From contig NZ_CP099966.1 of NCBI RefSeq assembly GCF_025403485.1, forward strand, positions 3,001,001 through 3,065,000: a stretch of DNA of 64,000 nucleotides, read 5' to 3'. This document shows, piece after piece, positions 1-64,000 of this stretch. Source of the DNA: Chryseobacterium paludis (GTDB taxonomy: Bacteria; Bacteroidota; Bacteroidia; Flavobacteriales; Weeksellaceae). The translations under genes and the position numbers were made by a program. Each line of letters begins with the position of its first letter. The first letter of the stretch is position 1. A model generated the notes under the pieces. It saw only the letters and a program-made list of their open reading frames with translations, did no database searches and was not told the origin of the DNA.

Positions 1-407
1 AGCAATGGACACTTGGAAGGAAAGACGCAAAACCTATGGAAGCCAGACCTGTTATTAACGAAATCCCTTCTAGACATCCCCATGATCCAGAAGAATTTAA
101 ACGATTAATTTTTGAAAGTTCCAAAAATCACAAAGATAAAACTGTTAAGCTCCTGAATACCATGTTTAATGAGGATACCACCAGGAAAGAATCGATCCTG
201 TTATTCAGAAACAACTCTGACTGCAACCTTGTGCTAAAGATTAAGGGTGAAAACTCTTATCATATGGCAATTCCAGCACATAACGAAGATTTTATTGTAA
301 TTGAAAAAGGAAATTATGCACTTGAAAGCAATGTCTGTAATGTAGAATATAATTCCCAAAAAGAGATCAAAAGAAATATTATTCTAACTATAAATAATAG
401 TGACTAG
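1..407 (+). CDS. DUF6759-like protein, 5'-truncated by window edge
   Basis: The reading frame is open from the first bases of the window, so the Met at 36 is probably internal and the N terminus (likely a signal peptide) lies outside. The visible part has a charged stretch and then a C-terminal domain of about 75 residues containing the paired Cys of NNSDCN and SNVCNV. The same domain, with both Cys kept, is present in the lipoprotein gene that follows, so the two are tandem paralogs. The pattern fits the DUF6759 family as I remember it from Chryseobacterium; function is unknown. The spacing of 66 bases to the next gene allows co-transcription. Confidence is good that it is coding and moderate for the family name. 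Confidence 0.7.
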   Translation, partial: QWTLGRKDAKPMEARPVINEIPSRHPHDPEEFKRLIFESSKNHKDKTVKLLNTMFNEDTTRKESILLFRNNSDCNLVLKIKGENSYHMAIPAHNEDFIVIEKGNYALESNVCNVEYNSQKEIKRNIILTINNSD

Positions 408-473
408 CTAGGGAAATAGAAATTTTATAAATAAAAGTAAACTCTTACATTTACAATTCAAATTTTTTTTTTT

Positions 474-917
474 ATGAAAAAGAAATTAATTTTTTCAGCT
501 ATAACAATATCCCTGGTCTTAGTAAGCTGCAGTGTTAATTATAATAATTATCCTGTTAGAAAGACCTATCCCCCAACCTCAAATACATCTTCTTCATCTG
601 TTAATACAGAAAGAGAGTATAATGAGCTTTTAAAGACCTATAAATCTGAAACTGCTGATGTACTAAATGATCTCTTAAATGGCTCTTCAGACAGTTCAAA
701 AACATCCTTCTCTGTAGAAAATAAATCCCGCTGTAATATGGTTCTTACCATTAGCGGAAATAATTACTATAAGAAAATACCTATTGGTGCAAATAAAATA
801 GGATCCGTAATGCTTCCAAAAAACCAGAGTTACAAATTATCCGGAATGGTATGCAATTCCGTATATCAATCCACAAAATACATCTCGAGCTCATATTCTA
901 TAACCTTATCTAATTAA
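474..917 (+). CDS. DUF6759-like lipoprotein
   Basis: A 147-residue protein with a lipoprotein signal: Lys-rich start, hydrophobic core and the lipobox LVSC with Cys19 as the lipidated residue. A low-complexity Ser/Thr/Pro linker follows, and the C-terminal 70 residues match the upstream neighbour (KSRCNMVLTISGNNYYKKIP against NSDCNLVLKIKGENSYHMAIP-like strands), including a conserved second Cys. It is probably a surface or periplasmic beta-rich lipoprotein; no enzyme motif is visible. A poly-T run just upstream of the ATG and an A-rich leader are usual for this group, where Shine-Dalgarno sites are weak. It ends 23 bases before a strong bidirectional terminator shared with rpsB. Confidence 0.75.
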   Translation: MKKKLIFSAITISLVLVSCSVNYNNYPVRKTYPPTSNTSSSSVNTEREYNELLKTYKSETADVLNDLLNGSSDSSKTSFSVENKSRCNMVLTISGNNYYKKIPIGANKIGSVMLPKNQSYKLSGMVCNSVYQSTKYISSSYSITLSN

Positions 918-940
918 CAAATTAGAATAGTAGAATTAAA

Positions 941-970
941 AAAAAACCGCTAATAAATTAGCGGTTTTTT
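941..970. terminator. Bidirectional intrinsic terminator
   Basis: A perfect 13-bp stem (AAAAAACCGCTAA paired with TTAGCGGTTTTTT) around a TAAA loop. Both flanks give a T-run in their own direction, so it can end both the DUF6759 pair on the plus strand and the rplM-rpsI-rpsB operon on the minus strand. Confidence 0.9.
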
Positions 971-991
971 TATTTTAAAGAAAATCTTTAA

Positions 992-1753
992 TTATTCTGC
1001 ATCGAAATCAGCATCTGTATCAGCAGATACTTTTTCTCCTTCTTCTTTAGATTTTTCTTTGTCAGCTTTTCTTTGAGATTGACCATCTCTGATAGAATCA
1101 GAAACAACGTTCAAAATCATATCGATAGACTTAGAAGCATCATCATTTCCTGGAATAACGAAATCTACTTTTCTAGGGTCAGAGTTAGTATCTACGATAC
1201 CGAAAACTGGAATACCTAATTTCTTAGCTTCAGTTACAGCGATGTGTTCTCTTAAGATATCAACAACGAAGATAGCAGAAGGAAGACGAACCATGTCAGA
1301 GATAGAACCTAAGTTCTTCTCAAGGTTAGCTCTTTGTCTGTCTACCTGAAGTCTTTCTTTTTTAGATAAAGTTTCGAACGTTCCATCTTTTTTCATTTTA
1401 TCGATAGAGTTCATTTTCTTAACAGCCTTTCTGATAGTAACAAAGTTTGTTAACATACCTCCTGGCCATCTTTCTGTAATATAAGGCATATTAAGTTCTG
1501 AAGCGTGCTTAGCAACAACTTCTTTTGCTTGCTTCTTAGTCGCAACAAAAAGAACTTTTTTACCTGCAGAAGTAAGTTTTTCTAAAGCGCTACAAGCCTC
1601 ATCTAACTTTACTGCTGTTTTATGTAAGTCTACAATGTGAATACCATTTTTCTCCATAAAAATGTACGGAGCCATATTTGGATTCCACTTTCTAGTCATG
1701 TGACCGAAGTGTACCCCAGCCTCTAGGAGGTCTTTTACATTTGCTTTTGCCAT
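992..1753 (-). CDS. rpsB: 30S ribosomal protein S2
   Basis: A 253-residue S2 with the family start (NVKDLLEAGVHFGHMTRKWN), the central GGMLTNF segment and the LREHIAVTEAKKLGIPV...DTNSDP core. The C-terminal 30 residues are an acidic and Lys-rich tail, as in other Bacteroidota S2. It is the third gene after rplM and rpsI but is separated from rpsI by 183 bases that contain a heptad-repeat element and a possible small hairpin at about 1821-1837 (CGTTT/AAACG), so it may have its own promoter or processing site. The usual downstream partner tsf is not here; a terminator follows instead. Confidence 0.97.
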   Translation of the reverse strand: MAKANVKDLLEAGVHFGHMTRKWNPNMAPYIFMEKNGIHIVDLHKTAVKLDEACSALEKLTSAGKKVLFVATKKQAKEVVAKHASELNMPYITERWPGGMLTNFVTIRKAVKKMNSIDKMKKDGTFETLSKKERLQVDRQRANLEKNLGSISDMVRLPSAIFVVDILREHIAVTEAKKLGIPVFGIVDTNSDPRKVDFVIPGNDDASKSIDMILNVVSDSIRDGQSQRKADKEKSKEEGEKVSADTDADFDAE

Positions 1754-1855
1754 GTTTTCTGTTTTTGTTAGTTTACTTTCCGTCTTTTAAACAATCAACA
1801 ACTTCTTTAGATGGGAGAAGCGTTTGGATGCTAAACGTAACGGGCAATTTTTTTG

Positions 1856-1936
1856 TTTAGATAAATAGATTTTAGATAAAAGATAATAGATTGAAAAAAT
1901 TCTGAAATCCAAAATCTTGAATCTGAAGTCTGAAAA
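1856..1936. repeat. Heptad-periodic inverted element H1 (rpsI-rpsB spacer)
   Basis: Left arm 1859-1893 reads as five consecutive 7-mers AGATAAA, TAGATTT, TAGATAA, AAGATAA, TAGATTG. Right arm 1901-1935 reads TCTGAAA, TCCAAAA, TCTTGAA, TCTGAAG, TCTGAAA, which is the opposite orientation of an AGA-bearing heptad. The two arms can pair imperfectly. The right arm abuts the rpsI stop codon. Confidence 0.7.
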
Positions 1937-2323
1937 TTAACGTTTTGAGAATTGGAATCTCTTTCTTGCTTTTTTCTGACCTGGCTTCTTTCTTTCCACC
2001 ATTCTTGCATCTCTTGTAAGTAAACCAGCTGGCTTTAATGCTAATCTGAACTCAGCGTTGATCTCGCATAAAGCTCTTGAAATACCTAATCTGATAGCTT
2101 CTGCTTGTCCTGTATTTCCACCACCGAAAACATTTACGGTAACGTCATACTGACCAACAGTTTCAGAAAGGATAAACGGTTGATTTAATTTATAAACCAT
2201 TACGTCTGTAGAGAAATATTCTTTAGCATCTTTACCGTTTACTGTAATATTACCAGTACCTGGCTTTACGTAAACTCTTGCTACAGAAGTTTTTCTTCTA
2301 CCAATTTTATGAACTGTAGACAT
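1937..2323 (-). CDS. rpsI: 30S ribosomal protein S9
   Basis: A 128-residue S9 with the diagnostic start ([17 protein letters not shown]) and the C-terminal tail [33 protein letters not shown] sequence, ending in the conserved SKR that reaches the P-site tRNA. It starts 5 bases after the rplM stop, the universal L13-S9 gene pair, so the two are translationally linked. Confidence 0.98.
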
Positions 2324-2328
2324 ATTAA

Positions 2329-2784
2329 TTATTTAAATTCGTTAATATTAATTGTTTTAGGCTGTTGAGCTTCGTGCTTGTGTTCAGTTCCTTCATATAA
2401 ATAAAGGTTTTTGAATAAAGCAGAACCTAATCTGTTTTTAGGTAACATACCTTTTACAGACTTTTCTAATACTTTCAAAGAATCTTTCTTTTGAAGTTCA
2501 GCCGCAGTCATAGATTTTTGACCTCCAGGGTAACCAGTATGCCAGATATAAGTTTTATCTGCCCACTTGTTTCCGGAAAGCGTAATTTTCCCAGCATTCA
2601 AAACAATAACGTTATCACCACAATCTACGTGAGGTGTAAAGTTTGTTTTGTGCTTACCTCTCAAAATCTTTGCAACCTTAGAAGCTAGTCTTCCTAAAGG
2701 TTGTCCTTCAGCGTCTACCACAACCCATTCTTTATTAGCAGTAGCTTTGTTCGCTGAAACAGTTTTGTAACTTAATGTATTCAC
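2329..2784 (-). CDS. rplM: 50S ribosomal protein L13
   Basis: A 151-residue L13 with the family core: [20 protein letters not shown], then [22 protein letters not shown] and [10 protein letters not shown]. It is the first gene of the rplM-rpsI-rpsB operon. A TAnnTTTG box (TATCTTTG on the minus strand, 2837 to 2830) stands 46 bases upstream and leaves a short leader. The length matches the family. Confidence 0.98.
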
Positions 2785-2829
2785 ACGTTTTAGTTAAAGA
2801 TTAAACATAATTTTCCCCATAAGGGTGTG

Positions 2830-2837
2830 CAAAGATA
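2830..2837 (-). promoter_or_regulatory. TAnnTTTG -7 box for the rplM operon
   Basis: TATCTTTG on the minus strand matches the Bacteroidota -7 consensus TAnnTTTG exactly and lies 46 bases before the rplM start. No clean TTTG -33 box is visible. Confidence 0.6.
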
Positions 2838-3146
2838 CAAATTAAATTTGTAATGGAAAAACATATTTAATTTAATATGTTGGTTACGTGTTTAGGTTAA
2901 ACGATTCGACAGATTCTATCTATAGAAAATATTCTTGGCACAGATATTGCAAAATCATATACGATGAAAAAAAAGTTTTAGAAGATTCTAAAAACACAGG
3001 TGATAAAGTAAAGAGTTTAGTTACTAAACTCTTACTTTATTAACTTTTCCGTAAAAATTTCCGCATCCTATTATCATTTAACCATTCATTAAATTACAAT
3101 TTACATTAATTTCATGTAAAAAATTATTTTTCATTCTCGAAATAAT
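2838..3146. other. Intergenic region with hairpin and a possible 51-codon ORF
   Basis: This divergent spacer between rplM and the DUF3667 gene holds no established gene. A plus-strand GTG-initiated frame of 51 codons runs from 2888 to 3043 and ends in a plausible amphipathic sequence (LEDSKNTGDKVKSLVTKLLLY), but has no visible promoter and no family I recognise. Its last 40 bases form a strong near-perfect hairpin (about 3004-3039, one bulged base). It could be a remnant gene or a small RNA-like element. Coding status is doubtful. Confidence 0.3.
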
Positions 3147-3154
3147 TATATTTG
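3147..3154 (+). promoter_or_regulatory. TAnnTTTG -7 box for the DUF3667 gene
   Basis: TATATTTG matches the consensus exactly and lies 19 bases upstream of the ATG at 3174, implying a leader of only about 10-15 bases. Confidence 0.65.
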
Positions 3155-3173
3155 CCGCAAAGCCTTACTTACC

Positions 3174-4277
3174 ATGAGTCACGGAAAAATAAGAGAAGAA
3201 AAAAACTGTCTCAATTGCGGACATACCGTAGAAGAAAGATTCTGCCCACATTGCGGACAGGAAAATACGCAGCCCCGCCAACCCTTCTATTTTCTTTTCA
3301 CCCATTTTATTGAGGACTTCACTCATTATGACGGGCAATTCTGGAAAACGATACAATATTTGATAGGACGCCCAGGAAGGCTAACCAAAGAATATCTTGC
3401 AGGTAAAAGACAATTGTTTGTGCCGCCTGTAAAACTATACATCTTCATAAGCTTTTTAACATTCTTTGTTCCTACTCTTTTCCCAAAATCAGAAGACACT
3501 GAACATGAAAAAACAGAAAAACACTCAGCACAAAAAAATCTAGAAGAGAAAAAAAATCAGGTAGCTAAAATAGCAGACAGCATAAAACGGGAAATGATCG
3601 CAGAAGGTGGAGAGGACAGTATTATAATTAATAATAGCATATCCAAACTCGATAAAGTTAACAAAATTGAAGATTTGCTCTCTACCAAAAAAGTTTTTAG
3701 CAGTTCTAAAGATAAATTCTCTATTCTAGGTGCAACAACAAAGAAGCAATATGATTCTCTGAGCATACATGGAGGCAAAATATATGTTTCTTTAAGACCT
3801 TTTGCTGAAAAAATATTTTCTTTGCAGGACAGAGGCTTTAACAAGAAAGAAATAACTAACCGTTTTGTGGAAACTTTTATACACTCAGTTCCAAAAGCGC
3901 TTTTTGTTTACTTACCTATTTTTGCTTTTTTTCTATGGATATTTCACAGTAAGAAAAAATGGTGGTATTTCGACCATGGTATTTTCACACTTCATTACTT
4001 CTCATTCCTACTGCTAAGTTCGTTAATATTTATTCTTGGTAGCCATTTGGTATCCGTATTGCCGAGCTACAAGGTGTTAACACTTATCTTCGGATTATGT
4101 TATACTGCCTTATTCTTTTATACCTCAGCCTACTTCTTTATAGCGCATCACAGGGTTTATGAGAATAGCAAGAGAATAAGCATCTTAAAAGGATCAATCC
4201 TGTTTATCGTCAACTTTATAGGTTTACTTTTAATGCTTATGATATTAACCTATATCAGTTTTATAATGATGCATTAA
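3174..4277 (+). CDS. DUF3667 membrane protein with N-terminal zinc ribbon
   Basis: A 367-residue protein. Residues 12-27 form a four-Cys zinc ribbon (CLNC...CPHC). The next block, with FTHYDGQFWKTIQYLIGRPG and KEYLAGKRQLFVPPVKLYIF, is the hallmark of DUF3667. A hydrophobic segment follows at about 85-105, then a charged Lys/Glu-rich periplasmic or cytoplasmic insert of about 130 residues, then about four further membrane segments to the C terminus. Function of the family is unknown. Its stop codon overlaps the stop of the convergent 110-residue gene by 4 bases, with no terminator between them. Confidence 0.85.
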   Translation: MSHGKIREEKNCLNCGHTVEERFCPHCGQENTQPRQPFYFLFTHFIEDFTHYDGQFWKTIQYLIGRPGRLTKEYLAGKRQLFVPPVKLYIFISFLTFFVPTLFPKSEDTEHEKTEKHSAQKNLEEKKNQVAKIADSIKREMIAEGGEDSIIINNSISKLDKVNKIEDLLSTKKVFSSSKDKFSILGATTKKQYDSLSIHGGKIYVSLRPFAEKIFSLQDRGFNKKEITNRFVETFIHSVPKALFVYLPIFAFFLWIFHSKKKWWYFDHGIFTLHYFSFLLLSSLIFILGSHLVSVLPSYKVLTLIFGLCYTALFFYTSAYFFIAHHRVYENSKRISILKGSILFIVNFIGLLLMLMILTYISFIMMH

Positions 4278-4606
4278 TTACGCAAAGACTTACTTCCTCT
4301 AAAACTGGCTATTAAATAATAGGCTACAAAAACAGTTGAAAATTTTAGGATAGAAGGAATTGCTAATTGCAAATTAAAAATAAGAAAACCTATAAGCACT
4401 AAAACGCCCATTGCGGCAAAAGATAATCCTAATTTTTGTGGCAATGTAAAATTAGGGGTATCCAGATAATAAGCCAATCCCCATGCAAAACCAAAAGCAG
4501 CTGCATAGTAGAAATCAAGCCCCAGGTTTTCGCTGCTTAAAAGAAAATAATTAATTAGAAAACTGATCACAGTTCCCAGTCCAAAATAAATCAAAGCTTT
4601 CTGCAT
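4274..4606 (-). CDS. Small multi-pass membrane protein
   Basis: A 110-residue protein with about four predicted membrane segments (near residues 4-24, 31-48, 60-78 and 83-102) and a short basic C terminus. I do not recognise the family. A good TAnnTTTG box on the minus strand (4630 to 4623) lies 17 bases upstream of the start, which supports expression. It converges on the DUF3667 gene with overlapping stop codons. No enzyme motif is visible; it may be a small integral membrane protein of unknown role. Confidence 0.65.
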   Translation of the reverse strand: MQKALIYFGLGTVISFLINYFLLSSENLGLDFYYAAAFGFAWGLAYYLDTPNFTLPQKLGLSFAAMGVLVLIGFLIFNLQLAIPSILKFSTVFVAYYLIASFRGSKSLRN

Positions 4607-4622
4607 ATAATAATATATAATG

Positions 4623-4630
4623 CAAAAGTA
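4623..4630 (-). promoter_or_regulatory. TAnnTTTG -7 box for the 110-residue membrane protein
   Basis: TACTTTTG on the minus strand is an exact match to TAnnTTTG, 17 bases upstream of the start at 4606. Confidence 0.6.
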
Positions 4631-4753
4631 AATAAATTACTTATTATTTCTAAGGAGCATATTCGTAAAATAGCGATTACTTAATTCAATCAAAACACCT
4701 AATGACCTGAGTTAAAGAAGCATAAAGTTAAATCTTATGTTCTATATTATTAT

Positions 4754-4761
4754 TATATTTG
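4754..4761 (+). promoter_or_regulatory. TAnnTTTG -7 box that sets the icmF start
   Basis: TATATTTG is an exact consensus match. It overlaps the TTG at 4759 where the longest ORF could begin, so that TTG cannot be in the transcript as a start. The ATG at 4789, 28 bases downstream, is the real start. Confidence 0.65.
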
Positions 4762-4788
4762 GGAATTCAGAAATTTTCTAGATTTTTT

Positions 4789-7700
4789 ATGGAAACCCAA
4801 AAATATACTCCTAAAAACAAAGTAAGAATTGTAACAGCAGCGTCATTATTTGACGGACATGATGCCGCAATTAATATTATGCGTCGTGTTATTCAGGGAA
4901 CTGGTTGCGAAGTCATCCACCTTGGTCACGATAAATCAGCAGAGGAAGTTGTAAATACAGCTATCCAGGAAGATGCTAATGCTATCGCTTTAACCTCTTA
5001 TCAGGGAGGTCATAATGAATATTTTAAATATATCTATGATCTTTTAAGAGAAAAAAACTCTCCACAGATTAAGATCTTCGGTGGTGGTGGCGGTGTAATT
5101 CTGCCTGAAGAAATTGAAGACATCATGTCTTATGGAATCGACAGAATCTACTCTCCGGATGATGGAAGAGAGCTTGGACTTCAGGGAATGATTGATGATC
5201 TGGTGAACAGATCAGATTTTGCAACCGGAAAAGACATCACGGTTGAAGACTTAGAATCAATTAATTTCGAAAACTCAACAAGCATTGCTAAAATTATCTC
5301 TGCTGTTGAAAACTTTTCTGATGAAAAGCCAGAATTAGTAAAAGCTATTGATGAAAAAGCGAAAGATCTTAATATTCCTATTATTGGTATTACAGGTACT
5401 GGTGGTGCCGGGAAATCTTCATTGACCGATGAACTGGTAAGACGTTTCCTACGTTCCAATACAGATAAAAAAATAGCGATCATATCTATTGACCCTTCGA
5501 AAAAGAAAACCGGAGGGGCATTACTTGGGGATAGAATCCGTATGAATGCCATCAATGATCCTAGAGTTTATATGCGCTCAATGGCGACAAGAGAAAATAA
5601 CGTTTCAGTTTCTCCATTTATCCATTCAGCACTGAATGTATTAAAACTGGCACATCCTGATGTTATTATTCTGGAAACTTCAGGTATTGGGCAGTCAGGT
5701 TCCGAGGTATCTGATTTTGCTGATGTTTCAATGTATGTAATGACTCCTGAATATGGAGCATCAACACAGTTGGAAAAAATTGACATGTTAGATTATGCGG
5801 ATCTCGTAGCCTTAAACAAATCTGATAAACGAGGGGCACTTGATGCTTTACAGGCTGTAAGAAAACAGTTCCAAAGAAATCACCTGTTATGGGAAAGTCC
5901 ATTAGATGATATGCCGGTATATGCAACGAAGGCATCTCAGTTTAATGATCACGGAACAACAGAACTATACAACAGATTAATTTCTAAAGTTAATGACAAG
6001 TTTTCAGAACTAAAACTGAATGGGTTCGTTGAGCAGGAAATTACAGAAGAAGTAACGATCATTCCTCCAAAGAGGGTTCGCTATCTGTCTGAAATTGTTG
6101 AAAACAATAAACATTATGATGCAAATGTTATAAAGCAAGCTGAGCTGGCCAGAAAAATGTATCATATAGAAGGGGTTAAAAATATTCTTACTAATGAAAT
6201 TTTAGACACCGAATACCAAAAAGCTGAAAAAGACCTTCAACAGGAAAATATCGATTTTCTTAAAAACTGGGAAGACACTAAAAAAGCTTTCCATGAGGAA
6301 TTCTTTTCTTATTTCGTTCGTGGAAAGGAAATCAAAGTAGAAACCTCAACTGAATCTTTATCTCATCTAAAAATTCCTAAAATCGCTTTACCAAAATATA
6401 CGGATTGGGGAGATCTTATTTTATGGAAGGGACAGGAAAACCTTCCCGGAAGCTTTCCATATACAGCAGGAATTTATCCGTTTAAAAGAACTGGAGAAGA
6501 TCCTACAAGGATGTTTGCGGGAGAAGGAGGTCCTGAAAGAACAAATAGAAGATTCCATTACGTTTCTGCAGAAATGGATGCAAAACGTCTATCAACAGCT
6601 TTCGACTCTGTAACATTATATGGACAAGATCCGGCATTACCACCAGATATTTATGGTAAAATTGGAAATGCAGGGGTTTCGATTGCCACTTTAGATGATG
6701 CAAAGAAATTATATTCCGGTTTTGATTTAGTGAATGTTATGACCTCTGTTTCAATGACCATCAATGGGCCTGCTCCAATGCTGTTGGCATTTTTCATGAA
6801 TGCTGCTATTGATCAGAATGTTGAAAAATATATTGCCGAGCATAAACTTGAAGCGAAGGTTGAGGCTGTTTTAAAGGCAAAATTTGATGATAAAGGTTTA
6901 GAAAGACCAAAATATAATGGAGAACTTCCACCTTCTAATAATGGTTTAGGTTTAAAACTATTAGGAATCACAGGAGATGAAGTTATTCCGGCTGAAGCTT
7001 ATGCAGAAATCAAAGCTAAAACTATTGCTACAGTTCGTGGTACGGTTCAGGCTGATATTTTAAAAGAAGACCAGGCACAAAATACCTGTATTTTCTCTAC
7101 TGAATTCGCCTTAAGGTTAATGGGTGATGTTCAGGAATATTTTATCACAGAGAAAGTAAGAAACTTTTATTCAGTTTCTATTTCAGGATATCACATTGCT
7201 GAAGCTGGAGCTAATCCTGTTTCTCAATTGGCATTTACATTGGCTAATGGTTTTACGTATGTAGAATATTATTTAAGCCGTGGAATGGACATCAATGATT
7301 TTGCTCCTAACTTATCTTTCTTCTTCTCCAATGGTATCGACCCTGAATATTCAGTGATCGGACGAGTAGCAAGAAGAATCTGGGCAAAAGCTATGAAAAT
7401 AAAATATGGTGCTGATGAAAGAAGTCAGATGTTGAAATACCACATTCAGACTTCAGGACGTTCTCTTCACGCTCAGGAGATTGATTTCAACGATATCAGA
7501 ACTACGCTACAGGCATTGTATGCGATTTATGACAACTGTAATTCACTTCACACGAATGCTTATGACGAAGCTATTACAACTCCAACGGAGCAGTCTGTAA
7601 GAAGAGCGATGGCCATTCAGCTGATCATTAACAAAGAATTAGGTTTAGCTAAAAATGAAAACCCTCTTCAAGGTTCATTCATTATTGAGGAATTAACGGA

Positions 7701-8136
7701 TCTTGTTGAAGAAGCTGTTTATGCAGAATTTGACAGAATTACAGAAAGAGGTGGTGTTCTTGGTGCAATGGAAACCATGTATCAACGTTCAAAAATCCAG
7801 GAAGAATCTATGCATTACGAATGGCTGAAACATACAGGAGAATATCCTATTATTGGAGTTAATACTTTCCTTGGAAAAGATGGTTCGCCAACAGTACGTC
7901 CTGGAGAAGTTATCCGCTCTACTGAAGAAGAAAAGCAGGTTCAGATTGAAACCCTTCACAATTTCCAAAAATCTAATGAAGATAAATCTGAAGCAGCCTT
8001 AAAAACATTACAGTACGCAGCTATCAACCAACAAAACTTATTCCATGTCATGATGGATGCTGTGAAATACTGTTCTCTTGGGCAAATCACCAATGCTTTA
8101 TTTGAAGTGGGTGGTAAATACAGAAGAAATATGTAA
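4789..8136 (+). CDS. icmF: Fused isobutyryl-CoA mutase (IcmF type, B12-dependent)
   Basis: A 1115-residue three-part fusion. Residues 1-150 are the B12-binding domain (DGHD, His24 as lower axial ligand). Residues about 190-420 are the MeaB-like GTPase chaperone with Walker A GTGGAGKS at 203-210. Residues about 540-1115 are the mutase barrel. This is the IcmF order, not the two-chain methylmalonyl-CoA mutase. In the active site the residue in RMFAGEG (Phe576) stands where methylmalonyl-CoA mutase has Tyr, and Gln764 (in AQNTCIF) stands where that enzyme has Arg, which is the isobutyryl-CoA pattern. The expected reaction is isobutyryl-CoA to n-butyryl-CoA; related enzymes also act on isovaleryl/pivalyl-CoA. 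Start chosen at 4789 because the promoter box covers the upstream TTG. Stands alone, ended by a hairpin. Confidence 0.93.
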
Positions 8137-8167
8137 TCTCTGTTGAACAGACAATTATAAATTAAAT

Positions 8168-8193
8168 AAAGCCGCAGATTAATCTACGGCTTT
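8168..8193. terminator. Intrinsic terminator between icmF and the M16 gene
   Basis: AAAGCCG-AGAT arms with one mismatch pair across a 2-base loop (AAAGCCGCAGATT / AATCTACGGCTTT), followed by a T-rich run on the plus strand. It serves two convergent genes. Confidence 0.75.
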
Positions 8194-8217
8194 ACTTTTT
8201 TTAGTCTATTTAAAGAA

Positions 8218-10950
8218 TTATTTCTTATTAAAATCTCCAGCGAAAATAGAGATAATATTATTTTCAGAAAGATACTTTTTCAAAGCAGCATTTACTTCAG
8301 ATAATTTTAGATTCTGAATTTTTAAATTCTGTTCATCAAATCTTTCCAATGGAACACCAAAAAGAAGTTTTGTATTCTCAAGATTAATAAGAGTGCCATC
8401 TGATCCTAAACTTGTTGTTCTTTCATTGGCATAACTTTTCTTGTTAGAATCTAATTCTGCCTGTGTAAATCCAGAAGCAAGTGCCTTACTTACCTCTTCT
8501 TTTATAGCCGCTTCTACAGCATTTCTTTTCGTTGGGTTCAAATAGGCATAGTAATTCCACGAAGCTACATCATTCGAAACAGGAACACTGAGATAGGAAC
8601 CTACACCATAAGAAATCCCTTCTTTTTCCCGTAGCCTCATCGGTAATCTGGCAGAAAGGAATCCTCCACTTCCTAAAATTTCGTTAGCCATTACTAAAGC
8701 TGGATAATCTGTATGCTCCTGTGTCATTTTGAAACTTGAAGTTCCCAGGGCAACTGCATTTTCTTTGTCTGGGGTTATGATGTTTTTGTCCTGTTTTTTT
8801 GTTTCAAAGAATGTAGGTTTTACCTCAACAAATTTTGATTTGGCGGTAAACTTTCCAAATGTCTTTTCTAGTTCTGATGAAGCTAGCTTTGGATCAATAG
8901 CACCTATCAAAGTTCCAACACCATCTGATGCGCCCATCATATTCTGATAGAAATCTGTCACCTGAGCCTTGGTCACTTTTTTATTTTCATCAATTTGTTC
9001 CTGTAAGGAAGCAACATAAAAAATACTTGTCTTCGGATATGGAGACGCCAGTCTTTGTAGCTCATTACTTGCTATAGCCTGTGGATCTTTTAGCTGTCCT
9101 TCCAGCTGTGTATTGATTTCAGTGATGGTTTTACCAAGCTCATTTTCAGGGAAAGTTGAATTCGTCAATATATCCTGTACAATGGCCATTACCTTCGGAT
9201 AATATTGTTTATAAGTATTGATGCCAATAATTAAATTTTGTCCATAAACATAGGTATAAACAGATGATTTCATTTGATCCAAATCATCCTGTATCTGCTC
9301 TTTTGTTCTGGTTTTAGTTCCGGATTTCAATAAAGCAGCAGTAATGCCTGCAATAGCTTCTTTACCTTGAAGGTCTTTTTCATTTCCAATTCTGAAACGG
9401 AAATTCCCCTGAACTTTATCTCCCTTGAGCTCTTTGTTGATAAGTCCATATTTCATCCCATTGGAAAGCTTTCCTTCGGTAAGATTCTTTTTAACATTGG
9501 CAATTGAAGCTTCAAAAGGTGCAGGCTCTTTTTCTAAAGCTCTTCCTTTATAATCTTTTACCAGATCCGCAATCTGATTATCCCTAAATTCTGTTGGGAA
9601 AACTCTTTCTTCATTTGGAGAAGGGCGGAAAACACCCATTGTACGGTTATTATTTATAAAATACTTTTTAGCTACCTTATTGATATCTTCCAGTTTTAGG
9701 TTCTCAACATTATCCCGGTAAAGGAAGTTCAATTTGTAATTTCCGGCTCCGATAATTTCCGTAAGATTGATCGCAAAATTGATGGTGTTATTTTTCTGAT
9801 CTTCTATTTCTTTAACCAATTTTGATTTGGCTCTTTTAAGATCATCTTCCGTAAACTGGATCAATGAAATTCTATCTAATTCCGTTCTTACAAGTTTCGT
9901 GGTTTCATCAAGATTTTTATCTTTTGGAACATCAAAATTAAAATAGATCATTCCGGGATCTCTTAAGGAAGGCCTGAATGTCCAGATAGAAGAAACCTTC
10001 TTAGCTTCTACCAAATTCTTGTATAAATATCCTGAAGGATCGGAAGTCAGAATTTCACAAAGTGCTGATAAGGCTGCAAAATCTTTATCCGCATACGCTG
10101 ATGTATGATAACCTGCAGCTATGATTTGCTGATCATTATTTCTTTTTATCTCAAAGTATTTCTCTCCATTTTGAGCAGGCTCTACTGTATACGTTCCGCC
10201 CAGTTCACGAGTAGGCTTCTTGATAATAGAAAAATAATCTGAAATGTATTTTAATGCATTTTTCTCATCAAACTTTCCGGCAACAATAAGAGTTGCATTA
10301 TCCGGCTGATAATATTTTTCATAGAACTTTCGTAAAGTAGGCGCTTTTACACGTTCAATATCTTCCTTGCTTCCTATAGTGCTGTTTCCATAGTTATGCC
10401 AAACATATCCATTGGAAAATACATTCTGTATCATAACTCTTGTAGGATTATTCTCTCCAATTTCAAATTCATTTCTTACTACTGAAAATTCTTTATCCAA
10501 ATCAGTTTGTAAGATGGTAGCATTGATCATTCTATCCGCTTCCATTTGTAATGACCATTTCAGGTTTTCCTCACTGGAAGGGAAAATTTCGTAATAATTG
10601 GTCCTGTCATACCAAGTGGTCCCGTTGGCCTGGCCTCCTTTATCGGAAAGCTGCTTTTTAATATCTCCAAGGTTCTTGGTACTCTTGAACAACATATGCT
10701 CAAGTAAATGTGCCATCCCTTTTTCACCATAGCCCTCATCTTTCGATCCTACATTGTACACAATATTCACAACCATATTGCTTTGCGAAGGATCAGGAAT
10801 TAAAAGAATCTTCATTCCGTTATTAATGGTATATTCTTTAACTCCTTCCGTATTACCGATAAATTTCGGAGCATCAGCATTTTGAGAAAAAACAGGACTG
10901 ATACTTCCTGTAAAAAATAGGACTGCCGCCCCAAATACTAAGTTTTTCAT
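8218..10950 (-). CDS. M16-family zinc metallopeptidase, secreted
   Basis: A 910-residue protein with a signal peptide ending at the Ser-Gln of SPVFSQ (residues 1-23). The N-terminal half carries the inverted zinc motif HLLEH (His81, Glu84, His85) and the downstream Glu region of VVRNEFEIGEN, as expected for an active pitrilysin-type domain. The C-terminal half (from about 480) repeats the M16 fold, with RLREKEGISYGVGSYLSVP as the inactive-domain substrate-binding motif. So one chain holds both halves that some bacteria encode as a pair. It probably acts in the periplasm on peptides. It stands alone, convergent with icmF. Confidence 0.92.
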   Translation of the reverse strand: MKNLVFGAAVLFFTGSISPVFSQNADAPKFIGNTEGVKEYTINNGMKILLIPDPSQSNMVVNIVYNVGSKDEGYGEKGMAHLLEHMLFKSTKNLGDIKKQLSDKGGQANGTTWYDRTNYYEIFPSSEENLKWSLQMEADRMINATILQTDLDKEFSVVRNEFEIGENNPTRVMIQNVFSNGYVWHNYGNSTIGSKEDIERVKAPTLRKFYEKYYQPDNATLIVAGKFDEKNALKYISDYFSIIKKPTRELGGTYTVEPAQNGEKYFEIKRNNDQQIIAAGYHTSAYADKDFAALSALCEILTSDPSGYLYKNLVEAKKVSSIWTFRPSLRDPGMIYFNFDVPKDKNLDETTKLVRTELDRISLIQFTEDDLKRAKSKLVKEIEDQKNNTINFAINLTEIIGAGNYKLNFLYRDNVENLKLEDINKVAKKYFINNNRTMGVFRPSPNEERVFPTEFRDNQIADLVKDYKGRALEKEPAPFEASIANVKKNLTEGKLSNGMKYGLINKELKGDKVQGNFRFRIGNEKDLQGKEAIAGITAALLKSGTKTRTKEQIQDDLDQMKSSVYTYVYGQNLIIGINTYKQYYPKVMAIVQDILTNSTFPENELGKTITEINTQLEGQLKDPQAIASNELQRLASPYPKTSIFYVASLQEQIDENKKVTKAQVTDFYQNMMGASDGVGTLIGAIDPKLASSELEKTFGKFTAKSKFVEVKPTFFETKKQDKNIITPDKENAVALGTSSFKMTQEHTDYPALVMANEILGSGGFLSARLPMRLREKEGISYGVGSYLSVPVSNDVASWNYYAYLNPTKRNAVEAAIKEEVSKALASGFTQAELDSNKKSYANERTTSLGSDGTLINLENTKLLFGVPLERFDEQNLKIQNLKLSEVNAALKKYLSENNIISIFAGDFNKK

Positions 10951-11059
10951 CTAGTTTTTATTTAATTTCGTTTAAATTTAAAAAGTTTTCTGGTCACTAA
11001 TTATAAGACAACTATGCCTTACAAAATGTTACAGAGATCCATAAAAATATCACTATTTA

Positions 11060-11773
11060 ATGAAAAAACCAAAAGCCCTATTTAACTGGAGCAGTGGAAA
11101 AGATTCCGCACTTGCATTGTATAAAACTTTAAAAGAAAACAAGTTTGATATAGCTTATTTACTTACCAGCATCAATGAAGAATATCAGCGGATCTCTATG
11201 CATGGTGTTCATGTTTCTCTTTTAGAACAGCAAGCATCCAGCATCGGGTTTCCTTTAATTAAAATGGAAATTCCCAAAGAACCTTCTATGGAACAGTATC
11301 GGGATATTATGAATAAAACAATGTCTGAACTAAAGTCCCAAGGCATAACGTATTCCATTTTTGGAGATATCTTTCTGGAAGATTTAAGAAAATACCGTGA
11401 AGACCAACTTAAAGCTATTGATATGGAAGCAGTCTTCCCACTTTGGAAAAAAGATACCACGAACCTCATCCACGAATTTTTAGATCTGGGTTTTAAAACA
11501 ATTGTTACCTGTGTGAATGAAACCTATTTAGATAAAAGCTTTGCCGGAAGAATTATTGATGAACAGTTTATTGCCGACTTACCACAGAATGTTGATCCTT
11601 GTGGAGAAAATGGCGAATTTCATACGTTTACTTTTGATGGCCCATTATTCAAAAATCCTATTAAATTTGAGGTTGGAGAGATTGTGAAGAAAACGTATCC
11701 AAAGCCAAAAACTGATAATAATGAGAGTAACGGTGATTATGTTTTCTGGTTCTGTGACCTGATCTCAAAATAA
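11060..11773 (+). CDS. Dph6-like ATP-pyrophosphatase (diphthine-ammonia ligase family)
   Basis: A 237-residue N-type ATP pyrophosphatase. The PP-loop SSGKDS is at residues 11-16. GDIFLEDLRKYREDQ, FPLWKKDT and the later CVNETYLDKSFAGR and DPCGENGEFHTFTFDGP blocks are the signature of the MJ0570/Dph6-like family. In eukaryotes and archaea this enzyme amidates diphthine; bacteria lack diphthamide, so the substrate here is unknown and the family name is only homology. Single gene, divergent from the M16 peptidase. Confidence 0.85.
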   Translation: MKKPKALFNWSSGKDSALALYKTLKENKFDIAYLLTSINEEYQRISMHGVHVSLLEQQASSIGFPLIKMEIPKEPSMEQYRDIMNKTMSELKSQGITYSIFGDIFLEDLRKYREDQLKAIDMEAVFPLWKKDTTNLIHEFLDLGFKTIVTCVNETYLDKSFAGRIIDEQFIADLPQNVDPCGENGEFHTFTFDGPLFKNPIKFEVGEIVKKTYPKPKTDNNESNGDYVFWFCDLISK

Positions 11774-11774
11774 C

Positions 11775-11802
11775 CCCCGCTGTTTTTTGAAATTTTGCGG
11801 GG
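11775..11802. terminator. Possible terminator, GC stem with long loop
   Basis: CCCCGC pairs with GCGGGG over a 16-base A/T loop between two convergent genes. The T-run after the stem is poor, so efficiency is uncertain. Confidence 0.4.
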
Positions 11803-11814
11803 CTATTATATCTT

Positions 11815-13224
11815 TTATTTAAATGTTGTCATGATTTCATTCATTAGATCAAATACCAGCTTCACATCTTTTTCATTAGTTTTCCAATTAACAAATGCTG
11901 CTCTTATTCCTTTGTGCTGATTATAGAAAGTGGGAGTCATAAATACCTTTCCGGTATTATTAAGTCTTTCAAGAAATTCATTAACCTTATCCTGATCTGC
12001 ACTATCTTTCAAACTAAAACAAACCGTATTGAGTCTTACCGGAGCTAAAAGCTTAAAGTCAGTGCTGTTCTCAATTAGATTACCGAATTGTCGGGACAAA
12101 GACACATTGCTTTCAACAATTTCCTGATATCCATTTTTGCCATAAGCCATTATTGAAAACCATGCTGGTAAAGCTTTTAATCTTCTTGAATTCTCAGGTA
12201 AGAAATTTAAATAGCTGAAATTCTCCAGAGGATCACCCAGATAAGGGGCATTAGAATTCTGAAAAGTTTCAACCTGCAGTATTTTGTGTTGTTCTTTTAC
12301 GAAAAAAACAGCACTTTCATAAGGAACATTCAACCATTTATGACAGTCTATTGTAATACTGTCTGCGGCCTCCCAGCCTTCCACGAGATGTTTAGTTTCA
12401 TCGGAACAAGCTGCAAATCCTCCAAAAGCAGCATCTATATGCCACCAGAAGTTATACTTATTTTTAAGCTCTTTGATCGCTTTAAAATCATCAAAATCCA
12501 CTGTATTTACAGTTCCACCGCTTGAAATCAGGATAAAAGGTTCACCATGTAATTCTATAATCTTACTTTCCAGATCATCCATACACATCGCTTCCCGGTT
12601 CCCTTCCATTGTTTTAATTTTTACAACATTTCCACTTCCGATTCCCAAGAGAGATAACGATTTCAAACTTGAAGAATGTGGTGTGGCGGTAAGTATCTTG
12701 AAAGGTACCGAAATACCGTCTTTTGCAATATCCCTTCCATTTTCTTTCCCAATCCATTGTCTTGCTACTGCCAAACAGGTAAAATTGGACATCGTTGCGC
12801 CGGTTACGAAACCTCCTAAAAAGCTTTCCGGAAGCCCTAAGAGATCAAGTATCAATTTGATCGTCTCCATTTCTATGACCGCAGAAACATCCCCCTGCCC
12901 TTTCGTCGATTGGGTATTCTGATCATATACAGAAGCTAGCCAGTCTCCGGCAATAGAGGCAGGAGTAGCTCCCCCTGTAACAAATCCCCAATATCTGGGA
13001 CCTGATGATCCAACAATAACAGGTTCAAATCTTTCATTAAAAATTTCCAATACTTTTTCTGTTCCATATCCTGATTCAGGTACTGATTCTTCTTGAGATG
13101 AAATTTTATGATCAACAGATGTCTTTCTGTCGGATAAAGTTTTTAAATAAGATACTCCTTGTGTTTTTATTGTTTCTAATAAGTGATCAATTTCTGACCA
13201 ATCATCTTCCAGGAATGTTTTCAT
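11815..13224 (-). CDS. PLP-dependent group II decarboxylase-like enzyme
   Basis: A 469-residue fold-type I enzyme of the aromatic-amino-acid/glutamate decarboxylase superfamily. The aldehyde lysine is Lys296 in DCHKWLNVPY. The aspartate that binds the pyridine nitrogen is in WHIDAAFGG (Asp264), and SSGGTVNTVDFD and GFVTGATMSNFT are further cofactor-binding segments. The substrate cannot be told from sequence; aromatic amino acids or related amines are the usual guess. It has no signal peptide, so it is cytoplasmic. Single gene, no clear promoter box. Confidence 0.88.
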   Translation of the reverse strand: MKTFLEDDWSEIDHLLETIKTQGVSYLKTLSDRKTSVDHKISSQEESVPESGYGTEKVLEIFNERFEPVIVGSSGPRYWGFVTGGATPASIAGDWLASVYDQNTQSTKGQGDVSAVIEMETIKLILDLLGLPESFLGGFVTGATMSNFTCLAVARQWIGKENGRDIAKDGISVPFKILTATPHSSSLKSLSLLGIGSGNVVKIKTMEGNREAMCMDDLESKIIELHGEPFILISSGGTVNTVDFDDFKAIKELKNKYNFWWHIDAAFGGFAACSDETKHLVEGWEAADSITIDCHKWLNVPYESAVFFVKEQHKILQVETFQNSNAPYLGDPLENFSYLNFLPENSRRLKALPAWFSIMAYGKNGYQEIVESNVSLSRQFGNLIENSTDFKLLAPVRLNTVCFSLKDSADQDKVNEFLERLNNTGKVFMTPTFYNQHKGIRAAFVNWKTNEKDVKLVFDLMNEIMTTFK

Positions 13225-13430
13225 ATTTGAATTAATAATCTATTCAAAAGTATTAATTTCCGTAACAATTTTGCTTACATAATTTGTGGGTTATCAAAAT
13301 TTCCAGAAGAAACTATTAGTCAATATTTTACCTGTTAAAAAGTAAACTTAGAATTCCCGGCTCATTATTTTTAGTCCTAAAATGCCCTGTTTGCATCCTT
13401 TTTGATGATATAGCATTAAATTAAAAACAA

Positions 13431-14579
13431 ATGCTGAAAATTTCCCATTTATTGTTCCCCTTATTAGTCACCCTCTCTTTAACTGCCTGCAAAAATGCAC
13501 CTGAGTATACTACAAAAACAGTTGATAGAAATGCAATTATAGATTCCACGATAACATCCTTCAAGAAAAAACTATTAGAGAAGCAGATCGATTCTGTTTT
13601 CACAAAATATGATTTTAATGGAAGTATCGCCATTTTTAAAGATTCAACAGAGCTATATCGAAAAGAAAATGGGTTTTCCAATTTCGAAAATAAAGCAAAA
13701 ATAAATGACAGTACAATTTTTGCAATTGGTTCTGTAAGTAAGCAATTTACATCTGTTCTTGTTTTACTTCAAATGGAACATGGAAAGCTCAATATTGAGG
13801 ATAAAGTTTCAAAATATCTAAAAGAATTTCAGACTAAAGAATATGAAAACATAAGTATCCATCAACTTTTAAATCATACTTCCGGCTTAAATACTTTAGG
13901 CGGAAAACTATTGTTTAAAAGTGGTTCAGATTTTTTCTACTCGAATGATGGCTTTAATACTTTAGGGAAGGTCATTGAAAAGGTTTCAGGAAAATCTTAT
14001 GATGAAAATGTTCAGGAGCTACTTTCAAAAGTGGGAATGAAAAATTCTTCAACAGGAAATACATTCAAAGGCAAAAATTTCGCAAGTGCTTACCTTGGAA
14101 ATAAGAAGAATGCCGAAAAGATACCCAATATGCCGAAAAGATTAAGTGGAAAAGAAATTGGGATTCCTGCGGGAGGTATTTTATCTACTACTGACGATTT
14201 ACATCGCTGGAACAATGCATTATACGGTGGAAAGATCTTAAACCCGGAAACTCTTAAAAAGTTCATCTTAAAAAGTTCGGAAAGGCACCATGCTATTTTA
14301 GGAAAGATGGGTTATGGATATGGAATCATGCTGAATATAGGAAAACCAACCACTTATTTTCATAGTGGATATATTAAAGGTTCTCCTTCTTTAAACATCT
14401 ATTATCCTGACTCTAAAACTTCGGTCATTATCCTATCTAATATTGCCGATGAAGCAAAAGGTAAAGGCTATATTTTCAGACCTCATCTTGAGGTAAAGAA
14501 AATTACAGATGCCATTGAAAATACAGTTACTGATCTGAGAAAGCAAATGATCAAACCCGATAAGCAAAATGAACTCTGA
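13431..14579 (+). CDS. Beta-lactamase-fold serine hydrolase, lipoprotein
   Basis: A 382-residue class C-like serine hydrolase with a lipoprotein signal (lipobox LTAC, Cys20). The SxxK motif is SVSK with Ser101 and Lys104. A YSN motif follows in FFYSNDG, and a C-terminal HSG in YFHSGYIKGSP replaces the KTG of true penicillin-binding enzymes. It is more probably a peptidase or esterase of the envelope than a resistance enzyme. Its stop overlaps the next ATG by one base, so the two genes form an operon. Confidence 0.85.
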   Translation: MLKISHLLFPLLVTLSLTACKNAPEYTTKTVDRNAIIDSTITSFKKKLLEKQIDSVFTKYDFNGSIAIFKDSTELYRKENGFSNFENKAKINDSTIFAIGSVSKQFTSVLVLLQMEHGKLNIEDKVSKYLKEFQTKEYENISIHQLLNHTSGLNTLGGKLLFKSGSDFFYSNDGFNTLGKVIEKVSGKSYDENVQELLSKVGMKNSSTGNTFKGKNFASAYLGNKKNAEKIPNMPKRLSGKEIGIPAGGILSTTDDLHRWNNALYGGKILNPETLKKFILKSSERHHAILGKMGYGYGIMLNIGKPTTYFHSGYIKGSPSLNIYYPDSKTSVIILSNIADEAKGKGYIFRPHLEVKKITDAIENTVTDLRKQMIKPDKQNEL

Positions 14580-15100
14580 TGAAAAAGTTGTACTTTATAG
14601 CTATTTATCCACCACAGCAGATTATTGATGAGGTGAAAGTCTTTAAACAAGATTTAGCCAACAATTACAATAATCCAAAAGCGATTAAAAATGACGCTCA
14701 CATTACTCTTTTTCCACCTTTTTCAAGAGAACTTAAACTGGAAAATGATATCATTGCTGCATTTGAAAGAATTGATACAAATTTAGCTCCGTTTGAAATT
14801 AAGCTGAATGGATTTGGAAGTTTCCCCAACCCTAAAAACCCGGTGCTCTTTGTTCAACCTGAGCAAAACGCAAATTTGACCGATTTGTATCACAGGGTAA
14901 AACGGCAATTTAATTTTGGCAAATACTCTTTTACTCCCCATATGACCATTGGTTACAGGGATTTAAGCTATGAAAATTACTTAAAAGCGTGGGAAGTCTA
15001 TAAAGACAAACCTTACAAAACTAAATTCATAGTTGATAAAATTCTAGTACTTCGTTATGATGGAAAATGGGTTCCAATAGCAGAAAAAAAACTCATATAA
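14579..15100 (+). CDS. 2'-5' RNA ligase family (2H phosphoesterase)
   Basis: A 173-residue protein with the two HxT motifs that define the 2H superfamily: His41-Ile-Thr43 in AHITLFPPF and His121-Met-Thr123 in PHMTIGYRD. These catalyse cyclic-phosphodiester hydrolysis or 2'-5' RNA ligation in characterised members; the natural substrate here is unknown. It is translationally coupled to the upstream serine hydrolase (TGATG overlap) and ends at a strong terminator. Confidence 0.88.
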   Translation: MKKLYFIAIYPPQQIIDEVKVFKQDLANNYNNPKAIKNDAHITLFPPFSRELKLENDIIAAFERIDTNLAPFEIKLNGFGSFPNPKNPVLFVQPEQNANLTDLYHRVKRQFNFGKYSFTPHMTIGYRDLSYENYLKAWEVYKDKPYKTKFIVDKILVLRYDGKWVPIAEKKLI

Positions 15101-15127
15101 AAAAATCGGCCCTACAGCCGATTTTTT
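15100..15127. terminator. Intrinsic terminator
   Basis: Perfect 11-bp stem (AAAAAATCGGC / GCCGATTTTTT) around CCTACA. It works in both directions for the 2H gene and the convergent M64 gene. Confidence 0.88.
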
Positions 15128-15148
15128 AAATAGATACAAATATGTAGA

Positions 15149-16513
15149 TTATTCTTTTATGATTTTCTGAGAAATAACCAAGCCGCCCTCATCTGTTACA
15201 CTTAAGGTATAAGTTCCTGTTGGAATCGCAGTGATATTAACACGAATCGTTGATGCATTGTTCATCTCAAATTTTACAGGGATCAGCCTACCCGATCCAT
15301 CATACAATACCACTTTAGCATTTTTTGAAAAATCCTGTTTACCTTTAATATAAAATTCATTCTCAGCCGGATTAGGATATATTCCGAATCTTCTTTCTTC
15401 TGCATTAACGTCGGAAATTTTCAATGTTGATGTTTTATTCAATTTCCAGGTCACTGTAGCAAAATGAACAGCACTATGACCTGTAACTTTTATTAAAGAC
15501 GTGTTATCAGTTACTGAAAAAATCAGGGTGTTAAGACCCGTAACTAGCTGTGATGGAGAAACTGTTAATGAGTTACTCGTTGAAGAAAGAGCAGTTCCAT
15601 TCAGTTTCCATGAATTTACTAATGTATTTGGTATTGGTAAAACTTCATTCACAGTAAAGGTCACTGCTGCATTACCATTTAAATTGCTGCTATTTGCCGG
15701 CGTATAAGAATCTATCGGAGAAACCAGCGAGTGTATTCTTTCAATAATAGCTTCTTTACATACCGAACAGAATTGTCTGTCAAGATATCTCATCTCGCAA
15801 TTCTGATGTGGACGATACCATGAAGGGCTTTCCGTATAAGGATACACTCCTACACTATTCAACCCTAACCAGTTTTTCCATTTGATGGTAGCGGTATTGG
15901 AGTTTTGAGTTTTATTAGGAGATTCTCCAGATCCTGAAAACCAATACTCATCAGCCAGTTTTCCAAAAGAATGCCCAAGCTCATGGACCACAATTTCATT
16001 GGCAGCACTGTTTAATGAAGCGAATGCATATGTTCCGCCACAACCCCCATATTCTGTAGAATTTCCAAGAACGTACGTAATATCATAATCCGGTACGTTA
16101 GCCGCTAAAACCTGCGCTACCGTGTTGGTCGAATTACTGTAAATACATCGGTGAACACCGAAATCAAAGGAAGATCCCAAATAGTTGGTAGGGTTAGATA
16201 CGGGAATTACAGGCTCTGTAACATCTGTTGCTGTTCCAGGATGTTTCACTCCACTTTGTGTAGAAACAACTTTCACTGCATAAGCATTAAAATAATTCTT
16301 ATATTCTGTGTAAGGACTCTTTGTAAAAAGATAATTGACCGTAGATTGTGCGGACGACACAAAATTAGTTTGCTGTGCAGAGGTAAAACCATCACCTAAA
16401 ACCGCAATATTAATACGATTGGCATTAGATCCGTTATTAAGAAGCGATACAGTCTGAAATGTCTGTGAAAAACAGAACGTACTGACAAGTAATAGAAATA
16501 AAGTTTTTTTCAT
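15149..16513 (-). CDS. Secreted M64-family metallopeptidase with T9SS sorting domain
   Basis: A 454-residue protein with a signal peptide (cut near Ser16-Gln17). The catalytic zinc site is HELGH (His177, Glu178, His181) followed by KLADEYW, as in the IgA-peptidase M64 family. A Gly/Cys-rich segment EYGGCGGTYAF precedes it. A middle Ig-like domain spans about 270-365. The last 75 residues are a type A T9SS sorting domain (FGIYPNPAENEFYI...). It is predicted to be exported across the outer membrane. It lies 2 bases after a small secreted gene and is co-transcribed with it. Confidence 0.88.
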   Translation of the reverse strand: MKKTLFLLLVSTFCFSQTFQTVSLLNNGSNANRINIAVLGDGFTSAQQTNFVSSAQSTVNYLFTKSPYTEYKNYFNAYAVKVVSTQSGVKHPGTATDVTEPVIPVSNPTNYLGSSFDFGVHRCIYSNSTNTVAQVLAANVPDYDITYVLGNSTEYGGCGGTYAFASLNSAANEIVVHELGHSFGKLADEYWFSGSGESPNKTQNSNTATIKWKNWLGLNSVGVYPYTESPSWYRPHQNCEMRYLDRQFCSVCKEAIIERIHSLVSPIDSYTPANSSNLNGNAAVTFTVNEVLPIPNTLVNSWKLNGTALSSTSNSLTVSPSQLVTGLNTLIFSVTDNTSLIKVTGHSAVHFATVTWKLNKTSTLKISDVNAEERRFGIYPNPAENEFYIKGKQDFSKNAKVVLYDGSGRLIPVKFEMNNASTIRVNITAIPTGTYTLSVTDEGGLVISQKIIKE

Positions 16514-16515
16514 GG

Positions 16516-17013
16516 CTATAGTTTTTGGTTAAATAATAATTGGTTACCGGCATTGGTGATCTTCTCTACTTTTACCACCTGGATTTCCGCAGAGTGAGAA
16601 TAGCGAATACTAAATTCAGCAGCTTCTGTAGAAACTTTATGTCTGCTGATCCCTTCCTTTTCAAAACTTTCCATGTTTTGGTTCAATGGATCTTCTACAA
16701 TTTGTTTCACAAATTCTTTTCCATTGGCATCAGTCAGAGAAATAATAAAATCCCCTATCCCCGCTGAATTTCTATCAAAAGAAGGGGTTGATTTAAGTTT
16801 TCCATCTGCTAATTTCTTTGATTCCAAAGTAATTTTTTCTGGTCCGGATTTCGTTTTTTCAACTTTAAAAAACAGATAGCCAATCTGGTTTTTGTCCCGC
16901 GAAAAATTTTCGTCTTTAAGCGATCCTCCAATATTTAAATCATTCATTTGCAGAAAACTACAAAAAATAAAAGTTGGAAGGATAAAAAAGTTTAGTAAGT
17001 TTTTCATAATCAA
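16516..17013 (-). CDS. Small secreted protein upstream of the M64 peptidase
   Basis: A 165-residue protein with an N-terminal hydrophobic signal. Two Met residues near the start (MIM) leave the exact start open; the second Met at 17007 also works. The mature part is beta-rich and resembles an isolated Ig-like domain (IGYLFFKVEKTKSGPEKITL). I do not recognise it firmly. Since some M64 enzymes carry an extra N-terminal beta domain, it could be a detached domain or a partner of the peptidase, which starts 2 bases downstream. That is inference from position only. Confidence 0.6.
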   Translation of the reverse strand: MIMKNLLNFFILPTFIFCSFLQMNDLNIGGSLKDENFSRDKNQIGYLFFKVEKTKSGPEKITLESKKLADGKLKSTPSFDRNSAGIGDFIISLTDANGKEFVKQIVEDPLNQNMESFEKEGISRHKVSTEAAEFSIRYSHSAEIQVVKVEKITNAGNQLLFNQKL

Positions 17014-17097
17014 TTTTTGATGAAGTTAAGAATATTTCACCAATTTAAGATTTGATTTTATTATTTTTTTTAATGACTATAAAAATTCAGAAAGTCC

Positions 17098-17105
17098 TAT
17101 CTTTG
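17098..17105 (+). promoter_or_regulatory. TAnnTTTG -7 box immediately before ruvC
   Basis: TATCTTTG is an exact match, and its last base is only 6 bases from the ruvC ATG. Transcription would begin at or within a few bases of the start codon. Confidence 0.65.
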
Positions 17106-17110
17106 ACCCA

Positions 17111-17665
17111 ATGATTGCAGAAAAGATAATTTTAGGAATTGACCCGGGCACTGCCATAATGGGTTTTGGGATTATTTCCGTTAAAAAAGGTCAGATGGAA
17201 ATGATTTCCATCCATGAGCTTATTCTCAAAAAATATCCTAACCACGAAACGAAACTGAAATATATCTTTGATAAGACTTTGGCATTAATCGATGAGTATC
17301 ATCCGGATGAAGTAGCGCTTGAAGCACCATTCTTTGGTAAGAACGTTCAGAGTATGCTAAAGCTGGGGCGTGCACAGGGCGTAGCTATGGCAGCAAGCCT
17401 GCATAGAAATATTCCTATTACGGAGTATTCTCCGAAAAAAATAAAAATGGCGATCACAGGAAATGGAAATGCCAGTAAAGAACAGGTTGCGGGAATGCTT
17501 CAAAATCTTTTAAAGCTAAAAGAATTCCCCACGAAATATCTTGATGCATCAGATGGTCTAGCCGTAGCTGTTTGTCATCATTTTAATTCCGGAACAATTG
17601 CAAATACCAAGTCATTTTCCGGTTGGGAAAGTTTTTTAAAGCAAAATCCGGATCGGTTAAAATAG
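17111..17665 (+). CDS. ruvC: Crossover junction endodeoxyribonuclease RuvC
   Basis: A 184-residue Holliday-junction resolvase. The first catalytic aspartate is in GIDPGTAIMGFG (Asp11), the glutamate is in VALEAPFFGKN, and the C-terminal pair is in DASDGLAVAVCHH. Acts with RuvAB in recombination repair. Single gene; the -7 box stands only 6 bases before the ATG, so the mRNA looks leaderless or nearly so. The C terminus is slightly longer than the usual 160-175 residues. Confidence 0.96.
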   Translation: MIAEKIILGIDPGTAIMGFGIISVKKGQMEMISIHELILKKYPNHETKLKYIFDKTLALIDEYHPDEVALEAPFFGKNVQSMLKLGRAQGVAMAASLHRNIPITEYSPKKIKMAITGNGNASKEQVAGMLQNLLKLKEFPTKYLDASDGLAVAVCHHFNSGTIANTKSFSGWESFLKQNPDRLK

Positions 17666-17673
17666 CCTACAAA

Positions 17674-18120
17674 TTATTGCCTTTCATAAGTATCTTCTAT
17701 ATCGGTAACTTTTCCATATATAATATCACTATAGAGAATTGAAAATTTGTTTTTTGAAATAATCTTAAACTGTTTGCTTTCTTTCAGATCTGCATCCATA
17801 TAATTGAAAGAGCTTCCTTTTATGGTCACTAAGTTTCGGGCTGATGAACTTTTTATTTCACAGTTCTTTCCGCTTGCAAAGTTCTTCGTTAAAAATATAT
17901 TCTCTTTTTCTTTTTCAAATAACAGGGTATAAAACTTTGTACATTCGTGGAGTGGATATACTTTATCTGCTTCCCCATCCTTGTAAGTTTCTCCAATAAA
18001 CTTCCATGTTCCCACAAAATAATCTTTTTCATTCTCTGCATCTATAGCTTTTACCGTTTGAGACTGCGATTGGCAGTTTAATATAAAACTACAGCATAGT
18101 AAAAAAAATAATCTCTTCAT
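17674..18120 (-). CDS. Small lipoprotein, lipocalin-like
   Basis: The preferred start is the ATG at 18120 (148 residues), since it gives a proper lipoprotein signal with lipobox ILNC. A longer frame starting at 18141 would run through the terminator of the upstream gene. The mature part begins YFVGTWKFIGETY, which resembles the first strand of lipocalin-like domains (GTW motif), and continues as alternating beta strands with two Cys. Function unknown. Convergent with ruvC, 8 bases apart. Confidence 0.65.
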   Translation of the reverse strand: MKRLFFLLCCSFILNCQSQSQTVKAIDAENEKDYFVGTWKFIGETYKDGEADKVYPLHECTKFYTLLFEKEKENIFLTKNFASGKNCEIKSSSARNLVTIKGSSFNYMDADLKESKQFKIISKNKFSILYSDIIYGKVTDIEDTYERQ

Positions 18121-18145
18121 TGTTTCAACATTTTTTAGCATAAAA

Positions 18146-18168
18146 AAAGCCCTTTTTTAAAGGGCTTT
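18146..18168 (-). terminator. Terminator after the M43 peptidase
   Basis: AAAGCCCT pairs with AGGGCTTT, followed on the minus strand by a T-run. It separates the M43 peptidase from the small lipoprotein downstream. Confidence 0.8.
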
Positions 18169-18176
18169 CTACTCTA

Positions 18177-20087
18177 TTAGTTATTTGTAAATTTCTTTGA
18201 TTCTTTTTTATCAGAGTAATTAATAATGTATACTCCTTTTGGCAACGTTTGGTTGATTTGAACTTCATTTGTTTTAGAAGTACCTTTCTGTAATACTTTA
18301 CCGCTCATGTCATAAATCTGGTAATCTCCAAATGTGGCATTCTTCCCACCTACAAGTTGAAGTTTATTATCAGATTTTGTGTAAACGATCTTAGTATCTG
18401 AACTTTCTTTAACTTCAGATGTTCCTAATGTACTTACAATTCTTACTGCATAGTCTTCCATTTGTCCATATTGTAGCTGAGAACATGGTGTAAGATCAGG
18501 AAGGTTTACTGAATTGAAAGTGGCTGCATCTACTGCAATTCTCATTCTTAAATAAGTATTTTTTATTGCACTGGCAGGAGGTGTAATAGGAGTAATGATC
18601 TCCATTCCCGTCCCTGACAAGTTACCCGACAAATGATTAACAACAAGTTCAGAATCTTCAAAAGATCCGTTGTTATTATAATCTATCCAAACCTTTGTTC
18701 TAAACTTATCAGGTTGATTGTTAAAAGTATATGAATAGGATACGTTTAATTCTGTACTTGTAGTAGCAGAAATATCTGTATAGTATGCAGGTCTAATACA
18801 GTTTGCAGAAGCGAAATCATCGTAAAATGAAGGAGATGCCTCATCAGAATCATATCCATTAGTCACACTGCTTATGGTACCGAACTTCACACGTGTAGCT
18901 CCGATCGCAAAATTATTATTCGTTGGATGTGCAGTACTTGGCGGATTACACTGTGCTGCAACTATAGAAACAGGCGACGGAATTACAACTGATAAGTCCT
19001 TACCTGCTGTTGAATTAAGTAAATCTTTTCTATACTCCATCATTAGTAAAACAGCTCGGTCTCTTTGTCCCTGAGTAAACTTTCGATTGGTATTACTATA
19101 ATTCATAATATTATACTGTACTCCCTGATAATTTTGGGTAGTACAAGGGTTGATCTGAGAGTTCGAAGGTGCCGGAAATTGATAATAAGCAGCTCCCGCT
19201 CTTTCCGTATCACACACCCTATCATCATCTACTGTACAATCACCAGTAGTTACAGGACAATAGTCTGGATCACCACTGTGAATTGTATAATTGGCATCTC
19301 CGAAAGTATGGTATAAACCGAATGCATGTCCTAATTCATGAGTTAATGTTACATTGTTCTGGCTTTTTATGGTAGCAACTTTCATAAAGCTTTCGTACTC
19401 ATATGCATAAGAGTTTGGGAAATTGGCATATCCCATTAATCCTCCACTTTGCTGTTGTTGACCATCAAAACCGATTACAACATAAATATTAAAATAAGAA
19501 TTTTCTGGCCAGTGGTGTGCTAATTCATTTTTAATTTGATAATCATTCACCCCACTTGTACCCATTACCTTTACTCCCCTAGTGTCATAAGAGGGAAGAG
19601 TACTTCCATTATATCTTACAATACCTGTAGTTGGAGTACAGCTTGGAGACCTTTTAGCCAATACTAGTTTAAAGGGAATTACATTTCCTCCATCTGCTCC
19701 GGGACCTTCTGCATAAAAACCATTCCCAAAAGTTGTAGCATACATTTTATTTGCTCTGTCGATCCAATCAATGATCTCCTGATCAGTGACATGTAAATTT
19801 GCATTAGCCGTTGCTTGAGATTCGATAACATGCACAACAACAGGGATTTCATATACCTGACCAGTATAAAGGTTATTCCAGGAAGTTGTAGCTCCTACTT
19901 TATTAAGATAAGCCTGTTTGTTCATAGCAACTAATTTTGCTTCCACAGCCTCTCTATCCTTTTTTAATTCCGGATGTCTTGCATCCATTTTTTTCATGAT
20001 TTGATCAAAACCACAAATATTTTGTATGTTTTGAGAAAATGCATTAACAGAAAACATTAACGCAAAACATAAGATAATTTTCTTCAT
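18177..20087 (-). CDS. Secreted M43-type metallopeptidase with GEVED and T9SS domains
   Basis: A 636-residue protein. Signal peptide 1-19, pro-region to about 75, then the metzincin catalytic domain with HELGHAFGLYH (His250, Glu251, His254, His260), followed by a Met-turn region near NIMNYSN. A GEVED-type beta domain lies at about 420-550 (KVWIDYNNNGSFEDSELV). The C-terminal 85 residues are a type A T9SS sorting domain ending in a Lys-rich strand. This order matches cytophagalysin-like M43B enzymes. It is predicted to be exported as a zinc peptidase. It has a TAGTTTTG promoter box 29 bases upstream. Confidence 0.88.
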   Translation of the reverse strand: MKKIILCFALMFSVNAFSQNIQNICGFDQIMKKMDARHPELKKDREAVEAKLVAMNKQAYLNKVGATTSWNNLYTGQVYEIPVVVHVIESQATANANLHVTDQEIIDWIDRANKMYATTFGNGFYAEGPGADGGNVIPFKLVLAKRSPSCTPTTGIVRYNGSTLPSYDTRGVKVMGTSGVNDYQIKNELAHHWPENSYFNIYVVIGFDGQQQQSGGLMGYANFPNSYAYEYESFMKVATIKSQNNVTLTHELGHAFGLYHTFGDANYTIHSGDPDYCPVTTGDCTVDDDRVCDTERAGAAYYQFPAPSNSQINPCTTQNYQGVQYNIMNYSNTNRKFTQGQRDRAVLLMMEYRKDLLNSTAGKDLSVVIPSPVSIVAAQCNPPSTAHPTNNNFAIGATRVKFGTISSVTNGYDSDEASPSFYDDFASANCIRPAYYTDISATTSTELNVSYSYTFNNQPDKFRTKVWIDYNNNGSFEDSELVVNHLSGNLSGTGMEIITPITPPASAIKNTYLRMRIAVDAATFNSVNLPDLTPCSQLQYGQMEDYAVRIVSTLGTSEVKESSDTKIVYTKSDNKLQLVGGKNATFGDYQIYDMSGKVLQKGTSKTNEVQINQTLPKGVYIINYSDKKESKKFTNN

Positions 20088-20116
20088 ATTAAACTCATTT
20101 TTTAATTTATTCGATG

Positions 20117-20124
20117 CAAAACTA
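20117..20124 (-). promoter_or_regulatory. TAnnTTTG -7 box for the M43 gene
   Basis: TAGTTTTG on the minus strand matches the consensus and lies 29 bases upstream of the start codon. Confidence 0.6.
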
Positions 20125-20291
20125 TTATTTATTTTAAAAAATCAGCAATTTACAATCCATTAACTTTGAGAATTATATTATGTTAATCTAAATAAACAAT
20201 AACTCACTGATAAACATAATTATAACAAAAACAAGCGACCATACTTGGTAAAACATATTACTGTCTTTAACATTGGTATGATTTTTAGTAT

Positions 20292-20299
20292 TACTTTTG
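20292..20299 (+). promoter_or_regulatory. TAnnTTTG -7 box that sets the DUF4407 start
   Basis: TACTTTTG matches exactly, with a TTG about 16-17 bases upstream (near 20273) as a possible -33 element. It overlaps the TTG at 20297 where the longest ORF could start, which rules that codon out in favour of the ATG at 20315. Confidence 0.65.
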
Positions 20300-20314
20300 T
20301 ATAAATTTTCAATA

Positions 20315-21385
20315 ATGAAAAATCAACAACAAACTATAAATCAGACGAATCATAAAATAAATTGGTTTCAGAAGTTTCTCATGGTATGCTCCGGAGGAAA
20401 CATTCATATCTTAAGGAAGACCCCTAGCGAATGGAACAAATTTGCGGGTATCGGGGGTATTGTTCTATTTACTGCTGTTTTTGCTACCCTTTCAGCAGGT
20501 TATGCCATGTATACCGTATTCGATAATATATGGACTTCAGTAGGATTCGGAATTTTATGGGGATTAATGATATTCAATCTGGACCGTTATATTGTTTCTT
20601 CTATAAAAAAAACGGGAACATGGTGGAATCAGATTTTGATGGCTATTCCCCGTTTGATATTGGCTACTTTTTTAGGAATCATTATTTCAAAACCTTTGGA
20701 ACTTAAAATTTTTGAAAAAGAAGTTAACAAACAGTTGAATACCATTATTCAACGCAATAAAAAACAACTTCAGGGTGAGATGAGTGGAAGGATCCTTCAA
20801 CAAAGCGGACCTTTTGAAACGGAGAAAAAACAAATTTCAGAAAAGACTGCTCAGTATCAAAAATCATATGACTCCGCTTCAGTAGAACTGGAAAAAGAAA
20901 TCTTAGGAAAACAGTCTGGTTTAACCAGTGGAAAAGTAGGTTTCGGATCCAATGCTAAACGGAAGCAAGAACTTAAAGAACAGAGAAGACAGGATTTAGA
21001 AAACTACCAAAAACAAGTAGGGCCTAGACTCGAGTATCTAGATAAAGAAATTTCAAAAGTATACACCAACCTTGAAACAGAGAGAAAATCATCAGAAACA
21101 TTTGAGGATAAATTCAATGGATTCGCCGCACGATTACAGGCATTAGATGAATTAGGAAAAAATTCAGCGATCATTGGTTTAGCTGCGGCCTTCATCATGG
21201 GACTTTTTATTTGTCTGGAAATCTCTCCTGTATTGGTTAAGTTAATTTCGCATATTGGACCCTATGACCATCTACTGGAAAAAACAGAAAATGACTTCCG
21301 TCTGTATTCAAAAGAGAAAATTGAAAAAGGAAATGCATTGACGGATTATCGGATTGATGATTTTAAAGAGAATTTGAATAAGTAA
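20315..21385 (+). CDS. DUF4407 membrane protein
   Basis: A 356-residue membrane protein of the DUF4407 family. The N-terminal block has a cytoplasmic segment, then two closely spaced membrane helices (about 45-65 and 70-88), NLDRYIVSSIKK, and a third helix in RLILATFLGIIISKPLELKIFE. A long charged coiled-coil region (about 150-280) follows and a fourth helix (NSAIIGLAAAFIMGLFICLE) near 290. Function unknown. The start at 20315 is set by the promoter box. A 34-base palindrome ends the gene. Confidence 0.85.
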   Translation: MKNQQQTINQTNHKINWFQKFLMVCSGGNIHILRKTPSEWNKFAGIGGIVLFTAVFATLSAGYAMYTVFDNIWTSVGFGILWGLMIFNLDRYIVSSIKKTGTWWNQILMAIPRLILATFLGIIISKPLELKIFEKEVNKQLNTIIQRNKKQLQGEMSGRILQQSGPFETEKKQISEKTAQYQKSYDSASVELEKEILGKQSGLTSGKVGFGSNAKRKQELKEQRRQDLENYQKQVGPRLEYLDKEISKVYTNLETERKSSETFEDKFNGFAARLQALDELGKNSAIIGLAAAFIMGLFICLEISPVLVKLISHIGPYDHLLEKTENDFRLYSKEKIEKGNALTDYRIDDFKENLNK

Positions 21386-21403
21386 TACTCAAATAAATAG
21401 ATA

Positions 21404-21437
21404 ACAAATACCTTTCACAATTGTGAAAGGTATTTGT
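21404..21437. terminator. Perfect 17-bp palindromic terminator
   Basis: The two 17-base arms are exact reverse complements with no loop in the strict sense; the core is TTTCACAA/TTGTGAAA. A T-run follows on the plus strand. It ends the DUF4407 gene. Confidence 0.85.
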
Positions 21438-21557
21438 TTTTACAGATAATACGTCATCTTTTGTCGCTTTGTTGGAATAGCTTTGCATTGAACATAAAAC
21501 ATGATGTAATTCATATTAATTCTTTTTAATGTGAAATTAATCAGTCTTAAAAAACGT

Positions 21558-21565
21558 TAAATTTG
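21558..21565 (+). promoter_or_regulatory. TAnnTTTG -7 box for the T9SS/RHS operon
   Basis: TAAATTTG is an exact match 50 bases upstream of the ATG at 21616. It is the likely promoter of the three- or four-gene cluster that follows. Confidence 0.6.
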
Positions 21566-21615
21566 CAGGATTTTAAAAATCAATTACAAACTAAAATAAA
21601 AATATAATAATAAAC

Positions 21616-23187
21616 ATGCATAAACTCTACATAAGTGCATTAACTCTATGCGCTACCGCCTTGTTATACTCACAAGAAGTGGTTTGGCAAAAAGACATTA
21701 AATCCAATACACAGGATTTTCTTAGTCAGGTTACGACAACAATAGATCAACAGTATTTGATTACTGGGAGTGTGATTCAGGGAGGTAGCCTTCGAGAACC
21801 TCAGGCTACATCGAAGCAGAATAATGGGTACGATTTTCACTTGGTGAAACTGAACCAACAAGGAGATCAGGTTTGGGAAAAATATTTCGTAGGGAACAAT
21901 CATGATTATTTATCCGCTACAGCGTCAACACAGGAAGGAGGTTTTTTGGTATCAGGTACCACATATTCTTCGAAAGGACTAGATAAAAAGGAAGATTCTA
22001 AAGGTGGATCGGATATCTGGCTCATCAGATTGAGTGAATTTGGTGATGAATTATGGCAAAAAACTTTAGGAACTTCTTCTGATGAAGAAGCCAGGGCTGT
22101 TATTCAAACAACTGATCTTGGGTTTTTTGTAGCTGGAAATGTCCAAAACACATCTAAAGGTTATGGTTCCAAAGATGTTTTGATCATCAAGCTTGATAAA
22201 AACGGAAAAGAGATTTCACAATTAGTTTTAGGTGGAAAAGGGCTTGATGAAGTGGAAAAGATGATCCCTACGAAAGATGGTGGAGCATTATTAGGTATTT
22301 ATTCCAGAAGTAATGTTGGGGGATCGAAACAAACTGAAAACTTTGGCGAAGGTGATTACTGGATTGTAAAACTTTCAAAAGACGGAAAAGTAGAATGGGA
22401 AAAGAATTATGGAGGGAAAGGTGATGATCATTTAAGAACATTAGCACTAACATCTTCAGGCTATATCATTGGAGGAGAATCAAGATCTGAAAGATCTGGA
22501 AATAAATCGGTTGGAATTGAAGAAGGAACTGATGTTTGGTTAATCTCTTTAAATGAAAGGGGTGATGAAGAGTGGCAGAAATCTTACAATTTCAAAAACA
22601 GGGATATCTTAATGGGAATGAGTGTTATTCGTTCCGCAGATGATAAAACAAAAGGAATTTTATTAGGTGGCTATACGCAGGCCGAAGGAAGAATAGAAAC
22701 CGATGATGAAACATTTTGGATGTTATATCTGAATGATAAGGGTGATGAACAATGGAGAAAACATGTAAAAGGAGAATCCAGAAAAAGAGAAGAAAGGTTA
22801 TCCGATATTAAACTCAACAGAGATGGCTCAATCATTTTAGCAGGAACCAGTGCTGAGGAATTAGGAAAAGAAAACTGGAAGATTATAAAACTGGGTGATA
22901 AGCAGATTGATCAGCTCATTGTAAAACAAGATATCAAGATCTATCCGAATCCTGTTTCAGATTATGCCTATGTAGAAATAGGTTTCGACACTTCGACGGG
23001 CTCAGGGCAGGGCTTCAAGGAAGCTGATATAACTTTGTATGATATGGGTGGAAGACAGTTGCAGACTTTGAAAACAAAGAATAAAGTAACAAAGATTAAT
23101 ACGCAGGCTCTGATTCAAGGAGCTTATCTGGTTGTTGTGAAAACAAATGAAAATAAAACTGCTAATGCTAAACTGATTAAGAAATAA
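21616..23187 (+). CDS. Secreted beta-propeller-like repeat protein with T9SS domain
   Basis: A 523-residue protein with a short signal peptide (ends near Ser19-Gln20). It holds about six imperfect repeats of roughly 60 residues, each with a D-I/V-W-L-I-x-L...G-D-E-x-W-x-K core and a later GGxxxxG turn, so a propeller fold is likely. The C terminus is a type A T9SS sorting domain starting at IKIYPNPVSDY. Within that domain the segment TSTGSGQG is encoded by DNA that looks like an inserted intergenic repeat (see the finding). It begins an operon with two YD-type proteins; the next gene starts 7 bases later. Confidence 0.85.
   Translation: MHKLYISALTLCATALLYSQEVVWQKDIKSNTQDFLSQVTTTIDQQYLITGSVIQGGSLREPQATSKQNNGYDFHLVKLNQQGDQVWEKYFVGNNHDYLSATASTQEGGFLVSGTTYSSKGLDKKEDSKGGSDIWLIRLSEFGDELWQKTLGTSSDEEARAVIQTTDLGFFVAGNVQNTSKGYGSKDVLIIKLDKNGKEISQLVLGGKGLDEVEKMIPTKDGGALLGIYSRSNVGGSKQTENFGEGDYWIVKLSKDGKVEWEKNYGGKGDDHLRTLALTSSGYIIGGESRSERSGNKSVGIEEGTDVWLISLNERGDEEWQKSYNFKNRDILMGMSVIRSADDKTKGILLGGYTQAEGRIETDDETFWMLYLNDKGDEQWRKHVKGESRKREERLSDIKLNRDGSIILAGTSAEELGKENWKIIKLGDKQIDQLIVKQDIKIYPNPVSDYAYVEIGFDTSTGSGQGFKEADITLYDMGGRQLQTLKTKNKVTKINTQALIQGAYLVVVKTNENKTANAKLIKK
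22984..23020. repeat. Repeat-like insert within coding sequence
   Basis: The GC-richer segment CTTCGACGGGCTCAGGGCAG resembles dispersed flavobacterial intergenic repeats (CTTCGAC...GCTCAG type) and differs in composition from its neighbours. It adds the in-frame residues TSTGSGQG to a sorting domain that reads smoothly without them. Confidence 0.45.
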
Positions 23188-23194
23188 TATTACA

Positions 23195-25948
23195 ATGAAG
23201 ACCATATATAAATTATTATCATTCTCTATATTGATCTTTGGCTCTGGAAAAGGTCAAAGAAATTTTGGGAATACTCCCGAACCGGTTCCTTCCGTTTCTT
23301 CTTTTTCGTCCTATGTCAATACGCCCGTTTCATTATCTACAGGAGTACCGGATATATCACTTCCTTTATTAAGCCTTCCTACCAGCAATAAAAGCTTGGA
23401 AATTCCAGTAGGACTTAGTTATCATGTTGCCAATGTTGTTAATAATAAACCTGGTAGTGAAGTGGGTCTTGGATGGTCCTTAGCTAAGGGTGGGAATATC
23501 TCCCGAGTTATCAATGATTATGTTGATGAGTTTTATGATAATGCATCAAAGCCTGGTTACATAAAAAATGAATTCAATGATGTCTATTATTATAATATTC
23601 CTGGAAATTCTGGTAAATTTACTTTCATCAGAGATATTACGAATAATACCTTTACCGTAAATCATATTTCAGGGAACAACATAAAAATTGAGTATACAAG
23701 AGATGCTAATACGGCTACTTTAATTATAAATTCTTTTAAAATTACAGATGAAAAAGGATTTAAGTATATTTTTGATGATTACAGTAAGTCTCTAAATGAC
23801 CCTCTTTTTTATTTTAAATCTGCGTTTTATTTAAGTAAAATTCTGGATGAAAGCAATGTTGAAGTCGCCACTTTTACCTACCAAAAGGATAATATTAATA
23901 AAAAAGGAACATCAATTTTATTGTATCAAAGCTGTAAATTAAAAGAAATTTCATCAGACTTTGGAAAGCTTAGTTTTGAAAATGAGTATGAAACTATTAA
24001 AGAAGAGGGGATTGATGATCCTTATAAGATAAATAGCATATCACTTTTTGATAAGTCGAACAGGCTTATTTCCAAATATAAGTTTTTGTATCAAAGTGGA
24101 ACAGATAGAAGAGACTTAACTGGCCTTGAGAGGTTTAACAGTATCGAGGAGAGAATTGAAAGAAGGGACTTCAATTATGCAGATCTTTCATCTTCGGGAT
24201 ATAAGGATATTGGTGGTGGTGATTATGTATGCTCTAATGAATATAGTAACCCAACTATCTATAAAATCCGAACGTTACAGAGTATAAGCCTTCCGGAGGG
24301 AGGGTATACCAACTATAATTTTCAATTTAAGGATATTTATCAGAACAACAGCTCAATCCAGTTGAACAATAATAGTTTAACTAATCCTGCTTTCCAAAAA
24401 TTAAGTGAAGAAGAGAGAATATTTTTTGACACGAATCAAAGCAGCATATATAATCTTCATGTAGATGCGACAAGAGCTTATTATCTCATGTTTTTATATG
24501 ATGAACTGTATGATGATAAATACCCTATTCATATGCCTCATGTTATTAATTATAAGCTTAAAAAAGCTGGTGTAGAGGTTACCCCGGTAACTTCTAACTG
24601 TAGTAAGTATATCCTGACTCCAGGTGACTATACATTTGAAATCAAAGGTCAGGGAAACAATCCTGGCTTTGGGAATGGAAATATAATATACCGCACCATC
24701 ATTACTGCACCACAGCCTTATAAAAATGCTGCGCCGGCAGCAGGTGTCAGAATAGCCAGTATCGAGCATTTTGACGTTGACAATGTTTTAAAAAAGAAGA
24801 CAAGCTATGAATACAATTCATTTGTAAATCCCAATGACTCAAGTGGCGGCACATATACTGCTGAAAATTGTGGGATTAATGATGAACTTTTTGATAATAC
24901 AATTATCCTTTACAAAAATGTAAAAGAAATTTATGGAGATGCCACGAACAACCTGGGATATGCGAAATATTACTTTAAAATGCCTGAAGATTACACCTCG
25001 ACTGTATCAATGTTCAAACCTTATTATAATATTACTTCTACAGGGCTTTTGTATAAGCAAGAAGTATATAACCAGCAAAATGCAATAACAATTTCACAAA
25101 ATACAGATTATGTAATGGATGAAATCTCTGGCGCTCCGCAATATAGTATCTGCTCTGGGTATAACTCAAAAGCAGCATGGATCAAATCTACAAAGGTAAC
25201 TTCCAAGACATTTTTCGATAATTCATCAAGCCTTGAGAGTATTTCTGAAACGACATTCAGCCCCTACAACTTTTCAATATCAACTGTAAAAGAAACCTCC
25301 CCTGAAGGGATTATCACTGAAAAAGCAGTAAAGTATGCGTCGGATCTTTCCAATACTAAACTCATTAACGCACGTATGCTTACCACTGCTTTACAGACAG
25401 AAACTAAAATTAATGGAAAACTGGTAGAAAAATCAGAAACTAAATTTGACAATGCTTCCAACCTATATCCTAGCTCTGTACTTTCTTTTGACCTTAAAAA
25501 TCAAACTCCGGTAACAGAAACTGCCATTAACAACTATGATACTAAAGGGAACCCAAGAGAGCTTGTTTCAAAATCAGGTATTTCCACTGCTATTATTTAC
25601 GGATATAAAGGAACCCTGCCAATTGCAAAAATAACAGGAGCTTCTTATAGTCAGATTGCATCTCTTGCTACGGTTACAGCAGCTATTACTGCCTCTGATG
25701 CAGATGCGGTTGATCCAACTAAGGAACCGGCTTTACTCGTGGCTTTGGAAAACCTTAGAAAAGATACCGCAATAAAAGATTATTCTATTACTACCTACAC
25801 GTATGATCCCTTAATAGGAACGACTTCCATTACACTCTCCAATGGGATAAGAGAAGTGTACAGGTATGATAAATCCAACCGGTTACAAAGGGTGGAAGAT
25901 AAGAATGGTAAACTATTAAAAGAGTATGAGTATAACTACAAACATTAA
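23195..25948 (+). CDS. Large secreted YD-repeat/RHS-associated protein
   Basis: A 917-residue protein with a signal peptide and then FSSYVNTPVSLSTGVPDISLPL, GLSYHVANVVNNKPGSEVGLGWSL, which is the opening of RHS/SpvB-like secreted proteins (a domain with conserved GLGW). The C-terminal part has YD-type strands (KSNRLQRVEDKNGKLLKEYEY). It has no RHS core box, and the next gene supplies that. So it looks like the N-terminal half of a split RHS-type shell. Function inferred only from homology and position. It is followed by an 80-base gap with direct repeats. Confidence 0.75.
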   Translation: MKTIYKLLSFSILIFGSGKGQRNFGNTPEPVPSVSSFSSYVNTPVSLSTGVPDISLPLLSLPTSNKSLEIPVGLSYHVANVVNNKPGSEVGLGWSLAKGGNISRVINDYVDEFYDNASKPGYIKNEFNDVYYYNIPGNSGKFTFIRDITNNTFTVNHISGNNIKIEYTRDANTATLIINSFKITDEKGFKYIFDDYSKSLNDPLFYFKSAFYLSKILDESNVEVATFTYQKDNINKKGTSILLYQSCKLKEISSDFGKLSFENEYETIKEEGIDDPYKINSISLFDKSNRLISKYKFLYQSGTDRRDLTGLERFNSIEERIERRDFNYADLSSSGYKDIGGGDYVCSNEYSNPTIYKIRTLQSISLPEGGYTNYNFQFKDIYQNNSSIQLNNNSLTNPAFQKLSEEERIFFDTNQSSIYNLHVDATRAYYLMFLYDELYDDKYPIHMPHVINYKLKKAGVEVTPVTSNCSKYILTPGDYTFEIKGQGNNPGFGNGNIIYRTIITAPQPYKNAAPAAGVRIASIEHFDVDNVLKKKTSYEYNSFVNPNDSSGGTYTAENCGINDELFDNTIILYKNVKEIYGDATNNLGYAKYYFKMPEDYTSTVSMFKPYYNITSTGLLYKQEVYNQQNAITISQNTDYVMDEISGAPQYSICSGYNSKAAWIKSTKVTSKTFFDNSSSLESISETTFSPYNFSISTVKETSPEGIITEKAVKYASDLSNTKLINARMLTTALQTETKINGKLVEKSETKFDNASNLYPSSVLSFDLKNQTPVTETAINNYDTKGNPRELVSKSGISTAIIYGYKGTLPIAKITGASYSQIASLATVTAAITASDADAVDPTKEPALLVALENLRKDTAIKDYSITTYTYDPLIGTTSITLSNGIREVYRYDKSNRLQRVEDKNGKLLKEYEYNYKH

Positions 25949-25950
25949 AT

Positions 25951-25978
25951 GTACAATGTATTAAAGTACAATGTATTC
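25951..25978. repeat. 12-bp direct repeat between the two YD genes
   Basis: GTACAATGTATT occurs at 25951-25962 and 25967-25978, and a related TACATTGTATT stands at 31693-31703. Its meaning is unknown; it lies in the 80-base gap between the two RHS-type genes. Confidence 0.55.
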
Positions 25979-26028
25979 ATGTAGAATAAGCATAAATGCA
26001 CCATACTATAATACAAAAATCAAAACTT

Positions 26029-29000
26029 ATGAAAAGAATTTTAAATATATTCAGCATATTGTTTGTAGCAGGATCATCTTATGCGCAAACAGGCCCAAGT
26101 ACTAACGAAAACTATATACAAAGCAGAACTTACCTTGAAGAGGTTACTTCCTCAAGTCCCAATGCCAGACAAATTCAGGCCATTCAGTATTTTGATGGAT
26201 TGGGAAGAGCTAAGCAATCAATCATTGTAAAAGCTACACCACAAGGAAGAGATATAGTAAAACCCATCTTTTATAACGATAATGAAAATGGAAGACAAAC
26301 CAAGGAATACCTTCCTGTTCCCCAACCAGGAACTCAGGGCGGAGCTATTTATAATACCCCTTTAGATAATGTTACAGCTGTTTATGGAAATGAAAGGATT
26401 TATGGAGAAAAGACACTGGAAAAATCTCCAACCGGGAGAGTGAAACAAGTTACTTCGATAGGAAATAACTGGGCCACGCATCCCTCCCAGTTTACCTATG
26501 CTGCTAATGCCGCTGGAGAAGTAAAAAAAATAACATCTGTTACCGCATGGGCGGGTGAAACAACTTCCACTGAAATTTTTTATAGTGGAGTGTATGCAGC
26601 CAATACCTTATCAAAAAATACAGCAACAGATGCAGATGGAAATACCACCATTGAGTTTACCAATGGTTTGGGACAGGTAATTTTGGTAAGAAAAAATGAT
26701 GGAACTAAAAACACAGACACCTATTATGTGTACAATGAGTATGGTCAATTAACCTATGTAATCCCTCCATTGGCCGTTACTGCCTCTATACCAGATCAGA
26801 CTACATTAGACAATTTATGCTATCAGTATAGATATGATAGTCTTGGAAGAATGGTAGAAAAAAAACTTCCAGGAAAAGGATGGGAGTATATGGTGTACGA
26901 TAAAGCTGATCAACTGATCATGACACAAGATGCAGAATTGCGTAAAACAGGTAAATGGTTCCTCACAAAATATGATACATTTGGAAGGATAATTTATACT
27001 GGAATTATACCGGGTGTGGACAGACCAAGTCTGCAAAGTCTACTTAACAATTATGTAATTACCGAATATAGAAACACTCAGGGTTTTACCAGAAATGGAA
27101 TGCAGATCTATTATACGAATGATTGGTGCAAGGAAGTAGAAACTATTTTATCCGTTAATTATTACGATACTTATCCGACCTATTCTTTTAATCCTCCATT
27201 CCCTACCACTATTTTGACTAAACCAGTCATTCCTCATACACAGAATGTTACAGTAAACACCAAAAACCTACCAGTGATGTCTTTAGTGAAAAATATTGAG
27301 GATGATAACTGGACGAAAAGTTACGTGTATTACGATGCTAAAGGAAGATCAATTGGAGGTTATGAAATCAATCATCTGGGTGGATATACAAAAACAGAGA
27401 CAGAACTTGATTTTGCAGGAGTACCAAAGCAATCCAAAGTGTATCATAAAAGGCTTTCTACAGATACAGAAAGAATCATCACTCATACATTTGAGTATGA
27501 CGCTCAAAATAGACTAAAAAAGCAATGGCATCAGGTGAATGGAGGAGCTCAGGAACTTCTTGCAGAGAATACCTATAATGAACTCTCTCAGCTTTCCAAT
27601 AAAAAAGTGGGAAATAATCTGCAAAGCATTGATTATACCTATGACATCAGAGGCTCGGTTATCAAGGTCAATAACCCAGCCATTCTCAGTGGAAAATTAT
27701 TTGGATACGAAGTGAAGTATACCAACCCGATCGGAACTTCGCCAAAGTATAACGGGACTATTAGTGAGGTAGATTGGAAAACAACAAGCGATAATGTTTT
27801 AAGAAGATATACTTATACTTATGATGGGTTGAACAGGCTGAAAAAAGGGACCTATTCAGAGCCGAGCTCATCAGTTCCTCAAAATGGTTTCTTTAATGAA
27901 ACTATAGGATATGATATGAACAGTAATATCACCAGTTTGCAGAGAAATGGAAAAAGCTTTGCAGGAACAGCTGCACTGATAGATAATCTTACCTATTCTT
28001 ATACAGGGAACAGGCTTAATTCTGTTAAAGATGCATCTGGAAATTACATTGGCTATCCCGATGTATCAGGAAATACAATAGTCTATGATGATAATGGAAA
28101 TATGACAGACCATGTAGATAAAGGAATTCTACAAATCAAATATAACTTCCTTAATCTTCCAGATTACATAAAGTTTGATAAGACTTATATTCCGAGACCA
28201 TCAAGTATGGAAAGTGACTTTAATGTTAGTACTAAATATTTATATCGGGCAGATGGGACAAAACTTAGAAAGACTTATATTTTTGGTTCTGGAAAGTCGA
28301 ACATGGAAACTTATGCCCTAACTGAATATTTAAATGGATTTCAATACGAAGATCAAGTCAATATTCTTAGCCCTACTACTATGCCTCTGACTTTAAAGTT
28401 TGTTCCAACTTCTGAAGGCTATTACAATTTTGAAAATAACAAGTATATTTACAGCTATAGAGACCATCTAGGAAATGTGAGAATAAGTTACTCTAAAAAC
28501 TCAACTGGTGGAACAGAGATCATTGAAGAAAACAATTATTATCCTTTTGGATTAAAACATGAAGGATATAATGCACTAGTTGGAAATCCTGCCTATAACT
28601 ATAGATATAATGGTAAAGAACTTCAAAAGGAAACCGGATGGAATGATTATGGCGCCAGAATGTACATAGCTGACATTGGAAGATGGGGGGTTGTAGATCC
28701 ATTAGCAGAAACAAGTAGAAGATTTTCACCTTATAATTATGTTGTAAACAATCCTATCAGCTTTATTGATCCAGATGGAAGAAAATTTGCAATGCCATAT
28801 GAAGCTAGCGGGATCGAAGCTACGAATCCAAACTCTTACTGGTGGTTGGGACTTACAGGCACAAGAGCAGATAAGATGGTACCAATTGGTAAAAGTGGCG
28901 GCGCAGGAGGAGGATATATGATTGCTAATAGTCCAAAATTTGGAGACACGCAGGCGTTTAGAGATCTTATGGATGCTGCAAAAGCTGGCAATGATCGATT

Positions 29001-29598
29001 TAAACTAATTAATCGAGGTAAATATCTAGAATGGTGGGAAGATGGGGAACCTGCGCAAAATAAAAATGATATAACCGGTTTAGATGGTCATAGGTTAAAA
29101 CTTGGAGGGAATCCAACAAAAACAACGACATTTGCAGGAGTTACAAGTCTAATTAACGAAAATCCTTTCATAAAAGCAGAAAATACGATGTATCATACGA
29201 AAGGAAGGGCAGGAATATCAAATATAGATTATAGAACGGTAAGAAATTTTAATACGGGTAATCTAAGTGGCTTAATATCTATGCAGTTGAATTTATCATC
29301 TCTTAACTTATATAATGAACTTACGAGCAGTTCGGATACCAATGGATTTATGATTAGTATTGGAAATTATTCGTTTGGTGGTTCGGGTACTTTATCATTT
29401 GACCTTATTAACAGCGACATTTCATTAAATTTTGGACAAAAACTTGACAATAACAATTCAAGCATAAATTCATATGGAATAAAACCTCTTACAGCTGCAA
29501 TGGTTATAGTAGGGTATGTAGTTGAGAGATTTACACCTCCAACTGTGGTGCCTGTCTTACCATCAGGCGGAGTCATTAATGATCATTTAACCTTATAA
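26029..29598 (+). CDS. DUF6443/RHS protein with variable C-terminal domain
   Basis: A 1189-residue protein. Start at 26029 gives a good signal peptide (ending SYAQ); an upstream Met in the frame does not. Residues about 25-150 match DUF6443 (QYFDGLGRAKQSIIVKATP). Many YD repeats follow. The RHS core, with YSYRDHLGNVRISY and YRYNGKELQKETGWNDYGARMY...DIGRWGVVDPLAE, ends with NPISFIDPDGRKF near residue 917. The 270 residues beyond it are unlike the rest and unrecognised; this is where RHS proteins carry toxin domains. The end contains a hydrophobic stretch (PLTAAMVIVGYVVERF). The next gene follows 10 bases later and is the natural immunity candidate. Confidence 0.85.
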   Translation: MKRILNIFSILFVAGSSYAQTGPSTNENYIQSRTYLEEVTSSSPNARQIQAIQYFDGLGRAKQSIIVKATPQGRDIVKPIFYNDNENGRQTKEYLPVPQPGTQGGAIYNTPLDNVTAVYGNERIYGEKTLEKSPTGRVKQVTSIGNNWATHPSQFTYAANAAGEVKKITSVTAWAGETTSTEIFYSGVYAANTLSKNTATDADGNTTIEFTNGLGQVILVRKNDGTKNTDTYYVYNEYGQLTYVIPPLAVTASIPDQTTLDNLCYQYRYDSLGRMVEKKLPGKGWEYMVYDKADQLIMTQDAELRKTGKWFLTKYDTFGRIIYTGIIPGVDRPSLQSLLNNYVITEYRNTQGFTRNGMQIYYTNDWCKEVETILSVNYYDTYPTYSFNPPFPTTILTKPVIPHTQNVTVNTKNLPVMSLVKNIEDDNWTKSYVYYDAKGRSIGGYEINHLGGYTKTETELDFAGVPKQSKVYHKRLSTDTERIITHTFEYDAQNRLKKQWHQVNGGAQELLAENTYNELSQLSNKKVGNNLQSIDYTYDIRGSVIKVNNPAILSGKLFGYEVKYTNPIGTSPKYNGTISEVDWKTTSDNVLRRYTYTYDGLNRLKKGTYSEPSSSVPQNGFFNETIGYDMNSNITSLQRNGKSFAGTAALIDNLTYSYTGNRLNSVKDASGNYIGYPDVSGNTIVYDDNGNMTDHVDKGILQIKYNFLNLPDYIKFDKTYIPRPSSMESDFNVSTKYLYRADGTKLRKTYIFGSGKSNMETYALTEYLNGFQYEDQVNILSPTTMPLTLKFVPTSEGYYNFENNKYIYSYRDHLGNVRISYSKNSTGGTEIIEENNYYPFGLKHEGYNALVGNPAYNYRYNGKELQKETGWNDYGARMYIADIGRWGVVDPLAETSRRFSPYNYVVNNPISFIDPDGRKFAMPYEASGIEATNPNSYWWLGLTGTRADKMVPIGKSGGAGGGYMIANSPKFGDTQAFRDLMDAAKAGNDRFKLINRGKYLEWWEDGEPAQNKNDITGLDGHRLKLGGNPTKTTTFAGVTSLINENPFIKAENTMYHTKGRAGISNIDYRTVRNFNTGNLSGLISMQLNLSSLNLYNELTSSSDTNGFMISIGNYSFGGSGTLSFDLINSDISLNFGQKLDNNNSSINSYGIKPLTAAMVIVGYVVERFTPPTVVPVLPSGGVINDHLTL

Positions 29599-29608
29599 TT
29601 TATTAACT

Positions 29609-30271
29609 ATGAAAAAGAAATTTTTATTAATATCCTTTTTTATTGGACTTACTGTTATCATATATCTTATCTACAGAACAGTTCTTTTTTCAGAATATAA
29701 CAACAAATTAATAGTAAGTAATTCAAAACCAAAGTTTGCACTAGAAGATTTGCTTAATAACCGTAATATAAAAGTAGCTTACCTAAAAAGCTTTAATTAT
29801 GATAATAATAATATCGGATTTGATGCAATAGTGAATGATAAGTATTATATTAAAGTTACAAAACTTGGAATGCTTAATAATACCCCATTTGCTATTAATA
29901 AGTCAAATAACGATTTTGCTATTAATTATGAAATAACACGTTTTCCAATTGATGCTGATGTTCAAATTGGACAATATTTTAGTTTTTACGACTTTCCATT
30001 TCATATAAAAGAAACAAAATATTATCTAGATGGTAAGGAATTAAAAAGAATTGATGATCATTTTGTAGAAATTATTTTTCAAGGCAATTATATTAATTTT
30101 TCCTTTAATAATAAGGGGAAAAAGGATTTTGGCTATCTTACACCCAATGAAGAAATGTCTGTTAGCTTTATTAATTATAAAAATGAATTGTATGCAGTCA
30201 ATACAAAATCATATAAAAACTATTCTTTTAAAAGTTTGCATTCTTTATTAAATGAAAATATTGAGAGGTAA
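29609..30271 (+). CDS. Candidate immunity protein, single N-terminal membrane helix
   Basis: A 220-residue protein starting 10 bases after the RHS gene. Residues about 4-26 form one membrane helix (FLLISFFIGLTVIIYLIYRT) and the rest is a beta-rich soluble domain with no known motif. It lacks a lipobox and a signal-peptidase site, so it is likely anchored with its domain on the periplasmic side or, if inverted, in the cytoplasm. The position next to a variable RHS C-terminal domain and the A/T-rich sequence suggest an immunity role. This is inference; no family is recognised. Confidence 0.5.
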   Translation: MKKKFLLISFFIGLTVIIYLIYRTVLFSEYNNKLIVSNSKPKFALEDLLNNRNIKVAYLKSFNYDNNNIGFDAIVNDKYYIKVTKLGMLNNTPFAINKSNNDFAINYEITRFPIDADVQIGQYFSFYDFPFHIKETKYYLDGKELKRIDDHFVEIIFQGNYINFSFNNKGKKDFGYLTPNEEMSVSFINYKNELYAVNTKSYKNYSFKSLHSLLNENIER

Positions 30272-30335
30272 AAAAGGATAATGTTTCCCCCTGCTGGCGC
30301 ATTCTATGACAAAAAGCAAATAAAAGATAATAACC

Positions 30336-30365
30336 AGCTCCGAGAAAGTATCCTTTCTCGGAGCT
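30336..30365 (+). terminator. Terminator after the RHS/immunity operon
   Basis: Perfect 13-bp stem (AGCTCCGAGAAAG / CTTTCTCGGAGCT) with loop TATC, then a T-rich tail. It closes the operon that starts at 21616. Confidence 0.88.
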
Positions 30366-30448
30366 TTATTTTAAAACATCTTTCGAATATTTCTACAATC
30401 CCCTCACAAGAAATCCTCCCCAATAAAACTAAAAACAACAATTTTCTT

Positions 30449-30456
30449 TATATTTG
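30449..30456 (+). promoter_or_regulatory. TAnnTTTG -7 box that sets the XRE gene start
   Basis: TATATTTG is an exact match and overlaps the first codon of the longest ORF (30456), so translation must start at the ATG at 30480. Confidence 0.65.
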
Positions 30457-30479
30457 TGGAAAGCACATACACAACCATT

Positions 30480-30854
30480 ATGGAAAAGCTAAAAAGTCTA
30501 AGAAAGCAAAGAGGGTATACTCAGGAATATATGTCGAACATTCTTTCAACGGATGTTTCCAATTATTGCAGAAAGGAAAATGGAGATGTAAGAATATATG
30601 ATGATGAATGGGAAAAACTGGCTAAAGCTTTAGAGGTTCCAGTTGAGGATATTAAAGAAGAAAGAGTGTCAGTTGTGCTGCATAATGATACAGCAACTTT
30701 TAATGATAATTCTGGCAACTATCAATCTAACAACTACCATTATTATAATATCCCAGATTACATCTTAGAGAATCAACAGGAATATATTAAAATATTGAGA
30801 GAACAAGTTGACTCATTGAAACAGGAATTGGAGAAATTCAAGTCCGGAAAATAA
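30480..30854 (+). CDS. XRE-family helix-turn-helix regulator with coiled-coil tail
   Basis: A 124-residue protein. Residues 1-58 are an XRE HTH (KLKSLRKQRGYTQEYMSNIL...DVSNYCRKENG...WEKLAKALEVPVEDI). The linker is Asn-rich, and the C-terminal 30 residues form a short coiled coil (ILREQVDSLKQELEKF) for dimerisation. It has its own promoter after the RHS terminator and is probably autonomous. Such small XRE proteins with a coiled-coil end are common in this phylum and regulate unknown genes. Confidence 0.85.
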   Translation: MEKLKSLRKQRGYTQEYMSNILSTDVSNYCRKENGDVRIYDDEWEKLAKALEVPVEDIKEERVSVVLHNDTATFNDNSGNYQSNNYHYYNIPDYILENQQEYIKILREQVDSLKQELEKFKSGK

Positions 30855-30893
30855 TAAACCTTCAAAAAAAATCTACTTTGAGTTCAAAATAGC

Positions 30894-30922
30894 AAAAGCC
30901 AATTTTTAAGAAATTGGCTTTT
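30894..30922 (+). terminator. Terminator after the XRE gene
   Basis: AAAAGCCAATTT / AAATTGGCTTTT, a perfect 12-bp stem with a 5-base loop, followed by a short T-run. Confidence 0.82.
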
Positions 30923-30970
30923 ATGATAGAATACATCAGCAAGTGAGATTTAGGATCTAACAAAACTATA

Positions 30971-31282
30971 ATGAAAAATAAATCCTTTTTTAAACTATTT
31001 GAATACATTACAGAAATAGTAGGTTGGATTCAGATTTTTATATCCCCACTAATTGCAGGATGTGTTATAGGCTATATTGCTTACTACTTTATTCAAAATA
31101 CTTTAGGTATAATTATAGGAATTTCAATTGGACTAGTGGGTTTTATATTGGGAATTATTTTAGCCAATCGTTCATGGAAAAAAGGAGGGACCGTTAAATT
31201 TCTTTCAAGGGTTATTTCTACGCCTGATATTGATAAGGACCTCGATGATTCAAAGAAGCAAGCAAAAATTAATAACAAATAA
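30971..31282 (+). CDS. Small membrane protein of unknown function
   Basis: A 103-residue protein with two or three membrane segments (about 14-42 and 44-66) and a charged Lys/Asp-rich C-terminal tail. I do not recognise the family. It stands alone between the XRE gene terminator and the next small gene, in an A/T-rich stretch. Compatible with a small orphan immunity or stress protein, but nothing in the sequence shows that. Confidence 0.5.
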   Translation: MKNKSFFKLFEYITEIVGWIQIFISPLIAGCVIGYIAYYFIQNTLGIIIGISIGLVGFILGIILANRSWKKGGTVKFLSRVISTPDIDKDLDDSKKQAKINNK

Positions 31283-31339
31283 TAAAAATGTCGTAGAGAG
31301 GATTATATATTGTCTTAGCTAATCCAAGAAATATTAATT

Positions 31340-31651
31340 ATGGAAAATGAAAGATATATAGAACTGAGAAGAGACGTGTTAATTTCAATTCAAAGAGCAT
31401 TATGGGGAATGATATATTCTTCAATTAGAGCAATTGCTATAGGATTTGAAAACACAGAAAAACTTACAGTTATTTATTATTTAGATAAAGAACCCGAAGA
31501 AGAAGATTATGAAAATATAGCCGAAGTAACTAGTGAGGTCTGTTCAGATATTAACTTTTCTACAGTAGAAGAACTTTGTATATATACAAATGAGCCATTT
31601 TCAAAACTGGACAATTTGGTTTCCTGGGTTTATATGAGAAAAGAAGAATAG
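31340..31651 (+). CDS. Small acidic protein, immunity-like
   Basis: A 103-residue protein with an acidic middle (YYLDKEPEEEDYENIAEVTSEV) and no signal peptide. The pattern of an N-terminal helix with LISIQRALWG, strands such as RAIAIGF and LTVIYYLD, then an acidic D/E helix resembles small cytoplasmic proteins found as orphan immunity genes in polymorphic-toxin loci; I cannot name the family with confidence. It follows the RHS region and precedes a damaged gene, as expected in an immunity array. Confidence 0.5.
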   Translation: MENERYIELRRDVLISIQRALWGMIYSSIRAIAIGFENTEKLTVIYYLDKEPEEEDYENIAEVTSEVCSDINFSTVEELCIYTNEPFSKLDNLVSWVYMRKEE

Positions 31652-31705
31652 AATCACTTTTAACAACATTTCTAATATCAAAAATTGTGAGCTACATTGT
31701 ATTAA

Positions 31706-32227
31706 AAAAAATGGAAGGATTTAAAATCTACACTAAAACACAAAGAGCCTACTCCTGACATCTACAATTTCGTAGATCTTTTATTAGTATGGTCAACAGA
31801 AATCAAAAAAATAAATGACAAACAAATAAAACAATTATATTCAGAATTCCTGGAATACTACGAAACATTAAATATCAAAAATATTTTATATACTGGAGAT
31901 CATGTTTGGTATTCTTTACAAGAAATAATAAAAATTGATATACTTTCAGCTGACTATAAATTTTATCAACAACCAATCACAAGAGTAAGTAATATCCTTC
32001 ATAATATCTTAATTTTTAAATCTAATAAAGAATGTCCTTGTGGTAGTGATAATCTTAGAGTTTATCTAGAGGAAACATCGGAAAAAATAATTTATGAATG
32101 TGATGTTTGTTTATGTATTGTAAATGAAAATGGGGATAGAGAAAGTAATATCGATAAAAAGGTAATTCCCCTTCCTATCAAATTTGTAAAAATTAAAAAT
32201 TTAGAGTCCGATAATTTTCTTAGCTAA
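31706..32227 (+). pseudogene. Zinc-ribbon-like gene lacking a start, probably frameshifted
   Basis: The frame is open for 173 codons to TAA at 32225 but has no in-frame ATG, GTG or TTG at its 5' end, and an in-frame TAA at 31703 closes it. The protein is well-formed: a helical first half (KKWKDLKSTLKHKEPTPD, then YNFVDLLLVWSTEIKKI) and a CPC...CDVC Cys pair arrangement (about 20 residues apart) typical of a zinc ribbon. The reading frame reopens upstream if one A is removed from the 8-A run at 31704-31711, giving a GTG at 31687. So a one-base homopolymer frameshift is the simplest explanation. Sequencing error in that run is the alternative. Confidence 0.6.
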
Positions 32228-32298
32228 ATAATCCCACCTTGTGGTTTTATAACCTTGGTAACATACCCTAATAGGAATGTTTTTTGTACAATTAAAAC

Positions 32299-32496
32299 AT
32301 GCCTTCCTCAGTTGTACATAGTTATGAATATTTTCCGGAGACTGAAATATTACGAATTGTATATCAGTCGGGAGCAGTTTATGATTATCTGAAGGTTTCC
32401 CAACGCATCGTTGATCAATTCAAAGCCTTTCAATCTAAAGGAACATTTCTCAATAAGGTTATTAAGAAGAAATTTAAATATGTAAGAATAAAATAA
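32299..32496 (+). CDS. KTSC-domain protein
   Basis: A 65-residue protein that is essentially one KTSC domain: SSVVHSYEYFPETEILRIVYQSGAVYDY, then VDQFKAFQSKGTFLNKVIKKKFKY. KTSC domains are small and often linked to nucleic-acid or toxin-related proteins, but no activity is established. It has no visible promoter box of its own. It is the last gene of the accessory stretch. Confidence 0.85.
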   Translation: MPSSVVHSYEYFPETEILRIVYQSGAVYDYLKVSQRIVDQFKAFQSKGTFLNKVIKKKFKYVRIK

Positions 32497-32550
32497 TATC
32501 AATGGGATTATTTTAACATTAATTTAAGTCAGCAAGGACTATCAATTGAT

Positions 32551-32592
32551 TTCTTATTCCTAATTTTAATTTTTAATTCGAATTCTTTATTT
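32551..32592. repeat. Heptad-periodic A/T-rich array H4
   Basis: Read in 7-mers from 32551: TTCTTAT, TCCTAAT, TTTAATT, TTTAATT, CGAATTC, TTTATTT. The 7-base spacing matches elements H1-H3, but there is only one arm and the A/T richness makes chance periodicity more likely. Confidence 0.4.
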
Positions 32593-32608
32593 AACCAAAT
32601 CCAAAAAT

Positions 32609-33073
32609 ATGATATTAGAACAAGGAACCTCAGCCCCGGATTTTGAACTTCACGCTACTCCAGATCAGAAATTAAAACGTTCTGATTTCTTAGGAAAGAA
32701 CCTAATACTCGTTTTTTATCCTGCAGACTGGAGCCCGGTGTGTGGAGATCAGGTGAGTTTATATAATGAAATGCTTTCTATTTTTCATAAATACAATGCC
32801 GATATTCTAGGTATTTCTGTTGACAGTGCCTGGTGTCATGATGCTTTTATGGAAAACAGAAAACTGCATTTTCCTTTATTGGCAGATTTCAATCCAAAAG
32901 GTGAAATCTCAAAAGCTTATGGTGTGTACAATGAAGAAAACGGGACTTCAAAAAGAGCGTTGTTTGTTATTGATCCGGAAGGAACGATCCAGTGGAGCTA
33001 TCTGTCACCAGATGGAATTAATCCCGGTGCTGACGGAATCATTGATGCATTAGAAAATTTAAAACAAAAATAA
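32609..33073 (+). CDS. Peroxiredoxin (AhpC/TSA family)
   Basis: A 154-residue thioredoxin-fold peroxidase. The peroxidatic cysteine is Cys45 in PADWSPVCGDQ, with Thr/Ser in the PxxxS/TxxC position. Cys78 (SAWCHD) could resolve it. KLKRSDFLGKNLILVFYP and ILGISVDS are family landmarks. Cytoplasmic, reduces peroxides using an external thiol donor. It starts an operon with a DsbA-like gene, 5 bases apart. Confidence 0.92.
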   Translation: MILEQGTSAPDFELHATPDQKLKRSDFLGKNLILVFYPADWSPVCGDQVSLYNEMLSIFHKYNADILGISVDSAWCHDAFMENRKLHFPLLADFNPKGEISKAYGVYNEENGTSKRALFVIDPEGTIQWSYLSPDGINPGADGIIDALENLKQK

Positions 33074-33078
33074 TATTT

Positions 33079-33597
33079 ATGTCTACTTTAAGAATTCCTA
33101 TTGGTCCTCATGATCATGTTCAGGGAAATCCGGATACTGCAAAAATAGTTTTAGTCGAATATGGCGATTATCAATGTCCTTATTGCGGACACGCTTTTCC
33201 TTTGGTAAGAAAATTTGTGGAAGAAAATATAGATGATGTCGCATTTGTATTTAGAAATTTTCCTTTAACCGATGCTCACGAATATGCTATGGCAGCGGCA
33301 ACAGTAGCCGAGGCCGCAGGAAAGCAGGGGAAATTTTGGGAAATGCACGACCTCATCTACGACAACCAAAATTTATTGAATGAAGCTTTGCTCAAGGAGT
33401 GTGTAAAAGTTTTGAAACTGGATGTCAATAAAATCGAGAATGAGATCAATACCGCAGAACTTCAGGGTAAAATTGAAGCCGATTTTGAAGGTGGTGTGCG
33501 CAGTGGGGTAAATGGCACTCCATCATTTTTTGTTAATGGAGAAAAATGGGAAGACTATGATGGAACATATGATTCTTTCATTGACCTACTTTCTTAG
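33079..33597 (+). CDS. DsbA-family thiol oxidoreductase
   Basis: A 172-residue DsbA-like protein with the active-site CPYC (Cys33, Cys36) in EYGDYQCPYCGHAFP and the cis-Pro loop GVNGTPSFFVNGE near residue 150. It has no signal peptide, so it probably acts in the cytoplasm, perhaps reducing or isomerising thiols alongside the peroxiredoxin encoded 5 bases upstream. The functional link is inferred from the operon. Confidence 0.88.
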   Translation: MSTLRIPIGPHDHVQGNPDTAKIVLVEYGDYQCPYCGHAFPLVRKFVEENIDDVAFVFRNFPLTDAHEYAMAAATVAEAAGKQGKFWEMHDLIYDNQNLLNEALLKECVKVLKLDVNKIENEINTAELQGKIEADFEGGVRSGVNGTPSFFVNGEKWEDYDGTYDSFIDLLS

Positions 33598-33680
33598 TTG
33601 AAGCTATATTCTAAAAAATTAGTGATATCATTTCGGGTATGTTTTGGATAAAAACCGTATTGAGAAATCTTTGTATGATC

Positions 33681-33752
33681 AGATCTCGATACATTTTTCT
33701 TCTGAACTACGTTCGCAGGATTACATCCTGTATTTCGAAAAACACTCGATCT
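33681..33752. repeat. Dispersed intergenic repeat-like palindrome
   Basis: The segments AGATCTCGATACATTTTTCT (33681-33700) and TTTCGAAAAACACTCGATCT (33733-33752) are an imperfect inverted pair. This AGATCTCGATACA...AAACACTCGATCTGAC type of spacer looks like a dispersed element of the genus. I cannot confirm other copies from this window. Confidence 0.4.
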
Positions 33753-33780
33753 GACGACAGTCATTCTTACTTATAATAAA

Positions 33781-33810
33781 TAAGGCTACCTCAACAATGA
33801 GGTAGCCTTA
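33781..33810. terminator. Bidirectional terminator
   Basis: Perfect 13-bp stem (TAAGGCTACCTCA / TGAGGTAGCCTTA) with ACAA loop and T-run on the plus side. It serves the DsbA-like gene and the convergent guaB. Confidence 0.9.
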
Positions 33811-33830
33811 TTTTTATATTTAATTTATTA

Positions 33831-35291
33831 TTACAAAGAATAATTCGGAGCTTCCTGTGTGATGATCACATCATGAGGGTGGGATTCTTTTAATCCGCTT
33901 CCTGTGATCATTACCATTTTGGTGTCTTTCTGTAAAGCTTCAATATCTTTCGCCCCACAGTAACCCATTCCAGCTCTTAATCCACCTGTCAACTGGAAAA
34001 TAACATCTTCCAATTTTCCTTTGTGTGGAACTCTACCTTCAATTCCTTCCGGAACGAATTTTTTAGCTTCACTTTGGAAATATCTTTCTTTACCTCCTCT
34101 CTTCATTGCTGAAAGGCTTCCCATTCCCTGGTAAGATTTGAATTTTCTTCCCTGGAAGATAATTTCTTCACCTGGTGCCTCGTCAGTTCCTGCTAAAAGA
34201 GAACCAAGCATTACTGCTCCTGCTCCACTTGCAATTGCTTTTACAATATCTCCGGAAAGTTTGATTCCACCATCTGCAATTACGGCTACATTTTTAGATT
34301 TAGCGTATTCGTAAACGTTATAGATCGCTGATAACTGAGGAACTCCAACTCCTGCCACTACTCTTGTCGTACAGATAGAACCAGGTCCAACACCTACTTT
34401 AAGAACATTTGCTCCTGCTTTGATCAAATCTTTCGCAGCGTCAGCTGTTACAATATTTCCACCAACGATATCCAGATCCGGATATGCTTTTCTGATTTCT
34501 GAAATTTTATCTAAAACTCCTTTAGAATGTCCGTGAGCAGAATCAATAGCAACAATATCAACACCAGCTTGTACCAATGCTGCAATTCTGTCCATAGTAT
34601 CTTCACCCACTCCAACTCCTGCACCTACAATAAGACGGCCTTTCTGATCTTTATTTGAATTTGGATACTCTAATTGATTATCGATATCTTTAATCGTAAT
34701 TAATCCAACCAGTTTATTGTCCTGATCTACGATAGGAAGCTTTTCAACACGGCTTTTAAGAAGAATTTCTTTTGCCTTTTCAAGATTGGTATTTTTATCA
34801 GAAGTGATCAGATTTTCTTTAGTCATGATCTCTTCCACTCTTGCATCAAGATTCTCCTGATATTTTACATCTCTGTTGGTAATGATTCCTATCAATACAT
34901 TATTCGGATCTACAACCGGTAAACCTGAAATTTTATATTTAGCCATCATTTCTTTAGCCTGAGCTAAAGTGTGATCTTTTGAAAGAGTAACAGGATCAGA
35001 GATCATACCATTTTCAGAACGCTTTACACGGTTTACCTGTGCAGCCTGTTCTACGATCGTCATGTTTTTATGAATGAAACCTAAACCACCTACTCTTGCT
35101 AATGCAATCGCAAGATCGCCTTCAGTAACTGTGTCCATTGCAGCAGATACTATCGGAACATTCAGTGTGATTTTATCGGTAAGTCTTGATTTTAATGATA
35201 CCTGGTTAGGTAAAACTTCTGAATAAGAAGGGACTAGAAGAACGTCATCGAAAGTGATGGCTGTCTCTACAATTTTGTTATGAATAGACAT
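33831..35291 (-). CDS. guaB: Inosine-5'-monophosphate dehydrogenase
   Basis: A 486-residue IMPDH. The N-terminal barrel part is interrupted at about 95-210 by two CBS domains ([21 protein letters not shown]...; second repeat [14 protein letters not shown]). The catalytic cysteine loop [16 protein letters not shown], the [20 protein letters not shown] phosphate-binding region and [10 protein letters not shown] flap are all present. It makes XMP from IMP with NAD, the rate-limiting step to GTP. Single gene with its own TAATTTTG promoter box. Confidence 0.98.
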
Positions 35292-35305
35292 CTTTACTTT
35301 CTTTG

Positions 35306-35313
35306 CAAAATTA
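35306..35313 (-). promoter_or_regulatory. TAnnTTTG -7 box for guaB
   Basis: TAATTTTG on the minus strand matches exactly and lies 14 bases upstream of the ATG, implying a very short leader. Confidence 0.62.
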
Positions 35314-35383
35314 GGCTATTTTAGTGAGATATGAAAATCCTTTTCAATAGTTTAAATAAAAATTAATAATCAATAAGTTAAAT

Positions 35384-35416
35384 CGAAAAACCGCTCTTAA
35401 TTAAAAGCGGTTTTCG
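35384..35416 (-). terminator. Terminator after the 237-residue gene
   Basis: CGAAAA(A)CCGCT pairs with AGCGGTTTTCG over a 10-base loop, with a T-run on the minus strand. It ends the transcript of the 35461-36174 gene. Confidence 0.8.
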
Positions 35417-35460
35417 ACAAAATAAAATGAGTTATATGAATATGAATATGAAATTATCTT

Positions 35461-36174
35461 TTAATGAGCTGCTGGTTGTCCCTTTTCATCAATATTTTCA
35501 ATGTGGGTCTGATTGTTTTTATCCACATAGATCTTTAAACGTAATCGTCCTTTGTCATCGCGGATAAAAAGTCCAACATCTCCGTTTGAGGTTTTTCCTG
35601 CAAAAAAACGTTCATTACCAAGCTTGCCTTCTTCCCTCAATTTTGCAAAAGCTTTCTTTACGGCAACAGGATCATTTAACTTTTGTAAAGAATCATCGAA
35701 CTTCAAGACTTTTTCCAATGGGAAATCATCTGGCCTGTCCCATAGCTTCAAGCCATAAGCCCGTTTCTTATCTGAGCCTGTACCTTCAGTATACTGCAAC
35801 TGCATGATCTGATCTGTTTTTCTCTGATCCACAGAATATACCATTCCGGAACCCTTTTCATCAGAATCATAAATCAGTCCGCCACATTCATCCCCCAATG
35901 AGTTAAAGAAAATTAACCCCGCTTCTCTTTCTCTTTCTCTTTCTTTAAGAGGTTTGCTATTGAGTAATCCCGGATGTTGGCGTTTCTTATTACTGATCAC
36001 CATTTTTAAGGTTCCATCCTTCTCAACGATATTAATTCGTTCCACATCAATTTCCTCAAACCTTTGATGTTCATTACTGGATTTAAAAGCCAGTAAAAAA
36101 AGTAAAACGAATGCGATAGTAAGTGAAGCTGCATATATCTTAAGCATATGCACTTCTCTGATTAGTTTTTCCAT
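35461..36174 (-). CDS. Membrane-anchored protein of unknown function
   Basis: A 237-residue protein with one N-terminal membrane helix (about 11-28, AASLTIAFVLLFLLAF) and a soluble beta-rich domain. INIVEKDGTLKMVISNKKRQHPG and KTSNGDVGLFIRDDKGRLRLKI-type strands suggest a repeat-based fold. I know homologs only as hypothetical proteins of flavobacteria. A tandem hexamer at 35922-35946 encodes KEREREREAG. Two possible starts exist; the ATG at 36174 or the one encoding M10. Confidence 0.55.
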   Translation of the reverse strand: MEKLIREVHMLKIYAASLTIAFVLLFLLAFKSSNEHQRFEEIDVERINIVEKDGTLKMVISNKKRQHPGLLNSKPLKEREREREAGLIFFNSLGDECGGLIYDSDEKGSGMVYSVDQRKTDQIMQLQYTEGTGSDKKRAYGLKLWDRPDDFPLEKVLKFDDSLQKLNDPVAVKKAFAKLREEGKLGNERFFAGKTSNGDVGLFIRDDKGRLRLKIYVDKNNQTHIENIDEKGQPAAH

Positions 36175-36204
36175 GAATAAATAATTTTATTTTATAAAAA
36201 TAAA

Positions 36205-36705
36205 TTATTTATCTGAAGCTGAATTAATGAATTTTGAAATATCATCCGGAGTAAAGTTCCCTCTCACATCTACAAACACCAATTCTTTATCTGAGTTTAC
36301 TGTGATCAGCATATTTTTGATGTTTTCACCGGATTGTTTTACCCGGACATTTACATTATCTCCATCATGCTTTATCGTTGCCCAATCTTCATAATTGTTA
36401 TTGTTAAGATATTTCGCATAATCTGCCAGCATCTCTGGGTCTCCATTCTCTACAGTCAACACTTTGACTTTCGATATCTTCTTGATAAGATCAACAACTT
36501 CTTCATTATCTCCATCTTCTCTCAGCGCTTTTTTTATAAAAGGCTTGGCTAAGAACATGGGTACATTGATACTTTCAAACTTTGCCCCTTTAAAATCATA
36601 TCCGGAGTCTGAAAAGAAATCCATATTAGGCCGATGTGAAACTACACAAGACTGAAGCAGAAGTAGCGTACAACTAATAAATAAAATGGTTTTTAAGTTT
36701 TTCAT
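36205..36705 (-). CDS. DUF4252 lipoprotein
   Basis: A 166-residue lipoprotein (lipobox LQSC, Cys19) with the DUF4252 layout: an N-terminal strand pair, KKISKVKVLTVENGD and a C-terminal domain ending in VFVDVRGNFTPDDISKFI. Found in flavobacterial sigma/anti-sigma operons. It is the last gene of the ECF cluster and follows a fused DUF4252 paralog 11 bases upstream on the same strand. Function is unknown; an envelope stress role is inferred from the operon. Confidence 0.85.
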   Translation of the reverse strand: MKNLKTILFISCTLLLLQSCVVSHRPNMDFFSDSGYDFKGAKFESINVPMFLAKPFIKKALREDGDNEEVVDLIKKISKVKVLTVENGDPEMLADYAKYLNNNNYEDWATIKHDGDNVNVRVKQSGENIKNMLITVNSDKELVFVDVRGNFTPDDISKFINSASDK

Positions 36706-36716
36706 GGCGATTGGTT

Positions 36717-38000
36717 TTAGTCGATGGGCTTTAAAGTTCCACCTGACATTTTACTGATTTTAGAATCAATTTCCGGGTTTCCTTTATATTTCACCAATCC
36801 ACCTGATGAAGCCCTTACTTTAAGTTTACGATCCACATTAATGCTAAGACTTGCTCCTGATGTAGATTCCGCCTCAACTTCGTTTATTCTTAAGTTTTCA
36901 GCTTTACATACCGCCCCACTGCTTATATCCATTACTCCAGAATTAGCTTGCCCTTCAAGCTTAGTATCTGATCCGCTTGATGCTTTAACAACGATAGAGG
37001 AAGTACTGATTGTTGCTTTGATATTAGCACCTGAAGTTGAACTGACATTAGTAACATTAGAAATATTAAACTTTCCATTGATAACGGCTCCCGATGAAGC
37101 TTCGATATCCATATTATCTTCTTTCACTGTATTTACTGTTACAAAGTTTGCTCCTGAAGATGTTTTTATATTATTCATTCTTGGAGAAGAAACGTTAACA
37201 TTTAAGTTTTTAAATCTCAAATTTTTCACCCCTTTATTATCAACATACACCTTCAGAATACCATTTTCCACTTTGGTAATAACATACTGAAGTTTATCAG
37301 CATCAGCAATTACTTTTACACTGATCGGGCTTTCCTGTTTATAAACCACATTTACACCTGTGCTTACCTGAATTCCTGAGAACTCACCCACATTTCTGGC
37401 CTCGCCATTCAGGTATGAAGTGCTGTTACTCGAAGTAACGCTGCTTGTCCTGGTATTGGTGATCGAGCTTGTTTTCGTTTCACTGGACTTAATAATTTTA
37501 TTAAGATCATCCATGGAGAGCTTTCCATCCAGCATTACCAAGACATTACCTCCATCTCCACTGTCTATACTTAAGAGTACATCATCCAGTATACCGTCTT
37601 TAGCTTCTGACGAAAGAAACTTTATTTTGTTTCCACTACTGTTTACGGTCATAATCTCATTGTAATTCAGGTGGCTAAGGTAAGAGGAGATATCTTTATT
37701 GATCTGGGACAAACTATTTTGCACCTTCCTCCCTACGCTGCTGTCCGCATTTTCGGGATTTTCTGTGATCAGAATTCTCAATCCATTGATCTTGGAGAGT
37801 AATGGCTTGATCTGATCCAGCTGAGAGTCATCGATATTCAGACTGCTAAGCATTCCAAACATTGGTTTTGCAATCTTAATAGAAGTTACACCTTCTACTT
37901 GTTGATATTTTTCAAAAAGTCTATCGAACTTGTCTTCCTGCCCATATGCAGTAAAAAAATGGGAAAAAGCAAGCGCGAATATTATCAATATTTTTTTCAT
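36717..38000 (-). CDS. DUF4252 plus GIN/DUF2807 domain protein
   Basis: A 427-residue exported protein. Residues 1-20 are a signal peptide, about 25-185 are a DUF4252 domain (paralogous to the next gene), a Ser/Thr linker follows, and about 200-420 form a beta-helix of the GIN/DUF2807 type (repeated LSSGANI-like, SSGSDTKLEG and SGAVCKAENL motifs). The fusion joins two families that are usually separate and puts them under one ECF system. Probably periplasmic or surface. Confidence 0.85.
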   Translation of the reverse strand: MKKILIIFALAFSHFFTAYGQEDKFDRLFEKYQQVEGVTSIKIAKPMFGMLSSLNIDDSQLDQIKPLLSKINGLRILITENPENADSSVGRKVQNSLSQINKDISSYLSHLNYNEIMTVNSSGNKIKFLSSEAKDGILDDVLLSIDSGDGGNVLVMLDGKLSMDDLNKIIKSSETKTSSITNTRTSSVTSSNSTSYLNGEARNVGEFSGIQVSTGVNVVYKQESPISVKVIADADKLQYVITKVENGILKVYVDNKGVKNLRFKNLNVNVSSPRMNNIKTSSGANFVTVNTVKEDNMDIEASSGAVINGKFNISNVTNVSSTSGANIKATISTSSIVVKASSGSDTKLEGQANSGVMDISSGAVCKAENLRINEVEAESTSGASLSINVDRKLKVRASSGGLVKYKGNPEIDSKISKMSGGTLKPID

Positions 38001-38064
38001 GAGTCAATTTTTAATTTTAATCTGATAATTAATGCCTGATCAGGGAGTAATCTCTTTTTTTTAG

Positions 38065-38736
38065 TTAATAGTCATCGTCCATCACTTTAGGTTGTGCTAA
38101 CTTTTCACTAACGTTATTTGCAAATATTTGAAATGAATATTTAGTCACATTAATAGCCTCTTCTACATTGTCGATTCTTTTTCCGTTTACAATCACATAA
38201 TTGTTATTGTATCCCGTAGAATCTTTTTTAGCGGCATTATATTTTTTATAAGAAGAATTGTATGTAAATTTTGGTCTTACTTCTTTTTTCAATCTTCCTC
38301 TTTTTGGAAGAATTTCATCCATCACGTCTTTCTCCGCAATTGTATTCTCCTGAATCAGGGAATCTTTTTTCGCACCCTCAATGGTATCTGTATTATTTAC
38401 GGCTACCTGTTGTTCAGGCTCGTGATTTTCTTCAATAAAATCCTTTTTTTGTTGTAGCACCTGATTTTCTACCAATTTAGATTGATCATCTACATCAGAA
38501 TTTCCCAGATTGTAATTAACAATAAATCCAGCACTTAAAAGAACCACTACACTGGCGGCCATCCAAAACCATTTTGGAAAAGAAGGTTTTTTACTTTCAA
38601 GGGGGATGATCTTAGTATCATCATTATTTACGCCTTCTGCTTTTTGAAGAAAATCTTCAAAATCCCAATCCATTTTCTCTTCCTTTATTTCCTGGAAGAT
38701 TTTTTCGTACTTATCTTGAAATTGATCGTTGTTCAT
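38065..38736 (-). CDS. Anti-sigma-like single-pass membrane protein
   Basis: A 223-residue protein with a charged cytoplasmic N terminus (about 1-50), one membrane helix at about 52-74 (WFWMAASVVVLLSAGFIV) and a long Lys/Glu-rich periplasmic part. It overlaps the sigma gene by 26 bases, which points to translational coupling and an anti-sigma role, though no HxxxCxxC zinc motif is present. The function is inferred from position and topology. Confidence 0.75.
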   Translation of the reverse strand: MNNDQFQDKYEKIFQEIKEEKMDWDFEDFLQKAEGVNNDDTKIIPLESKKPSFPKWFWMAASVVVLLSAGFIVNYNLGNSDVDDQSKLVENQVLQQKKDFIEENHEPEQQVAVNNTDTIEGAKKDSLIQENTIAEKDVMDEILPKRGRLKKEVRPKFTYNSSYKKYNAAKKDSTGYNNNYVIVNGKRIDNVEEAINVTKYSFQIFANNVSEKLAQPKVMDDDY

Positions 38737-39220
38737 AATTCATCAGTTGTGAGATTTGTTCTTTTACTTTTTGTCTTGCCCGCATAAGATTTACTCTTAC
38801 CGCATTTTCTTCCATTTCCAGCATTTCAGAAATTTCAGACACTTCATACTCTTCTACATCTTTTAAATGGATAACCATTTTTTGTTTCTCAGGAAGCTGA
38901 TTAATAAATCCAATAATATGATCCTTGAGGTTATTAACTTCCATACTATAGAGCTCTGACCGATGAAGCTGCATATCTGCAAAACCAATCTTTACATCAT
39001 GGTGCTTCAGTCTGTTCAGACATTCATTCTTTACTGATTTCAGTGCATAGGATTTTAAATTTCCAAACTGCTCCAGCTCATCTCTTTTCTGCCAAAACTT
39101 GACCATTAGATCCTGCACGACATCTTCTGCTTCATCACTGCTCATGACAAACCTTTTCGCAAAACGATACATCTCATTTTTGAGAATAAACACCGAATTT
39201 TTAAAGGTTTCCTGGGTCAT
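38711..39220 (-). CDS. ECF-type RNA polymerase sigma factor
   Basis: A 169-residue sigma-70-family protein of ECF size. Region 2 (about 15-75) has SSDEAEDVVQDLMVKFWQKRDEL with the RYA-like Pribnow contact helix, and region 4 (about 105-160) has LPEKQKMVIHLKDVEEYEVSEISEMLEMEENAVRVNLMRARQKVKEQ. No region 1 or 3. It is the first gene of the sigma/anti-sigma/DUF4252 operon and overlaps its anti-sigma by 26 bases. Confidence 0.92.
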   Translation of the reverse strand: MTQETFKNSVFILKNEMYRFAKRFVMSSDEAEDVVQDLMVKFWQKRDELEQFGNLKSYALKSVKNECLNRLKHHDVKIGFADMQLHRSELYSMEVNNLKDHIIGFINQLPEKQKMVIHLKDVEEYEVSEISEMLEMEENAVRVNLMRARQKVKEQISQLMNYEQRSISR

Positions 39221-39277
39221 AAGTTTTGCTTCTATTAGTAAGACAATTAAAAAATTGATTTTATTACATCATTAAAC

Positions 39278-39302
39278 AAAAAAACTTCAAAATAATTGAA
39301 GT
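39278..39302 (-). terminator. Terminator after the GlmU-like gene
   Basis: ACTTCAA pairs with TTGAAGT over a 5-base loop and is followed on the minus strand by a long T-run. It ends the GlmU-like transcript, so the sigma gene is transcribed separately. Confidence 0.75.
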
Positions 39303-39313
39303 CCTTTTTATAA

Positions 39314-40480
39314 TCAGGTCTGATAAGTATCAAAAATATGTTTTAAAATCCCCTTGTCATCTTCTGTTAAAGGGACTTTTCTTCTTGCCATTGCTCTCTC
39401 TGCAACTTCGTAAGCTTTATCTAATTTAAATCTTTCATCTCCTTTAAATCCACCCCACGAAAAATTTTCTATAAGGTTCGGAGGAAATCCTTCTTTAAAA
39501 ATATTAGATGCTACACCGATTACCGTTCCGGTATTAAGTTGTGTATTAATAGCCGTTTTAGAATGGTCTCCCATAATTAATCCGGCAAACTGTAATCCTG
39601 TATCTTCAAAAGCCTTGGTTCTGTAGCTCCAGAATTTTACATGTCCATAATTATTCTTCATATTTGAAGAATTCGTATCTGCTCCGAAATTACACCATTC
39701 TCCAATAACAGAATTTCCTACAAAACCCTCATGGCCTTTACTGGAATATCCAAATACAATAATATTATTAACCTCACCACCAATTTTACAATGAGGACCA
39801 ATTGTGGTTGCTCCGTAGATCTTTGCTCCAAGATTAAATTTAGAATGATCACAAAGTGCAATAGGTCCACGAAGGTGGCAGCCTTCCATTACTTCTGTAT
39901 TTTTTCCGATGTAAATTTTACCGGTTTTTGTATTTAATGTAGAAAACTCAATTTCTGCTCCTTCTTCTATGAATAAATCCTTTTTATCACCTAAAAAACC
40001 ATTGGTTGAAGAAAGTTCCTGTGATACTTTTCCTTCCGTTAATAAGTTAAAATCGAAATCAATAGCTTTATGATTATAAGTAAACAGATCTTTTGGTTTC
40101 TTAAAGAAAACAAGCTCTTCTTTAATATCCGTCATTTTTTCAATCTGACTTAATGAAAAACCTTTCATATTGATCTTAGCAGCAATCAGTTCATCTTCAT
40201 ATACTAAAGCTTCTCCTTGTTTCAGATCTTTTATTTGCTGTAATACACTTTCAGTTGGAAGAAAATTAGTCACAAGAAACAGACTCTCTTTTTCATCGGG
40301 ATTTTTAAATTTCTTTTGTAAGTAATTTTCTGTGAAATAAGAAACTTCAGAATTTTCTAATAATTTCTGCCATCTTTCAGAGAAGGTAAGAATCCCACAA
40401 CGCATTTCTGCAATAGGACGTGTAAAAGTAAGCGGAAGAAAATCTTCCCAATATTGTGCATCTGAGAATACTAATTGCAT
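39314..40480 (-). CDS. GlmU-like sugar-nucleotidyltransferase family protein
   Basis: A 388-residue protein whose first 100 residues (LVFSDAQYWEDFLPLTFTRPIAEMRCGI) match the NTP_transferase_4/GlmU-like family of Bacteroidota and whose C-terminal half is a left-handed beta-helix with hexapeptide repeats (IYIGKNTEVMEGCHLRGPIAL...). It lacks a convincing Rossmann nucleotide-binding loop of GlmU, so whether it transfers UDP or acts as an acyltransferase is unknown. Divergent spacer carries a heptad element. Confidence 0.8.
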   Translation of the reverse strand: MQLVFSDAQYWEDFLPLTFTRPIAEMRCGILTFSERWQKLLENSEVSYFTENYLQKKFKNPDEKESLFLVTNFLPTESVLQQIKDLKQGEALVYEDELIAAKINMKGFSLSQIEKMTDIKEELVFFKKPKDLFTYNHKAIDFDFNLLTEGKVSQELSSTNGFLGDKKDLFIEEGAEIEFSTLNTKTGKIYIGKNTEVMEGCHLRGPIALCDHSKFNLGAKIYGATTIGPHCKIGGEVNNIIVFGYSSKGHEGFVGNSVIGEWCNFGADTNSSNMKNNYGHVKFWSYRTKAFEDTGLQFAGLIMGDHSKTAINTQLNTGTVIGVASNIFKEGFPPNLIENFSWGGFKGDERFKLDKAYEVAERAMARRKVPLTEDDKGILKHIFDTYQT

Positions 40481-40487
40481 TTTTTAA

Positions 40488-40646
40488 GAAGTTAGAGGTT
40501 AAAGATCCGAAGCTAGAAGTTCGAAGCTGAAAGTCATGATATACCATTGATATAATAAATTTTCAGATTTTAAGTTCTAATTTCTATCTAAAACAAAAAT
40601 ACAAATAGTAAGACTAACTTTTTACTTCTGATCTCGAATTTCTATT
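40488..40646. repeat. Heptad-periodic element H3 (GlmU-L31 spacer)
   Basis: Left arm 40488-40136-style register: consecutive 7-mers GAAGTTA, GAGGTTA, AAGATCC, GAAGCTA, GAAGTTC, GAAGCTG, AAAGTCA from 40488 to 40536. A second arm at 40560-40594 reads TTTTCAG, ATTTTAA, GTTCTAA, TTTCTAT, CTAAAAC, and a third short arm at 40626-40646 reads TTCTGAT, CTCGAAT, TTCTATT. The GAA/AGA-type left arm faces the TTC/TCT-type right arms, as in H1 and H2. Confidence 0.65.
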
Positions 40647-40660
40647 TAAAAAACAATAAA

Positions 40661-40689
40661 AAAGTCTTCCAAAATATTTGGAAGACTTT
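40661..40689 (-). terminator. Terminator after rpmE2
   Basis: Perfect 13-bp stem (AAAGTCTTCCAAA / TTTGGAAGACTTT) with a 3-base loop, then a T-run on the minus strand. Confidence 0.88.
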
Positions 40690-40711
40690 AATATCTTTTA
40701 TTTTCAAAAAA

Positions 40712-40963
40712 TTACTTAGCGAATTTTTTGTATTTGTTCATGAATTTATCTACTCTACCTGCAGTATCTACCAACTTCACTTTACCAGTGTAGAAAGGGT
40801 GAGAAGTAGAAGAGATTTCCATTTTGATTAAAGGATACTCCTGTCCTTCATACTCGATAGTATCTTTTGTCTCTGCAGTTGATTTGCAAAGAAACACCTC
40901 GTCGTTACTCATATCTTTGAAAACAACAAGTCTATAATTTTCTGGGTGAATTCCGTTTTTCAT
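40712..40963 (-). CDS. rpmE2: 50S ribosomal protein L31, type B
   Basis: An 83-residue L31 of type [21 protein letters not shown], then [19 protein letters not shown] and the Lys-rich C terminus. It lacks the CxxC zinc site of type A L31. The ORF could be read from 41047, but the family length and the promoter fix the start at 40963. It has a leader of about 70 bases. Confidence 0.95.
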
Positions 40964-41036
40964 AATACAATTTTTTAAAAAATTAAAGTTCTGCTTTCGA
41001 AATAGTAATGGATATTTCTCTGCTAATTTTAGGCTG

Positions 41037-41044
41037 CAAAAATA
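41037..41044 (-). promoter_or_regulatory. TTG-N19-TAnnTTTG promoter for rpmE2
   Basis: On the minus strand TATTTTTG matches TAnnTTTG, with a TTG 19 bases upstream, the best -33/-7 pair seen in this window. It leaves a leader of about 70 bases before the 40963 start. Confidence 0.7.
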
Positions 41045-41116
41045 CAATATTTTTTTAAATATCCAAATAGCTAATCCAATATTTTTTAATTGATAAGAAA
41101 TTTAAAGTATTTTCGT

Positions 41117-41124
41117 TAAATTTG
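41117..41124 (+). promoter_or_regulatory. TAnnTTTG -7 box for the beta-helix lipoprotein operon
   Basis: TAAATTTG is an exact match 25 bases upstream of the ATG at 41150. Confidence 0.6.
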
Positions 41125-41149
41125 AAATCTATATTAAACTTTAATTTCG

Positions 41150-42556
41150 ATGAAATTCAAATTATTACTGGCTTTTTCTTTTTGGATGCTTCTCATGATG
41201 GTATCATGTAATAAAGATGATATTAGTTTTGACGCTCCTTCCCAACAATTAAGATTCTCCAGAGACACGGTATTTTGTGATACAGTATATCACCAGGTCC
41301 GTTCTGAAACTTATGTTGTGAAAGTATATAATAATGAAGACAAAGATATTTCTATTCCGAGAATTAATCTGGAAAAGGGATCTGCTTCTTTATATAAGAT
41401 CAATGTAGATGGAAAATCAGGTTTTGATTTTAAGGATGTTCCTTTAAGAAAAAAAGACAGTTTATATATTTTCGTTGAAATTGCACCTCAAGCAACAGGG
41501 CCAGAAGCAATCGCTGAAGACCGTGTCGTCTTTACAAGCCTGGCAGGACAGCAACATGTAACTTTATTTTCTGTAGTTCAGGATGCTGAATTCTTTATTC
41601 AGACTCCAACCAATCCAAATGTGATCAGCAACCATACCACCTGGAATAATACTAAAGCCAAAATCATTTATGGTGACCTTACTATAAATCCTAATATTAC
41701 ACTGGATATTGAACAGGGTACTAAAGTTTATTTCCATAAAAACAGCGGAATGAAAGTAGCTACAGGTGCTACTTTAAATATCAATGGAACATTGAATAAT
41801 GAGGTTGTTCTCCGTGGAGACCGTAACGATCCTTATTACGACACCATTCCTAAGAACTGGAATTCTATAAGAATGGATGTAGGATCTACTCTTCATATGA
41901 ATTACGGAAGGCTTTTCGGAGGGACAAGAGGCTTAGAAATGAAACAGACCAATGCAACCATCACCAATTCATTTATCCACACTTTCCAGGAATATGGGAT
42001 CTATGCTATAAATGCTACGGTAAATGCAAAGAACCTTGTCATGAACAATTGTGGTGAATCCGCAGTAGGTATTTTTAAAGGAGGTAATCATAGTTATGTT
42101 CACTCTACAATAGCGAATTACTCAAGAACCATGAATTCATCCAATAGAAATGGCATTTTTGCCACTAACGAATGGAAAAATGATGCAGGACAAGCAGAGC
42201 AAGGCGCCTTACAATTGAATGTAAAAAACAGTATTGTATACTCTGACAGGGATAATTCAGTTAATTTTGAACAAACTCCAGGTCAGCAATTTAATTTTCA
42301 ATTTCAAAATTGTCTGTTGAAATATTCCGGAACCTCAGAGGCCGGATTTAATTTTGACAGCAATCCAAATGTGATTCAGAGTTTAAAGAACGAAGATCCT
42401 CAATTTGTTAACTACTTTACGGCTCATCAGAATCTAAGGGTAAAAACCACCTCACCTGCAAAAAATAAAGGAGATGTTACGGTGGCAGCAACGGTTCCAA
42501 CAGATATTGCTAATGTATCAAGAACGGCTAACCCAACTCTTGGAGCTTATCAATAA
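41150..42556 (+). CDS. Lipoprotein with right-handed beta-helix
   Basis: A 468-residue lipoprotein (lipobox MVSC, Cys20). Residues about 20-145 are an Ig-like domain, and from about 170 to 440 the protein has the repeated short-strand pattern of a parallel beta-helix (GDLTINPNITLDIEQGTKVYF, SNSGMKVATGATLNINGTL, RGLEMKQTNATITNSFIH). Such proteins bind or cleave polysaccharides or act as surface scaffolds; no catalytic residue set is visible. Its stop overlaps the MazG-like gene by one base (TAATGG). Confidence 0.8.
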   Translation: MKFKLLLAFSFWMLLMMVSCNKDDISFDAPSQQLRFSRDTVFCDTVYHQVRSETYVVKVYNNEDKDISIPRINLEKGSASLYKINVDGKSGFDFKDVPLRKKDSLYIFVEIAPQATGPEAIAEDRVVFTSLAGQQHVTLFSVVQDAEFFIQTPTNPNVISNHTTWNNTKAKIIYGDLTINPNITLDIEQGTKVYFHKNSGMKVATGATLNINGTLNNEVVLRGDRNDPYYDTIPKNWNSIRMDVGSTLHMNYGRLFGGTRGLEMKQTNATITNSFIHTFQEYGIYAINATVNAKNLVMNNCGESAVGIFKGGNHSYVHSTIANYSRTMNSSNRNGIFATNEWKNDAGQAEQGALQLNVKNSIVYSDRDNSVNFEQTPGQQFNFQFQNCLLKYSGTSEAGFNFDSNPNVIQSLKNEDPQFVNYFTAHQNLRVKTTSPAKNKGDVTVAATVPTDIANVSRTANPTLGAYQ

Positions 42557-42882
42557 TGGAGATTACCAATTTACAGCAGCAGGTCGACGAATGGATCAAA
42601 ACAATTGGGGTTCGCTACTTTAATGAGCTGACCAATATGGCTATGCTAACGGAGGAAGTAGGAGAAGTTGCCAGAATTATCGCCAGAAGATATGGTGAAC
42701 AAAGTGAAAAAGAAAGCGATAAAAGCAAAGATCTGGGCGAGGAATTGGCCGATGTTTTATTTGTAACATTATGTTTAGCCAACCAAACAGGAGTCAATTT
42801 ACAGGAAGCTTTTGATAAAAAAATGAAGATAAAAACTGACCGTGATAAAGAGCGGCATCAGAATAATGAAAAACTGAAATAA
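42556..42882 (+). CDS. MazG-like nucleotide pyrophosphohydrolase
   Basis: A 108-residue all-helical enzyme with the MazG/NTP-PPase metal-binding pattern EEVGEVARII (ExxE) and GEELADVLFVTLCLAN (ExxD). It hydrolyses NTPs to NMP and pyrophosphate, preventing accumulation of unusual nucleotides. It is translationally coupled to the upstream lipoprotein gene. Followed by heptad element H2. Confidence 0.9.
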   Translation: MEITNLQQQVDEWIKTIGVRYFNELTNMAMLTEEVGEVARIIARRYGEQSEKESDKSKDLGEELADVLFVTLCLANQTGVNLQEAFDKKMKIKTDRDKERHQNNEKLK

Positions 42883-42971
42883 AGATTTCAGATACTAGAT
42901 CCCAGATATCAGACTCTTGAAAGTTTGAAGTACCTGTCTGGCCTCTGATGTCTGAAATCTGAAATCTTAAG
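42883..42971. repeat. Heptad-periodic inverted element H2 (mazG-aroA spacer)
   Basis: Left arm 42883-42917: AGATTTC, AGATACT, AGATCCC, AGATATC, AGACTCT. Right arm 42937-42971: TCTGGCC, TCTGATG, TCTGAAA, TCTGAAA, TCTTAAG. The reverse complement of the right arm starts with the same 12 bases as the left arm (AAGATTTCAGAT), and AGA/TCT triplets stay in phase along the whole stem, so the region can fold into a long imperfect hairpin just upstream of aroA. Confidence 0.75.
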
Positions 42972-42976
42972 AAACA

Positions 42977-44197
42977 ATGAAGTTAGAAAAATTCAACCTA
43001 ATAGGAAACCAAACAATACAGATCAGCGGTTCGAAAAGTATTTCGAATCGTTTGTTGATTTTGGAAAGTTTGTTTAATAATATAAAAATCGGAAATCTCT
43101 CAAATTCTCAGGATACGGATATGCTTAGTAAGGCACTATCCGGGAATTCTGAATTAGTAGATATTCACCATGCAGGAACTGCAATGCGTTTCCTTACTTC
43201 TTACTTTTCAATTTTTGAAGGTAAGAACACCATTCTTACCGGTTCCGGAAGAATGAAGGAAAGACCGATCAAAAATTTAGTAAGCGCCTTAAAAGACCTG
43301 GGAGCTGAGATTGAATATATGGAAAATGAGGGCTTTCCACCTTTAAAAATCACTGGAAAGAAAATTACTCAGTCCAAAGTCAATGTTCCTGCTAATATTT
43401 CAAGCCAGTTCATTACTTCCTTATTGCTTATTGCAGGAAAATTGGAGAATGGATTAGAGATCAACCTTGTCGGTGAAATTACTTCAAGGTCTTATATTGA
43501 AATGACTCTGGATATTCTGACAAAATTCGGAATTAAAGCAAGCTTTACCGGAAATATCATAAAAGTAGAACCTTTCACCAATCCATCTTCTGTGATCTGT
43601 TATGAAGTGGAAAGTGACTGGAGTTCAGCGTCATACTTTTACTCCATTTGTGCACTGGGAAGAGAAACAATACATCTGAAGAGTTTCTACAAACAATCTA
43701 CTCAAGGAGATTCAGCCATTGCAAAAATTTATGAAGAGTTTTTTGGTATTAAAACGATCTTCTCAGAAGATGACCATAAGATCACCTTACAGCCTGATCC
43801 TAATTTTATATTTCCAGAAAAAATTGAATTGGATATGAACAACTGCCCCGATATTGCACAGACTCTTTGTGTAACAGCAGCGGCACTAAAAATTCCTTTT
43901 GATATTTCAGGACTTGGAACGTTAAGAGTAAAAGAAACGGATAGACTTCAGGCTTTATATAATGAACTTAAAAAATTAGGAACTGACACAGAGATCACCG
44001 ATTTAACGATTAAGTCTATCAGTTTTGGAGAACCGGAAGAAAATATTTCCATTAAAACCTATCAGGATCATAGAATGGCGATGAGTTTTGCTCCATTCTG
44101 CCTGATTAAAGAATTGAATATCGAAGAGGAAGATGTTGTCGAAAAATCATATCCTAAGTTTTGGGAAGATCTAAATACTATTTTAATTAAAAACTAA
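42977..44197 (+). CDS. aroA: 3-phosphoshikimate 1-carboxyvinyltransferase
   Basis: A 406-residue EPSP synthase, slightly shorter than the usual 420-430. KSISNRLLI near the N terminus, AGTAMRFLTSYFS, GSGRMKERPI, SSQFITSLLLIAG and LRVKETDRLQAL are the family motifs. It catalyses the sixth step of the shikimate pathway. It is followed after 2 bases by the SDR gene, so both are in one operon. Confidence 0.96.
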   Translation: MKLEKFNLIGNQTIQISGSKSISNRLLILESLFNNIKIGNLSNSQDTDMLSKALSGNSELVDIHHAGTAMRFLTSYFSIFEGKNTILTGSGRMKERPIKNLVSALKDLGAEIEYMENEGFPPLKITGKKITQSKVNVPANISSQFITSLLLIAGKLENGLEINLVGEITSRSYIEMTLDILTKFGIKASFTGNIIKVEPFTNPSSVICYEVESDWSSASYFYSICALGRETIHLKSFYKQSTQGDSAIAKIYEEFFGIKTIFSEDDHKITLQPDPNFIFPEKIELDMNNCPDIAQTLCVTAAALKIPFDISGLGTLRVKETDRLQALYNELKKLGTDTEITDLTIKSISFGEPEENISIKTYQDHRMAMSFAPFCLIKELNIEEEDVVEKSYPKFWEDLNTILIKN

Positions 44198-44199
44198 TA

Positions 44200-45000
44200 A
44201 TGTCACAACATAAAACTATAATCATCACAGGAACCTCATCGGGAATAGGTTTCGTTCTTGCTGAATATTTCGGAAAGAAAGGTCACAAGGTATATGGTTT
44301 AAGCAGAAAACATACGGAAAGTCAACATTTCAAATCTATTCCTACAGATATCACTGATAATGATGCCGTTCAAAATGCTATTGGAGAAGTTTTAAAAACA
44401 GAAACAAAAATTGATATCCTGATCAATAATGCAGGAATGGGAATGGTAGGTTCTGTTGAAGATTCATCCAAGGAAGATATTTTGAAATTATTCAATCTGA
44501 ATCTGGTAGGCTCTGTTCAGATGATGAGCGCTGTCATGCCTAACATGCGTGAACATAGATTCGGAAAGATCATCAACATTTCCAGTATCGGAAGTGAAAT
44601 GGGCTTACCATTCCGTGGATTTTATTCGGCTTCAAAATCAGCATTGGACAAAGTAACTGAAGCAATGCGTTACGAAGTATACCCATGGAATATTGATGTT
44701 TGTTCACTTCATTTAGGAGATATTAAAACAAGTATTGCAGAAAATAGAGTGAGAACCAAAGTTTCTGAACCCTATAAAAATGTCTTTGACAAAGTATATG
44801 CTTTAATGAATTCTCATGTGGGTGATGGAACCGAGCCTCTGGAAGTTGCAGAATATATTGAAAATCTTTTAAGTAAAAATAAATGGAAAGCTCATTATTA
44901 TTTTGGTAAATTCGGACAAAAGATAGGAGTTCCTTTGAAATGGATACTTCCACAGGGAACTTATGAAAATCTAATGAAAAAATACAATAAACTGGATTAG
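44200..45000 (+). CDS. SDR-family oxidoreductase
   Basis: A 266-residue classical short-chain dehydrogenase. The nucleotide-binding TGTSSGIG is at residues 10-17, NNAGMG is at about 76-81, the catalytic Ser is in SSIGSEMG, and Tyr142 and Lys146 (YSASK) complete the set. Substrate unknown. Lies between aroA and the Omp85-like gene in the same operon. Confidence 0.92.
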   Translation: MSQHKTIIITGTSSGIGFVLAEYFGKKGHKVYGLSRKHTESQHFKSIPTDITDNDAVQNAIGEVLKTETKIDILINNAGMGMVGSVEDSSKEDILKLFNLNLVGSVQMMSAVMPNMREHRFGKIINISSIGSEMGLPFRGFYSASKSALDKVTEAMRYEVYPWNIDVCSLHLGDIKTSIAENRVRTKVSEPYKNVFDKVYALMNSHVGDGTEPLEVAEYIENLLSKNKWKAHYYFGKFGQKIGVPLKWILPQGTYENLMKKYNKLD

Positions 45001-45019
45001 TTTCAGTTTTTAAAAGAGT

Positions 45020-46624
45020 TTGAAGCTTTTACTTAAAATATTTTTCGTGCTGTTTTGCGTTCTTGTTCAGGCGCAAAAGAAGATGTATTGGCTTACTGAT
45101 GTACAAACTAAACAAACGAAAAAAGTAAAAGATTCTGCTTCTGCAGCAAAGTTTCTTGATTCGCTGGCACAAAGCAATTATTTCTTCACCCAATTAAAAG
45201 ATGTCAAAATAAAAGGCGACAGCACAGAGATCTTTTATGATAAAGGCAAAAATTTTAATGAGACCTACGTTAATCTCTCTGATTCTATTGTTGGAAAATT
45301 GAAAATTAAAAAAGAATTCTTCACTAAGAATTTAGATTCAACAAAGAAAAACATTAACAAAAGATATATTGATGATGGCTATTCATTTAGTAGGATCAAG
45401 TCCAAATACAAAGGCCAGAAGGATGGCTACCCTATTGTAGAGCTGGAGATCAATAAAAATGATAAAAGAACCATAAATGGTTTTGTGGTAAAAGGCTATG
45501 AAAGGGTTCCAAAAAGATTTATAAAAAATCTTGAAAAGGACTTCAAAGGAAAAACTTATGACGACAAGAATCTGATCGCCATCAACAAAAACTTTCAAAG
45601 CCACCCTTTTGTCACGTTAGAACGACCTCCTCAGACCCTTTTTACAAAAGATTCCACACAGATTTATCTTTTTATGGAAAAGAAAAAAACCAATACTTTT
45701 GATGGAGTTATTGGTTTTGGAAATGATAAGACAGACAAATTTACTTTAAACGGAACATTGAATGTAAGTTTCAGGAATATGTTCAATGGTTTTGAGGCGA
45801 TCAATTTATATTGGCAGCGAAATCCTGATAAAGGACAAACCTTTGATCTACAGACCGACGTCCCTTATCTTTTTAAATCAAATGTGGGTTTAAACATGAA
45901 AGTGAATATCTTCAGACAAGATTCTACATTCGCTAATGTAAAACTACTTCCTGCACTTTATTACCATATTAATAACCGATATAAAGTAGGTCTGAGAGGA
46001 ACTTTTGAAACGTCAAGTATTATCGATACTTTATATGTTCAGGGTAAAGATTACAACAAAAAAGGGATTGGAGTCTGGCTTGATATGACAGAACCTACTG
46101 ATATTGACCTTTTTCTTTATAAAACAAAAATAAATGCCGGGTATGACTTTCTTACCACTACATATACGAAAGATAACATCAAGGCCAATCAAAACCAGTT
46201 CTATTTCTTTGGAGAGCATAATTACCATATTTCAGGCAACCACTTCCTCAATATAAAGGCAGAAGGAGCCATGATGGATTCGAAGATTGAATTTTCTGCC
46301 AATGAATTATATCGTTTTGGAGGCTGGAACTCAATGCGGGGATTTAATGAAAAATCCCTCGCCGCCGACTTTTATTATTACGCTGGTTTAGAATACCGAT
46401 ATCTGATAGGAAATCAGGCATTTTTTGATTTCTTTGGACAATATGGGCAGCTCAACAATAAATCTCTAAGTGTAAAACCCAAGCTCTACAGTGTCGGGCT
46501 CGGATTTAACTTCTTTATTCCAATTGGCTTAATGAGCTTCCAGATTTCGAACGGTAATGAATTTGGAAATCCATTCAAGTTTAATGACATTAAAATTCAC
46601 TGGGGGATCTTAAGTAGATTTTAG
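45020..46624 (+). CDS. Omp85-like outer-membrane protein with POTRA domains
   Basis: A 534-residue protein. The start is TTG at 45020, which gives a good signal peptide (LLLKIFFVLFCVLVQAQ); the first ATG in frame lies inside the mature protein. Residues about 80-200 look like POTRA-type domains (TINGFVVKGYERVPKRFIKNLEKDFKGKTYDD). The rest is a beta-barrel of alternating strands with the C-terminal GLMSFQISNGNEFGNPFKFNDIKIHWGI. It is related to BamA/TamA-type translocation or assembly proteins, but has only one or two POTRA domains. Third gene of the aroA operon. Confidence 0.75.
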   Translation: MKLLLKIFFVLFCVLVQAQKKMYWLTDVQTKQTKKVKDSASAAKFLDSLAQSNYFFTQLKDVKIKGDSTEIFYDKGKNFNETYVNLSDSIVGKLKIKKEFFTKNLDSTKKNINKRYIDDGYSFSRIKSKYKGQKDGYPIVELEINKNDKRTINGFVVKGYERVPKRFIKNLEKDFKGKTYDDKNLIAINKNFQSHPFVTLERPPQTLFTKDSTQIYLFMEKKKTNTFDGVIGFGNDKTDKFTLNGTLNVSFRNMFNGFEAINLYWQRNPDKGQTFDLQTDVPYLFKSNVGLNMKVNIFRQDSTFANVKLLPALYYHINNRYKVGLRGTFETSSIIDTLYVQGKDYNKKGIGVWLDMTEPTDIDLFLYKTKINAGYDFLTTTYTKDNIKANQNQFYFFGEHNYHISGNHFLNIKAEGAMMDSKIEFSANELYRFGGWNSMRGFNEKSLAADFYYYAGLEYRYLIGNQAFFDFFGQYGQLNNKSLSVKPKLYSVGLGFNFFIPIGLMSFQISNGNEFGNPFKFNDIKIHWGILSRF

Positions 46625-46792
46625 AGAGAAACTCCTTTTATTCCTACCCATATCTGTCTTTTAAAATAAAGTAAAAAAAGTGATATAAACAGCTTTTTAA
46701 GCTTTATAATTATATTAATTTATTTTATCCGAAAAGGTGAAATCGTATTTTTATCTTAATATATCATTAAAACCCTGGTAACACTACACGGC

Positions 46793-46800
46793 TAAATTTG
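46793..46800 (+). promoter_or_regulatory. TAnnTTTG -7 box for the SusCD-PLC locus
   Basis: TAAATTTG is an exact match 11 bases upstream of the susC-like ATG, implying a leader of only a few bases. Confidence 0.65.
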
Positions 46801-46811
46801 TCCTCAAAAAA

Positions 46812-49800
46812 ATGAAGAAGACTTTAGCTACTTTTGCGATTTTTTTACTCCCCCTTTATTTAACTGCCCAGGAAATTAATATTTCCGGAAATGTAAAATC
46901 CGAAAACGGCACTAGTGTTTCAGGTGTAAATATTACTGACAAAAACACTGGAAAATCAGCTATAACTGATGAAAATGGTAATTTTACAATTACTGCAAAT
47001 CCTAAAGATATCCTTGAGTTCTTCTCTCCGGAATACTCTTCTTATAGTATAGAGGTATCTTCCAGAAGACAATATTCGATTGTTCTAAAAAAAGTAAATG
47101 AAAAACAGATTGAAGGTGTTGTTATTACAGCTTTAGGTATTGCGAAAAAGAAAGAAAAAATCGGGTATTCTACTCAGGAAATAGGAACAAAACAATTTGA
47201 ATCTATTACAACACCAAGTATAGGAAACTTATTTTCCGGACAGGTTGCCGGATTAAATGTTTCAAACCCTACCGGAATGCAGCAGGCTCCTGAATTCACT
47301 TTGAGAGGTAATTCTAATTTGGTATTTGTCATCGATGGTGTTATCGTAGAAAAAGAAGTTTTCCAAAATCTTGATCCAAACAATATCGATAACATCAACG
47401 TATTGAAAGGTGCAACAGCTGCCGCATTATATGGATCACGAGGAAGATATGGTGCTGTTTTGATCACGACAAAGAGTGCGAAAAAGAAAGGTTTTACAGT
47501 AGAGTTTTCACAAAACACTATGATTACAGCTGGTTTCACCAACCTTCCAAAGACTCAGACTCAATACGGAAACGGTTCTCATGGAAAATATGAATTCTGG
47601 GATGGTGCAGATGGAGGTGTAAATGATGGTGATATGATCTGGGGACCTAAATTTGTTCCAGGATTACAAATAGCACAATGGAATAGTCCAATTAGAGATA
47701 AAACAACAGGGCAGGTTATTCCATGGTATGGCACTGTAGCAGGAAGCCAGTACAATGACAAATCAAGATATGAAAGAGTTCCTATCGATTGGGAATATCA
47801 TGATAACTTAAATACTTTTTTAAAACCAGCAGTTATCAATAACAATAGCTTTTCTATTAGTTATAAAAATAATAAAGACACCTACAGACTTTCCGGTAAT
47901 TTCATGAATTATGATGACAGAATTCCGGAAGCTTATTTACAACGTTATGGAATAAATTTCTCTTCTGAAAATCATATAACTGACAAGCTAATCTTTGATA
48001 CGAAGTTTAATTTTAATCAAACTTTTACCCCAAACATTCCTAATTACGATTACAATCCAAGTGGGCATATGTATACCATTCTTATCTGGATGGGAGGTGA
48101 TGTAAACGGAAAAGATTTAAAAAACCACATGTGGGTTCCTGGTCAGGAGGGACGAACACAGGCTAACTGGAACTACGCATGGTACAATAACCCATGGTTT
48201 GGAGCAAATTATTACAAAAATAAGAATAGAACCGATGTGATCAACGCACAAACAGGTTTAGAATATAAAGCAACTCAGGATTTCTCTATTAAAGGTAAAA
48301 TATCTATTGTTGAAAATCACAATACGCAAGAGATCTTAAGTCCTTATTCATATTTCAATTACAGTGCACCAAGAAGTGGAGGATATCTTTTGAATGACAC
48401 AAAGACATGGAATCTAAATTCTGATTTTTTAGCCACTTATAAGAAAAAGATCTCTGAGAACTTTGACTTTACAATTAATGCCGGAGCTTCAACATTTTAC
48501 TATAAGAACGATGTAGATAATGCTTCAACAGATGGATTAAAAATTCCTGAACAATACACACTAGACAATTCTGTGGGAGCGGTAAAATACTATGACTATC
48601 TTAAGGAAAAGCTAATTTACAGTGCGTACAGTACCATAGATATTGGCTTATACAATGCATTCTTCATTAATGTGTCCGGACGTAACGACTGGTCTTCTAC
48701 ATTGCCAAAAGCTAACAGGTCTTATTTCTATCCTTCTGCTTCATTAAGTGCAGTGATATCGAATCTCGTTAAAATGCCTGAAGCTATTAACCTGTTGAAG
48801 CTATCTGCTTCATGGGCGAAAGTGGCTTATGACTTTCAGCCTTACTCGATCAGAAATTATTATTTAAATAATGATGGTATTACTTTCAATGGAAATCCTA
48901 CCAATTATTATCCAACAACCTTAAATTATGAAAACTCTCTGAAACCGGAGCAAACCAAATCTTATGAACTAGGTTTAAGTGCAGGTTTGTTTAAGAACAG
49001 AGTAACATTAGATGCTACTTATTTCAGAACATTAGATTATAATAATATCCTTCAGTTTCCAAGTGCAGAATCTTCAGGCTTTAAGTCTCAATATGTAAAT
49101 GGTAACGAATATACCACAAAGGGAGTCGAGATTTCCTTAGGGCTGGTTCCAGTAAAGACGAAAGATTTTATGTGGAAATCACTGATCAACTGGAGTAAGT
49201 ACGAACAGAAACTAACATCTATCTATGAAAACATGCCTAATTACAACAACATTAAGCTAGGCGAAAGAATGGATAGTTATTATGATTATACGTGGCAAAA
49301 ATCGCCGGATGGAAAAGTAATTCTGAATGCAGAAACCGGAATGCCAACAAAAGCGAACACTCCTACTAATCTTGGACATTTCAACCCAGACTGGACTTTT
49401 GGATTTAATAATACATTCAAATACAAAAAGTTGAGTTTAAACATTGGCATCGATGGAAGTATTGGGGGAGTAATGAGATCTCAGGTTGTGGAAAAAATGT
49501 GGTGGGGAGGAAAACATCCTAATTCTGTGGCATACAGAGATGAGGAATATGCTAATCCGGGTACTTATTATTTTGTACCGGATGGCGTAAATTATAATGC
49601 TGCTACCGGTACTTACACTCCGCATATAAAACCTATCAGTTTCCAGGACTGGGCACAAAATTACCCTTATCAGGCAAGGGTAACAGAAGATGAAAGTGAA
49701 GAATTTGCCAATGTTTTTGACAGGACTTTTATAAAATTAAGATCAGTAGTTCTGGAATATGATTTCTCTTCTTTGTTAAATCCAAAAGGATTTGTAAGGA

Positions 49801-49952
49801 ATTTTACTGTAAATGTATCAGCCTATAATCTTGCCATGTGGAAAAAATCAAAAAACCTCTACTCTGATCCGGACTTCCAGGTAAAAACAGGAAATGACAT
49901 TCAGGATCCTTCAAGCAGATGGTTTGGAATTGGATTCAATCTTAAATTTTAA
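46812..49952 (+). CDS. SusC/RagA-family TonB-linked outer-membrane transporter
   Basis: A 1046-residue SusC-like protein. Signal peptide to about 19, then a carboxypeptidase-like regulatory domain (SGNVKSENGTSVSGVNITDKNTGKS, about 22-100), the TonB plug with LRGNSNLVFVIDGVIVE and DNINVLKGATAAALYGSRGRYGAVLITTK, and the large barrel to the C-terminal strand WFGIGFNLKF. It imports a substrate captured by the SusD-like partner encoded 21 bases downstream. Substrate not predictable; the co-located phospholipase C suggests a phosphorylated or lipid-derived compound. Confidence 0.93.
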   Translation: MKKTLATFAIFLLPLYLTAQEINISGNVKSENGTSVSGVNITDKNTGKSAITDENGNFTITANPKDILEFFSPEYSSYSIEVSSRRQYSIVLKKVNEKQIEGVVITALGIAKKKEKIGYSTQEIGTKQFESITTPSIGNLFSGQVAGLNVSNPTGMQQAPEFTLRGNSNLVFVIDGVIVEKEVFQNLDPNNIDNINVLKGATAAALYGSRGRYGAVLITTKSAKKKGFTVEFSQNTMITAGFTNLPKTQTQYGNGSHGKYEFWDGADGGVNDGDMIWGPKFVPGLQIAQWNSPIRDKTTGQVIPWYGTVAGSQYNDKSRYERVPIDWEYHDNLNTFLKPAVINNNSFSISYKNNKDTYRLSGNFMNYDDRIPEAYLQRYGINFSSENHITDKLIFDTKFNFNQTFTPNIPNYDYNPSGHMYTILIWMGGDVNGKDLKNHMWVPGQEGRTQANWNYAWYNNPWFGANYYKNKNRTDVINAQTGLEYKATQDFSIKGKISIVENHNTQEILSPYSYFNYSAPRSGGYLLNDTKTWNLNSDFLATYKKKISENFDFTINAGASTFYYKNDVDNASTDGLKIPEQYTLDNSVGAVKYYDYLKEKLIYSAYSTIDIGLYNAFFINVSGRNDWSSTLPKANRSYFYPSASLSAVISNLVKMPEAINLLKLSASWAKVAYDFQPYSIRNYYLNNDGITFNGNPTNYYPTTLNYENSLKPEQTKSYELGLSAGLFKNRVTLDATYFRTLDYNNILQFPSAESSGFKSQYVNGNEYTTKGVEISLGLVPVKTKDFMWKSLINWSKYEQKLTSIYENMPNYNNIKLGERMDSYYDYTWQKSPDGKVILNAETGMPTKANTPTNLGHFNPDWTFGFNNTFKYKKLSLNIGIDGSIGGVMRSQVVEKMWWGGKHPNSVAYRDEEYANPGTYYFVPDGVNYNAATGTYTPHIKPISFQDWAQNYPYQARVTEDESEEFANVFDRTFIKLRSVVLEYDFSSLLNPKGFVRNFTVNVSAYNLAMWKKSKNLYSDPDFQVKTGNDIQDPSSRWFGIGFNLKF

Positions 49953-49973
49953 TTAAATAACATTTCAGTCAAA

Positions 49974-51449
49974 ATGAAAAATATTATAAAATCATTAGTT
50001 GTTATAGGAGCTTTTGCACTTACTTCGTGTGAATCAAATCTTGATAAGATCAACGAAAACCCAAACGATCAGGCTACTATTGATCCTAAATCTCTTTTAA
50101 CCTATGTTTCAAAATCGGCTTTTCAGGTAAACGGAGATAATATGTATGCATCAAGAATGTTGATCGGAATCGATGGTGAAAATTCATATCAATATATGAA
50201 ATGGAATGATTCTTCTTTCGAAGCCTATACGGGTGGTCTTCTGAATACCGTAAAAATGATGCAGGAAGCGGAAAGGATCAATAATAAAAATTATATCGCT
50301 ATAGGTAAGTTTTTAAGAGCCTATTATTTTTTTAATCTAAGCTTAAAATCCGGAAGTATTCCTTATTCAGAAGCAGTAAAAGGAGAATCAGGAATTACCC
50401 AGCCTAAATATGACAATCAGGAATCTGTAATGTCAGGGATTTTAACAGAGTTGAAAGAAGCGAATGATCTTATTAATACCACTGATAAGATAGAAGGTGA
50501 TATTATTTATAACGGTGATGCAATGAAATGGAAGAAATTAATCAATTCTTTCCGATTGAAAATTTTAATTACACTTTCAAAAAAGACAAGCGTTGGAAAC
50601 TATACGATTGCAACAGAATTCGCCTCGATTGCAGGAAGCCAGCCATTAATGTCTTCCATTGCTGATAATGGGGAGTTAAAGTTTGCAGACGTTGCTGACA
50701 GCAGATATACCATGTTCAATAACAGTGGTTATGGTTCAAGTTTGTATATGGCAGATTATTTTATTAATCTTTTTAAAACCAGACAAGATCCCCGTTTGTT
50801 CACTTTCGCAGCTCAAACTACGTCAGCTAAGGAAGCAGGAAAACCGGTTACCGATTTTACAGGATACAATGGTGGAAATCCTACCTCACCTTATTCTGAT
50901 AATGCCGCATTGGTTGCTGCGAAAAATATTTCTAAGATCAATGACCGTTTCTATAAAGATCCAACAAACGAACCTTCTTCGGTATTAAGCTATCCTGAAT
51001 TAGAATTCATTTTAGCAGAAGCTACAGCAAGAGGATGGATTTCAGGATCTGCAAAAACTCACTATGAAAATGCTATCAAAGGTAGTTTTAGTTTCTACCA
51101 AACCTATGTAAAGAATCCGAATCTTTATTTTGCAGGTTTTAATGTAAATAATTATTTAACGACTTCTTTAGTTTCTTATGATAATTCAGCTTCGTTAGCC
51201 AGTCAACTGGAAAAAATTATGACTCAGAAATACATGACGATGTTTCATCAGTCACAATGGACATCTTATTATGATTATCTGAGAACTGGTTTTCCTAATT
51301 ATCCTTTACAAACCGGAGTTTCTGCGCCTTTACGATTCAGATACCCACAGACAGAGTACAATTACAACAGTGTAAATCTGAAAGCTGCACTGGCCGCACA
51401 ATATGGAGGAACTGATAATATCAATTCTAAACCTTGGTGGTTACAATAA
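49974..51449 (+). CDS. SusD/RagB-family nutrient-binding lipoprotein
   Basis: A 491-residue SusD-like protein. Lipobox LTSC with Cys19 and NEN-PNDQAT downstream. The TPR-like helices and the large C-terminal lobe fit the SusD-like_2 family rather than the classical starch SusD. It pairs with the SusC-like gene immediately upstream and forms the surface lid. A hairpin that could attenuate transcription separates it from the phospholipase C gene. Confidence 0.9.
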   Translation: MKNIIKSLVVIGAFALTSCESNLDKINENPNDQATIDPKSLLTYVSKSAFQVNGDNMYASRMLIGIDGENSYQYMKWNDSSFEAYTGGLLNTVKMMQEAERINNKNYIAIGKFLRAYYFFNLSLKSGSIPYSEAVKGESGITQPKYDNQESVMSGILTELKEANDLINTTDKIEGDIIYNGDAMKWKKLINSFRLKILITLSKKTSVGNYTIATEFASIAGSQPLMSSIADNGELKFADVADSRYTMFNNSGYGSSLYMADYFINLFKTRQDPRLFTFAAQTTSAKEAGKPVTDFTGYNGGNPTSPYSDNAALVAAKNISKINDRFYKDPTNEPSSVLSYPELEFILAEATARGWISGSAKTHYENAIKGSFSFYQTYVKNPNLYFAGFNVNNYLTTSLVSYDNSASLASQLEKIMTQKYMTMFHQSQWTSYYDYLRTGFPNYPLQTGVSAPLRFRYPQTEYNYNSVNLKAALAAQYGGTDNINSKPWWLQ

Positions 51450-51473
51450 CAATTTAACATTTTAATCTACATA

Positions 51474-51510
51474 AAAGAAATCGCAGGAAATATTATCTTG
51501 CGGTTTCTTT
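51474..51510 (+). terminator. Hairpin between susD-like and the phospholipase C gene
   Basis: AAAGAAATCGCA pairs with TGCGGTTTCTTT with one mismatch over a 13-base loop, followed by a T-rich tail. No promoter box follows before 51527, so it may act as an attenuator that lowers phospholipase expression relative to SusCD. Confidence 0.65.
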
Positions 51511-51526
51511 CTTATTATAATTCAAC

Positions 51527-53872
51527 ATGAACAGAAAAGAATTTTTAGCAAAGTCAGGGCTTTTATTAGCAGGTCTTGGAACTTCAAGTGTTTTACATCC
51601 TTCAATTTTAAAAGCATTAGCTATTGAACCTGCTGCTTTATCTACATTTTATGATGCCGAACATGTCGTTATTTTGATGCAGGAAAATCGTTCATTTGAC
51701 CATGCTTTTGGTTCATTAAAGGGTGTAAGGGGATTTCTTGATAAAAAAGCTTTCGTAAAACAGGATGGACATTCTGTTTTCTTTCAGAAGGGTAATGATG
51801 GAAAATATGCTTCCCCTGCCCGTTTGGATCTAAGAAACACAAAATCTACATGGATGAGCTCACTACCACATTCGTGGTCGGATCAACAAAAGGCTTTTAA
51901 TAAAGGAAAATATGACCAATGGTTACAATCAAAAGCTTCAGGAAATAAAGATTATAAAAATATCCCACTTACTTTGGGATATTATAATCGTGAGGATCTC
52001 CCGTTTTATTATCAGTTGGCAGATGCGTTTACGATATTTGATCAATATTTCTGTTCTTCCCTTACGGGTACTACTCCGAACAGACTTTTTCATTGGTCGG
52101 GAACTCTTAGAGAGCAGCAAAATGGTAAAGTAAAAGCTAATGTCTATAATGAAAATATAGATTATGATAAAAACCATCAGGCAAGATGGAAAAGTTTTCC
52201 GGAAATATTAGAAGAACAAAATGTCTCATGGAAAATATATCAGAATGAAATCAGTCTGCCAAAAGGAATGTCCGGAGAACAGGAAGCATGGCTGAGTAAT
52301 TTTACAGATAATCCTATAGAATGGTTTTCAGCATTTAATGTAAAGTTTTCCGAAGGATATTATAAAAATATTCCAAATGTTATTAATTATCTGAAGCAGG
52401 AAATTGAAAAGAATCCCAGCCATAAAGAAAGATTAGAAGATCTGATCACAGAGCTTCAGGAAGATCTGGTTAAATATCATCCGGATAATTATTCAAAATT
52501 ATCTCAAAAAGAAAAAAACCTCCATGAAAAAGCATTTACAACCAATTCCGGAGATCCCAATTTTTGGAATTTAGAAATTGGAAATGATGAACATGGTGAA
52601 AGATTGGTAGTACCAAAAGGAGATGTACTATTTCAGTTCCGCAAAGATGTTGAGGAGAAAAAACTGCCACTGGTTTCATGGCTTGTAGCTCCAGAACATT
52701 TTTCCGATCATCCCGGATCACCATGGTATGGAGCGTGGTATATTTCAGAAGTTTTAAATATTCTTACCAAGGATCCTGAAACGTGGAAGAAAACCATTTT
52801 TATTATCAATTATGACGAAAATGATGGATATTTTGATCATGTTTTACCTTTTGCTCCACCATTAAATCCAAGTCAACCTGTCGATATGAATGGAAAAGAA
52901 GGGGTAGATTATGTCAACAAAAATCAAGACTACATGGCTGACCGTAAATTAAAAGACCATGAGCGTATTGAAGGAACAGTTGGTCTGGGTTATAGAGTTC
53001 CTATGATCATTGCATCTCCATGGACGAAAGGGGGATTTGTAAACTCAGAAGTTTCAGATCATACTTCTGTCTTACAGTTTCTGGAAAAATTTATTAATAA
53101 AAAATTAAATAAAAATGCCACAGTAGAAAACATTAGTGATTGGAGGCGGGCAATTTGTGGAGATTTAACTTCAGCTTTTAATTCTTCAAATATTAAAGCA
53201 CCACAGATGGATTATTTAAATCAAAAAGAATATGCAAAAACCATCAATGCGGCCAAAAACAAACCTGTTCCAAATTTGAAGTGGCATTCAGAAAATGAGC
53301 TAAACAGCAGTTTATTGGAAATTCAGGAAAGAGGAACAAGACCTTCCAATGCATTACCGTACAACTTTATTGTTAATCTAGATGGTGATCAAATTAAAAT
53401 GCAGAACTTGAGGGAAACCGGAATTCCTTTATTGATCTATGACAGATCAAAACTAGATAGTGAAAGCTATTACTTTTCATATGCTCTTTATTCAAAACAG
53501 GAATTATCACATTCTTTAAATCTGGATCACTATAATTACGAAGTTTTTGGTCCAAATGGTTTTTATAGAAATTTTAAAGGAGATCAACAACCTGGATTTG
53601 AAATACATTTATTAAATGATACGAGGAATAATGAAGTTCAGTTACTTTTCAAAAAACATATAAAAGAAAGTATTTCTGTTATAATAAATGATATGTACGA
53701 GAAGAATCAAAGAAAAATTACTTTAAACAAAGCTCAGGAAACGATCATCATAAATCTTAATAAAAATAAAGGCTGGTATGACTTGAAAATAACCGAAAAT
53801 GATCATATCTGGCAATTTTCGGGCAGAATAGAAACAGGAAAAACATCGATCTCTGATCCTCATTGGATGTAA
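51527..53872 (+). CDS. Phosphocholine-specific phospholipase C
   Basis: A 781-residue member of the bacterial phospholipase C/acid phosphatase superfamily. The signature QENRSFDHAFG is at residues 52-62. GTTPNRLFHWSG, APEHFSDHPGSPWYGAWY and NYDENDGYFDH are the other metal- and substrate-binding blocks. The C terminus has two small beta domains. The N terminus, NRKEFLAKSG, is Tat-like but has Arg-Lys instead of Arg-Arg. It cleaves phosphatidylcholine or sphingomyelin-type headgroups in characterised relatives. Ends at a strong terminator. Confidence 0.9.
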   Translation: MNRKEFLAKSGLLLAGLGTSSVLHPSILKALAIEPAALSTFYDAEHVVILMQENRSFDHAFGSLKGVRGFLDKKAFVKQDGHSVFFQKGNDGKYASPARLDLRNTKSTWMSSLPHSWSDQQKAFNKGKYDQWLQSKASGNKDYKNIPLTLGYYNREDLPFYYQLADAFTIFDQYFCSSLTGTTPNRLFHWSGTLREQQNGKVKANVYNENIDYDKNHQARWKSFPEILEEQNVSWKIYQNEISLPKGMSGEQEAWLSNFTDNPIEWFSAFNVKFSEGYYKNIPNVINYLKQEIEKNPSHKERLEDLITELQEDLVKYHPDNYSKLSQKEKNLHEKAFTTNSGDPNFWNLEIGNDEHGERLVVPKGDVLFQFRKDVEEKKLPLVSWLVAPEHFSDHPGSPWYGAWYISEVLNILTKDPETWKKTIFIINYDENDGYFDHVLPFAPPLNPSQPVDMNGKEGVDYVNKNQDYMADRKLKDHERIEGTVGLGYRVPMIIASPWTKGGFVNSEVSDHTSVLQFLEKFINKKLNKNATVENISDWRRAICGDLTSAFNSSNIKAPQMDYLNQKEYAKTINAAKNKPVPNLKWHSENELNSSLLEIQERGTRPSNALPYNFIVNLDGDQIKMQNLRETGIPLLIYDRSKLDSESYYFSYALYSKQELSHSLNLDHYNYEVFGPNGFYRNFKGDQQPGFEIHLLNDTRNNEVQLLFKKHIKESISVIINDMYEKNQRKITLNKAQETIIINLNKNKGWYDLKITENDHIWQFSGRIETGKTSISDPHWM

Positions 53873-53895
53873 TAATATACATTTAAATAAAACTT

Positions 53896-53922
53896 AAGCC
53901 TTACCTTATTTGTGTAAGGCTT
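53896..53922 (+). terminator. Terminator after the phospholipase C gene
   Basis: AAGCCTTAC / GTAAGGCTT, a perfect 9-bp stem with a 9-base loop and a T-run. It closes the SusCD-PLC unit and isolates the next cluster. Confidence 0.85.
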
Positions 53923-54146
53923 TTTTGTGCGCTACCAAATAATTTTCGTTCTTACATAGATCAAATAATAAAAATTTAGGCATTATTCTTGATGCCATTA
54001 AAATATTAAATCCAAGCTATGTGAGTAAATATATACTATGCAACGCATACTGGAAAGTAAATTGCTGTAATTATTAAAAAATTAAAATTTTCATTGTTTA
54101 TCTTAATTTCACTAACTTCACTTAAAATTAACTATAACTAACTATC

Positions 54147-54725
54147 ATGAAAAAATTTAAGTTTACATTATCACTTGCTTTAATTGCCCTTGCAATTTCG
54201 GCTAATTTAAGTGCACAAGACACTAACACTGACAATCACACCATCTCGGTTACGATTCCCGAAGTTGCGCTAGTAGATATTGAGCCTGCAGCTACAAAAA
54301 ACATTACTTTAGGTTTTACGGCTCCAACAGAAGCAGGGTTACCAATCATTCCGTCCACTTCAAATAATACACTTTGGTTAAACTATTCCTCAATTAAATC
54401 AGTTGCAGATGCTACCCGTAATGTTTCTGTAAAATTAAATGCCATAATTCCAGGAATAGACATCCATGTTACAGCTGCTGCTGCTGCTGGAGCAGGTGCC
54501 GGAACATTAGGGACACCATCAGCACAATTAACTTTGAGTGCAGCAGATCAAACAATTATTTCAGGCATTGGCAGTGCGTATACAGGAGATGGAGCTAACA
54601 ACGGACATAATCTCACCTATGCTTTAGCAGCCGGAAGTGGTCCTGGTGGAGTTGCAAATTATGCTGATCTTCAAGCAACAGCTACGGCTGTCGCTACAGT
54701 GACCTATACCATTTCGGATAATTAG
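54147..54725 (+). CDS. Gly/Ala-rich exported protein, candidate fibre subunit A
   Basis: A 192-residue protein with a clear signal peptide (residues 1-23, ending SANLSAQ). The mature protein is beta-rich with no Cys. It has TIPEVALVDIEPA near the start, an Ala/Gly block AAAAAGAGAGTLGTPSAQLT, then ISGIGSAYTGDGANNGHNL, and ends in the alternating strand VATVTYTISDN. The same blocks occur in the 175-residue protein of this cluster, so the two are paralogs. Size, signal, beta content and C-terminal hydrophobic strand are like chaperone-usher pilins, but no family match is recognised. First gene of the cluster; no clear promoter box. Confidence 0.6.
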   Translation: MKKFKFTLSLALIALAISANLSAQDTNTDNHTISVTIPEVALVDIEPAATKNITLGFTAPTEAGLPIIPSTSNNTLWLNYSSIKSVADATRNVSVKLNAIIPGIDIHVTAAAAAGAGAGTLGTPSAQLTLSAADQTIISGIGSAYTGDGANNGHNLTYALAAGSGPGGVANYADLQATATAVATVTYTISDN

Positions 54726-54824
54726 AAGCTAAAAATCTTATATAATTTTAGTAAGAAGAGATCATACAGATTATTTCTTCTTACTATTTTGTTGCCGTGT
54801 TTTAATCTCAAACTTTACATAATT

Positions 54825-55625
54825 ATGATAAAGCGTATTTTCATTTTTACATATCTTCTTTTACCACTTGTATTTTTACACGCGAGTATTGTAATTCTTA
54901 ATGGTCTTACTCATAACTATAAAGTAGAAAACGGGCAGGTTTATAAAGGAAAAATTGCAATAGAAAATACAGATAATAAACCTCAGAGCATAAAAATATT
55001 CTTACAGGATTTTACCTATCAGGCAAATGGAACTATAAGTTATACTGCACCCCATACGAATGAGAAGACCAATTCGGATTGGATCAAACTTAATACGAAT
55101 TACCTTAGTCTAAAAGCCAAAGAAAAAACAGAGGTATATTATGAGATTACTGTACCTGACCAAATTTCCGAGGCTGGCAGCTACTGGAGTGTCATCATCG
55201 TAGAACCAGTAGATGATATAAAACCAAGTAATAATAGTGCAGGAGTCAATATAACGTCTATTGTTCGGTATGCCATTCAGGTGATTACCGATTATGATTC
55301 TGAGAAGTTAAGACCTGACCTTAAATTCGAAACAGTGAAAATTGACAAGGAAGAAGGTAAACAATTATTAAAAATTGCAATTGCTAATAAAGGGAAAATT
55401 TATTGCAAACCAACAGCATCTATTGAGATATATAATAGAAAAAATGGACAAAAAATAGGCAATTTTTCAAGCCAGGCGATGGGATTATTACCAAGCACAT
55501 CGAAATCCTTTTACATTGATATCAGTAAAGTTCCACCTGATAAATATAATGCCGTCGTCATCGCAACAGATGAAGACGAAAATGCTTTCGCCCTCAATGT
55601 GGAACTAGAAGTAAAAAATGATTAA
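54825..55625 (+). CDS. PapD-like periplasmic chaperone candidate
   Basis: A 266-residue protein; the start at 54825 gives a signal peptide (residues 1-20). Two Ig-like halves: about 21-156 and 162-264. The first has KGKIAIENTDNKPQSIKIFL, like strand B-C of PapD or DUF916 domains, WIKLNTNYLSLKAKEKTEVYY and EAGSYWSVIIVEP, and then VNITSIVRYAIQVI, resembling the G1 strand that donates to pilin subunits. Its stop overlaps the next ATG by 8 bases. The assignment as chaperone is by domain layout and position, not by a firm family match. Confidence 0.55.
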   Translation: MIKRIFIFTYLLLPLVFLHASIVILNGLTHNYKVENGQVYKGKIAIENTDNKPQSIKIFLQDFTYQANGTISYTAPHTNEKTNSDWIKLNTNYLSLKAKEKTEVYYEITVPDQISEAGSYWSVIIVEPVDDIKPSNNSAGVNITSIVRYAIQVITDYDSEKLRPDLKFETVKIDKEEGKQLLKIAIANKGKIYCKPTASIEIYNRKNGQKIGNFSSQAMGLLPSTSKSFYIDISKVPPDKYNAVVIATDEDENAFALNVELEVKND

Positions 55626-58374
55626 AATTTGGGCTTTATATCTCTTCATACTCCTCCCAGTACTTACTTTTTCTCAAAAACAACCTAAAGAATTTGTCAG
55701 CAAAAAAGATAGTCTACTTCCGGGAACGGCTACTTCTGTTTCGTTTACTTTAGAAAATAAAACTTTAATAAACAAGACTTATGATATTCGTATTGAAACT
55801 TCCAATCCATATATCAGACCTATTTTAAATAGAAATGAATTGACAATCCCTGCGGAAGAAAATACGGTGTACATTGTTCCTTTAAGAATTGCAACTGAAA
55901 CTCCAAAAGGAGTATATAATGTAAGATTATATGGAACAGAAAAAAGTGATGGTGAACAATTCATCAAAACACTGGAAATAGAAGTTGTTGGAAATAGAAA
56001 ACTTTCCCTTACCGCAATAAATTCTCCAGAGTTTGTAAAAGCAGGTGAAACCATTACCTCTTCTTTTTTATTAAAAAATAGTGGAAATGTAGCCGAGAAG
56101 CTCATACTGGAAAGTAAAAATGCTGTTGTGGATCATGAAGCTTCCTTACTTTTACCACCCGGTGAAACTAAAATAATTAACATCGCTAAAAATACAAATC
56201 CTGATTTGGGAAAAAATGAATATCAAAATCTCAATCTTTCTGTATATTCAATAGACAATCCCAAGGAAAATCAAACCGCTTATAGCAGTACCAAAATTAT
56301 TTCTGTTAAACCTACTGAAGACGATATATATCACCGGTTACCTGTTTCAGCTTCTTTAGCTTTTATAGGAATGAAGAACAGAGGGATTTATCATGATGGT
56401 TTTCAAGGAGAATTATATGGTAAAGGTACCCTAGATAAAGAAAATAAAGGAATACTAGAATTCCATGCAGTATCTTCGAATCCTGTTGAATTTAACTCTT
56501 TTACCCAATATGAAGAATATTTTATTAATTACAGGCGTGATAATCTCTTTGCTCATTTGGGAGATAAAACTTATTCTTCATCTTATCTTACAGAGTTTGC
56601 CAGATATGGCCGTGGTGTAGAATTACAGTATAATTTCAAAAAAATAAGTATTGGTGGCTTTTATAACCATCCAAGATTTTTCCGTGATATTAAAGATGAA
56701 TTTAATGTTTATTCAAAATTTAAAATCAATAAAGAATCAGAAATTACAGCAGGATATTTATATAAAATACCAAGAACCGGAGACGTCAAATTAAGTTTAA
56801 ATGATGTCAGATTAGATTCTAATGCTCATCTTCCTTATGTAACAGGGAAATTCAAACTTGATAAGCATCTGGATGTATCCGGAGAACTGGCCTACAGCAA
56901 AACAGATAATACAGACGGTACTGCTTACATGGTACAGGTTTTGGCTAGCTATGAAAAGTTTAACGGAAATATCATGTATATGAGAGCGAGTCCTCAATTT
57001 TCCGGATATTTCACAAATACAAGTACTTTCAACGGGAATTTGCAGTATAAGGTATCAAGAAGGCTCAGTGTATTTGGAAACTATGTACAGGATGCAAGAA
57101 ATTTTCAAAGAGATACTCTATTTTTAGCCGCGCCTTACAGGAAATTCTTTCAGTATGGTATCAACTACAAATACATGAAGACTGGTACTATAATGCTTTA
57201 TAATGGATATCAAAGATATCAGGATCGTTTGGAACCAAGGCAATTTGATTATTATGAGAGATTTTTCAGGGTAAGCATCGACCAACAAATTGGTATTTTT
57301 CAGGTAAACCTTCAGGGGCAATTCGGAAAAACAGAAAATTATCTTAGTGAATTTAGCGGAAATTCCAGTTTTTATACTTTTAATTTAGGTTTTGAAAAAT
57401 TTAAAACTTCCTTTAATGTATTTGGAAGCTATGCTGTAACTTCTCGTTATCAGCTACAAAATCAAGATCAATTTTATTATGGTGCCCGTATTATCAGCCG
57501 GTTTTCTTCAAAAACTGATCTTAGCATTTTTTACCAGAACAATTATATTCCAGAAGAATATTTTACCGATCGAAATCTTTTTGAAGTTCTTTTTCATCAA
57601 CGGATCTTTCCCGGACATGAATTAGATGCCTCTGGACGGTACGCTTTACAACGGGGAGAGCTAGGAAACAAAGATTTTATATTCTCAGTTCGCTATACTT
57701 GGCGTCTGAATGTTCCAGTTCAAAAAACAGCTGAATACACTACTTTATCAGGAAACATAGGTAATCTTGGTGTAAAAAAAACAGAGGGCATAAGACTTAT
57801 GATGGGGAACTATCTTTCTATGACTGATAAAAATGGCAATTATATATTTAAAAATGTAACCCCAGGAGATTACATAATAGAAATAGATCGATCAACAACA
57901 GGGATAAACGACATTGCTGATATTAGTATTCCTGCATCGGTATTGCTGACCAATAAGGAGAATATTTTTAACTTCGGATTGACGACTGCCGCAAACATTC
58001 AGGGACATATTGAATTGACAGAAAATCAGGAAAGCAATCAATTCAGTTTTGCTCATTTTCAACCTAAAAAGGAAAAAAAGAAGCGGGAAAGCATTATAAT
58101 AGAAGCATCAAATGGAGAACAGACTTATCGTAAAATAGGATTTATAGGTGAGAATTTCGATTTTACTTATTTACGACCGGGAGACTGGACTGTAAAGATA
58201 TATCGTAATGGATTGGATAGACGTTTCAAAATTTCAATGGACACTTTTCGTTTTGCCTTAAAAGCTTCTGAAACTAAAAAGTTAACCATTAATGTTATGA
58301 AACAACAAACTGAAGTAAAATATCAGCAGGAAAGTATTAAAGTAGGCTATAATGAAATAAAAAAACAAAAATGA
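55618..58374 (+). CDS. Usher-like outer-membrane barrel protein
   Basis: A 918-residue exported protein. Signal peptide 1-20; two Ig-like (NEW3-type) domains at about 25-125 and 130-232; a long alternating-strand region at about 240-705 that reads as a beta-barrel; then a domain from 708 with SGNIGNLGVKKTEG, SMTDKNGNYIFKNVTPGDY and, from about 785, FGLTTAANIQGHIEL, which resembles the C-terminal domains of chaperone-usher ushers or SdrD/CnaB-like folds. A last beta domain (FDFTYLRPGDWTVKIY) follows. It has no visible plug inserted within the barrel, unlike classical ushers. It is coupled to both neighbours by overlaps. Confidence 0.55.
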   Translation: MIKIWALYLFILLPVLTFSQKQPKEFVSKKDSLLPGTATSVSFTLENKTLINKTYDIRIETSNPYIRPILNRNELTIPAEENTVYIVPLRIATETPKGVYNVRLYGTEKSDGEQFIKTLEIEVVGNRKLSLTAINSPEFVKAGETITSSFLLKNSGNVAEKLILESKNAVVDHEASLLLPPGETKIINIAKNTNPDLGKNEYQNLNLSVYSIDNPKENQTAYSSTKIISVKPTEDDIYHRLPVSASLAFIGMKNRGIYHDGFQGELYGKGTLDKENKGILEFHAVSSNPVEFNSFTQYEEYFINYRRDNLFAHLGDKTYSSSYLTEFARYGRGVELQYNFKKISIGGFYNHPRFFRDIKDEFNVYSKFKINKESEITAGYLYKIPRTGDVKLSLNDVRLDSNAHLPYVTGKFKLDKHLDVSGELAYSKTDNTDGTAYMVQVLASYEKFNGNIMYMRASPQFSGYFTNTSTFNGNLQYKVSRRLSVFGNYVQDARNFQRDTLFLAAPYRKFFQYGINYKYMKTGTIMLYNGYQRYQDRLEPRQFDYYERFFRVSIDQQIGIFQVNLQGQFGKTENYLSEFSGNSSFYTFNLGFEKFKTSFNVFGSYAVTSRYQLQNQDQFYYGARIISRFSSKTDLSIFYQNNYIPEEYFTDRNLFEVLFHQRIFPGHELDASGRYALQRGELGNKDFIFSVRYTWRLNVPVQKTAEYTTLSGNIGNLGVKKTEGIRLMMGNYLSMTDKNGNYIFKNVTPGDYIIEIDRSTTGINDIADISIPASVLLTNKENIFNFGLTTAANIQGHIELTENQESNQFSFAHFQPKKEKKKRESIIIEASNGEQTYRKIGFIGENFDFTYLRPGDWTVKIYRNGLDRRFKISMDTFRFALKASETKKLTINVMKQQTEVKYQQESIKVGYNEIKKQK

Positions 58375-58898
58375 GATCAGTTGTTCCCCACATATTATCT
58401 ATAATTTTCTGTATACTATCCGGTAAACTGTTTTCACAAATTAATGTTGCGACTACATTACCCATTGTCACTTTATTGGATATAGAACCTACAGGCAATA
58501 TTGTTTTAAGCTTCGTTGCTCCCACCCAGGCAGGATTATCTATAGTAAATCCTGCGGTCAATACAACCAAATGGATTAATTATACTTCTGCGATAGCATC
58601 AGGAGGCGCTACAAGAAGAGTTACTGCGTCAGTTAATCAGGTCATTCCTGGTATCAACATCAGATTACAGGCTGCTGCAGCTTCAGGTGCAGGCGGTGGC
58701 ACTTTGGGAACTCCTTCGGCTCAGGTTACACTTACAACGACACCGATTACTATAATCAGTGGAATTGGTGGAGCATTTACAGGAAATGGAGCTAATAATG
58801 GTCATAGGCTTACCATTACCTTAGTGACTAATACATATGCCAACCTATCAGCTCGTACCAATACACCAGTCGTTATCACCTATACGATCACCGAATAA
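58371..58898 (+). CDS. Gly/Ala-rich exported protein, candidate fibre subunit B
   Basis: A 175-residue paralog of the 192-residue subunit A. Signal peptide about 1-24. Conserved blocks: LLDIEPTGNIVLSF, INYTSAI, AAAASGAGGGTLGTPSAQ, IISGIGGAFTGNGANNGHRL, and the end strand VVITYTITE. Its start overlaps the usher-like stop (ATGA), so translation is coupled. Paralogs on both sides of the chaperone/usher genes suggest a major and a minor subunit. Confidence 0.6.
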   Translation: MRSVVPHILSIIFCILSGKLFSQINVATTLPIVTLLDIEPTGNIVLSFVAPTQAGLSIVNPAVNTTKWINYTSAIASGGATRRVTASVNQVIPGINIRLQAAAASGAGGGTLGTPSAQVTLTTTPITIISGIGGAFTGNGANNGHRLTITLVTNTYANLSARTNTPVVITYTITE

Positions 58899-58899
58899 A

Positions 58900-59436
58900 A
58901 TGAATGAAATGAAATATAATAATGATTTTTTGAAAAAAAAGATTTCTTTTATAAATAATATATCTATTTTCTTCTTGATACTGGCAGGTGGCTTTTGTAA
59001 AGGACAATCATTAACTGTAGGAGGAAGTAACTGGACAGTAAGTATTCCATCTATAACCGAAGCAGGAAGCAATTATGCAGGTAGTTATGAAAGTGCAGCC
59101 AATCAAATTCTATTGGCAGCAAGTGTTCCTTTGCTGCTGGGCAGTGCAAAGGTATCTGTACATTACATAGCAAATCCAACATGGAACAGTTCCTTAGGGC
59201 TAAATATTAAAAGAACAGGAAATGGCACCACCGTTTGTTTATTATGTACTATAACTGGAGGAATTACTTATCAGGCTCTAACAATTACTGATGTAGAATT
59301 ATTTAGAATTGCAGCAGTACTAGCACTCGCATCTTATAGTAATATTCCTATACAATTACAGCTAACAGGTGTATCAGTAACAGTACCTGCGGCGGCTTAT
59401 GGCAGTAGGGTGGTTTTTACTATAGGTTCTCTTTAA
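58900..59436 (+). CDS. Third small exported protein of the usher-like cluster
   Basis: The start at 58900 gives a 178-residue protein; the longer frame from 58837 lies within the previous gene and is rejected. It has a signal (INNISIFFLILAGGFCKGQ) and a beta-rich mature part of about 140 residues ending VVFTIGSL. It is not clearly similar to subunits A and B; a Cys pair (CLLC) is notable. It may be a tip or anchor component. Ends at a terminator. Confidence 0.55.
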   Translation: MNEMKYNNDFLKKKISFINNISIFFLILAGGFCKGQSLTVGGSNWTVSIPSITEAGSNYAGSYESAANQILLAASVPLLLGSAKVSVHYIANPTWNSSLGLNIKRTGNGTTVCLLCTITGGITYQALTITDVELFRIAAVLALASYSNIPIQLQLTGVSVTVPAAAYGSRVVFTIGSL

Positions 59437-59445
59437 TCTTAAAAT

Positions 59446-59475
59446 GAAAACCTCAATCTTATCGAATGAGGTTTT
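59446..59475. terminator. Terminator closing the usher-like cluster
   Basis: AAAACCTCA pairs with TGAGGTTTT over an 11-base loop, with T-runs in both directions. It separates the cluster from the convergent SusD-like gene. Confidence 0.8.
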
Positions 59476-59490
59476 GCATATTTTATATTT

Positions 59491-61392
59491 TTAATGTTTT
59501 GCCCACCAGAGTGGAGTAAGTACAGCATCTTCTGCTCCCAACAGTTGCACTGCTTTTTGATAACCTTCTGGATCCGAATTTCTAAAACTACTAGGATATC
59601 TAAGTCTTTGTGGGAAATTCTTAAGAGAATTGGTCATAAAATTGCCTGTTGTAATGGCCGGTAAATTAACCAATGGAGTTTCAATAGCTGGATTTTCAAA
59701 AAATGGCAATCCCAATCTTCTATGGTCATTCCATGATTCCAAAGGAAGCCATGGCATATTAGCTAAATACTTTTGAGTAATGATTTTAGTTAATTTATCA
59801 TTTTTAAAAGCTCCGTTTTTGTAAATAGTATTAACCGGGTAATTAATGGTAACTGAAACAAGATTATTGCTGGCAGGGTCTCTATATTTCATCGTATGAG
59901 TTGATCCCGGTTCTGTAATATGCCCATAAGCAACGGAAGTTCCATCTCTGTTGTAATCAGTAGAAGCAATATATTGTCCGTAGAACTGAGAAACACTATT
60001 ATAGATAAAGCTATCTTGTATCCCTTTATTATAAGCTGCTTCATCATTCATTGGTGTAGCCCATCCTTTTAAGGCTGCTTCAGCAATTAAGAAATAAGAT
60101 TCCCAGCTTGCAAAAAATATTCTTGAGTTGGTACTCTCTCTATATTGCTTTCCCAAAGCAGGTGCACGACCAATTAATCCTCTTAATCCATTTCTTTGGC
60201 CTTTCTCAGCCCAGTTTCCAATTGCAAATGCATTCCAGGTATTTACAGCGTTTACAGTGATGGTTGTATTATTCGTAAATTGAAGATCCCCATAGTTTGT
60301 TTTAGCATCATTTGTATAGGTAGGATAAAGAGAATAAATAGGATTTGTAAAGTCTCCTGGAATATAAAATGTTTTAAACGCTCTTGGATCAATCTTATTT
60401 GGAATTCCATCCAGCCAATAGCCAGCAGAAGGATCATTGGTAAGTTTAGTAAATTGCTCATCATATTTTATTCCAATATAATCTGCATCTTTTATGGCAC
60501 TGTGTTTATCTTGACTTAGCTGATCCATCGAATTAATCCCTCCTAACCCAATATATAAATTATTGAGCGTGCTTGATAACAATTGTGAATTCCACTCTCT
60601 AGACATTACCCCTGTTAAACCATCCCATCCAGGTTTTTCAGCAATCGTAAAATTATCGGAACTTACACTTATAAAATTATTGGATGCAATCGCAGCTTCA
60701 AATTCTGACTTTGCTTTAGCGGGTTCTACTTCAGATATTCTCATGGCAACTCTCATACGCAAGGAATTGGCATATTTTACCCATTGGTTCCATTTTAGTT
60801 TATATGCCATATCATACTTCGAAATATTATCAGCTGGAATGGGTTGATTAAGATCCATTTTTGCGACAGCATCTTTTAATTCATCTAAAATAAAATAATA
60901 CACTTCTTTTTCAGAATTAAAGTTGGGATTAGTTCCCTGGAAAGCCAGAATAGGCTGTGGACCAAAATTATCTGAAAATTCGCTCATTAAGTAGGCTCTC
61001 CAAATACGGGCAACCTGGATTAGATTGTCATAATGGGGTAGCCCCTGTCCTGTCGCTTTTTTCTCATTAGCAATTTGAATTGTTGCATTAGCATTATTAA
61101 GCCATTGAGAAATATACTTCCAGTATTCTACTGTCCAAGAATCATTATCAGTTCCTCCGGCTATACCAGTACTTAGATGCTGTCTCGCCGCAGTTTTCCA
61201 ATACAATACAAAAAGTCTCTCTGCAATATTAGGATCTTGCTGCGCACCAAGAATAGAGCTGTTCAGAAAGTACTCAGGTTGCACCTGATCAATATTTGCA
61301 GATAGTGGATCTGTATTAATTTCTTCAAAATCTTTACATCCGCAGAATGTAAGAAAAATCGATGCTAGAGCAGGAATTATATATTTTTTCAT
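59491..61392 (-). CDS. SusD/RagB-family nutrient-binding lipoprotein
   Basis: A 633-residue SusD-like protein, larger than the 491-residue one upstream. Lipoprotein signal with Cys19 (CGCKDFEEINTDP); the NTDP region and helical N-terminal half fit SusD-like_2. Stands 14 bases downstream of the SusC-like gene on the minus strand and pairs with it. No enzyme gene is seen in this pair within the window. Confidence 0.9.
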   Translation of the reverse strand: MKKYIIPALASIFLTFCGCKDFEEINTDPLSANIDQVQPEYFLNSSILGAQQDPNIAERLFVLYWKTAARQHLSTGIAGGTDNDSWTVEYWKYISQWLNNANATIQIANEKKATGQGLPHYDNLIQVARIWRAYLMSEFSDNFGPQPILAFQGTNPNFNSEKEVYYFILDELKDAVAKMDLNQPIPADNISKYDMAYKLKWNQWVKYANSLRMRVAMRISEVEPAKAKSEFEAAIASNNFISVSSDNFTIAEKPGWDGLTGVMSREWNSQLLSSTLNNLYIGLGGINSMDQLSQDKHSAIKDADYIGIKYDEQFTKLTNDPSAGYWLDGIPNKIDPRAFKTFYIPGDFTNPIYSLYPTYTNDAKTNYGDLQFTNNTTITVNAVNTWNAFAIGNWAEKGQRNGLRGLIGRAPALGKQYRESTNSRIFFASWESYFLIAEAALKGWATPMNDEAAYNKGIQDSFIYNSVSQFYGQYIASTDYNRDGTSVAYGHITEPGSTHTMKYRDPASNNLVSVTINYPVNTIYKNGAFKNDKLTKIITQKYLANMPWLPLESWNDHRRLGLPFFENPAIETPLVNLPAITTGNFMTNSLKNFPQRLRYPSSFRNSDPEGYQKAVQLLGAEDAVLTPLWWAKH

Positions 61393-61406
61393 TTTTTTTA
61401 TGTTTA

Positions 61407-64000
61407 TTAAAATCCTAATGTAATGGTAAATAAATATGATCTCATGGTTGGAAATGCAAAGTTTTCAAAGCCAACTGCATTGGAACTTATAGCGAATACT
61501 GATTCCGGATCTATGCCCTTTGACTTACTGTAAATCATCCAAACATTATTTGCTGTGAAAGCTACTTTAGCACTTTTAATTACAAATTTCTCAAACAAAG
61601 CTTTTGGAAAGTTATAAGAAAGTTGAATATTTCTAAGCCGGATATTAGTAGCATCATAAATATTCTGTTCCGTTATTCCTAAATTTCCAGTAGTAACAGC
61701 TGCCCAGTAATTCTGTTGTGTAATCTCCTTATTATTGGACATGTAGTTACCGTTCGTATCTACAACCACTCCGTCTACTATAAAATTATCACGTTTCCCT
61801 CCTGGCGCCGTATTTTCAGCTAGACCGCTCCTTTGTAATGCTGCTTGTGTTCCAGAAAAAAAATCGCCACCAATCCTCCCATCTATCTGGAATGAAAGCC
61901 CAAAGTTTTTATAAATAAAACTATTGGTAAAACCAAATAGAGCTTTAGGAGATTGATTTCCCAAATAAAATAAGCCAGTCTCTTTTTGAGGAGCGCCATT
62001 CCCATCTACTATTAATTTACCATAATAGGGGCTATTGGCATCTTCTACACGTTTAAATTTTGAACCATATATTGCTCCATATCTTCTGCCTACTTCGGCA
62101 AATATGCTTATATCATCAAATCCACCAAGCGAATATTTCATGACTTCACCATCAATTTTATTAATTCTACTGGTCATTTGTGAAAAGTTTACACTCGTAT
62201 TCCAAATAAAATTCTGATTCTTGATAACGTCTGTATTAAATACTATTTCAATTCCTTGATTTTGCAAACCTCCTGCATTGATCTTTTTTTTCTCATACCC
62301 TGAAAGAGGATTCATAGGTAAGTTGATTAGCTGATCAGTTGCTTTTGTATTGTAGTAACTTACATCCAACGAAATACGATTAAATAAACGCAGATCTAAA
62401 CCAACCTCAAAGGTCTTAAGCTTTTCATTTCTCAAGTTTGGATCATAAAGGATCTTCTTTCGATCTGCTGTAACATTTCCATTCGGGTCTTTTTTTATTT
62501 CGAAAGTATTATATAGCTCATAGGCTTCCAGAGAATTTCCTGTAACAGCATAAGAAGCTCTTATTTTGGCAAAAGATAAAATATTAGATTTTGTTCCATT
62601 CAATTTTGTAAGCATATCTGTAACGACTAATGATGTGCTTATAGATGGGTAAAAATAGGATCTGTTTTCTATGCTGAGAGTAGATGACCAATCATTTCTT
62701 GCCGTTGCGTTAATAAACCAATATCCATCATAATTAATCTCTGCCGCTGCAAAAACTGAGTTAATCTTTTTATTTAAGATAACCTCCCTTATATCGGGAT
62801 TTCCTACAGAATTATTGATATTAAAAAAATTGGGTGAAGTTAAATTAGGAGCAGAAAGATAAATAGCATTTGTTCTTGTCTCCATCATTTGACCATATAC
62901 AGAAAGAGATCCGCCCCATTTACCAACAATATTATCTCTTTTTGCATTCAAACTCGTAATGTAGTTATTTTCATAAAACCTTTCCTGGCTTGTATTGTAA
63001 GAATTATTTAGTCTTGATCCAGTCCATGTTTTTGCATTGGCTGCTAAAGAATAATAATCTGTTCCTAGCCTCACATCAACACTAAGCCAATCATTAAATT
63101 GATATTTTAGGTATCCACTTAGCAAAAATCTATCTTTCTTATCCTCATTAAGCTTGTTATAAGCCGCCCAATAAGGATTAATTCCATTATTTGTTATCCA
63201 TCTTTGAGTAACATTATTTTGCATCATTCCTTCTTTATAATCTCTTATATCAATGTTTCTTGGCATTAATAGAACGTTCCCATAACTATTCCCATCCAAG
63301 CCACCTCCAGGACGATTATTCGCTTTGGTACTTATATACTGAATTTTTACATCAGTAGTCCATCTTTTCTGGGCTCCAAAATTGGAGTTCATTTTGGCCA
63401 TGAAATTCCACCTTTCATATTTTGAGTTTGGTATCTGGCTATTATCATATAAATAGTTTCCAGACGTATATAGACTTGTGCCTTCTCCCAGATTTTCCTG
63501 AAAACTAATAGTGTGCTGCGTATTTGTTCCAGTCTTAAAAAAACCTTTGAGGTTATCATAAACCTTCATATCAGTTCCTTCTATTGAAGGGCCCCAGCTA
63601 TCCGTATTATCAAGGTTACTTGGGAGATTTGGAAGTCCATTACTTCCACGGGCAAAACTACTCTGTAAGTCGGGCTTCATAAATATTTTTTCAAAACCTA
63701 AACTAGTAGAATATGTAATACCAACACCCCCCTTCTTCTTTCCTGATTTAGTTGTTATCAAAATAACTCCATTTCCTGCCCTTGCTCCATATAAAGCAGA
63801 TGCAGCTCCTCCTTTTAAAACAGAGATAGTTTCAATATCGTCAGGATTGATATCACTCAATCCATTTCCCATATCTGTATCAGGATTCCATAAGTCGTTA
63901 TTCTTTGCCCCATCCTGACTCCGCCCTTTTACTCCAGCAGAATTATTAATGGGAATGCCATCTACAACTATTAATGGTTGGCTATCTCCTTCAAAAGAAT
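61407..64000 (-). CDS. SusC/RagA-family outer-membrane transporter, 5'-truncated by window edge
   Basis: The frame is open to the right window edge, with EGDSQPLIVVDGIPINNSAGVKG upstream of the Met at 63872, so that Met is internal. The visible part has the end of the TonB plug (ETISVLKGGAASALYGARAGNGVILITTKSGKKKGG) and the whole barrel to the last strand YLFTITLGF. The N-terminal regulatory domain lies outside. It pairs with the SusD-like gene downstream. Confidence 0.93.
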   Translation of the reverse strand, partial: SFEGDSQPLIVVDGIPINNSAGVKGRSQDGAKNNDLWNPDTDMGNGLSDINPDDIETISVLKGGAASALYGARAGNGVILITTKSGKKKGGVGITYSTSLGFEKIFMKPDLQSSFARGSNGLPNLPSNLDNTDSWGPSIEGTDMKVYDNLKGFFKTGTNTQHTISFQENLGEGTSLYTSGNYLYDNSQIPNSKYERWNFMAKMNSNFGAQKRWTTDVKIQYISTKANNRPGGGLDGNSYGNVLLMPRNIDIRDYKEGMMQNNVTQRWITNNGINPYWAAYNKLNEDKKDRFLLSGYLKYQFNDWLSVDVRLGTDYYSLAANAKTWTGSRLNNSYNTSQERFYENNYITSLNAKRDNIVGKWGGSLSVYGQMMETRTNAIYLSAPNLTSPNFFNINNSVGNPDIREVILNKKINSVFAAAEINYDGYWFINATARNDWSSTLSIENRSYFYPSISTSLVVTDMLTKLNGTKSNILSFAKIRASYAVTGNSLEAYELYNTFEIKKDPNGNVTADRKKILYDPNLRNEKLKTFEVGLDLRLFNRISLDVSYYNTKATDQLINLPMNPLSGYEKKKINAGGLQNQGIEIVFNTDVIKNQNFIWNTSVNFSQMTSRINKIDGEVMKYSLGGFDDISIFAEVGRRYGAIYGSKFKRVEDANSPYYGKLIVDGNGAPQKETGLFYLGNQSPKALFGFTNSFIYKNFGLSFQIDGRIGGDFFSGTQAALQRSGLAENTAPGGKRDNFIVDGVVVDTNGNYMSNNKEITQQNYWAAVTTGNLGITEQNIYDATNIRLRNIQLSYNFPKALFEKFVIKSAKVAFTANNVWMIYSKSKGIDPESVFAISSNAVGFENFAFPTMRSYLFTITLGF

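Follow-up and report, generated by a model that had tools for sequence, protein, structure and literature searches.

A conserved five-gene cluster with a WxLIP-like chaperone and a putative usher in Chryseobacterium paludis

The window analyzed here is a stretch of 64,000 nucleotides from the genome of Chryseobacterium paludis, which is 5.05 Mb in one contig. Between positions 54147 and 59436 there are five genes, all on the + strand. These are putative genes for subunit A (54147-54725, 192 aa), a chaperone (54825-55625, 266 aa counted from ATG), a usher-like barrel protein (55618-58374, 918 aa), subunit B (58371-58898, 175 aa), and subunit C (58900-59436, 178 aa counted from ATG). The chaperone and barrel genes overlap by 8 nt, the barrel and B genes overlap by 4 nt, and 1 nt lies between the stop of B and the start of C. 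All five encoded proteins have N-termini that resemble signal peptides when judged by eye. The order on a single strand, the two overlaps, and a third small exported protein (C) had all been described in the original prediction, and each was found. The gene upstream (51527-53872) appears by eye to encode a secreted phospholipase C-like enzyme. A related cluster, at locus L047, is also flanked by a phospholipase C-like gene, together with a SusD-like gene on the opposite strand.

RNA folding identified a hairpin on the + strand at each border. The upstream hairpin (53896-53922, z -3.8) follows the phospholipase-like gene and has a U-run, and the downstream hairpin (59444-59479, z -5.2) follows C. 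Terminators had been claimed on both sides. The folded hairpins agree with this, but a simple terminator scan listed neither of them. A hairpin that was absent from the earlier description is located between A and the chaperone gene (54749-54786, +, z -2.4), and 3 of 200 shuffles fold equally well. A stem of at least 7 pairs, mostly of 8-14, is present in this gap in 76 of 77 loci by a permissive criterion that was set without a shuffle control. GAAGA occurs in the 5' arm at 54 loci, and between-species changes can be seen by eye on both arms. This hairpin could possibly be an attenuator that would let A be made in excess, and A would hence be the major subunit.

The 266-aa protein matches PF06030 (DUF916, 2.4e-7) and PF11797 (DUF3324, 6.3e-8), and both matches exceed the Pfam curated cut-offs. 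When a profile of five chaperone relatives was searched against the PDB, EfmWxLIP1 of E. faecium was the sole protein found (two sequences, E up to 10), with an E of 5.4e-12 and an alignment that spans positions 41-264 of the 265 in the profile. Based on its sequence alone, the window chaperone is a two-domain, two-Ig member of the WxLIP family, which agrees with the DUF916-like periplasmic protein with two Ig domains that had been proposed. No match to the PapD profiles PF00345 and PF02753 was found for it at E up to 1. A type III relative, from the sister systems described below, had a weak, sub-threshold match to PapD_N (0.024). Gram-positive WxLIP proteins have a C-terminal transmembrane helix and are clustered with WxL proteins. 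The window chaperone ends in ALNVELEVKND directly after the second domain and has no transmembrane helix, which fits the expectation for a soluble periplasmic chaperone. Searches for the WxL domain found nothing in the three window subunits (E up to 1) or in a set of 94 A/B sequences (E up to 0.1). For Gram-positive bacteria, the proposed role of WxLIP is to keep WxL proteins attached to peptidoglycan (PMC10599100). In Chryseobacterium sp. CH25 (L080, 5550-6008), the chaperone frame is shortened to 152 aa from ATG.

Subunits A and B are paralogues with 49% identity, as predicted, and C has diverged much further (16% to A). Among the five proteins, A shows the highest conservation in 73 of the 78 named loci, and C shows the lowest in 72 of them. 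C is the fastest evolving of the five proteins. A is probably the major pilin. A model of subunit B (m950ff10992e8, pLDDT 91.6) was compared with the PDB, and 44 of the 50 matches listed were chaperone-usher pilins, with modest Z values of 5.4-7.5. CFA/I, CS17, and CooA pilins were the closest among the matches listed. Four of the other six rows were filaments, TLP-1b, two cannulae, and Sulfolobus 0406. The model predicts that B has the incomplete-Ig pilin fold. A PDB profile search with A/B returned nothing under E 0.07. DUF4402 was tried as the subunit family but was unmatched, with one weak match (E 0.07) elsewhere in the genome.

The N-termini of the subunits contain a short alternating segment. 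Position 0 and Pro belong to the search anchor in these counts, by which positions -4 and -2 are hydrophobic in 77 of 77 A sequences, in 99% of 77 anchored B sequences (78 given), and in 89% of 66 anchored C sequences (76 given). The window B has Thr at -2. We infer that this segment is a candidate donor strand. B and C are fused in one frame in C. taiwanense (L114, 8754-9791, 345 aa) and C. tagetis (L115, 8754-9800, 348 aa), and the fusions retain the N-terminal segment of C. This fits an arrangement in which the N-terminus of C would fill the groove of B in cis.

An AlphaFold model of the 918-aa protein (m16aeae22654d, pLDDT 82.6, pTM 0.58) contains an Ig pair (residues 36-228), a predicted barrel (residues 243-696), and two C-terminal sandwiches (residues 708-801 and 825-895). 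The predicted barrel region has about 26 longer strands. The longest gap between strands is about 17 residues, so there appears to be no plug-sized insert in the barrel model. This architecture resembles the one that had been expected, a barrel with N-terminal Ig domains and usher-like C-terminal domains. A VIA-align structural ranking, applied to Foldseek's own matches, placed MtrB first and PapC second.

The sequence of the 918-aa protein was not linked to ushers. The usher profile PF00577 had no match genome-wide at E up to 10, with a positive E. coli control. The HMM-HMM comparison that had been suggested for this protein gave no profile link to ushers (11%, and at most 7.5% against the FimD set), and EcpC against the 918-aa profile was collinear but weak (13%). 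An ordinary TonB receptor was also considered and rejected. There were many weak matches, and the one inspected, L034, is a TonB receptor with a carboxypeptidase-like domain. Since they are confined to the C-terminal region and do not cover the Ig domains and barrel, they were treated as domain matches and not as relatives. The distant usher of L212 matched CooC_C, the CS1 usher C-terminus, at 1.3e-5. This match was given no weight because it was below the cut-off and was outscored by CarboxypepD_reg over the same residues. A protein search with the distant usher alignment found one protein at E up to 1e-10 among at most 8000 candidates, and the usher model was therefore confined to 101 sequences, of which the Chryseobacterium group supplied nearly all.

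The cluster is conserved among relatives. The window usher shares 99% identity with its counterpart in Chryseobacterium sp. ISL-6, and the barrel gene was found in 33 of 35 same-genus relatives, one of these being a contig-edge fragment. In a scan of named genomes, the best 80 of 113 loci came from Chryseobacterium, two Elizabethkingia, and one Weeksellaceae bin. The order A-chaperone-barrel-B-C is present in 79 of these 80, and the chaperone and usher genes overlap in 78. In the exception (L120), A falls beyond the edge of a 4.7 kb contig. The same gene order was found in another order (L046 in G323, usher 50%), and all five genes were found in this order in another family (L035 in G038, usher 23-25%). 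The expectation that gene order would be kept in relatives was thus confirmed, and the conserved order goes beyond what chance would give. In G058 (L036), the contig begins just ahead of the chaperone.

Sixty-eight of 396 genomes of the class were positive, 7 with full-length matches, including this genome, and 61 with partial matches, mostly to the C-terminal domain. At the family level, 148 genomes were covered. A chaperone match (E up to 1e-3) occurs in 52 of them and a usher match (E up to 1e-10) in 41, and 40 carry both. The usher matches make up 68 rows, with some genes present as two pieces, and in 63 of these rows a chaperone is no more than 4.5 kb away. It is adjacent in 21, separated by 0.9-1.6 kb in 35, and placed otherwise in 7. 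Seventeen chaperones have no nearby usher match. Three of these were inspected (L168, L169, and L170), and in all three an ORF of 818-892 aa occupies that place, as counted from ATG with true starts that may lie farther upstream.

There are also sister systems, designated types II-V, with the window's own group being type I. Type II was found at L033, which is in the window's own genome, and at L169 and L216. Its order is an AraC-type regulator (by Pfam in L033 and by eye in L169 and L216), two small subunits, the chaperone, a 342-376 aa exported protein, and a usher-sized gene. At L033 (G000:C1:2027000-2046000), the cluster occupies 5812-12719, and the exported protein between the chaperone and the usher-like gene is 342 aa. 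Type III (L168, L170, and L215) has one to four subunits, the chaperone, a usher-sized gene, and then a 475-478 aa exported protein with a subunit-like end. At L168 (1308-9157) and L215 (1834-9486), the subunit genes are similar to each other and form a tandem array of three or four, and the 477-478 aa protein has a position like that of a two-domain tip adhesin. Types IV and V (L171 and L172) follow the same plan, and the chaperone of L171 is encoded on the opposite strand. So do three loci from elsewhere in the phylum. L210 has three subunits and L212 has four, both with a chaperone and a usher-sized gene, and L211 has five subunits and a chaperone, after which the contig ends within the next gene. 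By eye, L211 and L212 adjoin NtrC-like regulators. The type II-V chaperone profile has matches in 46 of 296 phylum genomes, of which at least 4 (G078, G085, G167, and G219) are short matches in giant frames. In two small genomes, a chaperone-like two-Ig gene (L209, 6085-6966; L213, 5777-6637) has no barrel-sized gene in line beside it, so this context is not common to every member.

These sister systems provide a possible link to PapD. An initial PapD score of 92.8% was partly due to the signal peptide. With signal peptides removed, a pooled set of 15 chaperones scored 0.4% against the PapD type and type I alone scored 0.1%, and only types II-V retained the score. Six sister-locus sequences of types II-V, without signal peptides and in their own alignment, were compared with five E. 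coli K-12 chaperones (FimC, SfmC, YadV, ElfD, and YcbF). The probability was 89.4%, with an E of 2e-6 over 195 columns and both domains, and the controls gave 1.2% (best of 150 column shuffles) and 0.2% (reversed profile). When these six sequences were instead taken from a larger alignment, the score was 78.5%, and 60 shuffles of the pooled comparison reached no more than 4.2%. Because type I scores so low alone but matches the types II-V alignment at 99.4%, the bridge to PapD was drawn through the sister loci. The sister-locus chaperones appear to be remotely like PapD, in a bridge that is built on small alignments.

The types II-V and PapD-type alignment places SPTRLFF over GATRVIY and IITLFEVGLHIFYTP over LQLAIISRIKLYYRP. 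We take these positions to be the PapD anchor Arg and the donor-strand sites, with the anchor pair of PapD being R8/K112. Two type II chaperones have Arg and Lys at the anchor positions, with PPRLYF and RSGIKLF in L033, encoded in the same genome as the window, and PPRSYF and RSGIKLY in L169. The pair was not found in type I, the window's chaperone included, which has NGLTH and VRYAIQV at those places.

The cluster is very probably a chaperone-usher-type assembly system that would build a fibre. Its composition, gene order, chaperone homology, and pilin fold suggest that it works like the chaperone-usher pathway, in support of the reading first proposed. A, B, and C would reach the periplasm by their Sec signal peptides. 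The soluble, WxLIP-like chaperone would then lend a strand and cap each incomplete Ig-fold subunit, and the complexes may dock at the N-terminal Ig pair of the barrel. Donor-strand exchange through the alternating segments would polymerise the subunits, which would pass through the pore. A would be the major component, and B and C would be minor ones at one end of the fibre.

The described chaperone-usher systems (FimA-FimC-FimD, the alternative CS1/CFA-I, and the archaic Csu) have in common with this cluster a subunit, a two-Ig chaperone, and an outer-membrane barrel, and the layout of the fim operon is like that seen here. The likeness extends to the CFA/I-, CS17-, and CooA-like fold of B and to the alignment of sister-locus chaperones with the PapD type. 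The classical usher has a 24-strand barrel, a plug domain, an N-terminal domain, and two C-terminal domains, whereas the model here shows a barrel of about 26 strands that is preceded by two Ig domains and contains no insert as large as a plug. The cluster also has no PapD or Usher Pfam match, and its chaperone group is WxLIP-like without the Arg/Lys pair. By these profiles and the barrel model, the cluster appears to differ from, and to fall outside, the described chaperone-usher clades.

Gram-positive WxL clusters also combine a DUF916 and DUF3324 protein with several small exported partners, and WxLIP is the nearest family by sequence. The small proteins could thus form a WxL-like surface coat via a dedicated barrel, with the two-Ig scaffold remaining attached to them on the cell surface and no polymer being made, in keeping with the proposed holding of WxL proteins on peptidoglycan by Gram-positive WxLIP (PMC10599100). 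This is unlikely, as the chaperone lacks a C-terminal membrane helix, A, B, and C have no detected WxL domain, B resembles polymerising pilins, and gene order and co-occurrence with the large barrel protein are conserved. The host here is also diderm, and the operon includes an outer-membrane barrel protein.

The top structural match, MtrB, is the sheath for a decahaem cytochrome. In a conduit of this type, the Ig protein and small beta proteins would be accessories of the barrel in uptake or electron transfer. Such a role is highly improbable. No redox partner of the decahaem cytochrome type, or other, was recognised among the five genes, and such a complex would have no obvious place for B with its pilin fold, for the paralogous A, or for C as a further exported protein. 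The number of subunit genes also varies (five before the chaperone in L211, and four in L168 and L212), as that of fibre subunits would. Filaments such as TLP-1b, the cannulae, and Sulfolobus 0406 assemble by donor strands, and they make up four of the six B rows that are not chaperone-usher proteins. There is still very little chance that the subunits form a self-polymerising donor-strand filament, as in archaea, with the Ig protein and barrel serving only for export, given that chaperone-usher pilins dominate the B matches listed and that usher matches so regularly have a chaperone nearby.

A chaperone-usher-type system would be set apart from the type V (FimA/Mfa) pili for which the phylum Bacteroidota is known. 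Type V pili are surface fibres that are assembled by donor strands from lipoprotein precursors, and to our knowledge neither a chaperone nor a usher is used. A donor-strand surface fibre in Bacteroidota would be common to both. The cluster had been considered unlike type V pili, and a genome-wide search (E up to 0.1) indeed found no match to PF06321 (FimA-type fimbrillin), with a positive Bacteroides control. It had also not been recognised as a described system. Among the literature matches listed, where lower-ranked papers could be missed, no description of such a Bacteroidota system and no bacterial link between WxL and PapD were found.

It can be proposed, tentatively and with the balance slightly against it, that Gram-positive WxLIP and PapD chaperones are one family, of which Bacteroidota hold intermediates in a separate clade with its own 26-strand usher. 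If true, Gram-positive WxLIP would serve WxL subunits as a donor-strand chaperone, and the usher of Bacteroidota would have arisen by a recruitment or rebuilding independent of PapC/FimD. The Bacteroidota clade would also suggest a testable function for WxLIP, for which the role in Gram-positive bacteria is so far a proposal. Since one genome has two of the systems, a chaperone without the Arg/Lys pair can be compared directly to one with it. Many Chryseobacterium proteins that are named "hypothetical" or "COG1470" would gain a role, and a Bacteroidota clade missed by standard profiles would mean that this phylum has a second way of making pili.
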